64,000 nucleotides of DNA, taken from NCBI GenBank assembly GCA_030824515.1, contig JAVBXN010000032.1, positions 1-64,000 of the forward strand, in the 5' to 3' direction. Below the pieces are notes generated by a model. That model saw nothing but the letters and a program-made list of their open reading frames with translations. It was not told the DNA's origin and did no database searches. Origin of the DNA: Pelobacter sp. (lineage in GTDB: Bacteria; Desulfobacterota; Desulfuromonadia; Geobacterales; Pseudopelobacteraceae). The position numbers and the translations under genes are program-made. Positions 1-64,000 of the stretch are shown piece after piece (the first letter of the stretch is position 1; every line of letters starts with the position of its first letter).

Positions 1-2342
1 GCATAAGTTCCGGCGGCAGTGGGTGCGACTATGCTGCCGTTATATGTGCTTGTTGTGCTCAACCCGGCTGGAGAAGTGACAACGGTTGCCGACTTGGCGC
101 TGCCGTCATAGGTCTGGCTCAGGTTACTCAGAGTTGCTGTTGCCGCGGCCTTGTTGACCGTGATCGAAACGCTGGCATTGGCGCTGTTGTAGGCCGTTGT
201 ATCGTTCGGCGTGAAAACCAGCGACAGGGTCTGCGGTCCGGCATTCAGCACCGTGCCGGCTGCCGGAGTGTAGGCAAAGCTGCCCGGCACGTTTGCGGTC
301 GCATTAAGCTGCGTGGCCGAAAGTGCGGTGCCGTAAGTGATCGCTGCCGGTGTCGGCCAGGTTATGACCGGATCCTGCACACTGACGGTGCCGACCGTGA
401 TGTTGAAGCTGTAGCTGGCCGTGCCCCCCTGGCCGTCACTTACCTGTGCCGTTACCGCGTGTACCTGGTTGTTCTGGTCGGCGGTAGGCGTCCAGCCGAT
501 CACTCCGGTGGTGCCGATGGTCATGCCGGTCGGTTTGGTCGTAAGACTGTAGGTCAGGGCGTTGCCGTCCGGATCGCTGGCTACGATCCGGTAGCTGTAG
601 AAGGCCCCGACCGTAGCCGTGGCCGGAGGCAGGGTGGCGGTGCTGATCACCGGCGGTCGGTTGACATGGGTGACGACGATGGTGAAGTCCTGATAGGCAT
701 ATTGACCGTTGCCGTCATTGACGACGATCTGCACGGCCTGGTTTCCGGCCTGGGACATGGTTGGCGTCCATGACACCTGGTTGCCGGTGATGGTCATGCC
801 CAGCGGTCTCACGATAAAGCCGTAACTCAATGTATCGCCGTCCGGGTCGCCGGCCGTGATGGTGTAGCTGTAGAGCTGATAGTCGTTGGCTGTCAGGGTC
901 GGGGTGCTGGTGATTACCGGCGGGTGGTTGACCTTGTTGACCGTCAGGGTGAAGGTCTTGCTGGCGCTGATGTTGCCGACGCCCGAGTCGGTTACCGTTA
1001 CGGTGATAACGTATGTTCCGGCAACGCTGACCGGGTAGCTGATGAGTCCTCCGGCGGAAATGGTCATGCCGGCCGGGGCATTGCTAAGCTCATAGGTGAG
1101 CGTGTCCGTTGTATCGGCATCCAGGGCCATGACCTGGTAGGTAAACGCAGCGCCTTCATCGATGGAGGCTGCCGGAATGGCGCCCATCAGCGGAGGGTGA
1201 TTGCAGAGCGCGGCCGGGTCGGTGATGCGGGTCGGGAAGGCCTGATCGCTTACCAGCAGCAGTTCGTTGGTTATGTCGCTGGCGGAGTTTACGGTGATCG
1301 ACAGCTGTTTGCTCTGTGTATCAGCGCCGGCAGCCAGGGACGGCAGGCTCCAGGTGACGCTGTTGGCGCCCTGGTCGTATACAGCGCCGTCCGCCGGCGG
1401 GTCCGTGGCTGGAACGGTGCTCGTGGGCAGAAAGTCGATGATCCTGATGTTGTTGAGGTTGTCAACGCTGTTGGCCAGGTTATCAAAGCTGACGGTGTAG
1501 TCCGCCTGCCCGCCGTAGGTTACGCAACCGACATGGGTTTTTGCGGCAGTGACCGGTTTGGTGTAGTACAGGTCTTCGTTGATTGTAAAACTGAGCGATT
1601 GGCTGGCCGGAATACTCAAGTCCCACTGCTGGGCGTACTGCATGTCATCGCCGTAGCCGTAGGTTGTCTGGGGGATCGACAGGTCGCTGGGGGTGTCGTC
1701 CTTCATTTCGGGCAGAAGGTAGATCTGGTTGTTGTCAAGGTCGTATTTGTTCGGGGGGAGTGTCGATTCATGGACAATCACGACTCCGCTGCCATCGGCC
1801 TGGTCGCCGTTCTGGTAGACCTTGCCAGCGATCAGTTCCACGTTATCGGACGGTGTGGCCAGGTCGCTGATGTCGAAGTCCGAGTATTCGAACAGGTGGT
1901 AATCCAGATCGGAGGTGGAAATGTTGCTGATAGTGACGTTCTTCTGCAGCCGGGGAGTTCCTCCGGCGGGATAGGTAAGTATATAGCCGACGGTGATGTT
2001 GAAGGTGTCGGCAAGGGTGTAGGTCAGGGAGAGCGTGTTGGGACTCGTGGTAGATGGCGGAGTAACGCTGGTCAGGGGGAGCGACTCCAGTGACTTCTCC
2101 ATGCCGGCCGGTCCGATGCGATACCAGAACCACTGCTGCCAGAGCCGCTCGGAGCCGTCAACCACCAGGGAGTAAAGACCGGTGTAGGGCGTTGTGTCGT
2201 CCACGACAGCCTTGGCGATGATGTAGCCGTCACCATCTTTGACCTGCAGGGTATGGACCGCGGCTTCGCTGTCGGGGACCATAATGCACATTACCAGCAA
2301 AAGCTGAACAAAAATTGCTAATTTAATTACAATACTCTTCAT
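1..2342 (-). CDS. Large secreted multi-domain Ig-like protein (C-terminus beyond window)
   Basis: An open frame runs from an ATG at 2342 to the window edge without a stop, giving about 780 visible codons. AGGAG lies 7 nt before the ATG. A Sec signal peptide (MKSIVIKLAIF..., cleavage near DSEA) opens it. Residues ~25-265 form a region I do not recognise. Residues ~265-370 resemble a DUF11-type repeat. Three He_PIG/cadherin-like Ig repeats follow at ~380-650, each with an NHPP or NRPP linker and a late TV or VT strand. From ~652 come MBG-type beta repeats (ITWPTPAAITYG, later QTYDGSAK). The start is 18 bp after the stop of the DUF1566 gene, so the two are probably one operon. It is probably a cell-surface or secreted adhesin-like protein. 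The ligand cannot be told from sequence. Confidence 0.85.
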   Translation of the reverse strand, partial: MKSIVIKLAIFVQLLLVMCIMVPDSEAAVHTLQVKDGDGYIIAKAVVDDTTPYTGLYSLVVDGSERLWQQWFWYRIGPAGMEKSLESLPLTSVTPPSTTSPNTLSLTYTLADTFNITVGYILTYPAGGTPRLQKNVTISNISTSDLDYHLFEYSDFDISDLATPSDNVELIAGKVYQNGDQADGSGVVIVHESTLPPNKYDLDNNQIYLLPEMKDDTPSDLSIPQTTYGYGDDMQYAQQWDLSIPASQSLSFTINEDLYYTKPVTAAKTHVGCVTYGGQADYTVSFDNLANSVDNLNNIRIIDFLPTSTVPATDPPADGAVYDQGANSVTWSLPSLAAGADTQSKQLSITVNSASDITNELLLVSDQAFPTRITDPAALCNHPPLMGAIPAASIDEGAAFTYQVMALDADTTDTLTYELSNAPAGMTISAGGLISYPVSVAGTYVITVTVTDSGVGNISASKTFTLTVNKVNHPPVITSTPTLTANDYQLYSYTITAGDPDGDTLSYGFIVRPLGMTITGNQVSWTPTMSQAGNQAVQIVVNDGNGQYAYQDFTIVVTHVNRPPVISTATLPPATATVGAFYSYRIVASDPDGNALTYSLTTKPTGMTIGTTGVIGWTPTADQNNQVHAVTAQVSDGQGGTASYSFNITVGTVSVQDPVITWPTPAAITYGTALSATQLNATANVPGSFAYTPAAGTVLNAGPQTLSLVFTPNDTTAYNSANASVSITVNKAAATATLSNLSQTYDGSAKSATVVTSPAGLSTTSTYNGSIVAPTAAGTY

Positions 2343-2360
2343 TCGCTGCTCCTGCCCCCG

Positions 2361-4310
2361 TTAAATTATCGTCAGATTCTCCACAACCGCGGACCCTCTC
2401 TGAAATGTCAATGACCCGCTAACCGTGGTTACTCCGCTGTTCAGCAGGAAAGCGGAATCATAGCCCCCCTTGATCGTTACACTGATGTCCCTGTCCAGCG
2501 TGAAAGCGCTGAAGGTGACTGCTTGAGTCTGAATGGTCATGCCACTTGTCGTAGCCGGATCAGCGTAAGCTTCCTGCAGTGTGTTGAAGTCGGTTCTGAC
2601 ACTGTTTGCGGGGACTTTGGCTTGTGTGAGTTTGAATTCGGAAGTGACGGTGCAGTCGGCGGATAGCGTGCCGGTTGCATAACTGTTGCCGGCCAGCGTT
2701 CCGCCGCAGCCGCTGACACCAGCGATGTAATAACCGCTGCCGGCATTTACGACAAAGGTAGTGCTTGCTCCGATGTTAAAGATTTGTGGTACGTTTGGAG
2801 TCATGCTGCCGCTACCGATAATGGCGGTGGAGACTACGCAGGTTTGGGTGATGGTGACATTCACGATGATCGTATCCAGCCCCCCCTTGCCGTCTGAAAC
2901 CTGGACGATGAAACTGTCCGAACCGACATAGCCGGTCGTGGGAGTGTAAGAGACAATCACGCTTGACCCGCTGCCGCTCGCCACGGCCGTTCCGTTGGAT
3001 GCGGCCCCGGAAATGCTCCAGGTGAGAGTGTCGTTATCGGCGTCGGTTGCATGCAAGGTCAGGTTGAACGAAGTCGGAGCCCCGTTTTTACTCATTGATA
3101 CTGATGTGGATTCACCTTCCGAAATCAGCGGCGCGCTGTTCGGCAGCGCATCACGCACCGGCCAGACGTAATAATCATCCCACCCACCGGCGACACCAGA
3201 TTTGTTGTCGTACTCCGCATAACCATCGTAAATACTTACTAACCATGCATCAACGGCACTGCCGGTGTTGCTGCTGGATGACCAATAGTAGTCATAGAAG
3301 CCGAATTTGGCGTCAGTGAACAGATGCCCGGTCGGCAGTGCCGGGCTTGAGTTCTCAAAGTCGATCAGACTCTGCATCTCCTTGCGGTTGGGCAGGCGCC
3401 AATCGCCGGCCAGCGAGCCGTCGGTCAGAGAACAAGCGCCACTGGCCAGAGCATTGGCGCTGTTCAGCGCACTTTGCCAATTCTGCAGACCGAAACAGTT
3501 GGCATTGGTCAGCCAGACCAGTCCGGTCAGATTATCGGTAACCGTGCCGTTGCCGTTGTTCGTAAAACGCGGATCGGGCCAGGCCACGCCGGCCAGTTTG
3601 TCGCCATCCTGGCCGCTGCCGGCACAGGCAACCGGGAGGCCGCCCGAGTCCCAGCAACTCTTCTGGCCGCTTTGCGGTAACTGTGCCGGTGCCGCCGAGG
3701 GATTTACCGCTTTAGTGTCACGAACCGGCCAGGCATAGGGAGCTGATTCGGCCTTATCACCCATGATCAGGTAACCATCTTTCATGTCCATGATCCAGGC
3801 GTACTCATTGTAGTCGGTTACCGCATACGTGCTGGAGAGCCAGTAAAAATCGTTTTTGACATTGCCGAACGGGTGTACTTGTGGAATAGCAGGAAGGTTT
3901 CGACCCAGGTCCACCAGACTGCCCAGCTCGACCGCGTTGGGCAGTCGCCAGTCACCGGCCAGAGATCCGTCGCTAAGCGAGCATGCTCCGTCCGACAGCA
4001 CATTGGCGCTGTTCAGTGCCCCCTGCCAGTCCTGAACGCCAAAGCAATCGGCGTTCTTCAGCCAGATCAGCCCGGTCAGGTTGTCGGTAACGGTGCCGTT
4101 GGAATTATCCGTAAAGCGTGGATCGGGCCAGGCAACACCGGCCAGTTTATCGCCGTCCTGGCCTGTGCCGGCACAGGTGATTTCTGCTCCGGCGGTATCA
4201 TAACACTTGGTTTGCCCGGTTTGAGGAAGTTGGATGGTTGAAGCATGTATTACGGGGGACGAACATAGAAGAAGCAGAGAAATGGCAGAGGTAAATGTAC
4301 CGGTATTCAT
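2361..4310 (-). CDS. Secreted protein with two DUF1566 domains, Ig-like, InlB-like and C-terminal KGGYD module
   Basis: 649 residues. I start at the ATG at 4310, not 15 codons upstream, because AAAGG precedes it by about 7 nt and a clean signal peptide follows (MNTGTFTSAISLLLLC, cleavage near IHAS). Two near-identical DUF1566 (Lcl C-terminal-like) domains occupy ~30-192 and ~205-385. Both carry AGVAWPDPRFT, NGTVTDNLTGL and LAGDWRLPN and end in WPVRD, so they look like a tandem duplication. Residues ~387-487 are a cadherin-like Ig domain (YTPTTGYVGSDSF, VSDGKGG). Residues ~490-565 resemble a divergent InlB B-repeat. The last ~80 residues contain VTIKGGYDSAF and end in VENLTII, a module also found at the end of the 47.4-50.3 kb protein. 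Function unknown; surface or secreted is the likely location. Confidence 0.85.
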   Translation of the reverse strand: MNTGTFTSAISLLLLCSSPVIHASTIQLPQTGQTKCYDTAGAEITCAGTGQDGDKLAGVAWPDPRFTDNSNGTVTDNLTGLIWLKNADCFGVQDWQGALNSANVLSDGACSLSDGSLAGDWRLPNAVELGSLVDLGRNLPAIPQVHPFGNVKNDFYWLSSTYAVTDYNEYAWIMDMKDGYLIMGDKAESAPYAWPVRDTKAVNPSAAPAQLPQSGQKSCWDSGGLPVACAGSGQDGDKLAGVAWPDPRFTNNGNGTVTDNLTGLVWLTNANCFGLQNWQSALNSANALASGACSLTDGSLAGDWRLPNRKEMQSLIDFENSSPALPTGHLFTDAKFGFYDYYWSSSSNTGSAVDAWLVSIYDGYAEYDNKSGVAGGWDDYYVWPVRDALPNSAPLISEGESTSVSMSKNGAPTSFNLTLHATDADNDTLTWSISGAASNGTAVASGSGSSVIVSYTPTTGYVGSDSFIVQVSDGKGGLDTIIVNVTITQTCVVSTAIIGSGSMTPNVPQIFNIGASTTFVVNAGSGYYIAGVSGCGGTLAGNSYATGTLSADCTVTSEFKLTQAKVPANSVRTDFNTLQEAYADPATTSGMTIQTQAVTFSAFTLDRDISVTIKGGYDSAFLLNSGVTTVSGSLTFQRGSAVVENLTII

Positions 4311-4355
4311 TGATCGACCTTTCCGATGAATAAAAGAGGTGTCCAAGAGAGGCAA

Positions 4356-4383
4356 AACCGCCCCACAACAGTGAAAGGCGGTT
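4356..4383 (-). terminator. Hairpin plus short T-run between ccsA and the DUF1566 gene
   Basis: On the minus strand AACCGCC (4383-4377) pairs with GGCGGTT (4362-4356), followed by a short T run. It lies about 95 nt past the ccsA stop and only about 8 nt past the predicted transcription start of the DUF1566 gene. It can therefore be the ccsA terminator, a 5'-UTR hairpin or attenuator of the downstream gene, or both. Confidence 0.5.
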
Positions 4384-4398
4384 CAACCCTGACCAGTA

Positions 4399-4427
4399 TA
4401 TTTACATATTCTTATTGTATTTTTCAA
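4399..4427 (-). promoter_or_regulatory. Candidate sigma-70 promoter for the DUF1566/Ig-protein operon
   Basis: On the minus strand TTGAAA (4427-4422) and TAAATA (4404-4399) are separated by 17 nt inside an AT-rich spacer. The predicted start near 4391 places the 4356-4383 hairpin at the very 5' end of the transcript. Confidence 0.45.
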
Positions 4428-4478
4428 GTTAAATTTTGTTATATTTTAAAGCATAATTAATAATTTACGAATCCCGGT

Positions 4479-5204
4479 TCAAAAACTGTGCGAACTCTTC
4501 ATCAGCATGCTGACACCCAGATAGGTGAACAACATCACAAACACGCCGACAATCCCGAGCCAGGCGGTAAGTTTATCCCAACCGGCCCCCTTCAGCCTGA
4601 CATGCAGCACCATCGCGTAAAAAAGCCACAATACGGATGTCCACAACTCCTTTGGTGTCCAGAGCCAGTAGGTGCCCCAGGCATAATAGCCCCAGATTCC
4701 ACCGGATATCATTGATGCCGAGAAGAACGTCCATCCAACCAGTGCTGCTTTGTAGTACACATCCAGATAACTTCTGGTTCCCGAAAACAGAAAGGCTGCG
4801 CAGACCACTCCGCCGATCGCGAACAGCGCGTAAGCAAAAAAAGCCACTACCACATGCAGCTCGAACCAGAATGTATCCAGAATCTGGGGCAGCGGCATGT
4901 TGAGCGGCTTGAATCTTAATGCCAGCAGCGTGACCGCGCCGGCCGACAAACCGGCGGCAACGGTAAACCAGCGCACGCCGCGCAGGATCGGCGAAAATGA
5001 CATGAATAGCCCGACAGCCGCCAACGACAGTGCGAAGAACAGCAACGTGTCATGCGGACCGATTAACGGCAGGCGACCGAGGGCAAGTCCGCGACTGCCG
5101 ACATAGATCAGTTCAGCAAGCAGGCCGGCCATGAGGCCGATACGCCAACGTGTGCCGAAGAATAGTACGATTACTGCAAACCAGGGCATCCAGTTGATGG
5201 TCAT
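4479..5204 (-). CDS. ccsA: CcsA/ResC-like cytochrome c biogenesis membrane protein
   Basis: 241 residues, about eight hydrophobic segments. CcsA/ResC proteins (System II cytochrome c maturation) carry haem across the membrane with a tryptophan-rich WWD-type loop and flanking histidines. Seen here: the Trp-rich stretch GTYWLWTPKELWTS between two membrane segments, a membrane histidine in FWFELHVVV and another in YAMVLHVRL. The usual WDPKE is WTPKE here, so the Asp is replaced. The ATG at 5204 is chosen over a TTG at 5231, which would overlap the upstream gene. GAGG lies at the upstream gene's TGA, 13 bp before. It is probably co-transcribed with the zinc-ribbon protein. It could be a diverged paralogue rather than the main synthetase subunit; no CcsB/ResB is adjacent. 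Confidence 0.8.
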   Translation of the reverse strand: MTINWMPWFAVIVLFFGTRWRIGLMAGLLAELIYVGSRGLALGRLPLIGPHDTLLFFALSLAAVGLFMSFSPILRGVRWFTVAAGLSAGAVTLLALRFKPLNMPLPQILDTFWFELHVVVAFFAYALFAIGGVVCAAFLFSGTRSYLDVYYKAALVGWTFFSASMISGGIWGYYAWGTYWLWTPKELWTSVLWLFYAMVLHVRLKGAGWDKLTAWLGIVGVFVMLFTYLGVSMLMKSSHSF

Positions 5205-5217
5205 CAGTTCCGCCGCC

Positions 5218-6054
5218 TCAGAGCCTGACAACGGTTGTGATGGTGCGTTCGTGCAGATAACGTTCCAGCAAGTACAGGGGGATTCCGACCAGAGCGCTGA
5301 TGAAGATGATGTTGAAGACTTCGATCAGGTAGCCGGCAATTGTATGGGGAATCGGCTCCAGCACCCAAAGAATGAAACCGACGAGCATGGACACCGGCAC
5401 ATAGGCCATGGCGGTCCAGATCAGCCATGTAAGCGCTTTGAGCGAGAAATGCATATGCCTGAGGAACATGACCGCCACGGACAGGGTAAGCAATCCGTAG
5501 ATGGATTTAACCCAGTGCATGACACCGAAATTAAGGAAAACATACCAGCCGGAAACCTGCTCATCGCGCTGTTCCGAGAGCCTCGCCTGTATCGCCTGGC
5601 CATCGTAACCGATCACGCCCCACAAACCGACCGCTACTATCACGACCGCTGCCAATGCCACCCCCCAGCCGACCAGGTTGACCGGATGCAGGTTCTCCAG
5701 AAACTCGGCAATCGGTGCCGATTCCGCCTCGGATTGGGGCGGTTCTTCATCACGATTGAACTTCTTCGACAGAAGTTCCTGATTCCTCTGCTGCAGTACT
5801 TCTTCGCGCTGGCGCTCCACAAAGGACTTGACCAATACACCACACTTGGGACAGGTGCCGAATGTTTCGTCTCCGAATGTGCTGAAATTGCAGGCCGGAC
5901 AGGTATCAACCAGATACGAATCGTTGCCTGCTCGCGGTTTTCTCACCGTAAAGCCCTGTTGACAGCGCGGACAGCTTACAAAACGCCCGGCTTCCGGGAT
6001 TTCATGTTCAGGTATGCTGCCAACGGCGTTGCACTTGGGACAGGTAATCTTCAT
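5218..6054 (-). CDS. Zinc-ribbon membrane protein (MJ0042-type finger plus four TM segments)
   Basis: 278 residues. The N-terminus is an MJ0042-like finger (CPKC near residue 4, CPRC near residue 28). A second ribbon follows at ~51-72 (CPAC, CPKC). A charged, Gln/Glu-rich linker (~75-125) leads to four hydrophobic segments at roughly 130-153, 170-200, 207-232 and 243-268. The two cysteine pairs should each bind zinc in the cytoplasm. No enzymatic motif is visible. It lies 13 bp upstream of the CcsA-like gene on the same strand, so a role in membrane or cytochrome assembly is possible, but that is only context. The ATG at 6054 is the natural start because the finger begins immediately. Confidence 0.75.
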   Translation of the reverse strand: MKITCPKCNAVGSIPEHEIPEAGRFVSCPRCQQGFTVRKPRAGNDSYLVDTCPACNFSTFGDETFGTCPKCGVLVKSFVERQREEVLQQRNQELLSKKFNRDEEPPQSEAESAPIAEFLENLHPVNLVGWGVALAAVVIVAVGLWGVIGYDGQAIQARLSEQRDEQVSGWYVFLNFGVMHWVKSIYGLLTLSVAVMFLRHMHFSLKALTWLIWTAMAYVPVSMLVGFILWVLEPIPHTIAGYLIEVFNIIFISALVGIPLYLLERYLHERTITTVVRL

Positions 6055-6212
6055 CTTGATGACATCTCCGCGGGGATGATTGCTGAATTCAAAATAGTGC
6101 TATTTGTATCAAATGATTGTCAAGCTGTCATCATTACAATTACCGGATCCCAACAAGTAATAAACCTTAAGAAACTTCCGCCATGACAATATTAATATCG
6201 GCAGCAACAATC

Positions 6213-6241
6213 TGCACAAAAATTAAAATTTGCGGTATAGT
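6213..6241 (+). promoter_or_regulatory. Candidate sigma-70 promoter upstream of the PATAN-GAF gene
   Basis: TGCACA (6213-6218) and TATAGT (6236-6241) are spaced by 17 nt, about 32 nt before the chosen start codon. The -35 match is weak and the -10 is good. Confidence 0.35.
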
Positions 6242-6272
6242 ACACACCACAAAACTGGAAGGGGGCATGTAT

Positions 6273-8027
6273 ATGTCATTTAACGGCGCTCTGGAGCATA
6301 TTCCACTCGTAGACGTTATCCAACTTCTTCATATGACCGCCAAGACCGGCATACTGTACCTGAAGAGTCCGAAAGGCGAAAGCCAGTTGGTCTTTCACGA
6401 AGGTTATTTTGTCAGTGCCAACCATCTCAACGACAGTGTGCGTATCGGCAGTGTTTTGGTGGATATGGGAGCCATAACCACCGAACAGCTCGAACAGGCG
6501 CTGGATCTGCAGAAAAACGCCGGCCAGGACAGAAAACCGTTAATTGCAATGATGATCGAACAGGGTGTGATCGACAAGGACACCGCCTACAATGGTCTGG
6601 AATCACTGATAGAAATGACGATAGTTGAAGTTATGACATGGCCTAGCGGCACATTTACGCTGGATGTTTCAAAAGAGTACGTTTCGGACGAGTATCGCTA
6701 CTTCCCGGAAAAACTGCATCAGGAGATCCTTCTTAATGCCCAGGGCGTTTTGATGGATGCTCTGCGTATTTACGATGAAAAGATGCGGGACGGAACACTG
6801 AGCAAACTGTTTTTCAGCAGTGAAAGCTCCGAAGAAGCCCCCGGTACTGACAATGATGCAAGCGCTTCGGTCATCACCGCCGACCTGTTGGGACTGGAAG
6901 ATCTGGATACGATAGAACGTGAAATCCCGGCGGTGTTCACCGGCCTGGTTGATCATGACCCGGCCAAGCAGCACCGTCACATTGTTGCAACCGCGCTGCC
7001 TGAGGCTCCCCTAGACCGTCAGGAACAGCTGGTGTCATATCTTTGCGATATCTCCCGCAAAACCTCCGACTCTTCAAAGCCGCCTGTGACGGCGGTAATC
7101 CTGATGACGAGGGACGAACTGTTGTCGCATGTGATCACCACCTATTGCAGACATGAAAACCTGTTTGCCTTTTCGACCGATGATGAAGCAACCCTGGACA
7201 TGATTATCGAACAGTCACTGGGACGTGATCTGCATCCGGTTCTGGTCTTCGATGTAACTGATGAGGACGATAAGGATCAGTCTCTGGAATTCGTGCTCCG
7301 CCGGTTGAACTCCTATCCCCGGATAACCGTGTTGATTGCGGCATGTAGCGGAATGTGGAACTCCAACGGCATGCGGGCCATGGAAACAGGAGTCCGCGCC
7401 ATCATGCCGCGCCCCTGCCGCCAGTGTCATGGCGACCGTTACGTGACACTGATGATCGACTTCATGTCTTCGCTGGGACGTTTTTTAAAGACGGTCATGC
7501 CACCCTGTCAACCGGAAATCGAGCAGCGTTTCAGCAGCAGCATGGCCCGGATGAGAACTCTTTCCGAGCCACCGGAGATTGCACTGGCGTTGCTGAACTT
7601 CGCATCGCTGCAATTCGAAAGGGTGATCACCTTCGTGGTTGCCAAATCGGAACTGATCGCCGAGAAATCAATCGGCGTCACCAGTTGCAAATCCGACGGC
7701 CCGACACAGCCGCTGATGTTCAGGATAGCTCTCGAAAGCCGTTCCCTCTTCCATGAGGCGGTTGAAAAAGGCCGCCCCTATTTCGGGCAACGCAACGACA
7801 CCGTTCTGACAACGGTGCTTTACAAGGAGATCGGAGCTCCACGCAGTCCGAAAGTGATGATATTGCCACTTATCAGCCGGGGCAAGGTGATCGCCCTGAC
7901 CTATGCCGATTTCGGCACAAAACCGGTATCTCCGCCGCATGTCGGCCTGCTGGAAGCGATGGCTCAACACGCCGGACTGGTGCTGGACAACGCGCTGTAC
8001 CGCAAGAGCATTGAAAAGCCTGCCTGA
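6273..8027 (+). CDS. PATAN (DUF4388)-GAF signalling protein
   Basis: 584 residues. The ATG at 6273 is chosen because GGAAGGGGG ends 7 nt before it; an ATG at 6267 is too close and upstream starts lack a site. Residues ~1-110 match the PATAN/DUF4388 type (FNGALEHIPLVDVIQLL, TGILYL, LVFHEGYFVSA, IGSVLVDMGAIT). Such domains are common in gliding and pilus regulators of myxobacteria and Geobacter. The middle (~270-400) resembles a receiver-like alpha/beta fold without a clear phosphorylation site. The C-terminal ~170 residues look like a GAF domain (ending EAMAQHAGLVLDNALYRK). The pilT paralogue starts 45 bp downstream, so it probably regulates pilus retraction or a related motor. Cytoplasmic; ligand unknown. 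Confidence 0.75.
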   Translation: MSFNGALEHIPLVDVIQLLHMTAKTGILYLKSPKGESQLVFHEGYFVSANHLNDSVRIGSVLVDMGAITTEQLEQALDLQKNAGQDRKPLIAMMIEQGVIDKDTAYNGLESLIEMTIVEVMTWPSGTFTLDVSKEYVSDEYRYFPEKLHQEILLNAQGVLMDALRIYDEKMRDGTLSKLFFSSESSEEAPGTDNDASASVITADLLGLEDLDTIEREIPAVFTGLVDHDPAKQHRHIVATALPEAPLDRQEQLVSYLCDISRKTSDSSKPPVTAVILMTRDELLSHVITTYCRHENLFAFSTDDEATLDMIIEQSLGRDLHPVLVFDVTDEDDKDQSLEFVLRRLNSYPRITVLIAACSGMWNSNGMRAMETGVRAIMPRPCRQCHGDRYVTLMIDFMSSLGRFLKTVMPPCQPEIEQRFSSSMARMRTLSEPPEIALALLNFASLQFERVITFVVAKSELIAEKSIGVTSCKSDGPTQPLMFRIALESRSLFHEAVEKGRPYFGQRNDTVLTTVLYKEIGAPRSPKVMILPLISRGKVIALTYADFGTKPVSPPHVGLLEAMAQHAGLVLDNALYRKSIEKPA

Positions 8028-8072
8028 TCTGTTATACAAGAAGCAATCTTCGATTCATTTACTGCGGGGGAA

Positions 8073-9146
8073 ATGATGGACGCGAACATACTGCACCAGA
8101 TTCTTGAAATAGCATTCCAGAAAAAAGTCTCGGACCTGCACTTCGAGGTTGATAACCCCCCTTTTTTCAGGGGACGGGGGCAACTGATCCGCGCCAAGAT
8201 GCCCAGCCTGACTCCGGCCGACACCGAGTTTATCGCGGCACAGGTGCTTGAATACAACGGGCGGCAACTCTCCAATGACCTGAAAGAATGCGACGCATCC
8301 TACTCGATCCCGACCGGCGGGCGCTTCAGGGTCAGCATTTTCCGTCAGAAGGGTCACTATGGAATAGTGATGCGCGTGATACCACCGGTGATCGGTACTT
8401 TCGAGGACCTCAACCTGCCGCCGGTGCTGAGCGAAATCGCCCAGGCCCCCAACGGTCTGATCCTGGTCACCGGCCCCACCGGCAACGGTAAATCCACATC
8501 ACTGGCATCCATGCTGCGACACCTGAATGAGAACTTCAGCTACAACATCATAACTATAGAAGATCCAATAGAATTTTTATTCACATCCAAAAAGAGCTGC
8601 ATCATCCAGCGTGAAATCGGAATCGACACCGAAAGCTTCTCCTCGGCGCTTAAAGCGGCGCTGAGAATGGACCCGGACGTGATCATGGTTGGCGAGATGC
8701 GCGACAAGGAAACCATCGACGCATGCATCAAGGCGGCCGAAACCGGCCATCTGGTGCTTTCGACGCTGCACACCCAGGGCGCGGTCTCTACCATCAACCG
8801 GATCATCGGCCACTTCCCTCCCGAGGCCCAGGAGATCGTCCGCCAGCGCCTGGCCGATATACTGGTGGCCACCGTTTCGCTGCGCCTGATCAAGGACAAG
8901 AGTGGTGAGAACATCCTGCCGGTGGTGGAGATCATGCGATCCACCACAACCATCCAGGCCTGCATCCGTGAAGGACGTCTGGACGAGATCGAGAAGCATA
9001 TCGAAAACGGTGCCTCCCAGTATCAGATGCAATCGCTGGACATGCATCTGTTGCAGATGTACCGCCAGGACATGATCTCGATCGAAGACGCCAAACGCCT
9101 GACCCATTCCATGGACTTCGAGCGCAAACTGATGTTCGACAACTAG
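8073..9146 (+). CDS. pilT: PilT-family pilus retraction ATPase (paralogue)
   Basis: 357 residues, the usual PilT length. PilT-like hexamers hydrolyse ATP to depolymerise type IV pili at the inner membrane. Visible motifs: Walker A GPTGNGKST (residues 134-142, K140), with Asn where PilT usually has Ser; the Asp box around EDPIEFLF; Walker B DPDVIMVGEMRD; the His box TGHLVLSTLHTQGA; and a C-terminal IREGRLDEI like the AIREG region of PilT. GGGGG lies just upstream; the ATG at 8076 would have better spacing, so the start is uncertain by one codon. It sits between a PATAN-GAF protein and a Cache kinase/NtrC pair, away from the core pil genes, which suggests a specialised PilT or PilU paralogue. 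Confidence 0.9.
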   Translation: MMDANILHQILEIAFQKKVSDLHFEVDNPPFFRGRGQLIRAKMPSLTPADTEFIAAQVLEYNGRQLSNDLKECDASYSIPTGGRFRVSIFRQKGHYGIVMRVIPPVIGTFEDLNLPPVLSEIAQAPNGLILVTGPTGNGKSTSLASMLRHLNENFSYNIITIEDPIEFLFTSKKSCIIQREIGIDTESFSSALKAALRMDPDVIMVGEMRDKETIDACIKAAETGHLVLSTLHTQGAVSTINRIIGHFPPEAQEIVRQRLADILVATVSLRLIKDKSGENILPVVEIMRSTTTIQACIREGRLDEIEKHIENGASQYQMQSLDMHLLQMYRQDMISIEDAKRLTHSMDFERKLMFDN

Positions 9147-9213
9147 CAGATGTCGGACATAAAATACGATTCCAGTCATATATTCCAGCTGATGGCTGGA
9201 CGGCCTTGAAACG

Positions 9214-11697
9214 ATGCGCCTGACCCTCTTCAAAAAAATCCTGGCTGTCACCTTGCTGCTGTCGCTGCTGCCGCTGCTGGTTTCATCGCTGATCCTGCTC
9301 TCCAACCTGGAATCGGTCAATACCCGCCTGACGGCCGAAATTGCCGACACCTCGGACATCCAGGCCGCCGAATCGCTGCAGATGCGCGCTCAGCACGTGG
9401 CCGAGACCATTTCCGAGTTCCTGCGCCAGTGCGAGGGAGACCTGCTCTTTCTGGCCAGCACGCCGACTGACAGGCAGACCTTGCTGAACTTCTACACCAC
9501 CCGCCGCAGCGAGGTCTGGGAACGTTTCGGCGCGACCGAGGAACTCCGCAAACTTACACCGCTCTACCGCACGATCGCCTATATCGACAAAAACGGAAAC
9601 GAACGGATTGTGCTCCGTGACGGCATGTTTCTGAAGCAATCCGAACTGCGCAATGTTTCCGTTCCATCCGGCACCGAGTTTAAAAACGAGGACTATTATT
9701 TCCGTACAAAAGATCTGCGCCAGGGCGAGATCTATGTTTCCCACCTGACCGGTTTTCACGTTTCCAGACAGGAACAATTAGCCGGGGCCAGCGAACCGGA
9801 AAAAGCCTATGACGGCAAGATCTACGAAGGTGTAATCCGCTTCGGCTCGCCGCTGTTTGATAAGCGCGGAGCTTTCAACGGCATGGTGGTGATATCCCTG
9901 GACCATCGCCACCTGATGGAGTTCACCCAGCACATCGATCCGGGGCGAAATTTCTCGACCCTGTTCCCTTCTTACAAGAGCGGCAACTACGCCTTTCTCT
10001 TCGATGATCAAGGCTGGATCATCACCCATCCCAAATTCTGGGACATCCGCGGCCTGGACCGTGACGGCAGACTGGTTCCCGCCTATACCGCAAAATCCAG
10101 CCAGGCCGACATCGATAGCGGTCGCATACCGTACAACCTGGACCAGGCCGGCTTCATCCACCCGAACTATCCGGTCGTGGCGGATGCGGTCAGAAAACGG
10201 AAAATCGGCTACGTGGACACCACCAACGTTGGCGGCGCAAAGAAGATCATGTCCTATGCCCCGATTTTGTATGACACCGGAGACTACAGCAAATACGGGG
10301 TATTCGGCGGCGTCACGATCGGTTTCCAGGCCGACCAGTTCCACGACGCGGCCCGCAAGGGAAGCCGCCTGATCCATCGCGAACTGCGGGCACACCGCAC
10401 GCTGAGCGCCATCATCATCATCTTTACCGCGCTGGTGGCCGGCTTCTCGGCCTGGGCGCTGTCACGGGGCATAACCCGTCCGCTGAACCAGTTGATAATC
10501 GGCGCCCGCCGCCTGGCAGAAGGAGACACCCGCAGCCGGGTCAGCGTCTCCTCGACCGATGAAATGGGAGAACTGGCCGACACCTTCAACATCATGTCCA
10601 ATGAACTGGAGATCCGCAAGGTCAGCCTGCTCTCGACCCTGGACGAACTGCGGCGTTCAAGACTTGACATTCTTGACGAACGCAACTTCAAGGAGAGCAT
10701 CCTGGAGAGTATCTCCAGCGCCATCGTCACATTTTCTCCCGACGGCCTGCTGACCTCGATCAACACCACCGGCAGGAATTTCCTCGGCAGCGAGGTGGCC
10801 GTTGACATGCACTACCGGGATGTCTTCAGCGGTTGGGAAGGAATGGAGCAGCGCACGCAGCAGGCGCTGATCGAGCACAGCGGCTACGGCCGCCAGGCCC
10901 TGCGCTTCGAGCGGAACAACGGCTGGGCCCATTTTGACGTCGGCTTATTTCCGATCGGCAACAACGCCGAACGCGGACTGACCGTGACCATGCGTAACGA
11001 AACCGAAAAAGAAAAGCTGCGTGAGGAGATGATGCGGCTCGACCGCCTGGCCTCGCTGGGCAAACTCTCGGCCGGCATCGCCCATGAGGTGCGCAACCCG
11101 CTGACCGGCATATCGCTGCTGCTGGACGACCTGCACGACAATGCCGCTCTGGCGCCCGACGACCAGAACATGATCAAGAAGGCCTTGGCTGAAATCGAAC
11201 GGGTTGAGCGCCTGATCAGCGCACTGCTGAATTATTCGTCACCGGTCAGGGCCGATTTCAGGATGGGTGACCTGAACCTGGTGATCAATGACACCGCGCT
11301 GATGATGAAACGGCAATGCGAACGGCAGAAGACAAGCATCGTGATTGATCCCGGAGAGCTGCCCTCTTTCCGCTTCGATCCGGAGAAGGTTAAGCAAGCG
11401 CTGATTAATATAATCAAAAACGCGCTGGAAGCGATACCTGACGGCGGCGAAATCCGCATATCCACTTCCGCTGACTCACAGCATGCCAGGCTGATAGTTT
11501 CCGACAACGGACCCGGCATCCGCGCAGAGGACCTGCCGCTGATCTTCGAGCCGTTCTTCACCAGCAAAGGGGCCGGAACCGGACTGGGGCTGTCCATAAC
11601 ACAGCGCATAGTCGAAGAACATCACGGGCAGATCCGGGTGGAGAGTTCGGCAGAGACCGGAACGGTGTTCACCCTGGAGTTGCCGCTGGTTTACTGA
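9214..11697 (+). CDS. Membrane sensor histidine kinase, Cache-HAMP-PAS-HisKA-HATPase
   Basis: 827 residues. TM1 is ~8-30, a large periplasmic Cache-like sensor spans ~35-385, TM2 ~390-412, and HAMP ~412-465 (SRGITRPLNQL). A PAS-like segment at ~490-590 follows (ESISSAIVTFSPDGLL). The HisKA box is GIAHEVRNPL with the phospho-acceptor at H624. The ATPase domain has the N box NIIKNALEAIPDGG, G1 DNGPGI and G2 GTGLGLS. The NtrB-like H and ATPase boxes fit the NtrC-type regulator that starts 37 bp downstream, so the pair is a cognate two-component system. The Cache domain suggests a small extracellular metabolite as signal. It is probably part of the same operon as the PATAN and PilT genes. Confidence 0.9.
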   Translation: MRLTLFKKILAVTLLLSLLPLLVSSLILLSNLESVNTRLTAEIADTSDIQAAESLQMRAQHVAETISEFLRQCEGDLLFLASTPTDRQTLLNFYTTRRSEVWERFGATEELRKLTPLYRTIAYIDKNGNERIVLRDGMFLKQSELRNVSVPSGTEFKNEDYYFRTKDLRQGEIYVSHLTGFHVSRQEQLAGASEPEKAYDGKIYEGVIRFGSPLFDKRGAFNGMVVISLDHRHLMEFTQHIDPGRNFSTLFPSYKSGNYAFLFDDQGWIITHPKFWDIRGLDRDGRLVPAYTAKSSQADIDSGRIPYNLDQAGFIHPNYPVVADAVRKRKIGYVDTTNVGGAKKIMSYAPILYDTGDYSKYGVFGGVTIGFQADQFHDAARKGSRLIHRELRAHRTLSAIIIIFTALVAGFSAWALSRGITRPLNQLIIGARRLAEGDTRSRVSVSSTDEMGELADTFNIMSNELEIRKVSLLSTLDELRRSRLDILDERNFKESILESISSAIVTFSPDGLLTSINTTGRNFLGSEVAVDMHYRDVFSGWEGMEQRTQQALIEHSGYGRQALRFERNNGWAHFDVGLFPIGNNAERGLTVTMRNETEKEKLREEMMRLDRLASLGKLSAGIAHEVRNPLTGISLLLDDLHDNAALAPDDQNMIKKALAEIERVERLISALLNYSSPVRADFRMGDLNLVINDTALMMKRQCERQKTSIVIDPGELPSFRFDPEKVKQALINIIKNALEAIPDGGEIRISTSADSQHARLIVSDNGPGIRAEDLPLIFEPFFTSKGAGTGLGLSITQRIVEEHHGQIRVESSAETGTVFTLELPLVY

Positions 11698-11734
11698 TTC
11701 TGATAAACTGAAACACAGATGAAAAAGGCCAACA

Positions 11735-13123
11735 ATGGAAAAAATACTGATCATAGACGATGAGTCGTTTATCTGCGAAAACGTCGAACGCATCCTGGGA
11801 GATGAAGGTTATCAGGTCTGCTCCGCCGCATCTGGTAACGAGGCGCGCGAAGTAGTTTTGGCCAATGATATCGATCTGGCGCTGCTTGACTTGAACCTGG
11901 GAACGGAAAACGGTATCGATGTGCTCAAGGCACTCAAGGAGATTGATCCGGAACTGCTGGTGATAATCATCACCGGTTACGGTTCGGTGGAGAGCGCCGT
12001 GGATGCACTCAAGTTGGGCGCGTTCCACTACATGAAAAAACCATTCAAAGCCGATGCGTTAAGAGTAATAGTTAAACTGGCGCTTCAGACCCAGACACTC
12101 AAACGCGAGGTGCGCAACCTGAAACGGGCCGACGGATTCCTGCCGGGACGATTTCCGATGATCGGGACCAGCAGCGCCTTTGGCGAAGTGGTTACCCAGG
12201 TGCGCGAAATCGCGCGCATCCCCTCCTCCACCGTTCTGATCACCGGGGAATCCGGCACCGGCAAGGAGCTTGTGGCGCGCGGCATCCACGATCTGTCCGA
12301 GCGCAAGGAAGCAGCCTTTGTCGGCATCAACTGCGCCTCGCTGCCTGCCAACCTGCTGGAAAGCGAACTGTTCGGCCATGAGAAAGGCGCCTTTACCAAC
12401 GCCACCAGCCGCAAGCCAGGGCTTTTCGAGGAGGCGCACCTGGGCACGATCTTTCTGGACGAAATCGGCGAAATGGATATGAGCATGCAGGCCAAACTGC
12501 TGCGCGTACTTCAGGAGCGTACCATCCGCCGCGTGGGTGGCATCAAGGACATCGCCATCGATGTGCGCGTGATCGCTGCCACCAACCGCAACCTTCACAA
12601 CAAGATCGCCAACGGCGGTTTTCGTGAAGACCTGTTTTACCGGTTGAATGTCTTTCCGATCCATATTCCGCCGCTGCGTGAACGGACCGACGACATTCCC
12701 GCGCTGGCGGCCTACTTCCTGGACAGTTTCAGCCGCTCGTTCGGCCGCAACTTCAGCGAGGTTTCCACGGATGCGGCCGAGCTGATGAAGCAGTACGCCT
12801 GGCCCGGCAACATCCGTGAACTCCGCAACGTAATCGAACGCATCTGCATCATGAGAAACGGCCCGGCCCTGCTGCCGGAACATCTGCCGCCCGAGATCCT
12901 GGGAATCTCAAGCTCACACTCTGCTGCAATCGCGGTGCAAGGGCCGAAAACGGCTGTATCTCTCGAATCCGCCGGTGGATTGGAGGATGCCGTGGCCGAG
13001 TTCGAGAAGAACATCATCAGCCAGGCGTTGAAGAAGACCAGGGGCAACGTCCTGCAGACCGCCGGGATGTTGAAGATTCCACGCGGAACCCTGCGCTACA
13101 AGATGGATAAATACGGATTATAA
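11735..13123 (+). CDS. NtrC-family sigma-54 activating response regulator
   Basis: 462 residues. The receiver (1-120) has the acidic pair D8/D9, the phospho-acceptor D52 (LLDLNLG) and the conserved Lys in MKKPF. The AAA+ domain (~140-380) has Walker A GESGTGKE (171-178) and Walker B IFLDEIGEMD. The sigma-54 contact loop reads GAFTNA (218-223), with Asn222 in place of the usual Gly of GAFTGA. A Fis-type helix-turn-helix ends the protein (VLQTAGMLKIPRGTLRYKMDKYGL region). It is the partner of the kinase just upstream. Targets are unknown; the sigma-54 promoter before dctP, about 3 kb downstream, is one possibility. The GAFTNA loop may weaken or alter open-complex formation. Confidence 0.92.
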   Translation: MEKILIIDDESFICENVERILGDEGYQVCSAASGNEAREVVLANDIDLALLDLNLGTENGIDVLKALKEIDPELLVIIITGYGSVESAVDALKLGAFHYMKKPFKADALRVIVKLALQTQTLKREVRNLKRADGFLPGRFPMIGTSSAFGEVVTQVREIARIPSSTVLITGESGTGKELVARGIHDLSERKEAAFVGINCASLPANLLESELFGHEKGAFTNATSRKPGLFEEAHLGTIFLDEIGEMDMSMQAKLLRVLQERTIRRVGGIKDIAIDVRVIAATNRNLHNKIANGGFREDLFYRLNVFPIHIPPLRERTDDIPALAAYFLDSFSRSFGRNFSEVSTDAAELMKQYAWPGNIRELRNVIERICIMRNGPALLPEHLPPEILGISSSHSAAIAVQGPKTAVSLESAGGLEDAVAEFEKNIISQALKKTRGNVLQTAGMLKIPRGTLRYKMDKYGL

Positions 13124-13194
13124 TTTTGAGTCGCTAAAAAGTCTTTCATTGCACAGACGCTTCGTTGCATGAATCAATAATCCAGAATAAGAAG

Positions 13195-13326
13195 TTTCAC
13201 GCGACGAACGCAACGACGCAACGTAAAACCAAACAGTTAACCGATAACATAGTTTACCAGATTGGTGAGGTTATAAATCCTTTCAAGTATCTGAATTTCG
13301 TCGCGTTCGTTGCGCCGTTGCGTGAA
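13195..13326. repeat. Imperfect inverted-repeat intergenic element (REP/MITE-like)
   Basis: The 252-bp gap between the regulator gene and msrA holds two GC-rich arms at 13195-13223 and 13297-13326. Both are built of the words TTCACGC, CGAACG and CGCAACG, in opposite orientation, around an AT-richer centre. A third related fragment (CGTTGCATGAATCAATAA) sits at 13163-13180. No ORF is supported here. Such arms are typical of dispersed palindromic repeats, but copies elsewhere cannot be checked. Confidence 0.45.
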
Positions 13327-13375
13327 TAAATGCAGTTATTGACAATACAGTCAATACTTCCAGGGAGGTACACAC

Positions 13376-13987
13376 ATGCGCTACTTGCTTATTATGATTG
13401 GATTGTTACTGGGTACACTAGCCACTTCCATCAATGACTGTTCCGCGGCTTCGAAACAGGAAAAGGCCACCTTTGCCGGCGGCTGTTTCTGGTGCATGGA
13501 AGCCCCGTTTGACAAACTGGACGGCGTGGTTTCCGTCACCGCCGGCTATACCGGCGGCTCCGTCAAGACGCCAACCTACGAGCAGGTCTCGGCCGGCGGC
13601 ACCGGCCATACCGAAGCGGTGCAGATCGTCTTCGATCCGGCCAGGGTCAGTTACGCCAGGCTGCTGGAGATTTTCTGGCACAACATCGACCCCACCGTCA
13701 AGGATCGCCAGTTCTGCGACATCGGCCACCAGTACCGTTCGGGGATCTTCTATCACAGCGAACAGCAGCGACAGGCGGCACTGCAATCAAAATCGGTGCT
13801 GGACAGGAACAAGCCGTTCAAGGAGCCGATCGTCACTGAAATTACCGGGGCCACCGAATTCTATCCGGCCGAGGAGTATCACCAGCACTACTACAAGAAG
13901 AACCCGCTGCGCTACAAGTACTACCGCAGCAGTTGCGGCCGCGACAAGCGTCTGAAAGAACTTTGGGGAAGCCTGGCGGGGCATTGA
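13376..13987 (+). CDS. msrA: Exported peptide methionine sulfoxide reductase A
   Basis: 203 residues. MsrA reduces the S-epimer of methionine sulfoxide in proteins. The active-site motif GGCFWCME is present (nucleophile C37). Further family signatures are AGYTGG, YEQVSAGGTGHTEAV, FWHNIDPT and DIGHQYRSGIFY. The C-terminal Cys in RSSCGRDKR is a likely resolving cysteine. A signal-like hydrophobic N-terminus (1-25, LLIMIGLLLGTLA) suggests a periplasmic form. GGGAGG lies 8 nt before the ATG. No MsrB is seen nearby. The downstream MFS gene starts at its stop codon, so the two are translationally linked. Confidence 0.95.
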   Translation: MRYLLIMIGLLLGTLATSINDCSAASKQEKATFAGGCFWCMEAPFDKLDGVVSVTAGYTGGSVKTPTYEQVSAGGTGHTEAVQIVFDPARVSYARLLEIFWHNIDPTVKDRQFCDIGHQYRSGIFYHSEQQRQAALQSKSVLDRNKPFKEPIVTEITGATEFYPAEEYHQHYYKKNPLRYKYYRSSCGRDKRLKELWGSLAGH

Positions 13988-15213
13988 GCGAAGTCAGCAC
14001 CTCAACAAAATGTAACTGGGAACCTGACGGGCAGATCCGCATCGGAACCCGGGCCTATCGTCGTGCCAACCTGGCGCTGTTCTGCGCCGGTTTCGTAACG
14101 TTCATCACGCTCTATGACCTGCAGCCCCTGCTGCCGCTGTTTGCCAGGGAATTCAACATCTCGCCGGCCGCAGCCAGCCTGCCGCTGTCGTTTTCCACGG
14201 TAGCGCTGGCGCTGGGGATGCTGATCGCCGGGACAATCTCCGAGACACTTGGTAGACGGGCGGTAATGACCACAGCGCTGTTCCTGACCTCAATCCTGGC
14301 GCTGCTGACCCTGTTCAGCCACTCCTTCGAATATCTGCTGGCGCTACGCCTGGCGCAGGGGATCGCACTGGCAGGTGTTCCCTCGGTGGCCATGGCCTAC
14401 CTGGGTGAAGAGATGGATGCCGGTTCCATCGGCCCGGCCATGGGTCTCTATATCAGCGGTAACGCCTTGGGCGGCATGTCGGGCAGGATCGGATCGGCGC
14501 TCTTGTGCGAATATGTGCCGTGGCAGACTGCGATTGCGCTGGTTGGCGTTATCAGCCTGATACTCAGCCTGGTATTCCTGAAGTGCCTGCCCCCCTCGAC
14601 CAACTTCCGCCAGCGCCGGTTCCGGATAGGCTACCTGGTCACCTCGCTCTACCAGCATCTGCGCGAACCGGGCCTGCTCTGCCTCTACGGGCTGGCTTTC
14701 CTGACCATGGGCGGTTTTGTCTCGCTCTACAACTACATCGGTTTCCGCCTGCTGGCAGCCCCCTACGGCATGAGTCAGTTCCAGGTCAGCCTGATATTCC
14801 TGGTCTACCTCTTGGGCTCGTTCAGCTCAGGCATGGTCGGCAGCCTGATCCATCGTTTCGGGCGGCCGTTCATGATCCGCCTGGCCCTGACCGTAATGCT
14901 GGCCGGAACCCTGCTGACGCTGGCCGGATCAATTGTGACTATCGTGGCCGGAGTAGGAATCTTCACCTGCGGTTTTTTCAGCGCCCATGCAATCGCTTCA
15001 AGCTGGGTCGGACGTCGCGCCAGAACCGCCAAGGCTCAGGCCTCTTCGCTGTACCTGTTTTGCTACTATCTGGGATCGAGCATTTCCGGTACCGCGGGAG
15101 GACTGTTCTGGATGCATTACGGCTGGAACGGAGTGGCAGCGATGATCTCGCTTCTGATTATCGCTGCATTCGGAGTAGCGCTGTTGCTGCTGCGTCTGCC
15201 GGTAATGGAATAG
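13984..15213 (+). CDS. MFS transporter, YnfM-like
   Basis: About 409 residues with twelve hydrophobic segments. Family features are the early ITLYDLQPLLPLFAREF, the loop-2/3 signature ISETLGRRAVM and RLAQGIALAGVPSVAMAYLGEE. These fit the YnfM/arabinose-efflux group of drug-proton antiporters. There is no ATG before TM4. The best start is the TTG at 13984, overlapping the msrA stop (ATTGA), with a GGCGGGG stretch just upstream; a TTG at 13933 would lie deep inside msrA. Substrate unknown. The coupling to msrA may reflect oxidative or antimicrobial stress. Confidence 0.85.
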   Translation: MSEVSTSTKCNWEPDGQIRIGTRAYRRANLALFCAGFVTFITLYDLQPLLPLFAREFNISPAAASLPLSFSTVALALGMLIAGTISETLGRRAVMTTALFLTSILALLTLFSHSFEYLLALRLAQGIALAGVPSVAMAYLGEEMDAGSIGPAMGLYISGNALGGMSGRIGSALLCEYVPWQTAIALVGVISLILSLVFLKCLPPSTNFRQRRFRIGYLVTSLYQHLREPGLLCLYGLAFLTMGGFVSLYNYIGFRLLAAPYGMSQFQVSLIFLVYLLGSFSSGMVGSLIHRFGRPFMIRLALTVMLAGTLLTLAGSIVTIVAGVGIFTCGFFSAHAIASSWVGRRARTAKAQASSLYLFCYYLGSSISGTAGGLFWMHYGWNGVAAMISLLIIAAFGVALLLLRLPVME

Positions 15214-15240
15214 AAAAATCACAACAAAGGAAATCACATA

Positions 15241-16071
15241 ATGCCTGAAAAACACGACATCAAGCCGGAACAGTCGCTCGAACTTCTGAAGGAACTGCAC
15301 ATCCTCACCCGGGACGGCAAACTCAACCAGGACAGCCGGCGCAAGCTCAAGCAGGTCAACCACCTGTTCCAGTTCATCGAGCCGTTGCTGAAACAGGTTC
15401 AAAAAGAACATGCCGACATCACCCTGGTCGATCACGGCGCCGGCAAATCCTACCTGGGCTTCATCCTCTACGACCTGTTCTTCAAGGACAGGAACAACGG
15501 ATCCAGGATCTACGGCATAGAAACCCGCGATGAGCTGGTGGAAAAATCCAGGTCCCTGGCGCAGCGTCTGGGTTTCCCGGGCATGTCGTTTTTGAATCTG
15601 TCCGTGGCCGATTCCATAACCTCGGAGGCGCTGCCAGAGACGGTGGATGTGGTGACCGCGCTGCACGCCTGCGACACCGCCACCGACGACGCGATCCGCT
15701 TTGCGTTGGAGAAAAAGGCCCGCTTTATAGTGCTGGTGCCCTGTTGTCAGGCCGAAGTGGCGACAGTGTTGCGCAAGAACAAGGGCAAGGCGCTGGCTGG
15801 AAACAGCCTCACCGAAATCTGGCGACACCCGCTGCACACCCGCGAATTCGGAAGCATGGTAACCAACGTGCTGCGCTGCCTGCAACTGGAGGCGCACGGC
15901 TATAAAGTAAACGTAACCGAACTGGTCGGCTGGGAACATTCGATGAAAAACGAGCTGATCATCGCCGAGTACCTGGACCTCCCCCGTCGCCGCCCCGGCG
16001 AACGCCTGAATGAAATGCTCCGCACACTGGGACTGGAAGAGATGAGTACCCGCTTCTTCACCCCCGCCTGA
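15241..16071 (+). CDS. Class I SAM-dependent methyltransferase (Methyltransf_32-like)
   Basis: 276 residues, preceded by AAAGGAAA. The SAM-binding motif I appears as LVDHGAGKSYLGFIL (~65-80), followed by an acidic residue in YGIETRDELVEKS. The later segments VVTALHACDTATDDAI and FIVLVPCCQAEVA match the group that includes eukaryotic GSTCD and tRNA methyltransferase-like proteins. Its substrate is not known; RNA is possible. It lies 27 bp after the MFS gene on the same strand. The coding stretch ends before the regulatory region of the TRAP operon. Confidence 0.8.
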   Translation: MPEKHDIKPEQSLELLKELHILTRDGKLNQDSRRKLKQVNHLFQFIEPLLKQVQKEHADITLVDHGAGKSYLGFILYDLFFKDRNNGSRIYGIETRDELVEKSRSLAQRLGFPGMSFLNLSVADSITSEALPETVDVVTALHACDTATDDAIRFALEKKARFIVLVPCCQAEVATVLRKNKGKALAGNSLTEIWRHPLHTREFGSMVTNVLRCLQLEAHGYKVNVTELVGWEHSMKNELIIAEYLDLPRRRPGERLNEMLRTLGLEEMSTRFFTPA

Positions 16072-16086
16072 CTTTCAATATCCCAC

Positions 16087-16110
16087 CTGGTGGCGGTTAT
16101 CCGCCACCAG
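16087..16110. promoter_or_regulatory. Perfect 10-bp inverted repeat, candidate activator site upstream of dctP
   Basis: CTGGTGGCGG (16087-16096) and CCGCCACCAG (16101-16110) flank TTAT. No T-run follows, so it is a poor terminator. A second, weaker palindromic stretch (TTGGCC...GGCCACCAA) follows at 16113-16133. The position, about 130 bp before the sigma-54 promoter, is where DctD/NtrC-type enhancer proteins usually bind. Confidence 0.5.
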
Positions 16111-16213
16111 AATTGGCCGGTTTTGGCCACCAACACGCTTCCAACCTCACTCGCAATAACGACATACACAATAATAAAACAACATATCAGCAAGTTACAT
16201 TGGCATAGCGGTT

Positions 16214-16228
16214 TGGCACAACCACTGC
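16214..16228 (+). promoter_or_regulatory. Sigma-54 promoter for dctPQM
   Basis: TGGCAC (16214-16219), five bases, then CTGC (16225-16228). The GG and GC dinucleotides are 12 nt apart, as RpoN requires. The predicted start is near 16240, leaving a ~68-nt leader before dctP. It fits the known RpoN control of dicarboxylate transport genes. Confidence 0.65.
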
Positions 16229-16307
16229 ATCCTTTAGCGCAGTTTGCCTGTAATATCGTCTGTTGTTCAATCAATCAAACAGCACATCACACCAAGGAGG
16301 AACACGC

Positions 16308-17315
16308 ATGAAACTGAATCAATGTCTGAAAAGCCTGGTGATCGGGGCATTCGCCCTGGCACTGCCGCTGACCGCCCAAGCCGCGCCGATCGTGATCAAG
16401 TTCAGCCACGTCGTTGCACAGCACACACCCAAGGGACAGGCCGCCGATTATTTCAAAAAGATTGCCGAGGAACGCACCAAGGGACGCGTCAAGGTAGAGG
16501 TTTACCCCAACAGCCAGCTCTACAAGGACAAGGAAGAGATGGAAGCGCTGCAACTGGGCGCGGTGCAGATGCTGGCCCCTTCGCTGGCCAAATTCGCCCC
16601 GCTGGGCGTGAAGGAATTCGAACTTTTCGACCTCCCCTTCATCTTTGACAACTACACCGAACTGCACAAGGTAACCCAGGGTCCGGTTGGAGCCAAACTG
16701 CTGGCAAAGCTTGAGTCAAAAGGCATACATGGTCTGGCCTATTGGGATAACGGCTTCAAGGTAATGAGCGCCAACAAGCCGCTCAAGACCCCGGAAGATT
16801 TCAAGGGGCAGAAACTGCGGATCCAGTCCTCCAAGGTGCTTGATTCCCAGATGCGCTCCATGGGCGCCAACCCTCAGGTTCTGGCCTTCTCTGAAGTTTA
16901 CCAGGCCCTGCAGACCGGCGTAGTGAACGGCACCGAGAACCCACCCTCCAACCTCTATACCCAGAAGATGCACGAAGTTCAGAAATACGTGACCCTCTCC
17001 GACCATGGCTACCTGGGCTATGCGGTTATCGTCAACAAGAAGTTCTGGTCCGGTCTGCCAGCTGACATCCGCACCATCCTGGAAGGCGCGATGAAGGACG
17101 CCACCAAGTACGCCAACGATATCGCCAAAAAAGACAATGACGAAGCGCTTGCCGCCGTCAAGAAGTCCGGGCGCTCACAGTTCATAACACTGACACCCCA
17201 GGAGCGCGCTGTCTGGAAGAAAACAATGGACAAGGCCCACAAGGAACACACCGGTCGTATCGGCGCCGAGCTGATCAAGGAAGTTTACACCGCTACCGGT
17301 TATAATCCGAACTGA
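16308..17315 (+). CDS. dctP: TRAP transporter substrate-binding protein, DctP family
   Basis: 335 residues. The periplasmic receptor of a TRAP transporter, probably for C4-dicarboxylates. The ATG at 16308 follows AAGGAGGA; the longer frame starting at 16263 is ignored. A signal peptide ends at AQAA (~24). Family marks: IKFSHVVAQHTPKG, LFDLPFIF, the conserved Arg in GQKLRIQSS that pairs with the substrate carboxylate, and LQTGVVNGTENPPSN. It heads the dctPQM operon behind a sigma-54 promoter. A strong terminator follows, so it is likely expressed above the membrane subunits, as binding proteins need to be. Confidence 0.93.
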   Translation: MKLNQCLKSLVIGAFALALPLTAQAAPIVIKFSHVVAQHTPKGQAADYFKKIAEERTKGRVKVEVYPNSQLYKDKEEMEALQLGAVQMLAPSLAKFAPLGVKEFELFDLPFIFDNYTELHKVTQGPVGAKLLAKLESKGIHGLAYWDNGFKVMSANKPLKTPEDFKGQKLRIQSSKVLDSQMRSMGANPQVLAFSEVYQALQTGVVNGTENPPSNLYTQKMHEVQKYVTLSDHGYLGYAVIVNKKFWSGLPADIRTILEGAMKDATKYANDIAKKDNDEALAAVKKSGRSQFITLTPQERAVWKKTMDKAHKEHTGRIGAELIKEVYTATGYNPN

Positions 17316-17340
17316 TCACCCACGAACCCTCATCAGTACA

Positions 17341-17370
17341 GGCCGCTGCGGCCAACGCAGCGGCCTTTTT
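17341..17370 (+). terminator. Intrinsic terminator between dctP and dctQ
   Basis: GGCCGCTGCG (17341-17350) and CGCAGCGGCC (17356-17365) form a perfect 10-bp stem with a 5-nt loop, followed by TTTTT. It sits inside the operon, 25 bp after the dctP stop, and should allow only partial read-through. Confidence 0.85.
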
Positions 17371-17447
17371 AACGACCAAACCAGCAAATAGAAATATCAG
17401 TATCTTTAACGCACTCATCCCGCTTGCCGGGACCAGGAGATGATCAC

Positions 17448-18125
17448 ATGATGAAATACCTCGACCACCTTGAGGAGATCATTATTACTTTTCTGATCGG
17501 TGCTGCGACAGTCATCATCTTTGTCGCGGTTGCCCACCGCTACATGTCCGGAGTGCCGATACCGGGCCTCCAGGACTGGCTGCTGACGATCAACATGAGC
17601 TGGGCCCAGGAGCTGTGCATCTACATGTTCGTCTGGATGGCAAAGTTCGGGGCGGCCTACGGCGTACGCTCGGGAATTCATGTCGGGGTGGATGTGCTGG
17701 TCAACCGCCTGCCGGATTCATGGCGAGTCAAATGCGTGCTGATCGGGATCGCCGGCGGAGCGCTTTTTACCGGCCTGATCGGAACCCTCGGCGCCCGCTT
17801 CGTATGGGAAAACGGCATGCATTACGCGATAGTCAGCAGACTGGGGATGGAGATCGGAGACCTGTTCGAAGGACCGATCACGCCCGACCTGGAGTGGCCG
17901 ACCTGGATCATCTACGCGGCCATACCTCTCGGCTCATACCTGATGTGTTTCCGCTTCCTGCAGGTTGGCTGGAGCTTCTTCCGCACCGGCGAACTGCCGC
18001 ACCATGATCACTCCCATGTTGACGGTCTCGAAGACGAGACAATAGTAGACGCAACTGAAGCGCTTGAAGAATACGAAACACATAAGTTTGATGAAACACA
18101 TGAAAAAGATGGGGGTGCCAAATGA
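17448..18125 (+). CDS. dctQ: TRAP transporter small permease, DctQ family
   Basis: 225 residues with four predicted membrane segments (~13-35, 48-70, 90-112, 140-165). DctQ scaffolds the large permease DctM. The family region VAHRYMSG...LSWAQEL is recognisable as INMSWAQELCIYMFVWMAKFG, then GVRSGIHVGVDVLVNRLP. The ATG at 17448 follows CAGGAG by about 9 nt. It is longer than many DctQ proteins and has an acidic, Glu/His/Asp-rich tail from ~190 (HDHSHVDGLEDE). It overlaps dctM by 4 bp (ATGA), so the two are translationally coupled. Confidence 0.88.
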   Translation: MMKYLDHLEEIIITFLIGAATVIIFVAVAHRYMSGVPIPGLQDWLLTINMSWAQELCIYMFVWMAKFGAAYGVRSGIHVGVDVLVNRLPDSWRVKCVLIGIAGGALFTGLIGTLGARFVWENGMHYAIVSRLGMEIGDLFEGPITPDLEWPTWIIYAAIPLGSYLMCFRFLQVGWSFFRTGELPHHDHSHVDGLEDETIVDATEALEEYETHKFDETHEKDGGAK

Positions 18126-19504
18126 GTACTACTGCTGTAGCTGGTTGGGAGCAGTTTTCCAAGAAGAAAGCTACTAAATGGATGTTGTGCATAGCAGCAG
18201 CTCTTGGCGCCATCGCACTGTTGGGCAACACCGGTATCGTCTTCGCGCTGCTGTTATTGCTGATGCTGACCGGCATGCCGATTTCGATCGCGCTGGGCCT
18301 GACCGTACTCTCGTTCCTGTTCTTTTTCACCGAAATCCCGACCGAAGCGGTGGCAATGAAGCTCTTCACCGGTATCGAAAAGTTCGAAATCATGGCAATT
18401 CCGTTCTTCATACTGGCCGGAAACTTCCTGACCCATGGCGGTGTCGCCAAAAGGATGATCAACTTCGCCACCTCGATGGTAGGTCACCTGTACGGCGGCC
18501 TGGCGTTGTCGGGTGTTATCGCCTGCGCCCTCTTCGCTGCGGTGTCCGGCTCCAGTCCGGCCACGGTTGTGGCGATCGGTTCGATCCTGCTGCCGGCCAT
18601 GGTCAAAGCCGGCTTTCCCAAACGCTTCGGCGCCGGCGTAATCACCACTTCCGGATCTCTGGGCATCCTGATTCCGCCTTCAATTCCGATGGTCATCTAC
18701 TGCGTGGCCACCAACTCATCGGTCGGCGGACTATTCATGGGCGGCGTGGTTCCGGGCCTGATGCTGGCAACACTGTTGGGACTGGTTTCCTGGTGGATCG
18801 CCCGCAAAAATAATTATCCGCGCATGCCCAAAGCCACGGCGGTGCAGAGAATCAAGGCCTTCAGGGAAAGCGTCTGGGGTCTGCTGCTGATCGTGATCGT
18901 GCTGGGAGGTATTTACAGCGGCATGTTCACGCCTACCGAAGCGGCAGCCATGAGTGCGGTCTACGCCTTTGTGATCGCGGTCTTCGTCTATAAGGACATT
19001 ACCTTCAAAAAGATTCCCAAAGTGCTGCTCGATTCGGCCAGCATGTCGGCCATGCTGCTCTATATCATCACCAACGCGGTGCTGTTCTCGTTCCTGATGA
19101 CCCATGAGAACATCCCGCAGTTGATGGCCGACTGGATTCTGGGCCACAACCTGGGCGTGGTCGCCTTCCTGCTGGTGACCAACGTGCTGCTGCTTCTGGC
19201 CGGCAACGTGATGGAGCCGTCCTCGATCATCCTGATCCTGGCGCCGATCCTGTTCCCGGTCGCAATGCAGCTTGGCATCGACCCGATCCACTTCGGCGTG
19301 CTGATCACGGTCAACATGGAGGTCGGCATGTGCCATCCTCCGGTCGGCCTGAATCTGTACGTGGCCAGTGGCATCACCAAGATGGGGATTTCGGAGCTCT
19401 CGGTGGCGGTCCTGCCCTGGCTTGTCGCGATGATCGGCTTCATGCTGCTGGTGACCTACGTCCCGATCATCTCGCTGTGGCTGCCGCGAATGCTGGGATA
19501 CTGA
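18122..19504 (+). CDS. dctM: TRAP transporter large permease, DctM family
   Basis: 460 residues with about twelve or thirteen membrane segments. DctM carries substrate with Na+ or H+ from DctP into the cell. Family marks: LTGMPISIALGL, LFAAVSGSSPATVVAIGSILLPAM, GSLGILIPPSIPMVIYCV and TPTEAAAMSAVYAF. The gene overlaps dctQ by 4 bp and is followed after 22 bp by a strong hairpin, which closes the operon. An N-terminal extension (~1-40) precedes the usual start of the family. Confidence 0.93.
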   Translation: MSTTAVAGWEQFSKKKATKWMLCIAAALGAIALLGNTGIVFALLLLLMLTGMPISIALGLTVLSFLFFFTEIPTEAVAMKLFTGIEKFEIMAIPFFILAGNFLTHGGVAKRMINFATSMVGHLYGGLALSGVIACALFAAVSGSSPATVVAIGSILLPAMVKAGFPKRFGAGVITTSGSLGILIPPSIPMVIYCVATNSSVGGLFMGGVVPGLMLATLLGLVSWWIARKNNYPRMPKATAVQRIKAFRESVWGLLLIVIVLGGIYSGMFTPTEAAAMSAVYAFVIAVFVYKDITFKKIPKVLLDSASMSAMLLYIITNAVLFSFLMTHENIPQLMADWILGHNLGVVAFLLVTNVLLLLAGNVMEPSSIILILAPILFPVAMQLGIDPIHFGVLITVNMEVGMCHPPVGLNLYVASGITKMGISELSVAVLPWLVAMIGFMLLVTYVPIISLWLPRMLGY

Positions 19505-19526
19505 TTCCGGTCTCTGAATACTGAAA

Positions 19527-19560
19527 CAACAAAAGGCGCTTGTGCAGGCGCCTTTTGTTG
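19527..19560. terminator. Strong bidirectional-type terminator after dctM
   Basis: A perfect 13-bp stem (19527-19539 with 19548-19560) encloses an 8-nt loop. Its outer part is CAACAAAAGG/CCTTTTGTTG, giving T-rich sequence on the plus side. It ends the dctPQM transcript. Confidence 0.85.
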
Positions 19561-19611
19561 TTGTAAAAAAGATCAACATTTTTGCTGGTTATATCTACAG
19601 GAGATTACAAC

Positions 19612-20760
19612 TTGAAAAACCGCCTGAACCTTCTCCGTGAATTCTCGATACCACTGCTGGCAGGAGTAGTAGTTGCCGTTGTATGGGCCAATCTGGATCC
19701 GGCCGGCTACCAGGCCTTCAACACCACCCCTTTCATCGGCGGTCTTTCCTTCCACTTCGTATCCAACGAGCTGTTCATGGTGCTGTTTTTCGGGATTGCC
19801 GCGGTTGAAATCACCCAGAGCTGTCTGCCGGGCGGAGATTTGAACCCGATTTCAAAAGCGATCAACCCTTTGCTGGGCACGTTGGGCGGCGTAATCGGCC
19901 CGGTCGCAGTATATCTATTGCTGAATGCAGTTATTGGCGCTCCGGAACTGCACAAAGGCTGGGGCATCCCCACCGCCACCGACATCGCCCTGGCCTGGCT
20001 GGCCGCCAGGATGGTCTTCGGGGCTTCACACCCGGCAGTATCATACCTGTTGCTGCTGGCCGTGGCCGATGACGCCATCGGTCTGGCCATCATCGCCATC
20101 TTCTACCCCAATCCGAACCTGCCGACGGAACCGGCCTGGCTGCTGCTGACCGTGGCGGGCATGGTGACAGCCTGGCTGCTGTGCCGTCTCAACTTCAAGA
20201 GCTATTGGCCCTACATCCTGATTGGCGGTTCACTCAGCTGGACCGGCCTGCACCACGCCCACCTGCACCCGGCCCTGGCTTTGGTGTTCATCATCCCGTT
20301 CCTGCCGCATGCAAAAAAAGAACACAAGCATCTGTTCGAGGAAGATGCCTCCGATCGTACGACCCTGGCCCTGTTTGAACATGAATGGAAAGTATTTGTG
20401 GATTTCGGCCTGTTCATGTTCAGCCTTGCCAATGCCGGCGTACAGTTTTCCAGCATGGGAACGGTCACGGCACTGGTTCTGGTTTCGCTGCTGGTCGGCA
20501 AGACCGTGGGAATTTTTTCGTTCGGATTTATCGCTTCCAAACTGGGCTTCACTCTTCCTCACGGCATGAAGACGCGCGACCTGTTTGTCGCCGGCATAAT
20601 AGCCGGCACCGGTTTCACCGTGGCCCTATTCGTTGCCGGCGAAGCCTTCACCGACCCGGTAATTCGCGGAGCAGCCAAGATGGGGGCCATGTTCAGCCTG
20701 GTTGCGGCATTTTGCGGACTATTGATGGGCAGATTGATCGGTGTGGTAAAGAAGCCGTGA
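19612..20760 (+). CDS. nhaA: Na+/H+ antiporter NhaA (copy 1)
   Basis: 382 residues from a TTG at 19612, chosen because AGGAG lies 8 nt upstream; the TTG at 19582 lacks a site. NhaA exports Na+ in exchange for protons. The signature around the paired aspartates is seen in GIPTATDIALAWL and in LLLAVADDAIGLAII. There are about twelve hydrophobic segments and the conserved C-terminal GIIAGTGFTVALFVAGEAF. It differs clearly from the second NhaA at 25351 (ATDIAFALG, AIIDDLGAI). It appears to be a single transcript, as the next gene is convergent. Confidence 0.93.
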   Translation: MKNRLNLLREFSIPLLAGVVVAVVWANLDPAGYQAFNTTPFIGGLSFHFVSNELFMVLFFGIAAVEITQSCLPGGDLNPISKAINPLLGTLGGVIGPVAVYLLLNAVIGAPELHKGWGIPTATDIALAWLAARMVFGASHPAVSYLLLLAVADDAIGLAIIAIFYPNPNLPTEPAWLLLTVAGMVTAWLLCRLNFKSYWPYILIGGSLSWTGLHHAHLHPALALVFIIPFLPHAKKEHKHLFEEDASDRTTLALFEHEWKVFVDFGLFMFSLANAGVQFSSMGTVTALVLVSLLVGKTVGIFSFGFIASKLGFTLPHGMKTRDLFVAGIIAGTGFTVALFVAGEAFTDPVIRGAAKMGAMFSLVAAFCGLLMGRLIGVVKKP

Positions 20761-20770
20761 CAGCCTGAGC

Positions 20771-23317
20771 TTAATCACTGCCCTGAGTGAATCTGACCCC
20801 TTGCAACTTCAGTAGCGCCGGCAGGGTAATCAACGCGCACAGGGCGGTGAAACCGACCCCCAGGTTGGTGGACCAGCCGATGGATGCCAGGGCCGGATAA
20901 TCGGCAAAGGCCAGTGATCCGAAACCGGCGATGGTCGTCAATGCCGAGAGCAGTACCGCCCTCCCTGCCTGGACAAAACGCCCTTCCCTGCCGGATTCAT
21001 CTCCTCTGTTAACCCGATGGGCGACATGCATGCCGTAATCGCTCCCCATTCCCACGATTGTCACGATAACCATGGCGTTCATGAAATTAATGCCCATGCC
21101 GAAGACGGCCATGCTGCCGAGCATGAGAACGGCGCCGGCGACCACCGGCAAGAATGCGTACAACATCCCCAGCCTGGATTCGAAATGGGTAATCACCAGG
21201 AACAGCACCAGCAAGCCGCCCACCAGAAAACTCCACAAGAAGCTGTTCGAAACCGAAGCCGCCAGCTGGCTGCTGACCAGCTCGACACTGGTTGCGCGCG
21301 CCGGCGGATCGATGCTTGCCAGCTCTTTCAGGAACGTGTCCACATCAAGGGCCGTACCGTCGTAATGCAGAAAAACCAGACTGTGGTAGCCGGAGCCGTC
21401 ATGGATCAGATGCCGGTTGACGACGCCCCGCAGCGGGGACGCCAGCAGACGCTCGATGGCTTCAGCCTCCGACACTGAAACAGCGCTGCCGAAACTGGAC
21501 AGCGAATCCAGAAAGGGTGTGAACGGCCCGGCTTCAAAACCGTGACGATCCAGGGCTGATCGCAGACCTGCAGCGGAAGCCTCCCCGACTGAAGCGGCGG
21601 ACAAAGTGCGGGCAACGGCCTGCTGCTGGTCCCGATCATTGATGATCGTACCCAGAGAAGACCAGGCAACGATTTTATTGCCGGTCCGGTACTTTTCGAC
21701 CTGCTGTCCCACCCGCCCGGTCCTGGTCAGGATCCTGGCAAGATCAGAGTCGTCAATCGCAACCAGAAGTTGACGTGGGGCCAGACTGAGATGTTTTTCA
21801 ATTTTTGCCTGAGTCAGGAATGCCTCGGAATGCTGCGGTTGCAGGTTTTTCAGTTCACCATCGAATGAAACGAAAAACGCGGCGACAGTTCCGGCGACAA
21901 TTACCAAAAGCGATACTGCCAGGATTCTTTTGGGGTGGCGGGCGGTAAAACGGTATACAGCTCCCATGCCCAGACCCGCGATCGGCCGGAATGGCGCCGG
22001 AAAACGGCGTTCCATGAAAATCAGCACCGGCGGCAGGAAGAACAGCGTCGCGTACAGTGAAAACATCACCCCCAGACCGACGAGCAGACCGAGTTCGTAC
22101 AGGGCGCGCACATCGGAAATCATCAGCGCCAGAAAAGGGAGCGCCGTGGTTGCCGCAGCGGTAAAGAGCCCATGCCCCGTATCCACAACCGCCTGTTGCA
22201 GAGCCTGCTCAAGATCGCAACCCGCGACCCGTTCGCAATGATAACGGTCGTAGAGATGGATCGAGTAATCCGTTCCCAGACCGATGATCAGGGCCATGAA
22301 GGCGAAGGAAATGATGTGGATGGAGGGGAGCAGCAGGGAGGCGGTCCCGAGCGCCAGGGCTACTCCGACCGCAATGATCAGCGGCAGCAGGATCGTCGGC
22401 AGCAGGCGCCGGTAGACGGCATAGAAGATCGCCAGCACGACGAAGAGCGATGAAACAATGCAGGAAAGGATATTGGATTTCATGGCCGCTTCATCCATCA
22501 CGGCACTGACATGAGCGCCGGCGCAGCTGACCGAGACGGCAAGTCCGCTGCGGGCCTGATTGATGCCGACCACCAGCCTGCGGGCAAACTCGATATCCTG
22601 AACCGGCCGGGCCGGTTCGGCAATGACGATCATCACACGCTTGTCCCGGGACAGGAAATAGGGGGAGTCCGTATCCAGGTCCAGGGCCTGGCTGGCCGTC
22701 TTCAGGCGCGGCAGGATAAAATCCCTGATATGGAGCGGGTCAGCCGTCGCCAGAGTCGTCATGCTGCCGCCAAACTGCCCCGCAAGATCGGTTTTAATAC
22801 GCTGGAGCGCGGCATCGAAGGCAACCGGCGAAAGCTGTCCGGCCAGCTTCTCCGCATCCTTGGCGGCAACAAACAGCTGCGGCCTGGCTACGGCATAGGC
22901 TATGAAATCGGCAAACAACTTACCTTCCGATTCCTCATAGATTCGCCAGGTAACCCGGCTGAAGGCCGGTTTGCCATCCAGTTGCAGAGCCTGCAGGCGG
23001 ATAGCCAGTTTTTCGGCTTCCACCGGGAGCACGGCCGGCTCCCCTTCCAGCACGAAATAGGCCTCCCTGGCGCCGCCGGTCCACTCCAGGGAATCGAGCA
23101 GAAGCCTCAACGCGGGCAGGCGCGACGGGAACAGGCGAAAGATGTCCGCCTCAAAGCGGGTCGAGGCGATCATGATGGCGGACAGCGTGACCAGCAGCAA
23201 TGCTACGGCAATAACCTTGAGCGGCGAGCGGGTGGTTACCCGGTAAATCCACTGCAGATGGCGTTGGGTAAGCGCGTTAATAGCCGAGGTTGAGCGTGAA
23301 AAGAGGTGGCGAAGCAT
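20771..23317 (-). CDS. MMPL/RND-superfamily exporter
   Basis: 848 residues in the usual duplicated RND layout: TM1 near 35-55, a large extracytoplasmic domain, a five-helix bundle at ~270-440, a second domain, then a bundle at ~690-840. Family marks are IGLGTDYSIHLYDRY in the first half and VGMGSDYGMHVAHRVNRG in the second, with Asp residues in the transmembrane helices for proton coupling. MMPL/HpnN-type pumps move lipids or other hydrophobic substrates. There is no adjacent lipid gene to suggest the cargo. The gene is convergent with nhaA copy 1, 10 bp apart. The AAAGGA before the start is rather distant (~12 nt). Confidence 0.82.
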   Translation of the reverse strand: MLRHLFSRSTSAINALTQRHLQWIYRVTTRSPLKVIAVALLLVTLSAIMIASTRFEADIFRLFPSRLPALRLLLDSLEWTGGAREAYFVLEGEPAVLPVEAEKLAIRLQALQLDGKPAFSRVTWRIYEESEGKLFADFIAYAVARPQLFVAAKDAEKLAGQLSPVAFDAALQRIKTDLAGQFGGSMTTLATADPLHIRDFILPRLKTASQALDLDTDSPYFLSRDKRVMIVIAEPARPVQDIEFARRLVVGINQARSGLAVSVSCAGAHVSAVMDEAAMKSNILSCIVSSLFVVLAIFYAVYRRLLPTILLPLIIAVGVALALGTASLLLPSIHIISFAFMALIIGLGTDYSIHLYDRYHCERVAGCDLEQALQQAVVDTGHGLFTAAATTALPFLALMISDVRALYELGLLVGLGVMFSLYATLFFLPPVLIFMERRFPAPFRPIAGLGMGAVYRFTARHPKRILAVSLLVIVAGTVAAFFVSFDGELKNLQPQHSEAFLTQAKIEKHLSLAPRQLLVAIDDSDLARILTRTGRVGQQVEKYRTGNKIVAWSSLGTIINDRDQQQAVARTLSAASVGEASAAGLRSALDRHGFEAGPFTPFLDSLSSFGSAVSVSEAEAIERLLASPLRGVVNRHLIHDGSGYHSLVFLHYDGTALDVDTFLKELASIDPPARATSVELVSSQLAASVSNSFLWSFLVGGLLVLFLVITHFESRLGMLYAFLPVVAGAVLMLGSMAVFGMGINFMNAMVIVTIVGMGSDYGMHVAHRVNRGDESGREGRFVQAGRAVLLSALTTIAGFGSLAFADYPALASIGWSTNLGVGFTALCALITLPALLKLQGVRFTQGSD

Positions 23318-23713
23318 GGTGGCGCTGGAATCCTTTACTTGATAAAGTCAGTTTGTATCCGTCCGGCGGGAGATGCTTTCAGTTACGGTGCAGAATTTGT
23401 CCATAATGTCGTTTCTGCTTTCGAAATGCGACTATGGATTCATGAATAGATCAAATCACCAGGTGATGCAAGCAAACTGTAATCCCGAAAATATAGCTTC
23501 ACTACTGATACTTGGTCAAGTTTGCCACGATTGCCATTTGAATTGCTTAGACATTGACTCAAAGAGAGGTAAGATTATACTCCTTCTGCTGCGGCAATGA
23601 TTTGCCCGATCAGAGGATAGGACGCACCGGGAGAGCCGGAACATTATAAATTTCGTGGCATCTTTTGATGGGTGCATTTTAAGCCGCAAATGGATTCTTG
23701 AGGGATAGCCAAA
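23318..23713. other. 396-bp intergenic region, no gene supported
   Basis: It lies between the divergent MMPL and DUF389 genes, so promoters for both must be here. The small ORFs in it have no ribosome-binding site, signal or recognisable composition. A GC-rich patch near 23630 could fold weakly (CCGG/CCGG), but I see no known riboswitch core. Confidence 0.5.
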
Positions 23714-25318
23714 ATGAATGTCCACATTCTTTACCAGATAAAAAAGCTGAAAGATTATCTGGCCATTAAAACCGAAATGGTCAACCACCAGTTGATCATA
23801 AAAGATGTGGCCTCGGGTGTTGATCGTTCCTGGATATATTATCTGATGCTGCTTTCGGCCGGACTGATCGCTCTATTGGGACTACTTACCAACAGCGTGG
23901 CGGTGGTTATCGGCGCCATGCTGATCTCCCCGCTTATGGGCCCGATAATTTCCTCCGGCCTGGCCCTGACCATCGGTGATCTACGACTGGCCGGCAGAGC
24001 GTTTCGCACCATTGCTGTCAGTGTGGCGTTGACGATCCTGGTCAGCGCACTGGTAACCTTGATCTCACCGCTGAAAGAGCCCACAGCCGAGATAATGGCC
24101 AGGGTGCGCCCCAATATTTATGACCTCTTTGTGGCGGTTATTTCCGGTGTTGTTGGCACCGTGGCCCTCTGTACCAAGCGCAATTACCTGATCACAGCCA
24201 CCGGCGTAGCCGTGGCAACGGCGGTCATCCCCCCCCTGAGCGTGGTCGGCTACGGACTGGGCACCGGACAACTGATGCTTGCCATGGGGGGCTTCCTGCT
24301 GTTTTTTACGAACTTCGTGGCAATTATCCTTACCTCCGACCTGGTGTTCTTTATCCTGGGATTCAGAACCACGCATGTTGAAGCAATTCAATATACCCCT
24401 CGTAAACGCCTGCTGATAATCGCCGGCCTGCTGACTTTGATCTCGATCCCTCTTGTATATACCCTGGTGGTTGATCTTAAAAAGGTTAACACTAAAAAAC
24501 GAATTGAGCGAGTACTGAAAAAGCAACTGAACCGGGAACTTGCCTCACGCATGACCAATTATTTCTATCTGGGTAAGAAGGATAGAATTCAGGTTAATGC
24601 ATCGGTCAACACCGTCAAGTTTATCGACTCACGAATAAAAGAGCAGATTGAAGCAGAATTGACAAAAGCGGTCAAAACACCGGTTAATCTCAATCTTGAG
24701 CAGGTTATCGTGGCTTCGGAAAATCTGCCTGTAAAAAGTGCGCAAACGGAAATGATAACAGGCGCGAACACTTCACCACCGCGGATTGATTCTCCGGCAG
24801 AGATCCGTGGCAAAGTCGATCAAATGGCAGAGCAGGTTGAGGCGGAACTGGCAGCGGCGCTTGATCCGTTTCCGGTTTCAAGTACCCGCCTAACCTTTGC
24901 CGGAGGAATCAGTCCTCTCCTGATAACAATCGACCTGCGTCGGGATTATCCGGCAGTTAACGATGAACTCCTGTTACTTTCCCGCCTTGTTCAGCGAACC
25001 ATCGAGTTGCCGGTTGTACTGACGATTAACGAATTGCCCCTGCTGCCGGTCCTGAAGTTTTCCAAAGACGGGAGCCTCACGCCCGATTCAGTTAAACACT
25101 TGACAATCATCTCCAAGCTGCCAGGTGGACCGGCTGGTTTCAGGTTCTTGCTGAAGGGCGCCAGGAAAAACGGAAATAATCTGTCTGCAGTTAAAAAACA
25201 TCTGACCGGGGAGCTGAAAGTACCGCAAGAGCTTATTTCAACAAGCCATACTGCCGGCAATAATTCCGGAGAAAACGGTGTCAAACTCCAAGTCATTCGC
25301 GACCAGCAGATGCAATGA
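23714..25318 (+). CDS. DUF389 membrane protein (TIGR00341-like)
   Basis: 534 residues. Residues ~40-250 hold six or more membrane segments with the DUF389 signatures LTNSVAVVIGAMLISPLMGPI, GVVGTVALCTKRNYLITATGVAVATAVIPPLSVVG and TNFVAIIL. A soluble domain of ~270 residues follows (from VDLKKVNTKK), longer than in short DUF389 proteins. The family function is unknown. The second nhaA begins 33 bp downstream on the same strand, so the two are probably one operon, which hints at ion or pH homeostasis. Start at 23714; the upstream AGGGATAG gives a plausible site. Confidence 0.85.
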   Translation: MNVHILYQIKKLKDYLAIKTEMVNHQLIIKDVASGVDRSWIYYLMLLSAGLIALLGLLTNSVAVVIGAMLISPLMGPIISSGLALTIGDLRLAGRAFRTIAVSVALTILVSALVTLISPLKEPTAEIMARVRPNIYDLFVAVISGVVGTVALCTKRNYLITATGVAVATAVIPPLSVVGYGLGTGQLMLAMGGFLLFFTNFVAIILTSDLVFFILGFRTTHVEAIQYTPRKRLLIIAGLLTLISIPLVYTLVVDLKKVNTKKRIERVLKKQLNRELASRMTNYFYLGKKDRIQVNASVNTVKFIDSRIKEQIEAELTKAVKTPVNLNLEQVIVASENLPVKSAQTEMITGANTSPPRIDSPAEIRGKVDQMAEQVEAELAAALDPFPVSSTRLTFAGGISPLLITIDLRRDYPAVNDELLLLSRLVQRTIELPVVLTINELPLLPVLKFSKDGSLTPDSVKHLTIISKLPGGPAGFRFLLKGARKNGNNLSAVKKHLTGELKVPQELISTSHTAGNNSGENGVKLQVIRDQQMQ

Positions 25319-25350
25319 AACATAACGGATAAGGAGTTTCCGCCCGTTTT

Positions 25351-26547
25351 ATGAAAGCAAAACTTACCAAACTGTTTATTGATTTTTTTGAGAGCGAGAA
25401 GACATCAGGCATCATCCTGGTCCTCTGCACGTTTACGTCGATCGCTATTGCCAATTCGAATTTTGGGGCAGATTACCTGGATTTATGGCACACCAGGATC
25501 GTTATCGGTGCAGGCGATAGCTTCTCTTTGAATTACACTCTTGAACAGTGGATTAACGATGGTCTGATGGCTATCTTCTTCCTGCTGATCGGACTTGAGA
25601 TCGAAAGAGAACTTTATATCGGCGAATTATCCAATCCCAAAAGCGCATCCCTGCCGATCATTGCCGCGATTGGTGGCATGCTTGTACCTGCGCTGCTGCA
25701 CTTCCTGCTTAATACCGGGACTGCAACTCAAGGCGGCGCAGGCATTCCGATGGCAACTGATATTGCTTTTGCCCTTGGGGTGCTGGCACTGCTCGGAGAC
25801 AGGGTTCCGGTCTCTCTGAAGGTTTTTCTTGCCGCCCTGGCTATTATTGACGATCTGGGCGCGATTCTGGTTATTGCCCTGTTTTATCAAAGTGACTTTT
25901 CGATGCTCTATTTTGTCCTGGCCATAGGAGTGTATGCCGGCTTGCTGCTCTTGAACCGGCTTGGGGTAAACCGTTTGATCGCCTACCTTGTTCCGGGTGT
26001 TTTTATGTGGTATTTCATGCTCCAATCCGGTGTCCATGCCACAATTGCCGGTGTTCTGCTGGCCTTTGCCATTCCGTTCAGGAATGGCGATGAGCAGTCG
26101 CCATCATTCAAGTTGCAGCATTTTCTGCACAAACCGGTAGCTTTTATGATTATGCCGCTATTTGCGCTGGCAAATACCGGCATAATCCTGTCAGCAAACT
26201 GGGCTCCGGGCTTGTTGGAAACAAACAGTCTGGGCATCTTCGCAGGTTTGTTCGTTGGCAAACCTGTGGGCATAGTGTTGTTCAGCCTGGCGGCAGTCAA
26301 GCTGGGGCTGTCTCAATTGCCGGAAGATGTGCATTGGAAGCATATCGTTGGTGCAGGTTTTCTGGGAGGCATCGGATTTACCATGTCAATCTTCATCACC
26401 ATGCTGGCATTCGGTAACCACGGAATCGTCCAAAGCTCGAAAATCAGCATATTACTCAGTTCTTTTTTTGCGGGTATGGTCGGGTTCCTGATTTTGAGGA
26501 GACAAAATGCTGGTATTTTCAATCAAAAGGCAGATCAGATCAACTGA
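25351..26547 (+). CDS. nhaA: Na+/H+ antiporter NhaA (copy 2)
   Basis: 398 residues, typical NhaA length, with about twelve membrane segments. The key motifs resemble E. coli NhaA more closely than copy 1: GIPMATDIAFALGVLALLGDRVP, LAIIDDLGAILVIALFY (the sodium/proton aspartates) and ANTGIIL. AAGGAG lies about 14 nt before the ATG. It is probably co-transcribed with the DUF389 gene. Its last 8 bp overlap the 3' end of the convergent photolyase gene. Two NhaA copies within 7 kb suggest adaptation to salt or pH shifts. Confidence 0.94.
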   Translation: MKAKLTKLFIDFFESEKTSGIILVLCTFTSIAIANSNFGADYLDLWHTRIVIGAGDSFSLNYTLEQWINDGLMAIFFLLIGLEIERELYIGELSNPKSASLPIIAAIGGMLVPALLHFLLNTGTATQGGAGIPMATDIAFALGVLALLGDRVPVSLKVFLAALAIIDDLGAILVIALFYQSDFSMLYFVLAIGVYAGLLLLNRLGVNRLIAYLVPGVFMWYFMLQSGVHATIAGVLLAFAIPFRNGDEQSPSFKLQHFLHKPVAFMIMPLFALANTGIILSANWAPGLLETNSLGIFAGLFVGKPVGIVLFSLAAVKLGLSQLPEDVHWKHIVGAGFLGGIGFTMSIFITMLAFGNHGIVQSSKISILLSSFFAGMVGFLILRRQNAGIFNQKADQIN

Positions 26548-27904
26548 ACAGCCACATTCCTGCATACCTGTCCACATCGAACTTCCTGCGGCAGCCCTTG
26601 TCATTCATATACCTGATCTTGCCAAACACCGGACGCTCGCCCCAGGCCCGGTCATGCACGCCGCCGATGCTCCAGGCGATGCCGGCATAGCCGTTCGGGT
26701 CGCGTCCATCCAGCTGGTAGCGGTCATTCAGATAAATGGCTGTCTCCAGTGCCGCTTCCGGCGACTCCGTCCACTCCAGGATCTTCTTGGCCCAGTACAT
26801 GCGCAGGTAGCCGTGCATCCTGCCGCTGCTGACCATTTCCATCTGGGCTGCGTTCCAGAGCCGGTCATGGGTTGCGGCGTTCTCGAACTGTTCGGCCGAA
26901 TAGAGGTATTCCCGCCGGTCATGGCGATGCTGCGCGATGGTTTTCAAGGACCACTCCGGAAAACCTTCGACCCGGTCATAGTTCAAGTTATACCAGCAGA
27001 AGTTATCAGAAAGTTCCCGCCGTATAATCAGTTCTTCCAGAAATGAAGCGCCGGATGCATTTCCGCCCGACGCCCGCGCCGACTCCAATGCGACACGCTG
27101 GGCCGACAGCTGGCCGAAATGCAGCCAGGGCGAAAGCCCCGACTGTCCGTTGGCATTGGGATCGTTGCGCAGATCGCCATAGCGGGACAGGCAATTGGTG
27201 ATGAAATCATGCAGATAACTATGGGCTGACGCCTCCCCGGGCGACACAGCCGTTTCCGGAACGCTGCGGTCAACCGGCAGCGAATCTACAAGCAGTTCAA
27301 TGGCATCAACTTTGTCAAAGGCAGGCTGGGGGGGATTATCCCGGGTGTACGGATGGGGCACGGGTTGGGGAATGTCAGTCAGGAAATCCGGCAGCAGCCG
27401 GTTGATCTTGGGCCGGATGGTGTAGGCGCCGAATTCCGGTTTTGGTGATGCGATCCGGCAGGGTACGATATTGTGGGCATCTACCTCGATACAGGCCACG
27501 CCTGCATCGGCGGCCACTTTATCACGCCAGGTCCGCTTGATGCGCAACGGGTCGAAGTCGGTCACCAGCGCGCCGACGGCATTTTGCCGGACAAAACGGC
27601 TGACCTCCGCGGGAGGATCCCCCTGCAGCAGTACAAAGGGTATGTTGAGCCGTTCCAGTCGTTGCGCCACCTGTGCCAGGCCGCGCAGCATGAAGCCGTA
27701 CTGCCTGATGGTCGCCCCCAGGAAGGCCGGGGCCAGCGCGAAGACCACGATCAGCGGCGCCTGTCGCTCCAGCGCCAGATTCTGGGCATGGGTCAGCGCC
27801 CAGTTGTCGGCCACGCGCTGGTCGCGGCTCATCCAGTAGACCACCGGACCGGCAGAGACCAGGATATTGTTGAGGAGACTGATCCGGCGCGGATCGACCG
27901 CCAT
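26540..27904 (-). CDS. phr: Class II CPD photolyase
   Basis: 454 residues. It repairs cyclobutane pyrimidine dimers with light and FAD. The N-terminal Rossmann region begins VVYWMSRDQRVADNWAL. Class II signatures near the C-terminus are KKILEWT, YLNDRYQLDGRDPNGYAG, IGGVHDRAWGERPVFGKIRYMN. The chosen ATG at 27904 shares its A with the TAA stop of the upstream permease (TAATG), so translation is coupled; a longer frame begins inside oppC and is rejected. A photolyase in a presumed anaerobe, coupled to a peptide permease, is odd but the family call is firm. Confidence 0.93.
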   Translation of the reverse strand: MAVDPRRISLLNNILVSAGPVVYWMSRDQRVADNWALTHAQNLALERQAPLIVVFALAPAFLGATIRQYGFMLRGLAQVAQRLERLNIPFVLLQGDPPAEVSRFVRQNAVGALVTDFDPLRIKRTWRDKVAADAGVACIEVDAHNIVPCRIASPKPEFGAYTIRPKINRLLPDFLTDIPQPVPHPYTRDNPPQPAFDKVDAIELLVDSLPVDRSVPETAVSPGEASAHSYLHDFITNCLSRYGDLRNDPNANGQSGLSPWLHFGQLSAQRVALESARASGGNASGASFLEELIIRRELSDNFCWYNLNYDRVEGFPEWSLKTIAQHRHDRREYLYSAEQFENAATHDRLWNAAQMEMVSSGRMHGYLRMYWAKKILEWTESPEAALETAIYLNDRYQLDGRDPNGYAGIAWSIGGVHDRAWGERPVFGKIRYMNDKGCRRKFDVDRYAGMWLFS

Positions 27905-28758
27905 TAGCGTTTGACGCGCGGATCGAGGGCGTCGCGGATGCCCTCTCCCAGGAGGTTGTAGGCCAGCACCGTTACCAGAATGGCCAGCCCCGGAAACAGG
28001 GAGAGCCACCAGGCGAACTCGATGTAGTCCTTGCCGGAGGTGAGGATGTTGCCCCAGCTGGGGGTGGGGGGCTGGACGCCGATGCCGAGGAACGACAGCG
28101 CCGATTCGGTCAGGATTGCTCCGGCCACTCCCAGCGTGGCCGAGACCAGCACCGGAGAGACCGCGTTGGGCAGGATGTGGCGGAAGATGATGCGGGCGTT
28201 GGAACAGCCGATGCAGCGCGCCGCCATGATGTAGTCCATCTCGCGGATCGAGAGCGTTTCCGCCCGCACCAGGCGCGCCACCCCCATCCAGCCGGTCAGG
28301 CCGATCACGATCATGATGTACCAGATCGACGGCTCCAGGAAGGTTATCACCGCCAGTATCAGGAAGAAGGCCGGAAAGCAGAGCATGATGTCAACCAGCC
28401 TCATCAGAACCGCGTCCACCGCACCGCTGTAATAACCGGAGAGCAGGCCGACCACGGTGCCGATCGTTACGGCGATGCCGACCGCCACAAAACCGACCTT
28501 GAGCGATATTCGCGCCCCGTAAAGTACCCGACTGAGCACATCCCGGCCAAGCTCGTCGGTGCCGAACCAGTGCTGCCATGACGGCGGCGACAGGACCTTC
28601 CAGGCATTGATGGCGTTGGGGTCATAGGGGGAGATCAGCGGCGCCGCCAGAGAAACCAGGAAAAGCGCCAGCACCACCGCTCCGCCGAGCAGCGCCAGAC
28701 GGTTGCGCTTCAGACGCGGCCAGAAGATGGAGTATAAATAGGAATGCCTGAAGGCCAT
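27904..28758 (-). CDS. oppC: Oligopeptide/dipeptide ABC transporter permease, OppC/DppC type
   Basis: 284 residues with six membrane segments and the extended N-terminal cytoplasmic helix of the OppC group (FWPRLKRNRLALLG). The loop before the first periplasmic domain has HWFGTDELGRDVLSRVLYGARISL, diagnostic of this family. The EAA motif, which docks the ATPase, appears near MAARCIGCSNARIIFRHILPN. It lies 3 bp after oppB and overlaps the photolyase start by 1 bp. No OppD or OppF ATPase is in the window, so those must be encoded elsewhere. Confidence 0.93.
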   Translation of the reverse strand: MAFRHSYLYSIFWPRLKRNRLALLGGAVVLALFLVSLAAPLISPYDPNAINAWKVLSPPSWQHWFGTDELGRDVLSRVLYGARISLKVGFVAVGIAVTIGTVVGLLSGYYSGAVDAVLMRLVDIMLCFPAFFLILAVITFLEPSIWYIMIVIGLTGWMGVARLVRAETLSIREMDYIMAARCIGCSNARIIFRHILPNAVSPVLVSATLGVAGAILTESALSFLGIGVQPPTPSWGNILTSGKDYIEFAWWLSLFPGLAILVTVLAYNLLGEGIRDALDPRVKR

Positions 28759-28761
28759 GCC

Positions 28762-29742
28762 CTACCCCTCCCCGTGCCTGATGCGCGGATCGGCCAGCGC
28801 ATAGCAGAGATCGGCGATCAGGTTGCCGAGCAGCGTCAGAAAGGCTCCGATCACCAGGATACCCATCACCACCGGATAATCGCGCGACATCACGCCCTGG
28901 TAGAAGAGCTGTCCCATGCCCGGTATCGCATAGATGGTTTCAAAGATGACGCTGCCGCCGATCAGTCCGGGAATCGAGAAGCCGAGCAGCGTGATCAGGG
29001 GCAGCAGCGCGTTTCTAAGGGCGTGCTTGTAGATTACGATCCGTTCCGGCAATCCCTTGGCGCGGGCGGTGGTGATGTAATCCTGGCTGATCACGTTCAG
29101 CATCGCCGAGCGCATGTAGCGTGAAAGTCCGGCCAGGCTGCCGAAAGAGGCCACCATCACCGGCATTACCAGGTGTTTGGCCATGTCCCACAGGTAATGC
29201 AAGGTTCCCCAGGAATCACTCCCCAGCGTATGCAGACCGGAAATGGGCAGCCAACCCAGGCGCACTCCGAAGAGATACATCAACAGCAGCGCCAGCCAGA
29301 AGGTCGGCACGGCAAAACCGACAAAGACAAAGACGGTGATGCCCTTGTCCAGCCAGGTGTCACGGCGGGTGGCGGCCAGAATGCCGATCGGGATCGCCAG
29401 GCCGAATTCAAGGATCAGTGCGATGATGTTCAGCGAGATCGTGATCGGCAGGCGTTCCTTGATCTTGTCTTTGACCGGCCGGCCATCGGGCGAAAAGGAA
29501 CGTCCCAGGTCGAGTCTGGCCAGCTTGCCGACCCAGCTCAGATACTGTTCGTGCAGCGGCTTGTCGAGACCGTAGAACTTGGTCAAGCGGTCCCGGGCCT
29601 CCTTGCCGACCTTGGGATTCATCGCCATCTGCATCTCCACCGGCTCTCCCGGAGCCAGGTGGATAACCGCAAAGGTTATCAGCGTGATGCCGAACATCAG
29701 CGGAATCAGCAGCAGTATTCGTTTTAACAGGTATGTTGTCAT
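28762..29742 (-). CDS. oppB: Oligopeptide/dipeptide ABC transporter permease, OppB/DppB type
   Basis: 326 residues, six membrane segments. The family start [22 protein letters not shown], the loop [12 protein letters not shown] and the EAA-like segment [30 protein letters not shown] (spread across ~215-245) are all visible. It forms the heterodimeric channel with OppC. It heads an oppB-oppC-photolyase operon. The matching binding protein at 32.8-34.5 kb is on the same strand but is separated by about 3 kb that includes three opposite-strand genes. Confidence 0.93.
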
Positions 29743-30495
29743 GACATCCGTAATTCACTTTTATATTGGAGGGAGTCACCTTCCGAAAAGGTCCTGATAT
29801 GCGGCGTATTCCGAAGGCTGACCTTTAATTATGTCATCAGCCAAAACGCAACTTGCGTAACATGTACACCGACGGATTGTCAATCCAATCATGATGTCGG
29901 TTACCAGGCTCGGTATCAGCATTCAATAAACAGAATAGATTGATATGCAAATAGCTTCTTGACGCTGGCTCAATAATGGAATAATTATTTGAACCTTTGA
30001 GATTACACTTCGTTAAATTGAGTACACTTGGCCTGCTCGGCACCTTTTTCAAGGTGCGGCTGACAACAGTTCTCGTGACAGATGTATGAACTCGACACTA
30101 TTTTTAAGTTTGCACCCCTGTCATTCAAGTATTTTATCGAATTCAATCAATACCGGCATATATATTGCTTCATTAGAACTACAAAACATAAGCAGGTTAC
30201 ACCGGATCAGCCAGAATATCTGTGCAACATTTTGATAAGAGTATTTCTGCACAATTTAAGTACGGCGCAATGCCTGTTTCGTTACGCTAAAACACGGATA
30301 ATTGCAATATATGTCAGTGTAATGGATATATTCAAAATCGCCGGCCTCTGACTAACAGGATAAGTTCATTGATATGATTTTTTACCGGAAAACTCTAGAT
30401 AGCAATTTCTAAATCATCAACAACCGGGCTGTTGTCGGGTAAAGTCATTCAGCACAAAATAAACAGCCGCATCGACGGCATACACGGAGGAAAAA
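29743..30495. other. 753-bp AT-rich intergenic region, no gene supported
   Basis: It separates divergent oppB (minus) and the 98-residue protein gene (plus). It is clearly AT-richer than its neighbours. The ORFs at 30082-30351 (plus) and 29837-30052 (minus) have no ribosome-binding site, no signal peptide and irregular composition. A short inverted repeat (CACCTTTTTCAAGGTG, 30040-30055) is present. The stretch may be a decayed gene or a regulatory spacer. Confidence 0.5.
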
Positions 30496-30792
30496 ATGAA
30501 AACTCGTATTGTTATGCTGGTAATGGTGATGGTATCCGCATGGAGTTCACTGGTATTTGCAGCTGAATCCAAGATGGTCGGCACAATTTCGGCAATCGAA
30601 ATGCGTGGCAACGTTGCGGAAATAACCATGCAGGATCGAAAAAACGACGAAAGTGTAGTTCTGCACGTTCGCGACGCTTCGACACTGGAAAAACTGAAAG
30701 ACAAAAAGATCCGTGTAGGTGATGAGCTGCGTATCCGATTTGACAAAGGCACCAAGGTTATCACCTATGTCAGAAAGACCGCCGGCTGCTGA
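30496..30792 (+). CDS. Small exported protein of unknown function
   Basis: 98 residues, CGGAGG 6 nt before the ATG. A signal peptide covers ~1-22 (VMLVMVMVSAWSSLVFAA). The mature ~76 residues are an alternating beta pattern (MVGTISAIEMRGNVAEITMQD, then VVLHVRDASTLEKLKDKKIRVGDELRIRFDKG) that resembles a small OB-fold. They end in a lone cysteine (TAGC). No family is recognised with confidence. A terminator follows 24 bp after the stop, so it is expressed alone. Periplasmic or outer-membrane location is inferred. Confidence 0.7.
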   Translation: MKTRIVMLVMVMVSAWSSLVFAAESKMVGTISAIEMRGNVAEITMQDRKNDESVVLHVRDASTLEKLKDKKIRVGDELRIRFDKGTKVITYVRKTAGC

Positions 30793-30815
30793 TATACCCC
30801 GAGAGTCGGTTACGA

Positions 30816-30854
30816 GAAGAGGGCCTGGCGTACAGTCCCTCTTCCTGTTTTTTT
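30816..30854 (+). terminator. Intrinsic terminator after the small exported protein gene
   Basis: GAAGAGGG (30816-30823) and CCCTCTTC (30837-30844) form a perfect 8-bp stem with a 13-nt loop. TTTTTTT follows at 30848-30854. Confidence 0.75.
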
Positions 30855-30914
30855 AGCTGTTAGTAGTCCGAATGGCGGAAACTCTCCGCAACTCCATTCA
30901 AGAAGGAATTCATC

Positions 30915-31874
30915 ATGTTTCTGCTGCCAAAAGGAAAACCGTTGGTCGAAAATTTCCCGATCGCCAAACTACAACTCCCTGAAGCGCTCGATAAGCTGAA
31001 AAACGGCAAACTAACCGGATGTGCCATATTTGACTTTCCCGCTTCGGACTGTGCCTTGATCTATGAGGAAGGCAGGCTGATCAGCGTTCTCATGCGACGT
31101 AACAAGATCGAGGAAAAAGATGCTGACGCTCTGCGTGCTTTGGTTGATCAGATAATCCTGACCGACAGCGGCAGCTTTAATGTTTATGGATTTACAAAAG
31201 ATGTAAATCAGGCCGTGCTGGCGCTGATTCGTGGCGTGAAGGTTCTTGACAGGCAAGAATTGAAAATGATCGACTTCAAGAATCTCAGAGAGAGGATCAA
31301 AAATGAGCGCATGACAGCCACGCTCAAGATTTCGACGGATCAAAGTGTTGGCATGATCCTCTATCGGGATGGTGAAACAGTTGGTTTTTTCGATGACACT
31401 GCTGATGCGATCGAAAATTCGCCCGCCAAAGTACAGCAAATAGCCACACTTCCCGGCGCAACTGTTGACCTGATGGCCATCAGGGGGACAGATGGGGTGA
31501 ACCAGGATCTGTCGGCACAGGTGAATATCAGATCACTGTGGGCATCCGCCAAGGGAGATGTTTTTGCCGCACCCGAACCTGCAAACGTTTTTCAACCACA
31601 GGCAGTTGCAGCTCCCCAGCCGCCACCTGTCGCGGCAAACAGCGCTGAAGTTGAAACCGCAATAATTGCGATAGCAAATGCAAGTCTTGGAAAGCTTGGC
31701 AAGACTCTTGTGGATAAGGAACTGTTGAATGCAGGCGGAATCAAGGCACTGAAGGACGAATCCAAGTTGCGTGATTTTCTCAACGCTGTGGAAAAGAGTT
31801 CCATACTTCTGGCTAGTGCCAACAAGATCAAGGAGATGCGCAATGCCATTTCCCTGGAAGTAGAAAAACTTTAA
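30915..31874 (+). CDS. Cytoplasmic protein with duplicated PATAN-like region
   Basis: 319 residues, AAGGA before the ATG. Two stretches look alike. Residues ~22-55 (LDKLKNGKLTGCAIFDFPASDCALIYEEGRLISVL) and ~131-165 (RERIKNERMTATLKISTDQ...GMILYRDGETVGFF) both follow the pattern short helix, two strands, then an acidic turn with a Y-D/E-G-x-x motif, as in PATAN/DUF4388 domains. A Pro/Ala linker (~225-243) leads to a helical C-terminal ~75 residues with two LGKTLVDKELL-like helices. No membrane segment. It is 28 bp before a multi-pass membrane protein gene on the same strand, so the two probably act together. Function unknown. Confidence 0.7.
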   Translation: MFLLPKGKPLVENFPIAKLQLPEALDKLKNGKLTGCAIFDFPASDCALIYEEGRLISVLMRRNKIEEKDADALRALVDQIILTDSGSFNVYGFTKDVNQAVLALIRGVKVLDRQELKMIDFKNLRERIKNERMTATLKISTDQSVGMILYRDGETVGFFDDTADAIENSPAKVQQIATLPGATVDLMAIRGTDGVNQDLSAQVNIRSLWASAKGDVFAAPEPANVFQPQAVAAPQPPPVAANSAEVETAIIAIANASLGKLGKTLVDKELLNAGGIKALKDESKLRDFLNAVEKSSILLASANKIKEMRNAISLEVEKL

Positions 31875-31901
31875 TTTCACACACCCAGATAGGAGCCGTT
31901 T

Positions 31902-32699
31902 ATGGATTTCACGAGTTTTTTTCAGTACTTGACTACAATCATCCCGTTTCTGCCCAAAATCTACAATCCGGTCGTTTATAATGCATCAGACCTGGTGCTG
32001 ATATTTTTCTGGTTTGTCGCGGCTGTTATCAGCTTTTATTTCAGTTATGGAAATGCCCGGCTCTGGACCAGCGTCTCGATCGGTTTCTTCCTGATCTTCT
32101 GGGGACAGGCCTACCTGCTGAACCCCTATGCCTCCAGCTATTTCAGGGTAACCGCCGTGCATACCATCATCGGGGCGGTTTCCATCCTGCTGATCAGCCA
32201 CGGCTTCCAGGAATACTTCCTGTTTACAAAAACCCTGGATATCACCGGTTCAAAGAGAACCATCTATCTGGCCACCATAGGCGCCATTGTTTTGGGAATT
32301 ATATTCGTTTCACTCAATCCCAAGCCCAGCCTGTTCGTGCTCAGAAACTACCGTATGGCGGAAAATACAGTGTGGCTGTTCCTGTCCATAGTTAACATTT
32401 TTGTAGTGTTAAAAATCTACCACGAGATAAAAGGATCTCCCATTGCCAACGGCATACTTTCCTTTGTTCTGGTATTTTTCTTCATCGTTATCTGGAAGGG
32501 CTCGGAACTCTATCTGCAACTGTATCAGTGGGATCCTGCCTGGCAAACATTGGTGGAGGAATTTGACTTTAACATCCAATCCGAGGGCATTGACGGCGCC
32601 ATGGTCAAGATTGCTACAACCATGAGCTCCGCCGGCGCAATGCTTTCAGGTTTATCGGTGGTCGGCACCTTCGCCTACCTTTTCAAGCTGGTTCGCTAG
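31902..32699 (+). CDS. Multi-pass membrane protein of unknown function (about seven TM)
   Basis: 265 residues, TAGGAG before the ATG. Hydrophobic segments lie near 27-47, 53-72, 82-103, 117-138, 153-172, 180-200 and 235-260. Several conserved-looking polar or aromatic residues sit in them (KGSELYLQLYQW). The last segment has a Gly/Ser/Ala face (SSAGAMLSGLSVVGTF). I do not recognise the family. The layout resembles a membrane sensor, and its partner upstream has a PATAN-like duplication. A strong bidirectional terminator follows 22 bp after the stop. Confidence 0.65.
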   Translation: MDFTSFFQYLTTIIPFLPKIYNPVVYNASDLVLIFFWFVAAVISFYFSYGNARLWTSVSIGFFLIFWGQAYLLNPYASSYFRVTAVHTIIGAVSILLISHGFQEYFLFTKTLDITGSKRTIYLATIGAIVLGIIFVSLNPKPSLFVLRNYRMAENTVWLFLSIVNIFVVLKIYHEIKGSPIANGILSFVLVFFFIVIWKGSELYLQLYQWDPAWQTLVEEFDFNIQSEGIDGAMVKIATTMSSAGAMLSGLSVVGTFAYLFKLVR

Positions 32700-32720
32700 C
32701 AAGACCTCTCCAGCAGCTGT

Positions 32721-32764
32721 AACATCAAAGGGGGAAACGGTTGTCCGTTTCCCCCTTTGATGTT
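32721..32764. terminator. Long bidirectional terminator between convergent genes
   Basis: A perfect 20-bp stem (32721-32740 with 32745-32764) around TTGT. The inner part is GGGGGAAACGG/CCGTTTCCCCC. It lies between the plus-strand membrane protein gene and the minus-strand peptide-binding protein gene and can end both transcripts. Confidence 0.85.
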
Positions 32765-32816
32765 GAATGCATAACACTCATGGCAACTTCCATTACCGGT
32801 ACTGAAAGTCGGAAAG

Positions 32817-34454
32817 TCACGGCACGTAAACCTGCTCATTCTTGGGTACGAACCACTTGATCTGGTTATGTCCAATGCCGGCCGGGGCAGGTTCCACGCC
32901 TCGAATGCGGGCGCTTACCACCGGCAATGAATCGGGCACATACAGGAAGGTGTAGGGCTGCTCATCGGCCAGGATCTCCTGGATGCGGAAGTAAGCCCGC
33001 TTGCGCTTCTCGATATCGAAGGTACCGCGCCCTTCCACCAGCAGTCGATCCACCTCCGGATTTTTGTAACCGATAAAATTCAGTTCGCTCGGATTGGTCT
33101 TGCTGGAGTGCCAGATATCGTACATATCCGGGTCTTGCGATATGCCCCAAGCCAGCATCACCACCTCGAAATTGCCCTTGTTTATGAACTCCTTGAGAAA
33201 TGCTGCCCACTCCACGATGCGGATCCTGACGTCGATGCCGACCTGCCTCAGGCGCTGCTGCACGATCTGGGCGGTCATCAGGCGCTGCTGGTTGCCCTGG
33301 TTGGTCAGGATCGTGAATTTGAACGGTTTGCCGTCCTTTACCAGGATTCCTTCGCTGTTTTTATCCTTCCAGCCGGCCTCTGCCAACAGTTCGGCAGCAT
33401 GCTTCGGATCATAGGCGATATCCTTCACATTCGGATTATAGGCCCAGCGCCCCGGAACGATCGGGCCGTACGCCTTCTGTCCCATGCCGAACAGCACCCC
33501 CTGGATCAGCTCGTCCTTGTTGATCGCGGCGGTCATCGCCTGGCGGATGCGCTTGTCGCCAAACAGCGGATGACGCAGGTTGTAACCCATGTAGAGATAA
33601 CCTGATGAGGGATAACGGTATTTGTTGAACAGGGATGTAAAGCTACGTCCGGAAGTCTGGCGAGCGTACTGCACCGGGGTCAGCCCCATCAGGTCGATCG
33701 CGCCGGATTTCAGCTCCATGTACATCGTGGAGGTATCGGGAATGATGCGATAGATGTAACGGTCGATATATGGCCGACCTTCAAAATATTCAGGATTGGC
33801 TTCCAGCACTATTTTCTGTCCCGCCACCCACTCTTTGAAACGGTAGGGACCGGTGCCGACCGGCTTGCGTGCCAGGGGACTCTTGGTGATGTCCTGCCCC
33901 TCCAACAGGTGGGCCGGCAGGATGTTGGTCGCCCACGAGGCCAGGGCCGGCGCGAAGGGCGTGGCATAAACCACCCGGATGGTATGGTCGTCAGGAGCCG
34001 AGATGCTCTTGACCTGTTTGAAATCCTCGGCGTAGGCAGTGGGGGTTTTGGGATCAATGATGACGCGGTAGGTGTAAAGCACATCCCTGGCGGTGAAAGG
34101 CGCACCGTCGTGCCATTTGACACCGCGCCGCAGATGAAATGTTATTGTCAGGCCGTCGGGTGATATATCGAACGATTCGGCCAGGTCACCGGTGATCTTC
34201 AGGTTCTTGTCGTATTTGACCAGGCCATTGTAGATCTGGCCGGCCACGGCATGGGAAGAGGAATCCGAGGCCAGCACCGGGATCAGGGTCGAGGCCTCAC
34301 CGATAGTGCCCTCGACCAGGGAATCGCCGGTGACCGGTGTTGCGGATTCAACGCGTTTGGTTATGGGTTGGCGAGTCTCGGAACTACTGCAGGCAGTCAG
34401 GCAAAGGCAGCACAAAAAAAGAAACAGCAGGCATCTGCCCGTTGAGGCATTCAT
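32817..34454 (-). CDS. Peptide ABC transporter substrate-binding lipoprotein, OppA/DppA family
   Basis: 545 residues. A lipoprotein signal with lipobox LTAC (Cys near 22) is followed by the SBP_bac_5 fold. Family marks: YNGLVKYDKNLKITGDLAESFDISPDGLTITFHLRRGVKWHDGAPFTA (split over ~75-125), PVGTGPYRF and IRQAMTAAINK. It collects peptides or related substrates for the OppBC permease. Its start overlaps the end of the TPR lipoprotein gene by 4 bp, so the two are coupled; the permeases are 3 kb further on. An alternative ligand (nickel, sugars, bile acids) is possible within the family. Confidence 0.92.
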   Translation of the reverse strand: MNASTGRCLLFLFLCCLCLTACSSSETRQPITKRVESATPVTGDSLVEGTIGEASTLIPVLASDSSSHAVAGQIYNGLVKYDKNLKITGDLAESFDISPDGLTITFHLRRGVKWHDGAPFTARDVLYTYRVIIDPKTPTAYAEDFKQVKSISAPDDHTIRVVYATPFAPALASWATNILPAHLLEGQDITKSPLARKPVGTGPYRFKEWVAGQKIVLEANPEYFEGRPYIDRYIYRIIPDTSTMYMELKSGAIDLMGLTPVQYARQTSGRSFTSLFNKYRYPSSGYLYMGYNLRHPLFGDKRIRQAMTAAINKDELIQGVLFGMGQKAYGPIVPGRWAYNPNVKDIAYDPKHAAELLAEAGWKDKNSEGILVKDGKPFKFTILTNQGNQQRLMTAQIVQQRLRQVGIDVRIRIVEWAAFLKEFINKGNFEVVMLAWGISQDPDMYDIWHSSKTNPSELNFIGYKNPEVDRLLVEGRGTFDIEKRKRAYFRIQEILADEQPYTFLYVPDSLPVVSARIRGVEPAPAGIGHNQIKWFVPKNEQVYVP

Positions 34455-36157
34455 TTTTCACCATGCTCCCCTTTGAACTTGCGAATCTTTTCAGCCAGCT
34501 CCTTGCGGTCAGGGTCGATTTCCAATGCCTTGCGGTACTGTTTGAGAGCCTTCCTGAATTCACGCCGGGCGGCATAGGCGTCCCCGAGATGTTCGGCAAT
34601 GGTGGAATCGTCGTTAACCAGGCTGAAGGCATCCTCCAACAGCCGGACCGCTTCATCGTAACGCTTGAGCTTGAAATTCACCCATCCGTAGCTGTCCAGT
34701 ATGAAGGCATCATTGGGACGTATCTCAACCGCCAGCTGAATATATTTGAGCGCTTCCTCCAGGTTGATGCCCATTTCGGCATATGAATACCCAAGGTAGT
34801 TGAGCGCTTGCGCATCCCGTGGGTTGAGCGTGAGCACCTTCTTCATCCGATCGATGGATTCCGCGCGTTTGCCAAGTTTGTCCAGCAACACCCCGATACG
34901 GAACTGGTAGCGCGACTCCTTGGGGAATTTGTGTTCATTTTCAAAAAGAAAGGCCAGACTGCCGTCAACATTACCGATGGATTCATACAGTGCGGCCAGG
35001 TTCAGGTATAACTCAACATGTCCCGTATTGGTGGCGATGGCTTCCTTGAGTATTTCAATGGCCTGGTCATTTTCGCCCTTTTCCTTGAGAATGAATGCGA
35101 TATGGCCGACAGCCTCCGGATACGGAGCTACATCAGCTGGAATTTTTTTAAACTCGTCATAGGCCTTGTCCAACTCCCCTTTTTCCTCATATGCGATGCC
35201 GAGGTAAAGCCGGATATGGTGGGCTGCGGAGTCTTTTTCCAGAATATCGCCGAAAACGGCAATTGCCTCATCAAACTGTTCCAGTTCCAGGTGAACCAGT
35301 CCGATCTTGCGCAAGGTTTCCTGACCGCCAAGACCAGATTTTACGGCATTTTTCAGGTGTTCGAGCGCCTCCGGGAAACGACGCTGCTGAATCAGCAGTT
35401 GAATCAAGCGCTGCAGCACCGCGCCCCTGGTCTCATCCCGGCCGAGCTGGGCACGATAGCTCTCAATGGCCTGGGGGTAATCACCCATGGACTCATAGGT
35501 GGCAGCCATGTCAATTGCAGCCTGATCGAATTCCGGGCGCAGCTCAAGCGTTTTTTTGAAGTACCCCAGAGCGTCACGATACAGTTTCATCTGGCTATAG
35601 GTTCTTCCCAGATAATAATAGCCCAGGACAGAATCAGGGTTCACTTTTATCAGGGCCTTGAGCGTTGCCACGGTTTCCTCATACTCGAACAGCCTCGTCA
35701 GCGAAAGTGCCAGATGCAGGTAGGCATCTTCCTTGGAGGGGTCCAGTTTGACCGCCTTGCGCAAATAATCGGCGGCCTCCCAATCCTTGCCGGCCGATGA
35801 CATCAGAATGCCGGCGATGACATAGGGCGGACGATAGTCGGGATCGAGCTTGATCGCCTTCTCGATGAATTCGAGAGCTTCAGGCACCTGCCCGATTTTC
35901 AGTTTGATTTCCGCGACTTCGGCATGCAGCATCGCTGAACCCGGATCAAGTTCAATAGCCTCGCGCAACAAGCTCAATGCGGACGGATAATCACCGTCGT
36001 GGGAAGCGAGCCTGGCGCGGGAATACAGGTACAGTGAGCGGGAATGACTGTCGAATGATTTATGGATGACGGAAGAGTTGTCATCGGGATGAGGCATACT
36101 GGAGGCGCAGGAAGCCAGCAGCAGGCAGGACAGGAGTATGATCGGGCGCAACGACAT
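34451..36157 (-). CDS. TPR-repeat lipoprotein
   Basis: 568 residues from the ATG at 36157. This start gives a lipobox LASC (Cys ~17) right after a short hydrophobic stretch and has GGAATG about 9 nt upstream. A further ATG at 36172 is less likely. At least a dozen tetratricopeptide repeats follow (for example YYLGRTYSQMKLYRDALGYFKK and LGYSYAEMGINLEEALKYIQ). It should sit on the periplasmic face of a membrane and scaffold protein assemblies. The 4-bp overlap with the peptide-binding lipoprotein gene suggests co-expression, but no functional tie is known. Confidence 0.88.
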   Translation of the reverse strand: MSLRPIILLSCLLLASCASSMPHPDDNSSVIHKSFDSHSRSLYLYSRARLASHDGDYPSALSLLREAIELDPGSAMLHAEVAEIKLKIGQVPEALEFIEKAIKLDPDYRPPYVIAGILMSSAGKDWEAADYLRKAVKLDPSKEDAYLHLALSLTRLFEYEETVATLKALIKVNPDSVLGYYYLGRTYSQMKLYRDALGYFKKTLELRPEFDQAAIDMAATYESMGDYPQAIESYRAQLGRDETRGAVLQRLIQLLIQQRRFPEALEHLKNAVKSGLGGQETLRKIGLVHLELEQFDEAIAVFGDILEKDSAAHHIRLYLGIAYEEKGELDKAYDEFKKIPADVAPYPEAVGHIAFILKEKGENDQAIEILKEAIATNTGHVELYLNLAALYESIGNVDGSLAFLFENEHKFPKESRYQFRIGVLLDKLGKRAESIDRMKKVLTLNPRDAQALNYLGYSYAEMGINLEEALKYIQLAVEIRPNDAFILDSYGWVNFKLKRYDEAVRLLEDAFSLVNDDSTIAEHLGDAYAARREFRKALKQYRKALEIDPDRKELAEKIRKFKGEHGEK

Positions 36158-36283
36158 TTCGAAGCATTCCATTTCTGAGTAAATTGGTTTCGAAAACTAA
36201 CATGAATCGTTATCGTGGTCAAACGATAATCAAGATACCTGACCGCTTGCGGACAGGCCGGTTTGATGTTACTCTTCACATGA

Positions 36284-37861
36284 ATGCGAGCCGACACAAT
36301 GAAGCCAACCACACTGAAATCATTAATGATTCCTGCAAACTACCCGGTTCCGACAAGCAAGGTCGAACTGACACAGACACACGTATCATGGATTTTCCTG
36401 ACCGACTGCCATGCTTTCAAAATTAAAAAACCGGTTGATTTCGGTTTTCTGGATTTTTCCACGCTCGAAAAGCGCCATTTTTACTGCAACGAAGAGCTGC
36501 GTCTCAACCGTCGACTTTGTCCCGACATCTACGAAGGGGTTATCGAACTCCATGCGGACGGCAACGGTGCGTCGTTTAACGGCAGTGGGCCGATACTGGA
36601 CTATGCCGTGATGATGAAACGGCTCCCGGCTGAGCGCATGCTGGACAGACTGATTGAAACCGATAGCGTGACAACGGCGATGATCAAAAGGATTGCTGGC
36701 GTTATAGCCGAATTCCATGCCGGAATCACTTCCTCGCGGTACATTTCCGATTTTGGAACTCTTGACAGAATCATGGACAACTGGAACGAGAACTTCGAAC
36801 AGGTGGTGAGTTATGCAACCAGCACTCTTCCGTCAGGCGAGCTGGAAGCAATACGTTCATGGGTTGAAGGATTTGCCGGATCCAACGAGACCCTCTTCGC
36901 CCGCAGGGTGGAACAGGGCTATATTCGCGAATGCGATGGCGACCTGCACCTTGAAAACATCTGCCTGGTTGATGATAAAGTATATATATTCGACTGTATC
37001 GAATTTAACGAACGCTTTCGTTTTTGTGACACCGCCGCCGATATTGCCTTTTTGCTGATGGACCTTGACTTTCACGGTCGCAGTGACCTGTCAACACTGG
37101 CTTTGAAAACCTACCTGGAGTTGTCTGGTGACGTTGAACTGGAAAAACTTATCAATTTTTACAAGACTTACCGAGCATTTATTCGCGGAAAAGTTGAGAG
37201 TTTCCTTCTGAACGACGAGACAATTGATCCAAGCATGAAGAAAGTTGCAAAAGAACGTGCCATACGCTACTTCCGGCTTGCCAGGGGCTACTGCGAAAGA
37301 AGCAGATTGCGCCCGACCCTTTTCATAACCTGTGGAACCATGGGTTGCGGCAAAAGCAAGCTGGCAGAGCAACTGGCATTCGAACTGGGAATTCCCGTTT
37401 ATAACTCCGACACAATCCGCAAATCCGGTTCAGGGAAAAAATCGGGTTTATCGGTTCATGAACGATATGGACAGGGGTTGTACGACAAAGCGGTCACCGA
37501 GGATGTTTATGCACAATTGAAGCGGCTTGCTGGAAATGAACTTTACGCAAACCGCTCGGTCCTGATCGACGCCAGCTTCAAAAGAGCCTCTGACCGCTCT
37601 TCACTAGCGGCTTTGGCGGTCAGACATGGCGCTGATTTTGTGATCCTCTCGATAACCTGCGATGAAGAGGAACAGAAACGTAGACTGATGCGACGTTCCG
37701 AACGCGGAGAATCCGTTTCAGACGGAAGAATCGAACTTCTAGGGCAACAGCAGGCAGAATTCGAACCTCCCGGACTGGCCGAAGGCAGAATAATCACCCT
37801 CGATTCGATGAGTTCCACCGAAAGTCTTGCAAACAGGATTTATGAGGAACTGAGCCAATGA
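36284..37861 (+). CDS. Phosphotransferase-like/P-loop kinase fusion protein
   Basis: 525 residues, two domains. Residues ~40-340 resemble a COG2187 aminoglycoside-phosphotransferase-like kinase: GYIRECDGDLHLENI supplies the catalytic Asp (D220) and Asn, and FDCIEFNERFRFCDTAADIAFL the Mg-binding Asp. Residues ~345-525 are a COG0645-like P-loop kinase with Walker A GTMGCGKS (351-358) and an Arg-rich lid (RRLMRRSERGES). The fusion is known in environmental bacteria; substrates are unknown. No clear ribosome-binding site is seen, so the start (36284 or 36299) is uncertain. It overlaps the next gene by 4 bp, placing it in the symporter-phosphatase operon. Confidence 0.82.
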   Translation: MRADTMKPTTLKSLMIPANYPVPTSKVELTQTHVSWIFLTDCHAFKIKKPVDFGFLDFSTLEKRHFYCNEELRLNRRLCPDIYEGVIELHADGNGASFNGSGPILDYAVMMKRLPAERMLDRLIETDSVTTAMIKRIAGVIAEFHAGITSSRYISDFGTLDRIMDNWNENFEQVVSYATSTLPSGELEAIRSWVEGFAGSNETLFARRVEQGYIRECDGDLHLENICLVDDKVYIFDCIEFNERFRFCDTAADIAFLLMDLDFHGRSDLSTLALKTYLELSGDVELEKLINFYKTYRAFIRGKVESFLLNDETIDPSMKKVAKERAIRYFRLARGYCERSRLRPTLFITCGTMGCGKSKLAEQLAFELGIPVYNSDTIRKSGSGKKSGLSVHERYGQGLYDKAVTEDVYAQLKRLAGNELYANRSVLIDASFKRASDRSSLAALAVRHGADFVILSITCDEEEQKRRLMRRSERGESVSDGRIELLGQQQAEFEPPGLAEGRIITLDSMSSTESLANRIYEELSQ

Positions 37862-38115
37862 TCAAGCGGTTATTTTCCAGAGTGATGCATAGATTACAGC
37901 TGCGGGAATCGTGGATAATATTCTTTGTCCTGGGAATAATAATGATGACCTTTCCGTTCCTGCGCATCTTCAACAAACCGGTGACACTGTTCGGTTTTCC
38001 ATTGATGCTGCTCTATCTGACAATCGGATGGGCTTTTTCGATCTTTGTCATCTACCTTTTCATGCGTTCGTTTTCCTCACACAACAAGAACCCCGACGAG
38101 AAAAAAGACGAATGA
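37858..38115 (+). CDS. Small two-TM protein, probable symporter accessory subunit
   Basis: 85 residues with two membrane segments (~19-36 and 48-69), a basic N-terminus and a charged tail (KNPDEKKDE). It overlaps the genes on both sides by 4 bp (ATGA both times), so translation of all three is coupled. Some Na+/solute symporters are encoded with a short two-TM partner of this size; position and topology fit that, though I cannot name a family. Its role is inferred from context. Confidence 0.75.
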   Translation: MIKRLFSRVMHRLQLRESWIIFFVLGIIMMTFPFLRIFNKPVTLFGFPLMLLYLTIGWAFSIFVIYLFMRSFSSHNKNPDEKKDE

Positions 38116-41100
38116 ATACCGGAATCGTCTACGCAACATCCATATCCGCACTCTATACCGCGATTATCTTTCTGGTTGCATGGTATGCCCACCATCGCAA
38201 GGAAATCGGCCGCAGCATCGTCTCCAATCCCATCGTATATTCCCTGTCAATCGCGGTATACTGCACATCCTGGACATTTTACGGCAGTGTCGGCAAGGCT
38301 TCCACCACCGGGATAGATTTTTTGATGATCTATCTCGGACCGTCGCTGGCGGCTTTTTCCTGGCTTTTCCTGCTTCGTCGCATCGTCAAGATCAGTAAAG
38401 AGAACAACATCACTTCGATTGCCGACTTCATCAGCCTGCGTTACGGGAAATCACTCTGGCTCGGAGCGCTGGTGACGATTATCGCGGTTCTCGGCATCAT
38501 GCCCTATATAGCCCTGCAAATTAAGGCGGTTTCCCACAGTTTTTTCCTTGTTAGCGGGTTGCCGGCCGACGACATCCCGCTAACAAGGCTCGGATCAGGT
38601 GCGAAACTGCCAACCGGCCTTATTCTGGCAGTGATTCTGTCGATCTTCAGTATCATTTTCGGTGCTCGCAAACTGGTTTCATCCGATCGTCATGAAGGTC
38701 TGGTCGCAGCCGTTGCATTCGAGTCCCTGATCAAACTGATCAGTCTTCTGGGTGTCGGTATATTTGTAACCTACTTCCTGTTTGATGGCGTTACGGATAT
38801 TTTCACGCGTTTCAAAGCATTTGATCCTGCTGCATTTGACCGGCTTTTTACTTTAGACACCTCAAGCAGAAACTCGGACAGTATTCCCACCTTCACGATG
38901 TTGTTCCTCTCCATGGGGGCGATCATGCTTCTGCCCCGACAGTTCCACGTGATGGTCATAGAGAATTCCGATGAAAAACATATATCAACCGCAATGTGGC
39001 TCTTTCCAACCTACATGTTTCTTATCAACCTGTTTGTGATGCCGATTGCGCTTGGAGGTATCCTGACTACCGGCAGCAATCAAGGCGCCGACTTTTTCGT
39101 AATCAGCATACCTCTGATCACCGGCAACAGTGCCATAGCCCAACTGGCATTTCTGGGAGGCGTTTCCGCCGCTGCCGGCATGGTGATGGTTGAATCGGTG
39201 GCCATATCGACCATGCTCCTGAACCACATCTTCATGCCGATCATTGTTCGGTGTACACCGCAAGTCTGGTTTCCGTTACTGCTGATTAATCTCAAACGGT
39301 TCGGCATATTTCTGGTCATAATGATGGGGTACTATTACCACCGCATTGTAGGCGACTCTTACATGCTGGTAAATATGGGGCTGATTTCATTTTCGGCAGC
39401 GGCCCAATTCATGCCGGCCATGCTGGGTGGTCTCTACTGGAGGCGCGGCAACAAGGCCGGAGCAATCGGCGGGATTCTGCTCGGGTTCATGATCTGGTTT
39501 TACACGCTGTTGCTGCCATCATTCAGCAAATCCGGCTGGCTGCCAACAGACCTGCTGACGGAAGGTCCGTTCGGGATTACCCTTCTCAGGCCCACCGCAC
39601 TGTTCGGTCTTTCGGGGATGGATCTCTGGAGTCATTCTCTGTTCTGGAGCATGCTTTTCAACATCAGCACCTATATAACATGCTCGATAATGCTGAAGCA
39701 GACCGACAAGGAACGGGAACAGGTATCCAAGTACATAGCCGTCTTCGAGCGGGAACGCGGTTATCGCCAGACTGAACAGAAACGACTTTCAAAACCGGTA
39801 ACAAAAGCACAATTCGTTACACTGATGGCCAAGTTTATCGGAGAAGCTGAAGCTCAGAACGCCATCAGCCTGTATGGGGACAGTCGCGAACTGAATTCGA
39901 ATGGAGCCGTATCGGAATTCGAACTTCCGAATCTGAAACGGCATACCGAAAAAACGCTGGCGGGTTCCGTCGGAGCCGCTGCAGCCGGCGCGATTGTGGA
40001 CAGCTTTCTGTCCGACATGGGTTCCCGCATGGAATCGGTCTATGACATTTACAGTACGGTAAGGGCATCTCTCGACCAGAGCCGTGAATCACTGTTTGTA
40101 AGGCTGAAAGCTTCCGAAATCATCAATCGCACACTCGATCTGCAAATTATCATGGATGACCTGCTGAATCTGCTGTTGAAGGAATTCAAACTCGATGCAG
40201 CCATCATACAACTCAAAAATGATAATGGTACGGTTTCGGTCACAAGCTATCAGGGAGCAAACCGGCGACTGATAAACGAGAATCACTGGTATACCGAAAG
40301 TACACCTTATATCGACATGGTCTACCATGATAAAAAAGCTCACTTCACGAACGACGCCAGACTTGCCAGTAATACACTTTCACTGGAACGCACTCTGGCG
40401 GAGGGCATTATTTCGTTTGCACACATTCCGATCTCAAGGGAAGGTGAACAGGCGGTCGGAATACTCTCGGTATTTTCCAAGTCGATCGCCGGCCTGTTCA
40501 CCCAGGAGTTCATCAACCTGCTGTCCAGCCTCTGCGGACAGCTTGCACAGGCGATAACCATCGTTCATGAAATGCATGCAAAAGACCGTGAACGTGACCA
40601 GAAGGAAAGGGCCCTGCTGCAACATGCCCGTGTACTGCGTGACATGGAAATAGCGCAGCAGATACAGATTTCACTTCTTCCTGACAGCGCGCCGGAAATA
40701 TTCGGGTGTGAGTTGGCGGGAAGATGCATCTCCGCCGCCCATGTCGGCGGTGACTACTATGACTTCTTTCTTCGAAATGAAAATACTGTCGACCTGATGA
40801 TTGCCGATGTCTCCGGTCACAGTGTTGGTGCCGCGCTGATCATGGCCGAAGTCAGAACTCTTCTGAGAGCACAGGTAAATTCGGCTCATAGCGCCAGCGC
40901 CATACTGAACATTCTCAACGGCCAGTTGCATGATGATTTGACCAGGGCCGAATTATTCATATCCATGTTTTATGCAAAATACAATTCCGCAAGCGGCAAA
41001 CTGTCCTACTCCAATGCCGGGCACAACCACCCCATCATCCATCGCTCCGGAACAAGCGCCTGCATTGAACTCGACACAGAAGGGCTCATTATCGGCGTTA

Positions 41101-41360
41101 AAACATCGGTTATCTTTGAAGAGCGTAACATTGAACTTGTCAGCGGTGATGTGCTACTGTTGTATACAGATGGATTGACGGAAGCATTTAACAGCGAAGG
41201 TGAAATGTTTGGAATCGAAAATGTTTGCGCTCACCTTGGGAGTGTGGCACATTTATCGGCCAGAGAGATCATTGATTCGATCTTTGACGCGGCGTCTGCT
41301 TTTACCGGATCCCGGACGTTTCAGGATGACATCTCTCTGGTAGTATTAAAGATAAATTGA
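38112..41360 (+). CDS. Na+/solute symporter fused to STAC-like, GAF and PP2C (SpoIIE) phosphatase domains
   Basis: 1082 residues. The ATG at 38112 overlaps the upstream stop; a longer frame from 37911 is a shadow. Residues ~1-540 form a 13-TM SSSF/PutP-type transporter (NPIVYSLSIAVYCTSWTFYGSVG, ITSIADFISLRYGKS). Residues ~555-635 resemble the STAC domain of CbrA-type sensors (KTLAGSVGAAAAGAIVDS). A GAF domain follows at ~660-815, then a coiled linker (RDMEIAQQIQISLLPD). The C-terminal PP2C/SpoIIE phosphatase has its metal-binding acidic motifs: VGGDYYDFF (D881), DVSGHS (D899) and FQDDIS (D1072, D1073). Transporter-linked sensors usually end in a histidine kinase, so the phosphatase end is unusual. 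A STAS protein and an anti-sigma ATPase follow directly. Confidence 0.9.
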   Translation: MNTGIVYATSISALYTAIIFLVAWYAHHRKEIGRSIVSNPIVYSLSIAVYCTSWTFYGSVGKASTTGIDFLMIYLGPSLAAFSWLFLLRRIVKISKENNITSIADFISLRYGKSLWLGALVTIIAVLGIMPYIALQIKAVSHSFFLVSGLPADDIPLTRLGSGAKLPTGLILAVILSIFSIIFGARKLVSSDRHEGLVAAVAFESLIKLISLLGVGIFVTYFLFDGVTDIFTRFKAFDPAAFDRLFTLDTSSRNSDSIPTFTMLFLSMGAIMLLPRQFHVMVIENSDEKHISTAMWLFPTYMFLINLFVMPIALGGILTTGSNQGADFFVISIPLITGNSAIAQLAFLGGVSAAAGMVMVESVAISTMLLNHIFMPIIVRCTPQVWFPLLLINLKRFGIFLVIMMGYYYHRIVGDSYMLVNMGLISFSAAAQFMPAMLGGLYWRRGNKAGAIGGILLGFMIWFYTLLLPSFSKSGWLPTDLLTEGPFGITLLRPTALFGLSGMDLWSHSLFWSMLFNISTYITCSIMLKQTDKEREQVSKYIAVFERERGYRQTEQKRLSKPVTKAQFVTLMAKFIGEAEAQNAISLYGDSRELNSNGAVSEFELPNLKRHTEKTLAGSVGAAAAGAIVDSFLSDMGSRMESVYDIYSTVRASLDQSRESLFVRLKASEIINRTLDLQIIMDDLLNLLLKEFKLDAAIIQLKNDNGTVSVTSYQGANRRLINENHWYTESTPYIDMVYHDKKAHFTNDARLASNTLSLERTLAEGIISFAHIPISREGEQAVGILSVFSKSIAGLFTQEFINLLSSLCGQLAQAITIVHEMHAKDRERDQKERALLQHARVLRDMEIAQQIQISLLPDSAPEIFGCELAGRCISAAHVGGDYYDFFLRNENTVDLMIADVSGHSVGAALIMAEVRTLLRAQVNSAHSASAILNILNGQLHDDLTRAELFISMFYAKYNSASGKLSYSNAGHNHPIIHRSGTSACIELDTEGLIIGVKTSVIFEERNIELVSGDVLLLYTDGLTEAFNSEGEMFGIENVCAHLGSVAHLSAREIIDSIFDAASAFTGSRTFQDDISLVVLKIN

Positions 41361-41374
41361 GATAAGGAGCTGTC

Positions 41375-41710
41375 ATGAATCTTAAAACCGAGTCTAACAA
41401 AGGAATAGTTGTAGTTTTCGTAAGGGAAGAACGTCTTGATGCAAATAACTCGGAAGAGTTGAAATCTGAATTGAATCACCTTTTTGAAACCGGCACCAAA
41501 GACGTGATAGTCGATCTGAAAGAAGTAAGATTCATCGACAGTTCCGGTTTGGGAGTACTGGTCTCGGGGTTCAAAAACGCCTCTACACGCCAGGGGACAA
41601 TTAAGCTGTCCGGATTGCAGACCCAGGTAAAATCGATGTTTGAACTAACCCGCCTCCATCGGGTTTTCGATATATATGCAACCGTTGACGATGCTTTGGA
41701 GAATCGCTGA
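41375..41710 (+). CDS. STAS-domain anti-anti-sigma factor
   Basis: 111 residues, AAGGAG before the ATG, 14 bp after the phosphatase gene. Matches the SpoIIAA/RsbV type: VFVREERLDANNSEELKSEL, then VIVDLKEVRFIDSSGLGVLVSG. The phosphorylatable serine lies in DSSGLG (S56 or S57). In partner switching the unphosphorylated STAS protein captures the anti-sigma ATPase; the PP2C phosphatase upstream should dephosphorylate it and the ATPase downstream should phosphorylate it. All three parts are adjacent. Confidence 0.92.
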   Translation: MNLKTESNKGIVVVFVREERLDANNSEELKSELNHLFETGTKDVIVDLKEVRFIDSSGLGVLVSGFKNASTRQGTIKLSGLQTQVKSMFELTRLHRVFDIYATVDDALENR

Positions 41711-41735
41711 AGATATGATCCGGTGCGAGGCTGCT

Positions 41736-42170
41736 ATGAAAAAAAAGATAGCCCTTGAAATAACCATTCCTAACCAGACCCGCTATCTGGGGTTGATAGG
41801 CAAGATCGGCGAAAACATGGCCAAGGAATTCGATGTCACAGTCTGTGACCGTGAGATTCTTGCCAGCCAGTTGAATATTGTACTTACCGAATCAATAGTA
41901 AATGCAATAAAACACGCCAATGCAACCGACCCGAACAAAGAAGTTCATGTCCGAATCAACGTAAATGACTGTGATTTATCAATTCGTGTCTATGACACCG
42001 GCAGCGGCTTTGATCTTAATAAGATACCGAACCCGAGCTTTGATTCCGGCAGTCTGAATGAAAAAGGGCGCGGAATATACATAATCCGATCAATGATGGA
42101 CTCGGTGGAGTATCGCCGAACAAACGGGGGTAATGTACTGGAAATGAAAAAAAAACTTGGTCAGGGATGA
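41736..42170 (+). CDS. RsbW/SpoIIAB-type anti-sigma ATPase (serine kinase)
   Basis: 144 residues from the ATG at 41736, chosen for the GAGG 5 nt upstream; ATG 41715 is possible. GHKL fold: N box TESIVNAIKHAN, G1 box DTGSGFD, G2 box GRGIYIIRSMMD. It should bind a sigma factor or another output protein and phosphorylate the STAS partner. No sigma-factor gene is adjacent, so the output is encoded elsewhere or is not a sigma factor. It is 25 bp after the STAS gene and closes the operon. Confidence 0.9.
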   Translation: MKKKIALEITIPNQTRYLGLIGKIGENMAKEFDVTVCDREILASQLNIVLTESIVNAIKHANATDPNKEVHVRINVNDCDLSIRVYDTGSGFDLNKIPNPSFDSGSLNEKGRGIYIIRSMMDSVEYRRTNGGNVLEMKKKLGQG

Positions 42171-42273
42171 CTGGCAATAAAGCATTCATGACAGATTGAT
42201 TTAGCCTGAATCATGAAATGTGTTGTCCGTTAACCAACTTGCATTGAACCAAATTGTCTGATACGTTGGCAAG

Positions 42274-42612
42274 ATGAGTATGTTTGCAAAACATAGTGGA
42301 TGGATTCGTTTCATCATTCTGATGATCCCGTTATTTCTGGCTTTTTCCGGAATACGGGTACCTGATCTGACCCGTCCGCACAAACCCAAACCCATGCGGC
42401 GCGCTGTTCTGGACAAAACCCCAGTACAGACCGTACTAAAATCCATTGTAAAGATTGACATAGACCCGATAATCGCAACGCTCCCCTCCCCGCTTATCCC
42501 GGTCACCTTTGAGTACGCCCCGGAAGCACACCCGCATCATTCTTCCGTACCACTATTGTCGCTAAGCCCATTACCTCCAAGAGCGCCCCCTATATCAATC
42601 TCTCTCGCATAG
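42274..42612 (+). CDS. Putative small exported proline-rich protein
   Basis: 112 residues. The N-terminus looks like a signal or membrane segment (WIRFIILMIPLFLAFSGI, ~10-27), followed by a basic stretch and a Pro-rich C-terminus (SLSPLPPRAPPISISLA). The start is preceded only by a weak GGCAAG. It lies in the 538-bp gap between the anti-sigma gene and the Pal-like gene. No family is recognised, and it may be spurious. Confidence 0.35.
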   Translation: MSMFAKHSGWIRFIILMIPLFLAFSGIRVPDLTRPHKPKPMRRAVLDKTPVQTVLKSIVKIDIDPIIATLPSPLIPVTFEYAPEAHPHHSSVPLLSLSPLPPRAPPISISLA

Positions 42613-42708
42613 CCTTATCCAACACATATCCGGAATTCACCTGTTTCGGATCGGACGGCGCAGTTTGCCTGTTTTCATCTAAAATCAAATATTTCGAGGA
42701 GACCTCCC

Positions 42709-43302
42709 ATGCAGAAGCGCATATCGTTTCATGCCGTTTACGTATTTATTATTGCCGTATTCATCACTGCTGGCTGTGCAAAACAGGAAGTTGTCAAGAA
42801 GGACGAAGGGATTGCCCCCACTCAGTCACTAAAGCAGGACGATTCAAAAAAAGCGACTGCAACCGCTTCCTCACTAACCAACGCTGCACCGGCAGTACCG
42901 ACAAAAGCTCCCGACCAGCCGCTTCCTGTTCAACAGACGCAAAAAACGTCTACAACAGAACAGATGCAATCGGCTTTGAACAAGATCTACTTTGATTTCG
43001 ACTCCGCCGACGTATCCGAATCCGCACGTGACACTTTATCAAAAAACGCGACCGAAATGATGAAGGATAGATCGGTAAAATTCCGCATCGAAGGTAACTG
43101 CGACGAGCGCGGTTCGACGGAATACAACCTGGCGCTGGGTGAGCGCCGCGCCAAAGCTGCCCGGAAATACCTAGTCACCATGGGAGTCAAACCCGATCGC
43201 CTTTCCGTCATCAGCTACGGTGAAGAAAAACCGGCTGTTCAGGGAAGCGACGAGTCTGCCTGGGCTAAAAATCGTCGCGATGAGTTTGTTATTTTAAAAT
43301 AG
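42709..43302 (+). CDS. pal: Pal/OmpA-family peptidoglycan-associated lipoprotein
   Basis: 197 residues, GAGGAGACC before the ATG. A lipoprotein signal with lipobox ITAGC (Cys ~23) is followed by a disordered Lys/Thr/Pro-rich stretch (~25-85) and the OmpA-like peptidoglycan-binding domain. The latter has IYFDFDSADV, IEGNCDERGSTEYNLALGERRAKAARKYL and a C-terminal RRDEFVI. Pal links the outer membrane to peptidoglycan and to TolB. No tolB or tolQRA lies here, so it could be a Pal paralogue. A terminator follows. Confidence 0.9.
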   Translation: MQKRISFHAVYVFIIAVFITAGCAKQEVVKKDEGIAPTQSLKQDDSKKATATASSLTNAAPAVPTKAPDQPLPVQQTQKTSTTEQMQSALNKIYFDFDSADVSESARDTLSKNATEMMKDRSVKFRIEGNCDERGSTEYNLALGERRAKAARKYLVTMGVKPDRLSVISYGEEKPAVQGSDESAWAKNRRDEFVILK

Positions 43303-43336
43303 CGGTTTCTCGTATCTACATGACTAATGTCGCAAC

Positions 43337-43384
43337 ATCAGCAAAGCTTCTCCCTCCCTTGCCGGCAGGGGAAGCTTTGCTGAT
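43337..43384. terminator. Long hairpin after the Pal-like gene
   Basis: A perfect 14-bp stem (43337-43350 with 43371-43384), extended inside by CCCT/AGGG pairing. No U-run follows on the plus strand, so it is terminator-like but may act as a stabiliser. Confidence 0.6.
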
Positions 43385-43444
43385 TGTAAAATGTATATTT
43401 GAACGAGAAGATAATTGAACAATATTAAAATGGAACATACAAAT

Positions 43445-44032
43445 ATGAGACTGCTTTTGATAATTGTGACAATTACTGTATTCGCCGCGCTGCGCACGAA
43501 CTGCCATGCCGGCTGTAACTGCGATGACTGGGTGAACAGGGACGGATATTGCGTTGATTATGTTAAAACAAAGATACCCTCCTTTCCGGTTCCAAATGAC
43601 GTGACAGAAATCACGACACTCAAAAACAGGGAAGTCCCGGAAGTCTCGGAAGGCGATGTCGCCATATTCGACCTCGGAAGATATTGGCACGTTGCGTACG
43701 TAGAGAAAGTCCACCTGGACAAGCAGGGCAATGCGACGGCAATCGACGTCAGCGAGATGAATTTTGGCGGAGATTTGTCATATCAGGAATATAAAGGCAG
43801 ATGGAGCCCCAAAAACGAAAATGAATGGAAACGAGCTCTCTGTTGCGGGGTTACGGACAAATACAGCCTGACAAGCTCACGCAAGAATGTTGCGCTATCG
43901 ACTGTCACCCAGATCTGGTCACCGGCTGAGGAACAGCCTGAAGGCAACGGTATAAGCCGTATCAACTCTTTCGTCAACAAGGTCAGGGAAGTTCTGAATC
44001 GTTTCATGCCATACACGTGGAGAGAACTATGA
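43445..44032 (+). CDS. Exported CHAP-domain protein (putative peptidoglycan amidase)
   Basis: About 195 residues. Starts at 43415 (TTG), 43430 and 43445 are possible; 43445 places the signal peptide (MRLLLIIVTITVFAAL) first. The mature protein has the CHAP Cys in DGYCVDYVKTKIP and the His in GDVAIFDLGRYWHVAYVE, the two catalytic residues. A cysteine-rich N-terminus (CNCDDW) precedes it. CHAP enzymes cleave peptidoglycan cross-links. The stop overlaps the start of a TPR protein gene (ATGA), so the two are likely partners, as with amidases and their scaffolds. Confidence 0.82.
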   Translation: MRLLLIIVTITVFAALRTNCHAGCNCDDWVNRDGYCVDYVKTKIPSFPVPNDVTEITTLKNREVPEVSEGDVAIFDLGRYWHVAYVEKVHLDKQGNATAIDVSEMNFGGDLSYQEYKGRWSPKNENEWKRALCCGVTDKYSLTSSRKNVALSTVTQIWSPAEEQPEGNGISRINSFVNKVREVLNRFMPYTWREL

Positions 44033-45924
44033 AACATCCATACACCGTCCTTTTACGGACAGTTGCGTTGTTCGCCGTTCTCGCATTCTGTTGCGGCTTC
44101 AGCTGGGGATTGGGTAAATCTGATACCTGCCAGGAAGCGCGCACGACCCTCAATACGCTTTCAACCGTCACAGACCCCGTTAAGCGCACGAAATTGGAAG
44201 AGTCCATACTCAAGTCATGTCCAAATGGCGGCGTCGGAGTATTCATCAAAGCCCTGCAGGCGGAAAGAGCCTCAAAACAAGATGCCGCAATATCCCTTTA
44301 CCGGGAGGCGCTGGAGAAAGACGGCACTATCGCAGAGGCCCACGGCAACCTTGGACTGATTCTACATGATCGCGGCCTGGACGAGGAAGCATCGGTCGAG
44401 CTGACCCAAGGATTGATGGGGCATCCCGATCCACGCTATCACCTGGCCATGGCGCAAATCCTGTGTGGCGGCACAAACCCGTCGCTGGCGGTTTTTCATT
44501 TTAGTGAAGCATTGAAGGCATATGCGGATGACGCGTCAATCCATGAAGGACTCGCTAAAGCGTATCTTCAGCTGGGGCAATACAAAAAGGCGGGAGAAGA
44601 GTTTCTCAAACTGAAAAGACTAAGACCCAAGGAAGTCAGGTTTCAGTTGGGGCTTGCGGATACCTGGCGCAAAGCCGGCCGTCTGGACCGGGCGATTGAG
44701 GAGCTGCGAGCATACATTGGCGCAAATCCATCGGACAAGCAAGGGCACCGTTTGCTGGCGGAAGTGCTGATGGAAAACGGTGACCGGGAAACAGCACGCA
44801 GGGAATATCTTCTGGCGGGTGTGGATGTAACCATAGACCCCGAAGACTTTGCCCGCAAAGGCGACCAGTACATGAAAGCCCGCGAATACGGTCAGGCTAT
44901 CGGCGCTTACCAGACTGCGCTCAAGGGGCGTCCGGCCTGGACGGAAATACAGTATAACCTCGGCAAGGCCCAGATGGCCGCCGGTCGCGATGACGATGCC
45001 ATGGTGACATTTACGGCGCTGATCAAGTCCGGCAGCAAGGATGGCGCACTTTTCCACGATGTGGGCTTACTTTATGAACGTATCGGGCAACTTGACCAAG
45101 CCATAGACGCATATCGCCTGGCAATTGCCAATGAACCGGATAATGTCAACGCCCATCGCCGTCTGGCAGAGATTTTCACCTGGCGTGGCAGCTTCACCGA
45201 AGCGGCGCAGCAGTACCGGGAATTGATCCGTCTCAGGGGAGACAATCCCCTGTATCACCTGAATCTGGCCCGCGTCTATGATCGGAGCAAAGATCAGAAG
45301 CGAGCTGCCAGCGAGTATGAAACGGCGGTCAAACTGGACCCGGATAACCTCGAGGGGCACCGCGAACTGGCAAGAATTTATCTGCTCAGGGCACAGACAG
45401 CCAAGTCCGAACACCATTACCGGGAAGTTCTCAGACTTAACAATGAGGATGAGGCGGCCAGGAATGCGCTGATCACCATGTATGTAAAGCAGAAACGTTA
45501 CGATGACCTGACAACGTTTGTAAAAGAATGGTTGGACAAAGCTCCCGACGATCCGCAACGTCACTATCGCCTGGGAATAGTTTACGAATTCAAGAAGGAA
45601 TACAACCTGGCCGTCAGCGAATACAAAAAAGCAATCGAGTTACAACCGGATAACGCCAGAATGTTGTTCGCGCTGGGACGGACTTATATGAAAACCGGAC
45701 TTCTATCCGAATCACGGGAGATGCTGGCGGCGGCAAAAAAAGCGGACCCCACTCTTGCCGGTCCGCAACTGCTTCTCAGCAGTCTTGATAACAGCTCTCA
45801 ACCCAGTAAAAAACAACTGCGCAATTCAGGCAAAACATCCTCTGAAAAGCAGATTGTTCGCAACAAAAAGAACCGGGCCGCCAAGAAAGCGGTTGTACGC
45901 AAGAAAAGTTCAAAAAAGCATTGA
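44029..45924 (+). CDS. Exported TPR-repeat protein with basic C-terminal tail
   Basis: 631 residues. The ATG at 44029 overlaps the CHAP gene stop by 4 bp, with GGAGAG upstream. A signal peptide (~1-27, LLRTVALFAVLAFCCGF) precedes about a dozen TPRs (for example HGNLGLILHDRGLDEEASVELTQG and HYRLGIVYEFKKEYNLAVSEYKKAIEL). The last ~30 residues are strongly basic (KKNRAAKKAVVRKKSSKKH), which could bind anionic cell-wall polymers or lipid. It probably scaffolds an envelope complex with the CHAP enzyme. Confidence 0.88.
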   Translation: MKHPYTVLLRTVALFAVLAFCCGFSWGLGKSDTCQEARTTLNTLSTVTDPVKRTKLEESILKSCPNGGVGVFIKALQAERASKQDAAISLYREALEKDGTIAEAHGNLGLILHDRGLDEEASVELTQGLMGHPDPRYHLAMAQILCGGTNPSLAVFHFSEALKAYADDASIHEGLAKAYLQLGQYKKAGEEFLKLKRLRPKEVRFQLGLADTWRKAGRLDRAIEELRAYIGANPSDKQGHRLLAEVLMENGDRETARREYLLAGVDVTIDPEDFARKGDQYMKAREYGQAIGAYQTALKGRPAWTEIQYNLGKAQMAAGRDDDAMVTFTALIKSGSKDGALFHDVGLLYERIGQLDQAIDAYRLAIANEPDNVNAHRRLAEIFTWRGSFTEAAQQYRELIRLRGDNPLYHLNLARVYDRSKDQKRAASEYETAVKLDPDNLEGHRELARIYLLRAQTAKSEHHYREVLRLNNEDEAARNALITMYVKQKRYDDLTTFVKEWLDKAPDDPQRHYRLGIVYEFKKEYNLAVSEYKKAIELQPDNARMLFALGRTYMKTGLLSESREMLAAAKKADPTLAGPQLLLSSLDNSSQPSKKQLRNSGKTSSEKQIVRNKKNRAAKKAVVRKKSSKKH

Positions 45925-45937
45925 GCTGCAAATAAAA

Positions 45938-45967
45938 CCGGGGAGCAGGCGGTGGCCTGCTCCCCGG
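45938..45967. terminator. Terminator between the TPR gene and selC
   Basis: A perfect 12-bp GC-rich stem (45938-45949 with 45956-45967) around CGGTGG. On the minus strand it is followed by TTTTATT, so it ends the selC transcript 11 nt after the CCA; it may also end the plus-strand TPR transcript. Confidence 0.75.
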
Positions 45968-45978
45968 AACAATATTAT

Positions 45979-46076
45979 TGGCGGAAGAACATGAGAATCG
46001 AACTCACCAGGGAGATTTCTCATCCCCCTCACCGGTTTTGAAGACCGGGCGGCCCACCAGCGACCGTTGTTCTTCC
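45979..46076 (-). tRNA. selC: tRNA-Sec (selenocysteine, anticodon TCA)
   Basis: 98 nt including an encoded CCA. Acceptor stem of 8 bp (GGAAGAAC with GTTCTTCC), then discriminator G and CCA. Anticodon loop CTTCAAA between CCGGT and ACCGG, so the anticodon is TCA. T-arm of 5 bp (GTGAG/CTCAT) around TTCGATT, giving the 13-bp acceptor-T stack of tRNA-Sec. The long variable arm (GGGGGAT...ATCTCCC) also fits. This shows the organism inserts selenocysteine at UGA. selA, selB and selD are not in the window. Confidence 0.95.
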
Positions 46077-46089
46077 GTGTGACGACCTT

Positions 46090-46118
46090 TGTATACTATG
46101 CCGCTGCTGATTCCTCAA
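46090..46118 (-). promoter_or_regulatory. Sigma-70 promoter for selC
   Basis: On the minus strand TTGAGG (46118-46113) and TATACA (46095-46090), spacer 17 nt, about 13 nt before the mature tRNA 5' end. Confidence 0.6.
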
Positions 46119-46168
46119 GCAGTATTTCCGGTTCCTCCACCATCTCCGGACAGTTGAATGCAGTTACT

Positions 46169-47302
46169 TCACTTTGCGCCGGAATCGTTCACATTGGTTT
46201 CAACCGGCTTGTTTTTCAATCCCTCCAGGTATGCCGCAATTTCCTTTTTGAACAGCGACTGGGATTTGTCATATTGGACATGCAATTTCAGACCGTCCGC
46301 AGGGATGTCACTGGTAAATACCTTGAGACTGTTTTCCAGGTAATCGGCACATTCCAGTTCCCTGGTATTGTCTTTTTTTACCAATAGCTTGCCGCAGACA
46401 CCCTTGAACATATTCATCAACTCGGATAACTGGTCAGATTTAATCGAAGTTGATTCCATGTGCAGGCTTTTGAAAAGATAGGGATGATCGTCTCCGCCGA
46501 CGTACAGCAGGTCCGATTTGAAATTAACATCGTTCATCACAAAGACTATTTTGAGCTTGTACTCGTAGCGATTCCAGGTAGGTTTTGCCGAACGGCCAAG
46601 CGCGTACCCGGCCAGCGCTTCATCATAATTATCGTTATTCGCAAGCATTTCTATTGCATTGGGAGCAGCGACAGACTTGCCGTCAACAAAGATATACCTT
46701 AAATCGTTATGCCAGCTAATGCTTGAAACGCCCGGCATTTTCCTGATTTTATCGACAGCGGCAGCAACAGTGTCATCTAACCGCAGATTAGCGACGATCG
46801 GCAGCAGTTCATTGTAGACCGGCTTACTGTCATGATTGAACTTCTCCTGCTCCGCTTTTTTCTGCATTTCGATGCGCTGGTTCTCGGCGTTCTGCTTTAC
46901 GCTCGGCATGTTCGGCAGTATTTCCGAAACATACCTGTATATCGCAGGATTATCCAGTTTCTCGGAGTTGATGATAATTGCCGTAATTACCGCAACATTG
47001 GTATTCTCATGCTTTGCATACCCGAATTGGACCTTCTCGACACTCTTCTTCCGTGTGGATTTATCCTTGAACGTAGACGTGTGGGCCCATTCCTGTCCGG
47101 CTTTTGACCAGACACCCGGCTTTAGCCCCTCGGCGGCAAACTGGTAGACCGTTACGCCGGACTTGCTCAGTCCGGAATTTGCATCGGATTCCAGGTACAG
47201 GTTCTCGTTAAGGAAAGCGGACGGCGGAGATGCGGCGATAGCCGCAAAGGGCGATGCCGCAACCATCAGCAGAAGGAACATCGTTTTTCTGATTAATACC
47301 AT
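46169..47302 (-). CDS. Exported protein of unknown function
   Basis: 377 residues, GAGGAG before the ATG at 47302. A signal peptide spans ~1-24 (MFLLLMVAASPFAAIAA). The mature part is mixed alpha/beta with a Lys/Gln/Glu-rich central helix (SVKQNAENQRIEMQKKAEQEKF) and no Trp/Cys-rich motif except one Cys pair near the end (FKGVCGKLLV...LECADY). No known family is recognised. It lies between selC and the 948-residue secreted protein gene and is probably expressed on its own. The stop is TGA; read-through as selenocysteine was considered and rejected. Confidence 0.75.
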   Translation of the reverse strand: MVLIRKTMFLLLMVAASPFAAIAASPPSAFLNENLYLESDANSGLSKSGVTVYQFAAEGLKPGVWSKAGQEWAHTSTFKDKSTRKKSVEKVQFGYAKHENTNVAVITAIIINSEKLDNPAIYRYVSEILPNMPSVKQNAENQRIEMQKKAEQEKFNHDSKPVYNELLPIVANLRLDDTVAAAVDKIRKMPGVSSISWHNDLRYIFVDGKSVAAPNAIEMLANNDNYDEALAGYALGRSAKPTWNRYEYKLKIVFVMNDVNFKSDLLYVGGDDHPYLFKSLHMESTSIKSDQLSELMNMFKGVCGKLLVKKDNTRELECADYLENSLKVFTSDIPADGLKLHVQYDKSQSLFKKEIAAYLEGLKNKPVETNVNDSGAK

Positions 47303-47356
47303 GCCTGTTCACTCCTCTTTGGCAACTGTCAACAACAAATCGACCGCCGTGACTCA

Positions 47357-47401
47357 ATAAAACCGCCCCCCCCACCGGTACAATGGGGGGGGCGGTTTTA
47401 T
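47357..47401 (-). terminator. Long terminator with an eight-base G/C run
   Basis: A perfect 18-bp stem (47357-47374 with 47384-47401) with an outer AT part (ATAAAACC) and an inner run of eight C paired with eight G. On the minus strand it ends in TTTTAT. It follows the 948-residue protein gene by about 16 bp. Confidence 0.8.
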
Positions 47402-47417
47402 CAGCTTATACGGGCCA

Positions 47418-50264
47418 TTACTTGACAGCCAGCTTCTCTATCGTCACCGGGCCGCCTTTGAACGTCACCGGCCCCTGGATGGTCGAAATGCCGGCATTGG
47501 GTGTTGAAAACAATGCATCGTAACCGCCTTTGATTGTCACACCGACCGGACGATCAAAGGATATTGGCAAGTCTGGCAGAATGATCGAACGGGCCTGGAT
47601 GGTGCTGGGATGCAGGGCATCAGCAGATGCGGCGTCATAGGCCAAACGCAGGGTGGCAAAACCCGAGGCGGATCCGTCCAGCAACTTGACCGGTGGAGCC
47701 GCATTAAAGTAGACCGTAACAGTTTTGGCAGAATTCACGGTCACGTTGCAGGTTGTTCCTGAAACGCTGCCGCAACCGCTCCAACTGCCAAAGGTGGAAT
47801 TGGTGTCGGGAGTTGCCACCAGGGATACGGCCGGAGTTTCCGGAATCGACACTGGACTGCAGACATCATCAGACACACAGGAGATGGCGCCATTGACCTG
47901 ACCGCCGCCTGTTCCGGCAAAAGCCAGTGTCAGCGGGTATTGAAGTGTTATGGTAAGCGATTTTGTCGATGTCGCATCTGTTATGGAAATATTTCCGGCA
48001 GAATCCTTGAGAAAAGCATATAGAGTCTTTGCTCCGGATGTACTGAAAACATGCTGGGTAGGTGAAGACACCAGCCATGTGCAACCGGCGGCATCATTGG
48101 TTTCGGTCAGACAGTAACCGGCAACATCCACGTCATAACTGTTGAGGACAATTCCGGTCACAATCAGGCTGCTGGATGACGAGGGCATGGTAAATTCGAA
48201 AATAGTCGGCGGTGTTGTATCTGGCGCTTTACGAACAAAGAAATAGCGCGGACCGTCATTTACATTAGCTGTAAAGGTTATCAGCTGGGCATCTGCGGCA
48301 CTATCCGCATTCGGATACCATTGCGGCAGAATATCCGAACTCATCGGAATGATTTTCACCTTGTAGTTTCCCGGCGGAATGGCGCCTACCAGAGCGATGG
48401 CAGCCGGGTTCATGTCATAGCTGAAATGGGTCCTGGAAAACTGCAGGACTCCGGCCGCGTCGTAGAACTCGGCCGTGAAATGTTCGTACATCATCGGCAT
48501 TATAGATGAATTCAGCGTCCGCAAGGCCACATTCATACCGGCATAGGTTGAATCGTTGATGATGGTGAGCGGAGTAACACGAGTGTAAAGAGTACCACCT
48601 CCGACAGCGGAAATCGAGCCATGGAACAGATAAGTTCCCATTTGGGTCTGGTCGTTATCCACCAGGAACTGGCCTCCGTAGTAGTAAGGTGGCGGGTTGG
48701 AATTGAAAGCAAGCGTACTGTCTGTCAGGGTAATCATGCCGTTGATACCCGCGCCGTACCACTGCCCTGTCAGAAATGTAAAAGTGGTGTTCAGCTGAAT
48801 CAGAGTTGTATTCTTGTTGGTCACCGTGTCAGGGAACAGTGAAATATCTATGCGCTGGTCAGCAGGCACCGTAATGGTGATCGGCAGGCTGGCGGAAACG
48901 CCATCCGGCGCGGTGGCAACCAGATTGGCGCTGCCGCTTTCAAGAGAATAAACATCATAATATCCCATTGTGTTTTTGTAGACTCCCAGGACAGAAGGGT
49001 TGCTGCTAGAAACCACGAGTTCACTGACAGATCGGCCGCTGCTGTCCAGCGCGGAAGGAACTACAACCAGTTGTTTCTGTCCGGTTACCGGAAGAGATAA
49101 CACCGGTGTTGACGGATTGACTCCATCCGAATAGTTAAACACAAAACTGGCCGGGTTGGTGGTGGTTATGGTCAGTATGCAGCTGATTACCCGGTCAACC
49201 GATGAAGCTTCATTTGAAGTAATCGTCAGATTATATATACCCGGAGTCATGGTACCGGTTGCAATTCGCAGCACCACCCCGCCATTTCTGCTGATCGGAA
49301 CCGGCGCAAAGGAATAAACCGTGCCAACCGGCAAGCCGCTGACGCTGAAATTAATGCCGGCCACAGTTGTAAAACCATTGTGCAATCCAACATTCATGAC
49401 AAATTCAGCGTTCTGTCCTTTGACTACCTGTACCGTTTGCGCCATCAGGTCTACGGTATAATTGGCGGAAGTTACCGAATATGAATTGTTGTTATTGCTC
49501 TCGGTAAAATCAGACACCACGACCACCCGGCCACTGCGGGCCGGATCGACGACAGTAGCAACGATCGAGGTGCTGCTCCAACTGGTGATGGTGGCGCCGG
49601 AACTGGCTCCGATCGTTATTTTACCTTGAGTTGATCCAAAATTGGTACCGGTGATGGTCAACGGACTGCCATAGTTTCCGGAATTTGCAGAAATGGATGT
49701 GATCTGGGGGACAGAGCCTACCGTAACAGTGGTTGTAGATGCAAACTGGATATCATCAATTACAAACTCGCCGTATTCTTCTTTTACAATTCTTAGTTTG
49801 ACCAGTTTGCGAGCCGTTGCCGGAAAGATAAAGTTTCTGTTAACCGGTGTCGCTGTGGTTATCGTTGAGTTGGATGGATTGACAAGGCGCTCCGAGACAA
49901 GCGCATCTGATCCGGTCTCCGTGTCGATGTAATCGACATAAATCGCAATTGTGTTGCCTGGGGGAGCGCTGACATTAGTCAGAGTGCATGCAAAATTGAA
50001 GGTTTTACCGCCGATTCCGGACACATTCAGATTTTGGTAGATAACTTCACCGTTAAAACTGTCGGGCGGGTGCAAATTGGCTGCACCAGACACAAAGGGA
50101 CTCCAGGTCGATGGAATAGCCGGATTTATATTCCACTGATCTCCGCCGGCGCTGAAATCGCCGTTTCGGGAAACAACATCTGCGCGGGCATCCGTACCCA
50201 TTAAAACCAGATGACTGAATAAAAAAACTAACAGAACAAAAAAACCGGACTTGAACCTTCTCAT
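47418..50264 (-). CDS. Large secreted protein with IPT/TIG, Ig-like, InlB-like and C-terminal KGGYD module
   Basis: 948 residues from the ATG at 50264, which has AGGAGGT 6 nt upstream. Signal peptide ~1-28 (FFVLLVFLFSHLVLMG). Residues ~30-180 look like a carbohydrate-binding jelly roll (NGDFSAGGDQW, ending VIDDIQF). Residues ~186-270 are an IPT/TIG fold (ITSISANSGNYGSPLTITG). Several Ig-like stretches follow. Residues ~775-860 resemble a divergent InlB repeat (GSWSGCGSVSGTTCNVTV). The last ~80 residues contain VTIKGGYDALF, then STIQGPVTFKGG and EKLAVK, the same end as the DUF1566 protein at 2.4-4.3 kb. Likely exported to the surface; function unknown. A sigma-70 promoter and a terminator frame it as a single-gene unit. 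Confidence 0.88.
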   Translation of the reverse strand: MRRFKSGFFVLLVFLFSHLVLMGTDARADVVSRNGDFSAGGDQWNINPAIPSTWSPFVSGAANLHPPDSFNGEVIYQNLNVSGIGGKTFNFACTLTNVSAPPGNTIAIYVDYIDTETGSDALVSERLVNPSNSTITTATPVNRNFIFPATARKLVKLRIVKEEYGEFVIDDIQFASTTTVTVGSVPQITSISANSGNYGSPLTITGTNFGSTQGKITIGASSGATITSWSSTSIVATVVDPARSGRVVVVSDFTESNNNNSYSVTSANYTVDLMAQTVQVVKGQNAEFVMNVGLHNGFTTVAGINFSVSGLPVGTVYSFAPVPISRNGGVVLRIATGTMTPGIYNLTITSNEASSVDRVISCILTITTTNPASFVFNYSDGVNPSTPVLSLPVTGQKQLVVVPSALDSSGRSVSELVVSSSNPSVLGVYKNTMGYYDVYSLESGSANLVATAPDGVSASLPITITVPADQRIDISLFPDTVTNKNTTLIQLNTTFTFLTGQWYGAGINGMITLTDSTLAFNSNPPPYYYGGQFLVDNDQTQMGTYLFHGSISAVGGGTLYTRVTPLTIINDSTYAGMNVALRTLNSSIMPMMYEHFTAEFYDAAGVLQFSRTHFSYDMNPAAIALVGAIPPGNYKVKIIPMSSDILPQWYPNADSAADAQLITFTANVNDGPRYFFVRKAPDTTPPTIFEFTMPSSSSSLIVTGIVLNSYDVDVAGYCLTETNDAAGCTWLVSSPTQHVFSTSGAKTLYAFLKDSAGNISITDATSTKSLTITLQYPLTLAFAGTGGGQVNGAISCVSDDVCSPVSIPETPAVSLVATPDTNSTFGSWSGCGSVSGTTCNVTVNSAKTVTVYFNAAPPVKLLDGSASGFATLRLAYDAASADALHPSTIQARSIILPDLPISFDRPVGVTIKGGYDALFSTPNAGISTIQGPVTFKGGPVTIEKLAVK

Positions 50265-50330
50265 CTTAAACCTCCTGTTCAACAAAGACTGCCATGAATA
50301 AAACCAAAATGAACCACTTAGCCTATGTTT

Positions 50331-50358
50331 GTTATAACTTGGTTTTTACTCATGTCAA
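50331..50358 (-). promoter_or_regulatory. Sigma-70 promoter for the 948-residue secreted protein
   Basis: On the minus strand a consensus TTGACA (50358-50353) and TATAAC (50336-50331), spacer 16 nt, about 67 nt before the start codon. Confidence 0.65.
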
Positions 50359-50414
50359 GACACGGGCAGACAATAGCATTTAATTAAAACAGTGTTTTCA
50401 CGTAGTTCAAACAA

Positions 50415-51074
50415 TCACTTGAACAGTAGTTTCCATACTCCGGCAATACCCAGGAGAGCCACGAAAGCGCCCATAAAGCGTTGAAAAACGCCCCGACCCA
50501 GTGCGGACAGGGTTGAAGCCACCTGGCCATATGCCAAGAGCGCCGGCAGGGTGCCGATACCGAAAGCAAGCATCATGCCGCCACCCTTGATCGCCGAACC
50601 GCTGGTGGCCGCGGAGATCAGAACACCATAAACCAGGCCGCAGGGGATCAGTCCCATTACAAGTCCGGCGGGAAGCGCCGCCAGCACAGAGCCGTCGGCA
50701 CTGATACGCGGCAAGAACTTACGCGAGACACCCCATCCGGCGCCGTCCAGTGCGGAAATTCCGAGCGAACGTATGTCGAACAGCGTAAAAAGCCCGATCG
50801 CCACCACGAACAGATTGGCGGCCAGGTACAGTCGATCCTGATACGGCTTGACCGTTTCAAACATTCCCGCCCGGACGGCAAATGCCGCCAGCAGGCCCAG
50901 CATCGCATAGGTGGTGACTCTCCCCAGATGGTAGAGCAGGTTGAAGAAGAAACGCTGGACTGGACCGGACTCCCGCCTGGAGAGCGCCAGCGCGGTCACG
51001 ATCCCGCCGCACATCCCCAGGCAGTGGCCGCTGCCGGCCAGGCCGATGGAGAATGACAGCCAGAGTTCCAGCAT
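50415..51074 (-). CDS. TauE/SafE-like membrane protein (COG2836, DsbD_2 type)
   Basis: 219 residues, six membrane segments in two halves. Each half has a Cys/Gly motif: GSGHCLGMCGGIVTAL near the start and GLIPCGLVYG at ~140. This pattern marks the COG2836 family, often found with copper or cytochrome oxidase assembly genes, rather than true sulfite exporters. It begins 4 bp after pyrD, so it is at the end of the rimI-pyrK-pyrD operon. The function in this setting is unknown; metal handling is an inference from the motif. Confidence 0.8.
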   Translation of the reverse strand: MLELWLSFSIGLAGSGHCLGMCGGIVTALALSRRESGPVQRFFFNLLYHLGRVTTYAMLGLLAAFAVRAGMFETVKPYQDRLYLAANLFVVAIGLFTLFDIRSLGISALDGAGWGVSRKFLPRISADGSVLAALPAGLVMGLIPCGLVYGVLISAATSGSAIKGGGMMLAFGIGTLPALLAYGQVASTLSALGRGVFQRFMGAFVALLGIAGVWKLLFK

Positions 51075-51078
51075 CCGC

Positions 51079-51993
51079 TCAGGTTTCCAGCGCGCCGATC
51101 AGGCTCTTGACATCGGCCACACCGTTTTCAACCAGCCAGGCCTCCATGTCCTCCGCGATCTTCTGGGCCGCGCCGGGATTGATGAAGCTGGCGGTGCCTA
51201 CCTGAACCGCGGTGGCTCCCGCCAGCATGAACTCCAGCGCATCGGTGGCGTTCATGATCCCGCCGATACCGATGATCGGCACCTTGACCGCTTTTGCCAC
51301 CTGCCAGACCATGCGCAGCGCGACCGGCTTGATGGCCGGCCCGGAGAAGCCGCCGGTGATATTGGCCAGCACCGGACGACGGCTGTTCAGGTCGATGGCC
51401 ATGCCGGTCAGAGTATTGATCAGTGACAGGCAATCGGCGCCGGCATCCTCGCAGGCCCTGGCTATGGCGACCACGTCGGTCACGTTGGGGGAGAGCTTGA
51501 CGATCAGCGGCTTTTTGGTGACTGCGCGGCAGGCCGACACCACCGATGCGGCGCAGTCCGGGTCGGTGCCGAAGACGATCCCACCCTGCTTGACATTGGG
51601 GCAGGAAATGTTGACCTCCAGTGCGGCCACCTCCGTGATCTGATCCAGGCGGCCGGCCAGCTCGGCGTATTCATCGACGGTATTGCCGAAGAAGTTGGCG
51701 ATGGCCGGTGTGTTGACCGAACGGAGGAATGGCGCCTTCTTCAGGATGAAGGCCTCGATGCCCACATTCTGAAGCCCGATCGCGTTCAGCATACCGCCGG
51801 GGGTCTCGACGATGCGCGGAGTCGGGTTGCCGGCGCGCGGCTTGAGTGAAAGCCCCTTGGTTACGAAGGCGCCGATCGATTCCAGGTCAACATATTCGGC
51901 AAACTCCTCGCCGTAGCCAAAAGTGCCGGAGGCGGTCATGACCGGGTTGCGCAGCAACATTCCGGCCAGATTAACGGTCATATCAGGTTTCAT
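51079..51993 (-). CDS. pyrD: Dihydroorotate dehydrogenase B, catalytic subunit
   Basis: 304 residues. It oxidises dihydroorotate to orotate in pyrimidine synthesis, using FMN and, through PyrK, NAD+. The class 1B signature is seen: [36 protein letters not shown] (active-site Cys) and [27 protein letters not shown] near the FMN phosphate. It starts 1 bp after pyrK, and the pair forms a heterotetramer. An NAD-linked type is usual in anaerobes. Confidence 0.96.
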
Positions 51994-51994
51994 C

Positions 51995-52813
51995 TCAATC
52001 CCTCCACTTCAGTTCGCCAGATTCAAAGACCGGCCCTTCGGTGCAGACACAGCGAAAATCCGGCGTTTCGGCTGAATGTCGCTGCCCCGGAGCCACACAC
52101 CCCAGGCAGGCGCCCACGCCGCAGGCCATGTACCCTTCCAGCGAAACCTGGCAGGGAATACCCCGTTCGGCGGCGATGTTTGCAACAGCATTGAGCATGC
52201 CGTGCGGTCCGCAGGCGTAGATGGTGGCCCTGCCCTGCAGCGCATCCAGCCGTCGCAGCAGCGCCTCTGTCACCAGGCCGCACTCTCCCAGCGAGCCGTC
52301 CTCGGTGGCGGTGTAGCACTCCACTCCCAGGCGTTCGAACTCGGTGATGCAGAGGATATCGTCCCGCGTGCGGCCGCCGGCAAACAGCCGCACAGGCGAC
52401 TTCTTCACCAGTTCCCTGGCCAGCAGGTAAAGCGGAGCCAGCCCTACCCCGCCCCCCACGATCAGCTTTTCCTCGGCCGGATCGCCCATGTCGAAGCCCT
52501 TGCCCAGTGGTCCGAGCACGTCCAGCAGGTCGGTTTCATGCAGCGCCGAAAGCATCGCCGTGCCCTTCCCCACCACCCGGTAGAGCATTTCCAGATAGGG
52601 TTGGGCAACCGCACCGCTGTGGGCCGGAGTGTGGGTGCCGACGTCAAAGACACCGAAGGGGCGTCGCAAAAGGGGATCAATGGCACCGTTGACCCGCACC
52701 ATTACGAACTGGCCGGGCGCGGCGGAAGCAAACTCGGGAGGGGCGGTCATACGCATGCGCCAGTAACCGGGCGAGACCTCCGCATTGGATAGAATCATTG
52801 CTGTGAACTGCAT
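51995..52813 (-). CDS. pyrK: Dihydroorotate dehydrogenase B, electron transfer subunit
   Basis: 272 residues. An FAD/NAD-binding reductase with a C-terminal [2Fe-2S] cluster. FAD site: [15 protein letters not shown] site: [17 protein letters not shown]. Cluster ligands: CGVGACLGC and a later Cys in FRCVC. It moves electrons from PyrD to NAD+. Immediate neighbours rimI (1 bp upstream) and pyrD (1 bp downstream) show tight translational packing. Confidence 0.95.
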
Positions 52814-52814
52814 C

Positions 52815-53276
52815 TCAGGTCTTCTCCTTAATTGTTATTTCCATCAAAACCGCATTTTCTCTGGATTCGTAATAATTTGCCCTGATGCCGACCCGCTTGA
52901 AACCGAGCGCCTGGTAGAGCCCGATCGCCGGCGCACTGGATTCACGAACTTCCAGCGCCATCACCTCGGCCCCCTTTTCAAGCGCAACATCAAAGGACTT
53001 TTCCATCAAAAGCCGTCCGATACCGCTGCCACGCTGGTCAGCTGCCACCGCAATGTCCAGGATCTGCGCCTCTTCGAACAGTGACATCAGGCAGACGTAT
53101 CCGGCAATTTTCCCATCCAGTTCGGCAACAAACGGATAGGAGTGCGGCGCCCCGATTTCATGCAGGAAATGTTCGCGCTTCCAAGGCAGCGGGAATGACG
53201 ATTTTTCAATCAGCAGAACAGCGTCAAGATCGGCTTCGGTCATCGGGCGTATGCATGGAGTCTCGGGTGAATTCAT
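52815..53276 (-). CDS. rimI: RimI-like ribosomal-protein-alanine N-acetyltransferase
   Basis: 153 residues from the ATG at 53276; a longer frame from 53345 adds residues outside the GNAT fold. GNAT signature: the acetyl-CoA loop QRGSGIGRLLM, LEVRESSAPAIGLYQALGFKRVGIRANYY, and an N-terminal IEKSSFPLPWKREHF typical of RimI. It acetylates the N-terminus of ribosomal protein S18 in E. coli; here the target is assumed. It heads the pyr operon. The ribosome-binding site is weak, so the start is less certain. Confidence 0.88.
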   Translation of the reverse strand: MNSPETPCIRPMTEADLDAVLLIEKSSFPLPWKREHFLHEIGAPHSYPFVAELDGKIAGYVCLMSLFEEAQILDIAVAADQRGSGIGRLLMEKSFDVALEKGAEVMALEVRESSAPAIGLYQALGFKRVGIRANYYESRENAVLMEITIKEKT

Positions 53277-53335
53277 CGCTGGACATAATATGTAAAGCGC
53301 GATGCGTTGTAAACGGTTTAATCTCACCTTCAACA

Positions 53336-53363
53336 TTGACAGCATACTGACTATCTGTATAAT
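53336..53363 (+). promoter_or_regulatory. Near-consensus sigma-70 promoter for the marR efflux operon
   Basis: Perfect TTGACA (53336-53341) and perfect TATAAT (53358-53363) with a 16-nt spacer, 45 nt before marR. Such a strong promoter usually needs a repressor, here MarR. The ATTC/GAAT inverted repeat at ~53367-53379 just past the -10 is a possible operator half. Confidence 0.8.
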
Positions 53364-53407
53364 GATTATTCCGTTTGAATACGATTTTGATTACGAGGTA
53401 TTGCTAC

Positions 53408-53851
53408 ATGTATGACGTAGAAAACAGCATCGGATTCCTGCTTTCCAAAGGATACCAGCGCGCCTGGGCGCTGCTGCGGGAAGAGATCGAACAATACGAA
53501 CTGACACCGCCCCAGTTCGCGCTGCTGGCGTTTCTCTGGCGCGAGGACGGCCTGACCCAGACCGAACTGTCGGAAGCAGGGCAGATCGACCGCACCACAC
53601 TGGGTGGCTTGATAGACCGACTTGAAAAAACCGGGCTGGTCGAGCGCCGTCCGCACCCCCGGGACCGGCGCGCCTACCAGATCCACCTGACCACACGCGG
53701 ACGAGAACTGGAAGGCCCGTTGAGCGAGTGCGCAACGCGGACGCTGGCCAGGCTCACCAATGGCCTGACTGAAACTGAAGTCAGCGAACTGCGCCGAATG
53801 CTGATAATACTGAGGGGAGAAAGGACTGTGTATGATTTTCCAGCGTGCTAG
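53408..53851 (+). CDS. MarR-family transcriptional regulator
   Basis: 147 residues from the ATG at 53408, with GAGGT upstream; a longer frame from 53375 is less likely. Winged-helix MarR fold: LTPPQFALLAFLWREDGLTQTELSEAGQIDRTTLGGLIDRLEKTGLVERRPHPRDRRAYQI (split across ~30-95), including the DRR wing. It is likely an autorepressor of the marR-tolC-emrA-emrB operon, released by a drug or phenolic ligand. Its last 20 bp overlap tolC. Confidence 0.93.
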   Translation: MYDVENSIGFLLSKGYQRAWALLREEIEQYELTPPQFALLAFLWREDGLTQTELSEAGQIDRTTLGGLIDRLEKTGLVERRPHPRDRRAYQIHLTTRGRELEGPLSECATRTLARLTNGLTETEVSELRRMLIILRGERTVYDFPAC

Positions 53852-55106
53852 CCTTGTCTGCATGGTTTTGCTTGCTGTGGCCGCCCGGAGTTGGGCCGCG
53901 CCGTTGACACTGCAGGAATGCCTGCAGAAAGCCAGAACCAATAACCCGTCTTTAAAGAGCGCCGCCTGGGATGCCGGCCTGGCCCGGGAGAATGTCCGCC
54001 TGGCCAGGTCAGGCAACTATCCGCGCATCGACGCCCAGGCCGGATATACGATGCAACTGGAACCGCAGGCGGTCATCATCAGCGGACGGACCGCCGAGAC
54101 CCAGGAAGCGGATTTTGCCTCTGCCGGACTCTCGGCCAGTTACACTATCTACGACTTCGGGCGACGCGACGCCAGAAGTCAGCAGGCCGGGGCCGCAGCC
54201 GACGCTTCGTATCAGAACTTTGAATCGAAACGGAGCGACGTTGCGCTGCAGGTGATTGAAACCTGGTTCGGCATCCTCGAAACCGGCAAATTGATATCCG
54301 CCGCTTCCGACGAAGTCACCCAGGTCGGCGAACACCGTCGGGTGGCGCAGGTACTGTTCGAAGAAGGGGTCGTGACCCGCAACGATGTCCTGCAGGCCGA
54401 TGTCCGCCTGGCCGCCTCGCGCCAGAAACTGCTGACACTCAAGAACCGGCTCGAAAACGGCTGGCTGCTGCTGAATTTCCTGACCGGCAACCAACCCGGG
54501 TTCAGGGCGGAGCTCGACGAAAGCGACTCGCTGGCTACAGTTAAAGCAGATGATAATGATTTATCTTCCATCATATTGAAGCGCCACGATATTCAGGCGC
54601 TTCAGCACGGTGTCGAAGCCAGTGAGTTCGAGGTCAGCGAAAGCCGCGGCAACTTTTTCCCGGAGCTGTACAGCCGTGTGGCTCTGGATTACGTGCAGAA
54701 CGACAAGGTGCGCGAGCAGACCATCATGTCGGCCACACTCGGTCTCAAATTCAACCTGTTTGACGGCTACGCATCCACGGCAACCAGGGAAAAGGCGATC
54801 AAGAACCGCTCGCGAATCCAGGACAACCTCAGGCTGGCACGGGAACAGGCCCTGCTTGAGATCAATAGCGCCAGAAACGATGTCGCTGTATCGAAAGAAC
54901 GGATTACCGTGGCCGAAACGGCGATCCGCCAGAGTGAAGAGAACCTGCGGATCAACAGGGAACGTTACCGTGAACGGGTCGGAACCGCCACCGAAGTGCT
55001 GGATGCCCAGACACTGCTGACCCAGACCCGGACCGATTACCACCGTGCCAGCTATGAATACCAGGTCGCCACGGCACGCCTGAAACGGGCAAGCGGGGAA
55101 CTGTAA
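53832..55106 (+). CDS. TolC-family outer-membrane efflux protein
   Basis: 424 residues. A signal peptide ends near RSWAA (~22). Two repeats of the OEP coiled-coil barrel (LTLQECLQKARTNNPSLKS, later RYRERVGTATEVLDAQTLLTQTRTDY) are typical. It forms the outer-membrane duct for the EmrAB pump encoded next. AAAGGA lies before the ATG, which overlaps the 3' end of marR. It is followed by a large inverted repeat before emrA. Confidence 0.92.
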   Translation: MIFQRASLVCMVLLAVAARSWAAPLTLQECLQKARTNNPSLKSAAWDAGLARENVRLARSGNYPRIDAQAGYTMQLEPQAVIISGRTAETQEADFASAGLSASYTIYDFGRRDARSQQAGAAADASYQNFESKRSDVALQVIETWFGILETGKLISAASDEVTQVGEHRRVAQVLFEEGVVTRNDVLQADVRLAASRQKLLTLKNRLENGWLLLNFLTGNQPGFRAELDESDSLATVKADDNDLSSIILKRHDIQALQHGVEASEFEVSESRGNFFPELYSRVALDYVQNDKVREQTIMSATLGLKFNLFDGYASTATREKAIKNRSRIQDNLRLAREQALLEINSARNDVAVSKERITVAETAIRQSEENLRINRERYRERVGTATEVLDAQTLLTQTRTDYHRASYEYQVATARLKRASGEL

Positions 55107-55116
55107 GTAACGATCC

Positions 55117-55163
55117 CTTTGGCTCCGCTCAGGGAACTTTCCGGTCGCTGAGCGGAGCCGAAG
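55117..55163. repeat. 16-bp inverted repeat between tolC and emrA
   Basis: Arms at 55117-55132 and 55148-55163 (core GGCTCCGCTCAG with CTGAGCGGAGCC) around a 15-nt loop, followed by CAAATTTTTT. The arm resembles a dispersed CTGAGCGGAGYCGAAG palindrome seen in many bacterial genomes. It can also act as an attenuator within the operon. Confidence 0.6.
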
Positions 55164-55184
55164 CAAATTTTTTGGAGGAAACAG

Positions 55185-56285
55185 ATGTCAGAAGAAGTAA
55201 ATGCCGGCGCAATACCGGTCGAACCACCTGCCGCCGGGAAACCGGTTCTCAACAAGCGAATTAAGGCACTGCTGGTGATGCTGATCATCGTCATTGTCGG
55301 CGGATGGTACGGCGTGACGCTGTTCATCAAGAGCAAAACCCACGTCGAGACCGACAACGCCTTCATCGAAGCCCGCATCGTGCCGGTATCCGCCAAGGTT
55401 TCCGGGACAGTGTCGCGGGTACTGGTAAATGACAACCAGTTCGTCAAAAAGGGAGACCTGCTGCTTGAGCTGGACCGGGATGACTATAGTCTGAAAGTTG
55501 CGGAAAGCGCGGCCGGAGTCGGCATAGCCGAAAACGAAACCGGCGGCGAATATCTGAAGGTCGATGCGGCCCTGGCCGCGCAGCAGTCGGCTGCGGCGCG
55601 CCATGACCAGAGCGTGATCGATCTTGAGCGGGGTGAGAAACTGTACCTGCGCGAGGTGATCCCCAAAGAGCAGCTGGACCGCTTGCGCACCGCCAATCTG
55701 GTCGCCCGGGCCCAGTTGAAGGAAACCGGGGAGAATCTTAAGCGCGCCCGGGCGGAGGCCGGACTTGGAGTCAAAACCGGCAACAGGGCCAAGGTGCAGG
55801 AGCGCCAGGCCCAGCTGGACGAGGCCAGGCTGAAGCTCTCCTACACCAGCATCCATGCCGCCCGCGATGGCTACATCACCAGGAAGTCGATTGAAGCGGG
55901 CGTCAACATCCAGGCCGGACAGCAGCTGATGGCGCTGGTCCCGCTGCAGGATGCCTGGATCACGGCCAACTACAAGGAGCGACAGATTACCCATATCAAA
56001 CCGGGCCAGAAGGTCGAATTCAGCGTGGATGCCTATCCGGGACGCACCTTCAGCGGCCGGGTGGACAGCATCATGGCCGGCACCGGCGCCGCCTTCTCGC
56101 TGCTGCCGCCGGAAAATGCCACCGGCAATTACGTCAAGGTGGTACAGCGACTGCCGGTCAAGATCGCCATCGACGGCAGTTCGGATCCGACGCACCTGCT
56201 GCGGGTCGGCATGAGCGTGGTGCCTACAATTCAGACCGGACGGAGCAGCGCCGAGGTTCTCAGGGACCTCAATCCATTCAGATAA
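55185..56285 (+). CDS. emrA: EmrA-type membrane fusion protein (HlyD family)
   Basis: 366 residues, GGAGGAAA before the ATG. One TM near ~30-48, then a biotinyl-lipoyl-like region (VETDNAFIEARIVPVSAKVSGTV), a coiled-coil hairpin at ~95-205, and the beta-barrel (LSYTSIHAARDGYITRKSIEAGVNIQAGQQLMALVP). It bridges the inner-membrane EmrB pump and the TolC duct. The N-terminus has an acidic, Pro-rich lead (VNAGAIPVEPPAAG). It is followed by emrB after 12 bp. Confidence 0.93.
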   Translation: MSEEVNAGAIPVEPPAAGKPVLNKRIKALLVMLIIVIVGGWYGVTLFIKSKTHVETDNAFIEARIVPVSAKVSGTVSRVLVNDNQFVKKGDLLLELDRDDYSLKVAESAAGVGIAENETGGEYLKVDAALAAQQSAAARHDQSVIDLERGEKLYLREVIPKEQLDRLRTANLVARAQLKETGENLKRARAEAGLGVKTGNRAKVQERQAQLDEARLKLSYTSIHAARDGYITRKSIEAGVNIQAGQQLMALVPLQDAWITANYKERQITHIKPGQKVEFSVDAYPGRTFSGRVDSIMAGTGAAFSLLPPENATGNYVKVVQRLPVKIAIDGSSDPTHLLRVGMSVVPTIQTGRSSAEVLRDLNPFR

Positions 56286-56297
56286 ACCACGGAAACA

Positions 56298-57860
56298 ATG
56301 ACACAATCCGACGACAGAAACATAAACAAATGGCTGATCACGATCACCGTGATGCTGCCGGCGATCATGGAGATCATCGACACCTCGGTGGCCAACGTGG
56401 CCCTGCCGCACATGCAGGGGAGCCTCAACGCCGGCACGGACGAGGTTACCTGGGTGCTGACCTCCTACCTGGTCGCCAACGCGGTGGTGCTGCCGATGAC
56501 CGGTTGGCTGTCGCGCGTGTTCGGGCGCAAGCGTTTCCTGATGACCTGCATCGTACTCTTCACGCTTGCCTCGCTTTTGTGCGGCGCGGCTCCCAATCTG
56601 GGCTCGCTGATATTCTTCAGGATACTGCAGGGGGCGGCCGGAGGGGCGCTGATCCCGATCAGCCAGGCAATCCTGATGGAAACCTTCCCGCCGCACCAGC
56701 GCGGCATGGCCATGGCCATCTTCGGCGTCGGGGCCATGTTCGGACCGATCGTCGGCCCGGCCCTGGGAGGCTGGATCACCGACAACATGAGCTGGCGCTG
56801 GATTTTCTACATCAACCTGCCGATCGGCATAATCGCCATGGTGCTGTGCGCCTTTTTCATCTTTGACCCGGCCTATCTGAGGCAACGGGCCACGGCGCTC
56901 AAGATCGACTACTGGGGACTGTTTCTGCTGACGTCCAGCATGGGGTCGTTACAGGTCGTACTGGACAAGGGGCAGCAGGAGGACTGGTTCAGCTCGTCTT
57001 TCATCATAACCTTCAGCGCGGTTTTCATCATTTCGATGATTGCGCTGATCTGGGTCGAGCTGACCCACGAACACCCGATCATCAACCTGCGCCTGTTCAA
57101 GAATGTATCCTTTTCGGCCGGCAACCTGATCATGTTCGTGGTCGGTTTCTGTCTCTACAGTTCGATCGTGATGATTCCGCTCTTCCTGCAGACCCTGATG
57201 GGCTACTCGGCCACCGATGCCGGCATGGTCATGGCTCCCGGCGGCGTGGCGACCCTGATCACGATGCCCTTCGTGGGTGCGGCGCTGGCCAAGCGCGACG
57301 GACGCAAGATCGTGTTTTTGGGGCTGATGCTGGGAGCTGGTTCGATGTTCATCATGCAGGGGCTGAATCTGCAGGGGGCCTTCTGGAACTACACCTGGCC
57401 CAGAATCGTGCTTGGATTCGGGCTGGCTATGATCTTCGTGCCGTTGACGACCGTCACGCTGGCGACGATCTCAAGGGATGAGATGGGCAATGCCACCGGC
57501 ATGTTCAACCTGCTGCGCAACATCGGCGGCAGCGTCGGCATCGCCATGGCCGCCACGCTGCTGGCCCGCTATCAGCAGTTCTACCAGACCAGCCTGGTTG
57601 CCAACATCAATCCCTATAATCCGATCTGGCAGACCCGCTTTGAAGGACTGAAGCAGACCCTTATCTCCAAGGGGATGGCTGTCTCCCAGGCAGACGGCAG
57701 CGCGCTGGGGATGGTTTACGGCGAAGTCCGCCGGCAGGCGGGCGCGCTGGCCTTCAACCGCATCTTCTTCATCATCGGCCTGACCTTCCTGGTGATCATG
57801 CCGCTGCTGTTGTTGCTGAAACGCACCAGGCATCATGCGGAGGGAAGTGCCGGGCATTGA
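56298..57860 (+). CDS. emrB: EmrB-type drug-proton antiporter (DHA2 MFS)
   Basis: 520 residues with fourteen membrane segments. Family marks: the N-terminal MEIIDTSVANVALPHMQGSL, the motif A-like LSRVFGRKRFL and GAMFGPIVGPALGGWITDN. It exports hydrophobic drugs together with EmrA and TolC. It is the last gene of the operon and ends 19 bp from the convergent tupC. Confidence 0.94.
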   Translation: MTQSDDRNINKWLITITVMLPAIMEIIDTSVANVALPHMQGSLNAGTDEVTWVLTSYLVANAVVLPMTGWLSRVFGRKRFLMTCIVLFTLASLLCGAAPNLGSLIFFRILQGAAGGALIPISQAILMETFPPHQRGMAMAIFGVGAMFGPIVGPALGGWITDNMSWRWIFYINLPIGIIAMVLCAFFIFDPAYLRQRATALKIDYWGLFLLTSSMGSLQVVLDKGQQEDWFSSSFIITFSAVFIISMIALIWVELTHEHPIINLRLFKNVSFSAGNLIMFVVGFCLYSSIVMIPLFLQTLMGYSATDAGMVMAPGGVATLITMPFVGAALAKRDGRKIVFLGLMLGAGSMFIMQGLNLQGAFWNYTWPRIVLGFGLAMIFVPLTTVTLATISRDEMGNATGMFNLLRNIGGSVGIAMAATLLARYQQFYQTSLVANINPYNPIWQTRFEGLKQTLISKGMAVSQADGSALGMVYGEVRRQAGALAFNRIFFIIGLTFLVIMPLLLLLKRTRHHAEGSAGH

Positions 57861-57879
57861 TCCGGCCCAATCCGAAGCA

Positions 57880-58623
57880 TCATTTCATCGTATGAACAGT
57901 CGTGCGGCGGAACGCGGCCACAAAGGCATTGACCGGATTTTCCATCACCTCGGCCGGACTGCCCTCCTGAACGATCGTACCCTTGTCCATCACCACCAGA
58001 CGATCCACCACCCTCAGCGCCTCGATCCTGTCGTGGGTGGCGATGATCGCCGCGGTCCCGGATTCGTGCAGGATCCGCCCCAGATCCTCAGCCAGCACGA
58101 TGCGGGTCGGCAGATCCAGGCTTGAAAAGGGCTCGTCCATCAGGATCAGTTTCGGCTTGACGGCAAAAGCGCGCGCCAGGCTAACCCGCTGCGCTTCACC
58201 GCCGGAGAGCTTATGCGCCGAGCGGCCGGCCAGGTGGACTATTTTGAAGAGCTCCAGGCTTTCCATGCCCAGTTCCCTGGCCTCGGAACGTTTTGTACCG
58301 CGAATCCGCAATCCTTCGGCCACGTTATCCAACACGGTTGTATCGAACAGCAACGGTTCCTGGAAAACCATCGCAATCTGGCGCCTGTAGGCATTTTCAT
58401 CACGTTGTGTAACCTCGCTGCCATTGAAAGAGATCCTGCCGCCATCCCTGTTGATCAGGCAGGCCAGACCCAGCAGGAAGCTGGATTTGCCGGCGCCGTT
58501 CGGCCCGATCACGGCCACCTTCTGATCGGCAGCCACGGAAAAACGCGGCAGGTCGATCACCTGCACGCCGCCGCGCCTGATCTTCAATCGCTCCACCTGC
58601 AATATCGGCATCGCGGTGTTCAT
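57880..58623 (-). CDS. tupC: Tungstate ABC transporter ATP-binding protein
   Basis: 247 residues. Walker A GPNGAGKSS, Q-loop VFQEPLLF, signature LSGGEAQRVSLARAF, Walker B LILMDEPFSSLD and the H-loop ATHDR are all present. It matches the Tup/WtpC type that energises tungstate uptake. It overlaps tupB by 4 bp. No tupA binding protein is in the window. The family is also used for molybdate; the split between them is inferred. Confidence 0.88.
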   Translation of the reverse strand: MNTAMPILQVERLKIRRGGVQVIDLPRFSVAADQKVAVIGPNGAGKSSFLLGLACLINRDGGRISFNGSEVTQRDENAYRRQIAMVFQEPLLFDTTVLDNVAEGLRIRGTKRSEARELGMESLELFKIVHLAGRSAHKLSGGEAQRVSLARAFAVKPKLILMDEPFSSLDLPTRIVLAEDLGRILHESGTAAIIATHDRIEALRVVDRLVVMDKGTIVQEGSPAEVMENPVNAFVAAFRRTTVHTMK

Positions 58624-59318
58624 CGCGGACGCTCGCGCTGCTGGATAACGGTCAACAGGTAATTGACGCCAAAGGCCAGCGACAGCAGAATCAGCGACAG
58701 TGCTATCGCCACATCGAAATTGCCCTTGCCGGTTTCCATCACGGTGGCAGTGGTCAGCACGCGGGTTTGGCCCTTGATGTTGCCACCCACCATGATCGAG
58801 GCGCCAACCTCGGAGATGACACCGCCGAACCCGGCCATCACCGCCGCCAGGAGCGGCAGGCGCGATTCCCGCACCAGGATCCAGACGGTCTGCAGCCGGG
58901 TTGCGCCCAGCGCCCGTACCTGGAGCTTGAGGTTGGCCGGCAGATTCTGGATCGAAGCGATGGTTATGCCGGTAACGATCGGAGTAGCGATCACGGTCTG
59001 GGCCAGCACCATTGCCAGCGGCGTGTAGAGAATTTCAAGGAAACCCATCGGACCATTGCGCCAGAGGAAGATCGTCACGAACAGCCCCACCACCACCGGC
59101 GGCAGCCCCATCCCGGTGTTGACCAGGCTGATCACAAAACGGCGCCCCGGAAAAGCGGCCAGTGCCAGGAATACGCCGAACGGAATTCCCAGGAAGAGAC
59201 TCGCCAGTGTGGCGCTGCAGGAGATCCGGAGCGACAGCAGAGTCACCTCCAGCACCTCCCGGTCCAGCGAGAAGATCAGCTTCAGCGCGGTAACAAAGCC
59301 GTCGAGAATCAGCTCCAT
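58620..59318 (-). CDS. tupB: Tungstate ABC transporter permease
   Basis: 232 residues, six membrane segments. TupB-specific regions are SLRISCSATLASLFLGIPFGVFLA, GMGLPPVVVGLFVTIFLWRNGPMG and EVGASIMVGGNIKGQTRVLTTATVMETGKG (~175-205), the EAA-like ATPase dock. Tungstate is needed for tungsten or molybdenum pterin enzymes. GGGAG lies 6 nt before the ATG. A 16-codon leader ORF overlaps the start, and an elaborate leader with a terminator and an aptamer-like fold lies further upstream. Confidence 0.9.
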   Translation of the reverse strand: MELILDGFVTALKLIFSLDREVLEVTLLSLRISCSATLASLFLGIPFGVFLALAAFPGRRFVISLVNTGMGLPPVVVGLFVTIFLWRNGPMGFLEILYTPLAMVLAQTVIATPIVTGITIASIQNLPANLKLQVRALGATRLQTVWILVRESRLPLLAAVMAGFGGVISEVGASIMVGGNIKGQTRVLTTATVMETGKGNFDVAIALSLILLSLAFGVNYLLTVIQQRERPR

Positions 59319-59359
59319 CGCAATCTCCCGGATGCGGACGATACCGCTCTTTTATTCAT
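59309..59359 (-). CDS. 16-codon leader ORF overlapping tupB
   Basis: ATG at 59359 with a strong GGAGG 6 nt upstream; it encodes MNKRAVSSASGRLRWS and stops at TGA 59311-59309, overlapping the tupB start (59318) by 10 bp in another frame. Translation could be coupled to tupB. It lies downstream of the leader terminator, so it is only transcribed on read-through. Confidence 0.4.
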   Translation of the reverse strand: MNKRAVSSASGRLRWS

Positions 59360-59399
59360 TACAATCCTCCATACAGATCATGATAGCAGTCGCATCAAA

Positions 59400-59432
59400 C
59401 AAAAAAGCCCCTTCTCGTGATGGAAAAGGGGC
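59400..59432 (-). terminator. Intrinsic terminator in the tupB leader
   Basis: On the minus strand a 10-bp stem (core GCCCCTT 59432-59426 with AAGGGGC 59413-59407, one wobble in the extension) with a 6-nt loop and TTTTTT (59406-59401). It is 82 nt upstream of tupB, so it must be bypassed for tupBC expression. Confidence 0.8.
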
Positions 59433-59471
59433 GTGGACAAACCGGCGCTGCGCTCTGTCATATACACGATT

Positions 59472-59480
59472 CCCCTTTTC
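59472..59480 (-). promoter_or_regulatory. Antiterminator strand in the tupB leader
   Basis: GAAAAGGGG on the minus strand is a perfect 9-bp complement of CCCCTTTTC (59431-59423), the 5' arm of the terminator. The same segment can instead pair with the upstream CCTTT (59489-59481) in a small hairpin. These mutually exclusive pairings form a switch. Confidence 0.55.
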
Positions 59481-59484
59481 GAAA

Positions 59485-59575
59485 GGAGGGCGGCGCTGTT
59501 TCCGGCGACACCCGCAGGTTGCAGGCCATGGGGTTTTACCCGACAGGTTCTGCAACTCGGAGACTGGCAATTTGG
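59485..59575 (-). promoter_or_regulatory. Candidate Moco/Tuco-like riboswitch aptamer
   Basis: From the predicted start near 59575 the minus-strand RNA carries CTCCGAG (59562-59556), a perfect 7-bp helix GTTGCAG/CTGCAAC (59556-59550 with 59524-59518), a GAAA tetraloop closed by G-C (near 59500) and GCCCTCC (59491-59485). Position before a tungstate transporter and before a terminator supports a molybdenum/tungsten cofactor sensor. I recall a conserved CUCCGAG in Moco RNAs, but could not score it against the model. Confidence 0.45.
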
Positions 59576-59581
59576 AGCCGC

Positions 59582-59611
59582 ACTATAGCGGAATTGATTG
59601 CAGCAAGGCAA
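59582..59611 (-). promoter_or_regulatory. Candidate sigma-70 promoter of the tupBC leader
   Basis: On the minus strand TTGCCT (59611-59606) and TATAGT (59587-59582), spacer 18 nt. It places the transcription start near 59575, at the 5' edge of the folded leader. Confidence 0.5.
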
Positions 59612-59635
59612 GCTGTAAATAGTGGATCAATAAGG

Positions 59636-61429
59636 CTAACCGGTCATGGAGATCACTTCTTCGTAGGTAGTGGAACCTTCCAGCATCTTTTTTATCGCCA
59701 CTTCGCGCAGACTGACCAGACCATCCTGGCGCGCGGCTGCCGCAATCCGGGAAAGTTCCGCCGAGCCGCTGATAAGTGCCTTCATGTTCTCGTTGATATC
59801 CAGGACTTCGAACAGACCGCTGCGCCCCTTGTAACCGGTGCCGCGGCACTTTTTGCACCCCTCCCCCTCCCAGACCGTATGCTTTATCTGCGGCAATTGC
59901 AGGTAATCACACTCTTCGCGGGTGAGAATCCGGGCCGTCTTGCAGTCCGGACAGATCTTGCGAACCAGGCGCTGCGCCACAATGCCCAACACTGTGGCCG
60001 AAATCAGGAACGGCGGCACCCCCAGATCCAGCAGACGGATGATGGTGGAAACCGCATCGTTGGTATGCAGCGTGGAAAGCACCAGGTGCCCGGTCAACGC
60101 GGCCTGTACGGCGTTTTCGGCCGTTTCACGGTCTCGGATCTCGCCGATCATGATGATATCCGGGTCCTGGCGCAGGATGTTTCTAAGAATGCTGTCGAAA
60201 CCGACCCCGATCGCCTGCTGGACCCCGATCTGGTTGAACTCCTCCATCACCATTTCGATCGGGTCTTCGACGGTGACGATATTGACCTCCGGCGAGGAGA
60301 GCGACCTGAGCGAGGAATAGAGCGTGGTGGTTTTGCCGCTGCCGGTCGGGCCGGTCACCAGGATGATGCCGTTCGGCCGGCGCAGGAATGAATTATAGAG
60401 CGCCATTTCCCGCGAGTAGAAGCCCATGCTGTCCAGGTCCTGCAGCAGGATATCCGGATCGAATACCCTGATGACCACTTTTTCGCCGAACGCCACCGGG
60501 ACAGTCGAGACGCGCAACTCGATATCCTTGTTGTTGAAATTGGTCTTGATGCGGCCGTCCTGTGGCCGGCGCTTTTCGGCCAGGTCCATGCGCGAGAGCA
60601 TCTTGATCCGCGAAACGATCGGAGCGTGCAGCTGTTTCGGGATCACGTGGATGTTGTGCATTACTCCGTCGATCCGGAAACGGATCAGCGCGGTCTCCCG
60701 TTTCGGCTCGATGTGGATATCGCTGGCATGCTGGTCAAAGGAATAGTTAAGCAGGAAATCGACCGCGGAGACCACGTGCTTGTCGGTGCCCTCGATTGTC
60801 TCGTGCTGCCCCTTGATCTTGAAGAACTGTTCCAGGTTGCCCAGATCCACCGAACTGGTTGCCTCGGCTTCGGCCGCGACCACCGATGCGCGGAAACCGT
60901 AGAACTCCCGCAGGATCTTCATGATATCGCTTTTGGAGCTGAGTACCCGACGGATCTCCAGGCGGCGGGCCGAGGCCAGGCCGCTGACAATGGTCTCGTT
61001 GAAAGGATCCGCCACGGCTACGGTAATGACGCCGTCCGACTCATCGACCGCGACAATCATGTTTTTAAGCGCGAAGGGGCGCGGTATGTGTTCGGTAACC
61101 ACGTCGAGTTTCAAGCGGAGAGGGTCGATCTTGAAGTACGGCAGGCCGGTTACCGCGGCCAAGGCCTCGGTAACCGTGTCCTCGCTCAGAAGCTGCCCGG
61201 CGGTGGATGGTATCACCAGGTTGAAGGAAGCGATCACTTCCGCCGGTGAAACCGTTTCGGCCCCGGCATGGCTGCGTCGTGACGCACCGGAGTGATGCTG
61301 GGCGTAGAGACGCAGTTCCTGGTCCTTCCCCCGGACCAGCACATCTTTTAACTGCTCTTTCGACAACAATCCCCTGCGCTCGAGCATATGCGCGACATTT
61401 TCCACTGTGAGCTTGTTTATGTTCGGCAT
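59636..61429 (-). CDS. PilB/GspE-family type II secretion or pilus assembly ATPase
   Basis: 597 residues from the ATG at 61429; a TTG at 61441 overlaps the upstream stop. N-terminal T2SSE_N-like domain, then an ATPase with Walker A GPTGSGKTTT, the Asp box VEDPIEMVMEEFNQIGV, Walker B DIIMIGEIRD, the His box TGHLVLSTLHTNDA and a zinc tetracysteine site (CPDC and CKKC, ~520-555). It powers pilus extension or secretion. No pilC, pilM or gsp genes are nearby, so it is an orphan copy, expressed with the small membrane protein gene upstream. Confidence 0.92.
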   Translation of the reverse strand: MPNINKLTVENVAHMLERRGLLSKEQLKDVLVRGKDQELRLYAQHHSGASRRSHAGAETVSPAEVIASFNLVIPSTAGQLLSEDTVTEALAAVTGLPYFKIDPLRLKLDVVTEHIPRPFALKNMIVAVDESDGVITVAVADPFNETIVSGLASARRLEIRRVLSSKSDIMKILREFYGFRASVVAAEAEATSSVDLGNLEQFFKIKGQHETIEGTDKHVVSAVDFLLNYSFDQHASDIHIEPKRETALIRFRIDGVMHNIHVIPKQLHAPIVSRIKMLSRMDLAEKRRPQDGRIKTNFNNKDIELRVSTVPVAFGEKVVIRVFDPDILLQDLDSMGFYSREMALYNSFLRRPNGIILVTGPTGSGKTTTLYSSLRSLSSPEVNIVTVEDPIEMVMEEFNQIGVQQAIGVGFDSILRNILRQDPDIIMIGEIRDRETAENAVQAALTGHLVLSTLHTNDAVSTIIRLLDLGVPPFLISATVLGIVAQRLVRKICPDCKTARILTREECDYLQLPQIKHTVWEGEGCKKCRGTGYKGRSGLFEVLDINENMKALISGSAELSRIAAAARQDGLVSLREVAIKKMLEGSTTYEEVISMTG

Positions 61430-61437
61430 GGTTCCCG

Positions 61438-61845
61438 TCAATTCGTGAATTTGTTACTCTGTTCGGCTTTCATCCTCTTGGCCTCGATACGCCTTGCAAC
61501 CTCTTCCACCACCTGATCCGCCGATGGAACCGTCACGGCCGGTATCTGGCCGGCAATCACCTGCTCGGGCATGACCGGAGAAGCTCCGGAACCATGGTGC
61601 CTCGGCCGTGGTGGCGGCTGGTCCTGGTAGAGCATCAGCGTGGACAACAGGTTTCTGAAAAGCCGGAATCCGAGCCAGGCCACTATCAGCAGCGCTACGA
61701 TATCCTCACGCCAGTACTCGAAGCTGCGCTGCTGCACCATCGCTCCTGCCAGGAGTCCGGCCGAGGCAAACATCAGGCCGAAGGCATTGCCTATCACACG
61801 ATACTCGATATCGGAAGGTATTTTTATTTGAACAGTTTTAGCCAT
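61438..61845 (-). CDS. Small membrane protein of unknown function
   Basis: 135 residues. Two hydrophobic segments (~18-38 and ~48-66) and a long cytoplasmic-looking tail with a Pro-rich stretch (QPPPRPRHHGSG) and a helix ending in EEVARRIEAKRMKAEQ. It stops 9 bp before the PilB-like start, so the two are co-transcribed. The family is not recognised; a link to the PilB-type motor is inferred from position. Confidence 0.65.
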   Translation of the reverse strand: MAKTVQIKIPSDIEYRVIGNAFGLMFASAGLLAGAMVQQRSFEYWREDIVALLIVAWLGFRLFRNLLSTLMLYQDQPPPRPRHHGSGASPVMPEQVIAGQIPAVTVPSADQVVEEVARRIEAKRMKAEQSNKFTN

Positions 61846-61912
61846 GCCTCGACCTCAAGCGTTTGCTTATATTTCGTCTGCAATACTGCACCATTAACTA
61901 TTAATCGACAAA

Positions 61913-64000
61913 TCAATTGATTCCTGAAGGCCTTTTGAATCTTTGCAGCGCCCAGGTCTGGATGCGGTCCATGTAGTAGTAGACCACCGGCGTGATGTAG
62001 AGCGTCAGAAGTTGCGAGACCAGCAACCCACCCACCACCGCCAACCCCAGGCTCCTGCGGGAGTCTGCGCCGGCGCCGATGCCGATCGCGATCGGCAGAG
62101 TTCCCATCAGCGCCGCCATGGAAGTCATCATGATCGGCCGGAAACGGACCAGGCAGCCCTGGCAGATGGCGTCCATCGGCGTCTTGCCCTCGCTTCGCTG
62201 CGCCTCAAGCGCAAAATCGATCATCATGATGGCGTTTTTCTTGACGATCCCCACCAGCATGATGATGCCGACGAAGGAATACAGGTTGAGATCCTTGCCA
62301 AAGATCAACAGCGTGATCAGCGCCCCGAAGCCGGCCGAAGGCAAACCGGAAAGGATCGTCAGCGGGTGGATGTAGCTCTCGTACAACACCCCCAGCACGA
62401 TATAAATTACGACGATGGCGATGATCAAAAGCAGTGCCAGCCCCTTGGTGGAGGCCTTGTAAACCTCTGCGGTCCCCTGGAAGCCGGTCGTGATCGCGGC
62501 CGGCAGGCTCTTGGCCTCTTTTTCGATCGCGGTCACAGCATCACCCAGCGGAATGTCCGGTTTAAGATTGAACGAGATCGTCACCGAGGTGATCTGGCCC
62601 AGGTGGTTGACCGACAGCGGACCCAGGCTGTTTTTGAGGGTTCCCAGCGACGCAAGCGGTACCAACTGCCCGCTCGCCGAGCGTACATACAACAGCCCCA
62701 GCGCCGAAGGATCCTGCTGGTAGCGCGGCTCCACCTCCATCACGACCCGATACTGGTTGGTGGGTGAATAGATCGTGGTGACCTGCCGCGAACCATAGGC
62801 CGAATAGAGCGTGTCCTCGATCTGCTCCGCAGTGACCCCCAGCACCGCAGCCCGGTCGCGATCGATCTCCAGGTTGACTTGCGGGTTTTTTATCTGCAGG
62901 TCGCTGGTCACATCCTGCAACATGGGCAATGCGCGCACCCTGTGTTCAAAGTCCGTAGCCTGACGGTAGAGTTCTTCCGAATCCGGGCACTGCAGCACAA
63001 ACTGGTACAGCGCCTTGCTCTGGGTGGTGTCCAGCTGGATCAGGGGCGGATTGCGCATGAAAACCATGATCCCCGGCACCGAAGACACCTTGGGACGCAG
63101 TTTCTGTATCACCTGGTCGGCGCTCAGTTTGCGTTCGTGGCGCGACTTGAGTTTCATGAACAGGAAGCCGGAATTGGAGCCGACCCGGCTGCCGCTGGCC
63201 CCGACCGAGGACATGAAGGCCTCGACGTTGGGTTCCTGCAGCACGATCTCCATCACCTTCTTCTGCTGGCTTTTCATCTCCTCGAAGGAGACCCCCTGAG
63301 CCCCCTCGGTAGTGGCAAAGATGGCGCCGATATCGTCCGATGGCAACAGCCCCATCGGCATCCTGGTGAACAGCCAGACCGTGATCACCCCCATGACCAG
63401 CGTGACCAGCATCGTGGTGCGCCGGAAACGGAGCACCTTCAACAGCGAACGTTCATACATGCTCAGCATGCCGCTGAAAAAGCGCTCCATGAAATTGTAC
63501 AGACGTCCGTGCTCCAGCTCGGCCGGCGGCTTCAGGAACCGGCTGCATAGCATCGGGGTCAGGGTCAGGGAGACCACCCCGGATATGAGAATCGCCACGG
63601 TTATGGTCAGGGCGAACTCGTGCAGCATGCGTCCGAGCATGCCGGCCATGAACAGCACCGGAATGAAGACCGCCACCAGCGAGATCGTCATGGAGAGGAT
63701 CGTGAAGCCGATCTCCTTGGAACCGCGGTAGGCGGCCTCCAGCGGTTTCTCGCCATGCTCCATATGCCGGACGATGTTCTCCAGCATCACGATGGCATCA
63801 TCGACAACGAATCCGACCGACAGCGTCAGAGCCATCAGCGTGATGTTGTTGACCGAAAAATTTAGCGCGTACATGGCAGCAAAGGTGCCGATAATCGAGA
63901 GCGGCACGGCCAGGCTGGGGATGATCGTGGCCGAAACATTGCGCAGGAAAACAAAAATCACCATGACCACCAGGGCAATGGTCAGCAGCAGGGTGAACTT
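61913..64000 (-). CDS. RND multidrug efflux pump, AcrB/MdtB type (N-terminus beyond window)
   Basis: 695 residues visible; the frame continues past the right edge (KFTLLLTIAL before the first internal start), so it lacks about 340 residues of the ~1040 of the family. It covers from TM2 onward. Family marks: VPLSIIGTFAAMYALNFSVNNITLMALTLSVGFVVDDAIVMLENIVRHME (proton-relay Asp pair, ~35-70), LPSDDIGAIFATTEGAQG and the C-terminal VGIVKKNAIMMIDFA. It exports drugs, solvents or metals with an adaptor that would be encoded upstream, outside the window. Confidence 0.93.
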   Translation of the reverse strand, partial: KFTLLLTIALVVMVIFVFLRNVSATIIPSLAVPLSIIGTFAAMYALNFSVNNITLMALTLSVGFVVDDAIVMLENIVRHMEHGEKPLEAAYRGSKEIGFTILSMTISLVAVFIPVLFMAGMLGRMLHEFALTITVAILISGVVSLTLTPMLCSRFLKPPAELEHGRLYNFMERFFSGMLSMYERSLLKVLRFRRTTMLVTLVMGVITVWLFTRMPMGLLPSDDIGAIFATTEGAQGVSFEEMKSQQKKVMEIVLQEPNVEAFMSSVGASGSRVGSNSGFLFMKLKSRHERKLSADQVIQKLRPKVSSVPGIMVFMRNPPLIQLDTTQSKALYQFVLQCPDSEELYRQATDFEHRVRALPMLQDVTSDLQIKNPQVNLEIDRDRAAVLGVTAEQIEDTLYSAYGSRQVTTIYSPTNQYRVVMEVEPRYQQDPSALGLLYVRSASGQLVPLASLGTLKNSLGPLSVNHLGQITSVTISFNLKPDIPLGDAVTAIEKEAKSLPAAITTGFQGTAEVYKASTKGLALLLIIAIVVIYIVLGVLYESYIHPLTILSGLPSAGFGALITLLIFGKDLNLYSFVGIIMLVGIVKKNAIMMIDFALEAQRSEGKTPMDAICQGCLVRFRPIMMTSMAALMGTLPIAIGIGAGADSRRSLGLAVVGGLLVSQLLTLYITPVVYYYMDRIQTWALQRFKRPSGIN

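Follow-up and report, generated by a model that had tools for sequence, protein, structure and literature searches.

The window analysed here, a 64,000-nt stretch from Pelobacter sp. (GCA_030824515.1, contig JAVBXN010000032.1, positions 1 to 64,000, forward strand), comes from a member of the class that comprises Geobacter and its kin and carries a five-gene operon in which, as we consider quite probable, a CbrA-type phosphatase transceptor is combined with a partner switch driven by its PP2C output. A preliminary description of this DNA had listed five tightly packed genes, among them a kinase fusion, a symporter-phosphatase fusion, a STAS protein and an RsbW-like ATPase, and this layout was confirmed. 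All five genes lie on the plus strand, beginning with a two-domain small-molecule kinase (36299..37861) that joins an APH/maltokinase-like N-terminal fold to a P-loop (AAA_33) kinase fold. It is followed by an 85-aa two-helix membrane protein (37858..38115), a 1082-aa SLC5-STAC-GAF-linker-PP2C fusion (38112..41360), a STAS anti-anti-sigma-type protein with a DSSGLG motif (41375..41710) and an RsbW/SpoIIAB-like GHKL ATPase (41737..42170, with an alternative start at 41715), which presumably phosphorylates the STAS protein on serine. Two divergent genes on the minus strand frequently flank the locus, one encoding a TPR protein (34451..36172) and the other a solute-binding-protein-like product (32817..34454), a label taken from reading the sequence, without an HMM match. 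Promoter matches numbered 13, compared with 8.4 (sd 2.7) in shuffled sequence, and terminators 4, compared with 6.4, counts on which we base nothing; a tRNA-Sec was the sole Rfam match between positions 30000 and 48000.

We propose that a small solute, amino-acid-like to judge from the similarity of the pocket to that of CbrA, is bound and perhaps also transported by the SLC5 domain. This domain would probably be proton coupled through K208 and accompanied by the 85-aa protein as a CbrX-like hairpin. The state of the transporter and/or the presence of a cytosolic ligand would be read by the STAC domain, which lies beneath the transporter, and by the cytosolic GAF domain, and the signal would reach PP2C along a helical linker. 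Once active, the PP2C domain would strip the phosphate from Ser56 of the STAS protein. The unphosphorylated STAS protein would then bind the RsbW-like ATPase and make it let go of its target; when the signal is absent, the ATPase would re-phosphorylate the STAS protein and hold the target again. In this scheme, the domains, the catalytic and pocket residues, the order of the genes and their co-occurrence are observations, and we infer the phosphotransfer chemistry, the proton coupling and the direction of the signal.

The front end of the fusion is CbrA-like, with an SLC5 domain of the LeuT-type fold (residues 1 to 546; 38112..39749) followed by a STAC domain (about residues 550 to 650; 39759..40061). 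In a profile search, residues 1 to 633 matched the CbrA structure 10ed_A with an E value of 1.8e-92; 10ed did not appear among the listed results of a search with the AlphaFold model, perhaps because the entry is younger than the structure library. The predicted structure places four helices of the STAC domain between residues 565 and 635, and alignments made with this model agree with the assignment of the SLC5 and PP2C domains. According to the 10ed alignment, K196 of CbrA maps to K208 of the fusion, and a lysine is kept at this position in 57/57 sequences. In CbrA, K196 is described as filling the Na2 site (PMC13022988), and PMC7096432 describes CbrA uptake as probably proton driven, with no stimulation by sodium. 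Based on the lysine at the Na2 site and these uptake data, proton coupling seems likelier than Na+ coupling for a domain that had been described as a Na+/solute symporter; judged by homology only, its Na2 site would be plugged by K208 rather than open to Na+. The CbrA pocket residues listed in PMC13022988 correspond, via the same alignment, to Y50, T52, W54, T55, F70, Y74, S267 and F427. Of these, T52, W54, F70 and F427 each recur in 48 or more of the 50 PP2C-type sequences, Y50 in 45 and Y74 in 46. Two positions are unlike CbrA (T55 in place of A56 and S267 in place of F248), which we count against our preferred explanation.

Judged from its position, its length and its two hydrophobic helices, the 85-aa protein probably accompanies the SLC5 domain in the manner of CbrX. 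Its gene lies directly 5' of 82 of the 84 operonic fusions, and a similar small open reading frame was found 5' of 12 of 17 relatives that have no PP2C domain (L148 to L165, leaving out the truncated L150), with 11 of these frames being aligned; the 6 relatives in this set that were domain scanned are all histidine kinases. In Pseudomonas, as described in PMC13022988, the CbrX hairpin is encoded just 5' of cbrA and is bound to the SLC5 domain, which is contacted by both CbrX and STAC, and the same paper reports CbrX to be dispensable for growth on histidine. Profile and single-sequence searches of the 85-aa protein against the PDB matched no CbrX chain. For a small subunit of the DUF4212/DUF3311 type, the matches were weak (1/27 and 3/27, respectively); weak matches to monocarboxylate transporter 8 were taken as chance.

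The rear part of the fusion consists of a GAF domain (residues 661 to 815; 40092..40556), a helical linker (residues 816 to 862; 40557..40697) and a SpoIIE/RsbU-type PP2C phosphatase domain (residues 863 to 1082; 40698..41357). A domain scan of this part returned GAF and SpoIIE only, and HisKA and HATPase_c are absent from the C terminus. In addition to its domain match, the GAF region matches 2qyb in a profile search (E value of 2.9e-72; 55% identity). The 2QYB entry holds the GAF region alone of a "putative membrane protein" from G. sulfurreducens PCA, which is evidently an orthologue or paralogue of the fusion in a model species; a search of the open-access literature for "2QYB" found no paper. 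The PP2C domain has the PPM fold, and its metal-binding residues D881, D899, D1020 and D1073 are present in 50/50 PP2C-type sequences. This agrees with the earlier reading that all metal-binding Asp motifs are kept, for which the loss of these ligands had been set as the refutation. In the model, the linker region forms helices from residues 798 to 832 and 836 to 855, with low confidence around residues 825 to 841. Among the 50 PP2C-type sequences, 25 to 26, depending on the column, lack residues 823 to 833, and since 11 residues correspond to about three helical turns, such an indel would keep the helix in phase, a functional sign that is suggestive only; an analysis of linker periodicity gave no clear pattern. 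A helical linker between a sensor and a PPM domain is a published route of phosphatase activation, as laid out in PMC12143880.

The two proteins encoded downstream have the features of a partner-switching pair. The STAS protein scores above the cut-off of TIGR00377, and D55, S56 and S57 are each kept in at least 95% of 97 aligned rows. By analogy with RsbV and SpoIIAA, we take S56 to be the likely phospho-acceptor. The ATPase matches PF13581 (HATPase_c_2) with an E value of 5e-24, and its E59 and N63, numbered from the start at 41715, align to E46 and N50 of SpoIIAB, which we take to be catalytic residues; the E and N of the ATPase, like its two G boxes, are retained in at least 95% of 98 rows. 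The ATPase stays below the NCBIfam equivalog cut-offs, with 53.2 of 145 bits for RsbW and 49.4 of 135 bits for SpoIIAB, and the STAS protein stays below the SpoIIAA equivalog cut-off.

The back half of the fusion (residues 480 to 1082) was matched at 1e-120 in 164/200 genomes of the class; among the matches listed, 3 of the 164 genomes match in pieces on split contigs (G020, G022 and G045). This search replaced one with the whole protein at 1e-60, which gave 181/200 genomes and mixes in kinase-type and PP2C-only matches. Some of the 36 nonmatching class genomes may be fragmentary, candidates being 7 that have an RsbW match (G068, G081, G093, G096, G103, G104 and G144). Among the best 80 loci listed are records from Geobacteraceae bacterium GWC2_55_20 (96%), Oryzomonas, Trichlorobacter, Citrifermentans, Geomonas, Geothermobacter, Pelovirga and Malonomonas. 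In a sample of the phylum, the whole fusion has a match at 1e-100 in 80/394 genomes, 20 inside and 60 outside the class, and among the matches listed for the latter, none extends beyond residue 840, so that the PP2C domain is not reached. Ten of these non-class loci were taken and 8 scanned (L193 and L199 were left out), and all 8 end in HisKA plus HATPase_c, 5 with a GAF domain in between; 9/9 further relatives, 3 from the class and 6 from the best 80 loci listed, are likewise histidine kinases. The preliminary statement that a histidine kinase is the normal C-terminal output of SSSF transporters fused to sensors holds for 17/17 scanned relatives, all with HisKA and HATPase_c, but a review mentions actinobacterial SSS proteins in which GAF, PP2C_SIG and HATPase_c occur (PMC7918813). 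In a tree of SLC5 domains, PP2C-type rows group apart from the histidine kinase types with an SH-aLRT value of 84, too low for a star. Within the PP2C-type group, L116 and L144 carry a histidine kinase label in this tree but are truncated fusions on contigs that end before the PP2C part. Both the SLC5 and the PP2C tree were built from every third operonic row with a quick search. The simplest reading of this distribution would be that the output was exchanged once, close to the root of the class.

The STAS and RsbW genes lie directly 3' of 84/98 distinct fusions, a count that covers open reading frames of over 1,000 aa, with identical C-terminal 1,000 residues counted once and the window included. 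For the other 14, 3 have no downstream sequence (L062, L129 and L138) and 11 have at least 2.3 kb downstream and no STAS/RsbW neighbour. The gene order is therefore conserved, as the preliminary description had required of its own reading. In the genus of the window, an RsbW orthologue was found in 24/24 genomes with the fusion and 0/10 without it, with 3 of the 24 fusions being split over contigs and 3 genus genomes under 90% complete left out of the RsbW search; the corresponding chance figure of 7.6e-9 ignores descent. Across the class, the RsbW-like protein was matched at 1e-15 in 183/200 genomes, including 162 of the 164 fusion-positive ones (the exceptions being G140 and G167) and 21 of the 36 without a fusion match at 1e-120. 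These 21 genomes and the two exceptions, along with the 11 fusions that have no STAS/RsbW neighbour and the score of the ATPase far under the RsbW cut-off, count against our preferred explanation. At 1e-18 it is a marker of the class, with all 17 matches among 345 phylum genomes falling inside it.

Several lineages represent natural dissections of the operon. In one genus (g24), 5/6 genomes encode a stand-alone PP2C protein of 266 to 276 aa followed by STAS and RsbW, the sixth (G174) having neither a fusion nor an RsbW match. The TPR gene flanks 4 of these 5 loci as in the window, the contig of the fifth ending earlier, and the kinase is present in 4/5; whether the stand-alone phosphatase derives from the fusion is left unsettled by the PP2C tree, in which 24 of 52 inner branches are open. 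In one family (f18), RsbW is present in 9/9 genomes and a fusion match in 0/9, and the three loci that were read have the order kinase-STAS-RsbW with no phosphatase adjoining. The kinase itself is an optional member, present in 53/77 fusion operons with enough upstream sequence, and is also found without the switch: two genomes (G146 and G147) keep the kinase alone at the syntenic place, and three switch-less members of the window's genus keep it with no adjoining STAS or RsbW. Because of this, the earlier suggestion that the kinase supplies a phosphorylated metabolite or second signal is speculation. Taken together, STAS-RsbW is the stable core and PP2C its usual activator, with the transporter and the kinase as separable inputs; since lineages exist with PP2C-STAS-RsbW or STAS-RsbW minus the transporter, these two look like accessory inputs.

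The partner switch with a transporter-sensor front end is thus supported by the conserved Asp ligands and gene order. The proposal that uptake of a solute directly controls dephosphorylation is, for now, a hypothesis. PMC7096432 states that no effect of histidine on the activities of CbrA, its kinase included, was observed, and PMC6591292 describes a CbrA form minus the membrane domain that still responded when overproduced. Here, the GAF domain is an equally good candidate for the sensor. It is therefore conceivable, although we hold it to be somewhat less likely than not, that the SLC5 domain has given up transport and serves as a sensor or membrane anchor, and that the phosphatase follows a cytosolic GAF ligand. 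The CbrA observations favour this, as do the position of the GAF domain next to the linker and the relatives that keep the switch after losing SLC5-STAC-GAF; the pocket conservation detailed above, together with K208 in 50/50 PP2C-type sequences, exceeds the needs of an anchor, and retention of the CbrX-like small gene also speaks against this reading. A further reading, to which we would give an even chance and which is compatible with our preferred transceptor-driven switch, is that several phosphatases converge on a single STAS-RsbW pair, with the transporter being one input. The genome of the window has 4 SpoIIE domains at 1e-8, three of which are alike, namely the operonic fusion, an unlinked fusion paralogue (L026; 57% identity over PP2C) and a REC-PAS-PP2C protein (L081; 42%), compared with one RsbW match at 1e-15. 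Moreover, PAS- and REC-PAS-PP2C relatives fall among the PP2C domains of the fusions in the PP2C tree, although the poor resolution of this tree tempers that point. The same genome has 7 STAS matches at 1e-5 and a separate cluster on contig C24 (dCache-HAMP-PP2C, HATPase_c_2 and STAS), so other pairings are possible.

With regard to the target of the ATPase, our first guess is a sigma-70-family factor, and we allow about one chance in three that it is RpoS-like. STAS/RsbW pairs of this fold are described as classically controlling sigma factors (PMC8256260), and unlinked targets are normal. As the preliminary description had noted, no sigma factor is nearby: the contig of the window has no sigma-70 match, and the six sigma-70 region 2 matches all lie on other contigs. 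Conserved neighbours were rejected as targets, the frequent clusters reading like lgt, an ABC-F-type ATPase, a hydrogenase-maturation-like protease and housekeeping genes (labels read from the sequence, with only an lgt being checked by HMM). An rpoS search matched all 50 genomes, since RpoD also matches, with none over the family cut-off. By frame length, all 24 operon-positive members of the genus have an rpoS-like frame or fragment (fragments in G034 and G022), and three members with only RpoD-length frames lack the operon; however, rpoS-like genes persist in 7/10 members without it, and this co-occurrence, which ignores descent, was too weak for us to accept RpoS as the target. That the switch acts instead on a non-sigma protein, such as a diguanylate cyclase or a component of chemotaxis or secretion, appears to us slightly short of an even proposition; the sigma-free contig, the lack of a conserved neighbour readable as a target and the rpoS-like genes of operon-less genomes point this way, and the classical role of such pairs and the weak rpoS association point the other. 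One genome (G052) has a second RsbW paralogue near a GGDEF gene, which would fit such a target.

A broader interpretation, which we regard as rather unlikely in its entirety, is that SLC5-STAC is not tied to histidine kinases, that a single exchange early in the history of the class turned a kinase transceptor into a phosphatase transceptor and that the pathway serves as the general nutrient switch of the class. A single STAS-RsbW pair would then collect the inputs from the transporter state and from other PP2C sensors and free either a sigma factor resembling RpoS or a target of another kind. The system may nevertheless be useful beyond this, since the coupling of transport and signalling in transceptors is unsettled even for CbrA and the fusion operon offers a cleaner readout, with one phosphatase, one STAS substrate and one kinase. 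It also exists in naturally dissected versions (transporter-PP2C-STAS-RsbW, PP2C-STAS-RsbW and STAS-RsbW) and is widespread in the class, to which cultivated strains belong. PMC12143880 proposes that sensors are exchanged between PPM phosphatases and histidine kinases via helical linkers, and the fusion would be a natural case of such an exchange. SLC5-STAC proteins that signal through a histidine kinase or a diguanylate cyclase have already been published (PMC7096432); a search of the open-access literature found no study of a transporter-PP2C-STAS-RsbW operon.

Among known systems, CbrA with CbrX and CrbS/MxtR share with this operon the SLC5 and STAC domains, the Na2-site lysine, most pocket residues and, probably, a small hairpin gene just 5'. 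They differ in having a PAS/HisKA/HATPase_c output and a response regulator neighbour, whereas here the output is GAF-PP2C and the genes for STAS and an RsbW-like ATPase adjoin it. RsbU, RsbP and SpoIIE, with RsbV-RsbW or SpoIIAA-SpoIIAB, resemble it in the PPM/PP2C domain, the STAS Ser site, the GHKL kinase residues and the predicted helical linker before the phosphatase, and in contrast to those systems, the operon described here has a CbrA-like transporter plus a GAF sensor, no linked sigma gene and RsbW/SpoIIAA scores below the cut-offs. Finally, the actinobacterial SSS-GAF-PP2C-HATPase proteins, compared here by the description given in the review (PMC7918813), share the transporter-like domain, GAF and PP2C but carry the HATPase in the same protein, whereas in this operon the STAS protein and the ATPase are encoded by separate genes.

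The linker between the GAF and PP2C domains of the transporter-phosphatase fusion contains an indel region (positions 40557-40610, residues 816-833) in which 11 residues are either present or absent, and this difference divides PP2C-type sequences approximately in half (n = 50). Full-length SLC5-STAC-GAF-PP2C paralogues without an adjoining STAS or RsbW gene were also observed, one of them (L026) on contig C37 of the same genome as the operon and others at loci L055, L056, L059, L064, L072 to L074, and L137.

The operon is flanked by divergent TPR and solute-binding-like genes (32817-36172, minus strand), a frequent flank among relatives, including those with reduced operons. A convergent lgt-like (prolipoprotein diacylglyceryl transferase) gene located 3' of RsbW is common across loci, and this neighbor cluster is present in 40 loci, with the Pfam LGT match verified for L167 (6608-7426) alone and the label elsewhere being a sequence reading. 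Approximately 4 kb 3' of the operon, ARAGORN and Rfam (RF01852) place a selenocysteine tRNA gene (45979-46076, minus strand).

An extra RsbW paralogue, 56 to 58% identical, was seen in two genomes (L172, 6917-7357; L173, 7510-7950), and in L173 it is adjoined by GGDEF, TANGO2, HSP20, and aldehyde ferredoxin oxidoreductase genes. Within the operon's own genome, locus L082 on contig C24 encodes a dCache-HAMP-PP2C protein (677 aa), NMT1-like and nitroreductase proteins, HATPase_c_2, and STAS, and it is possible that this cluster constitutes a second partner switch.
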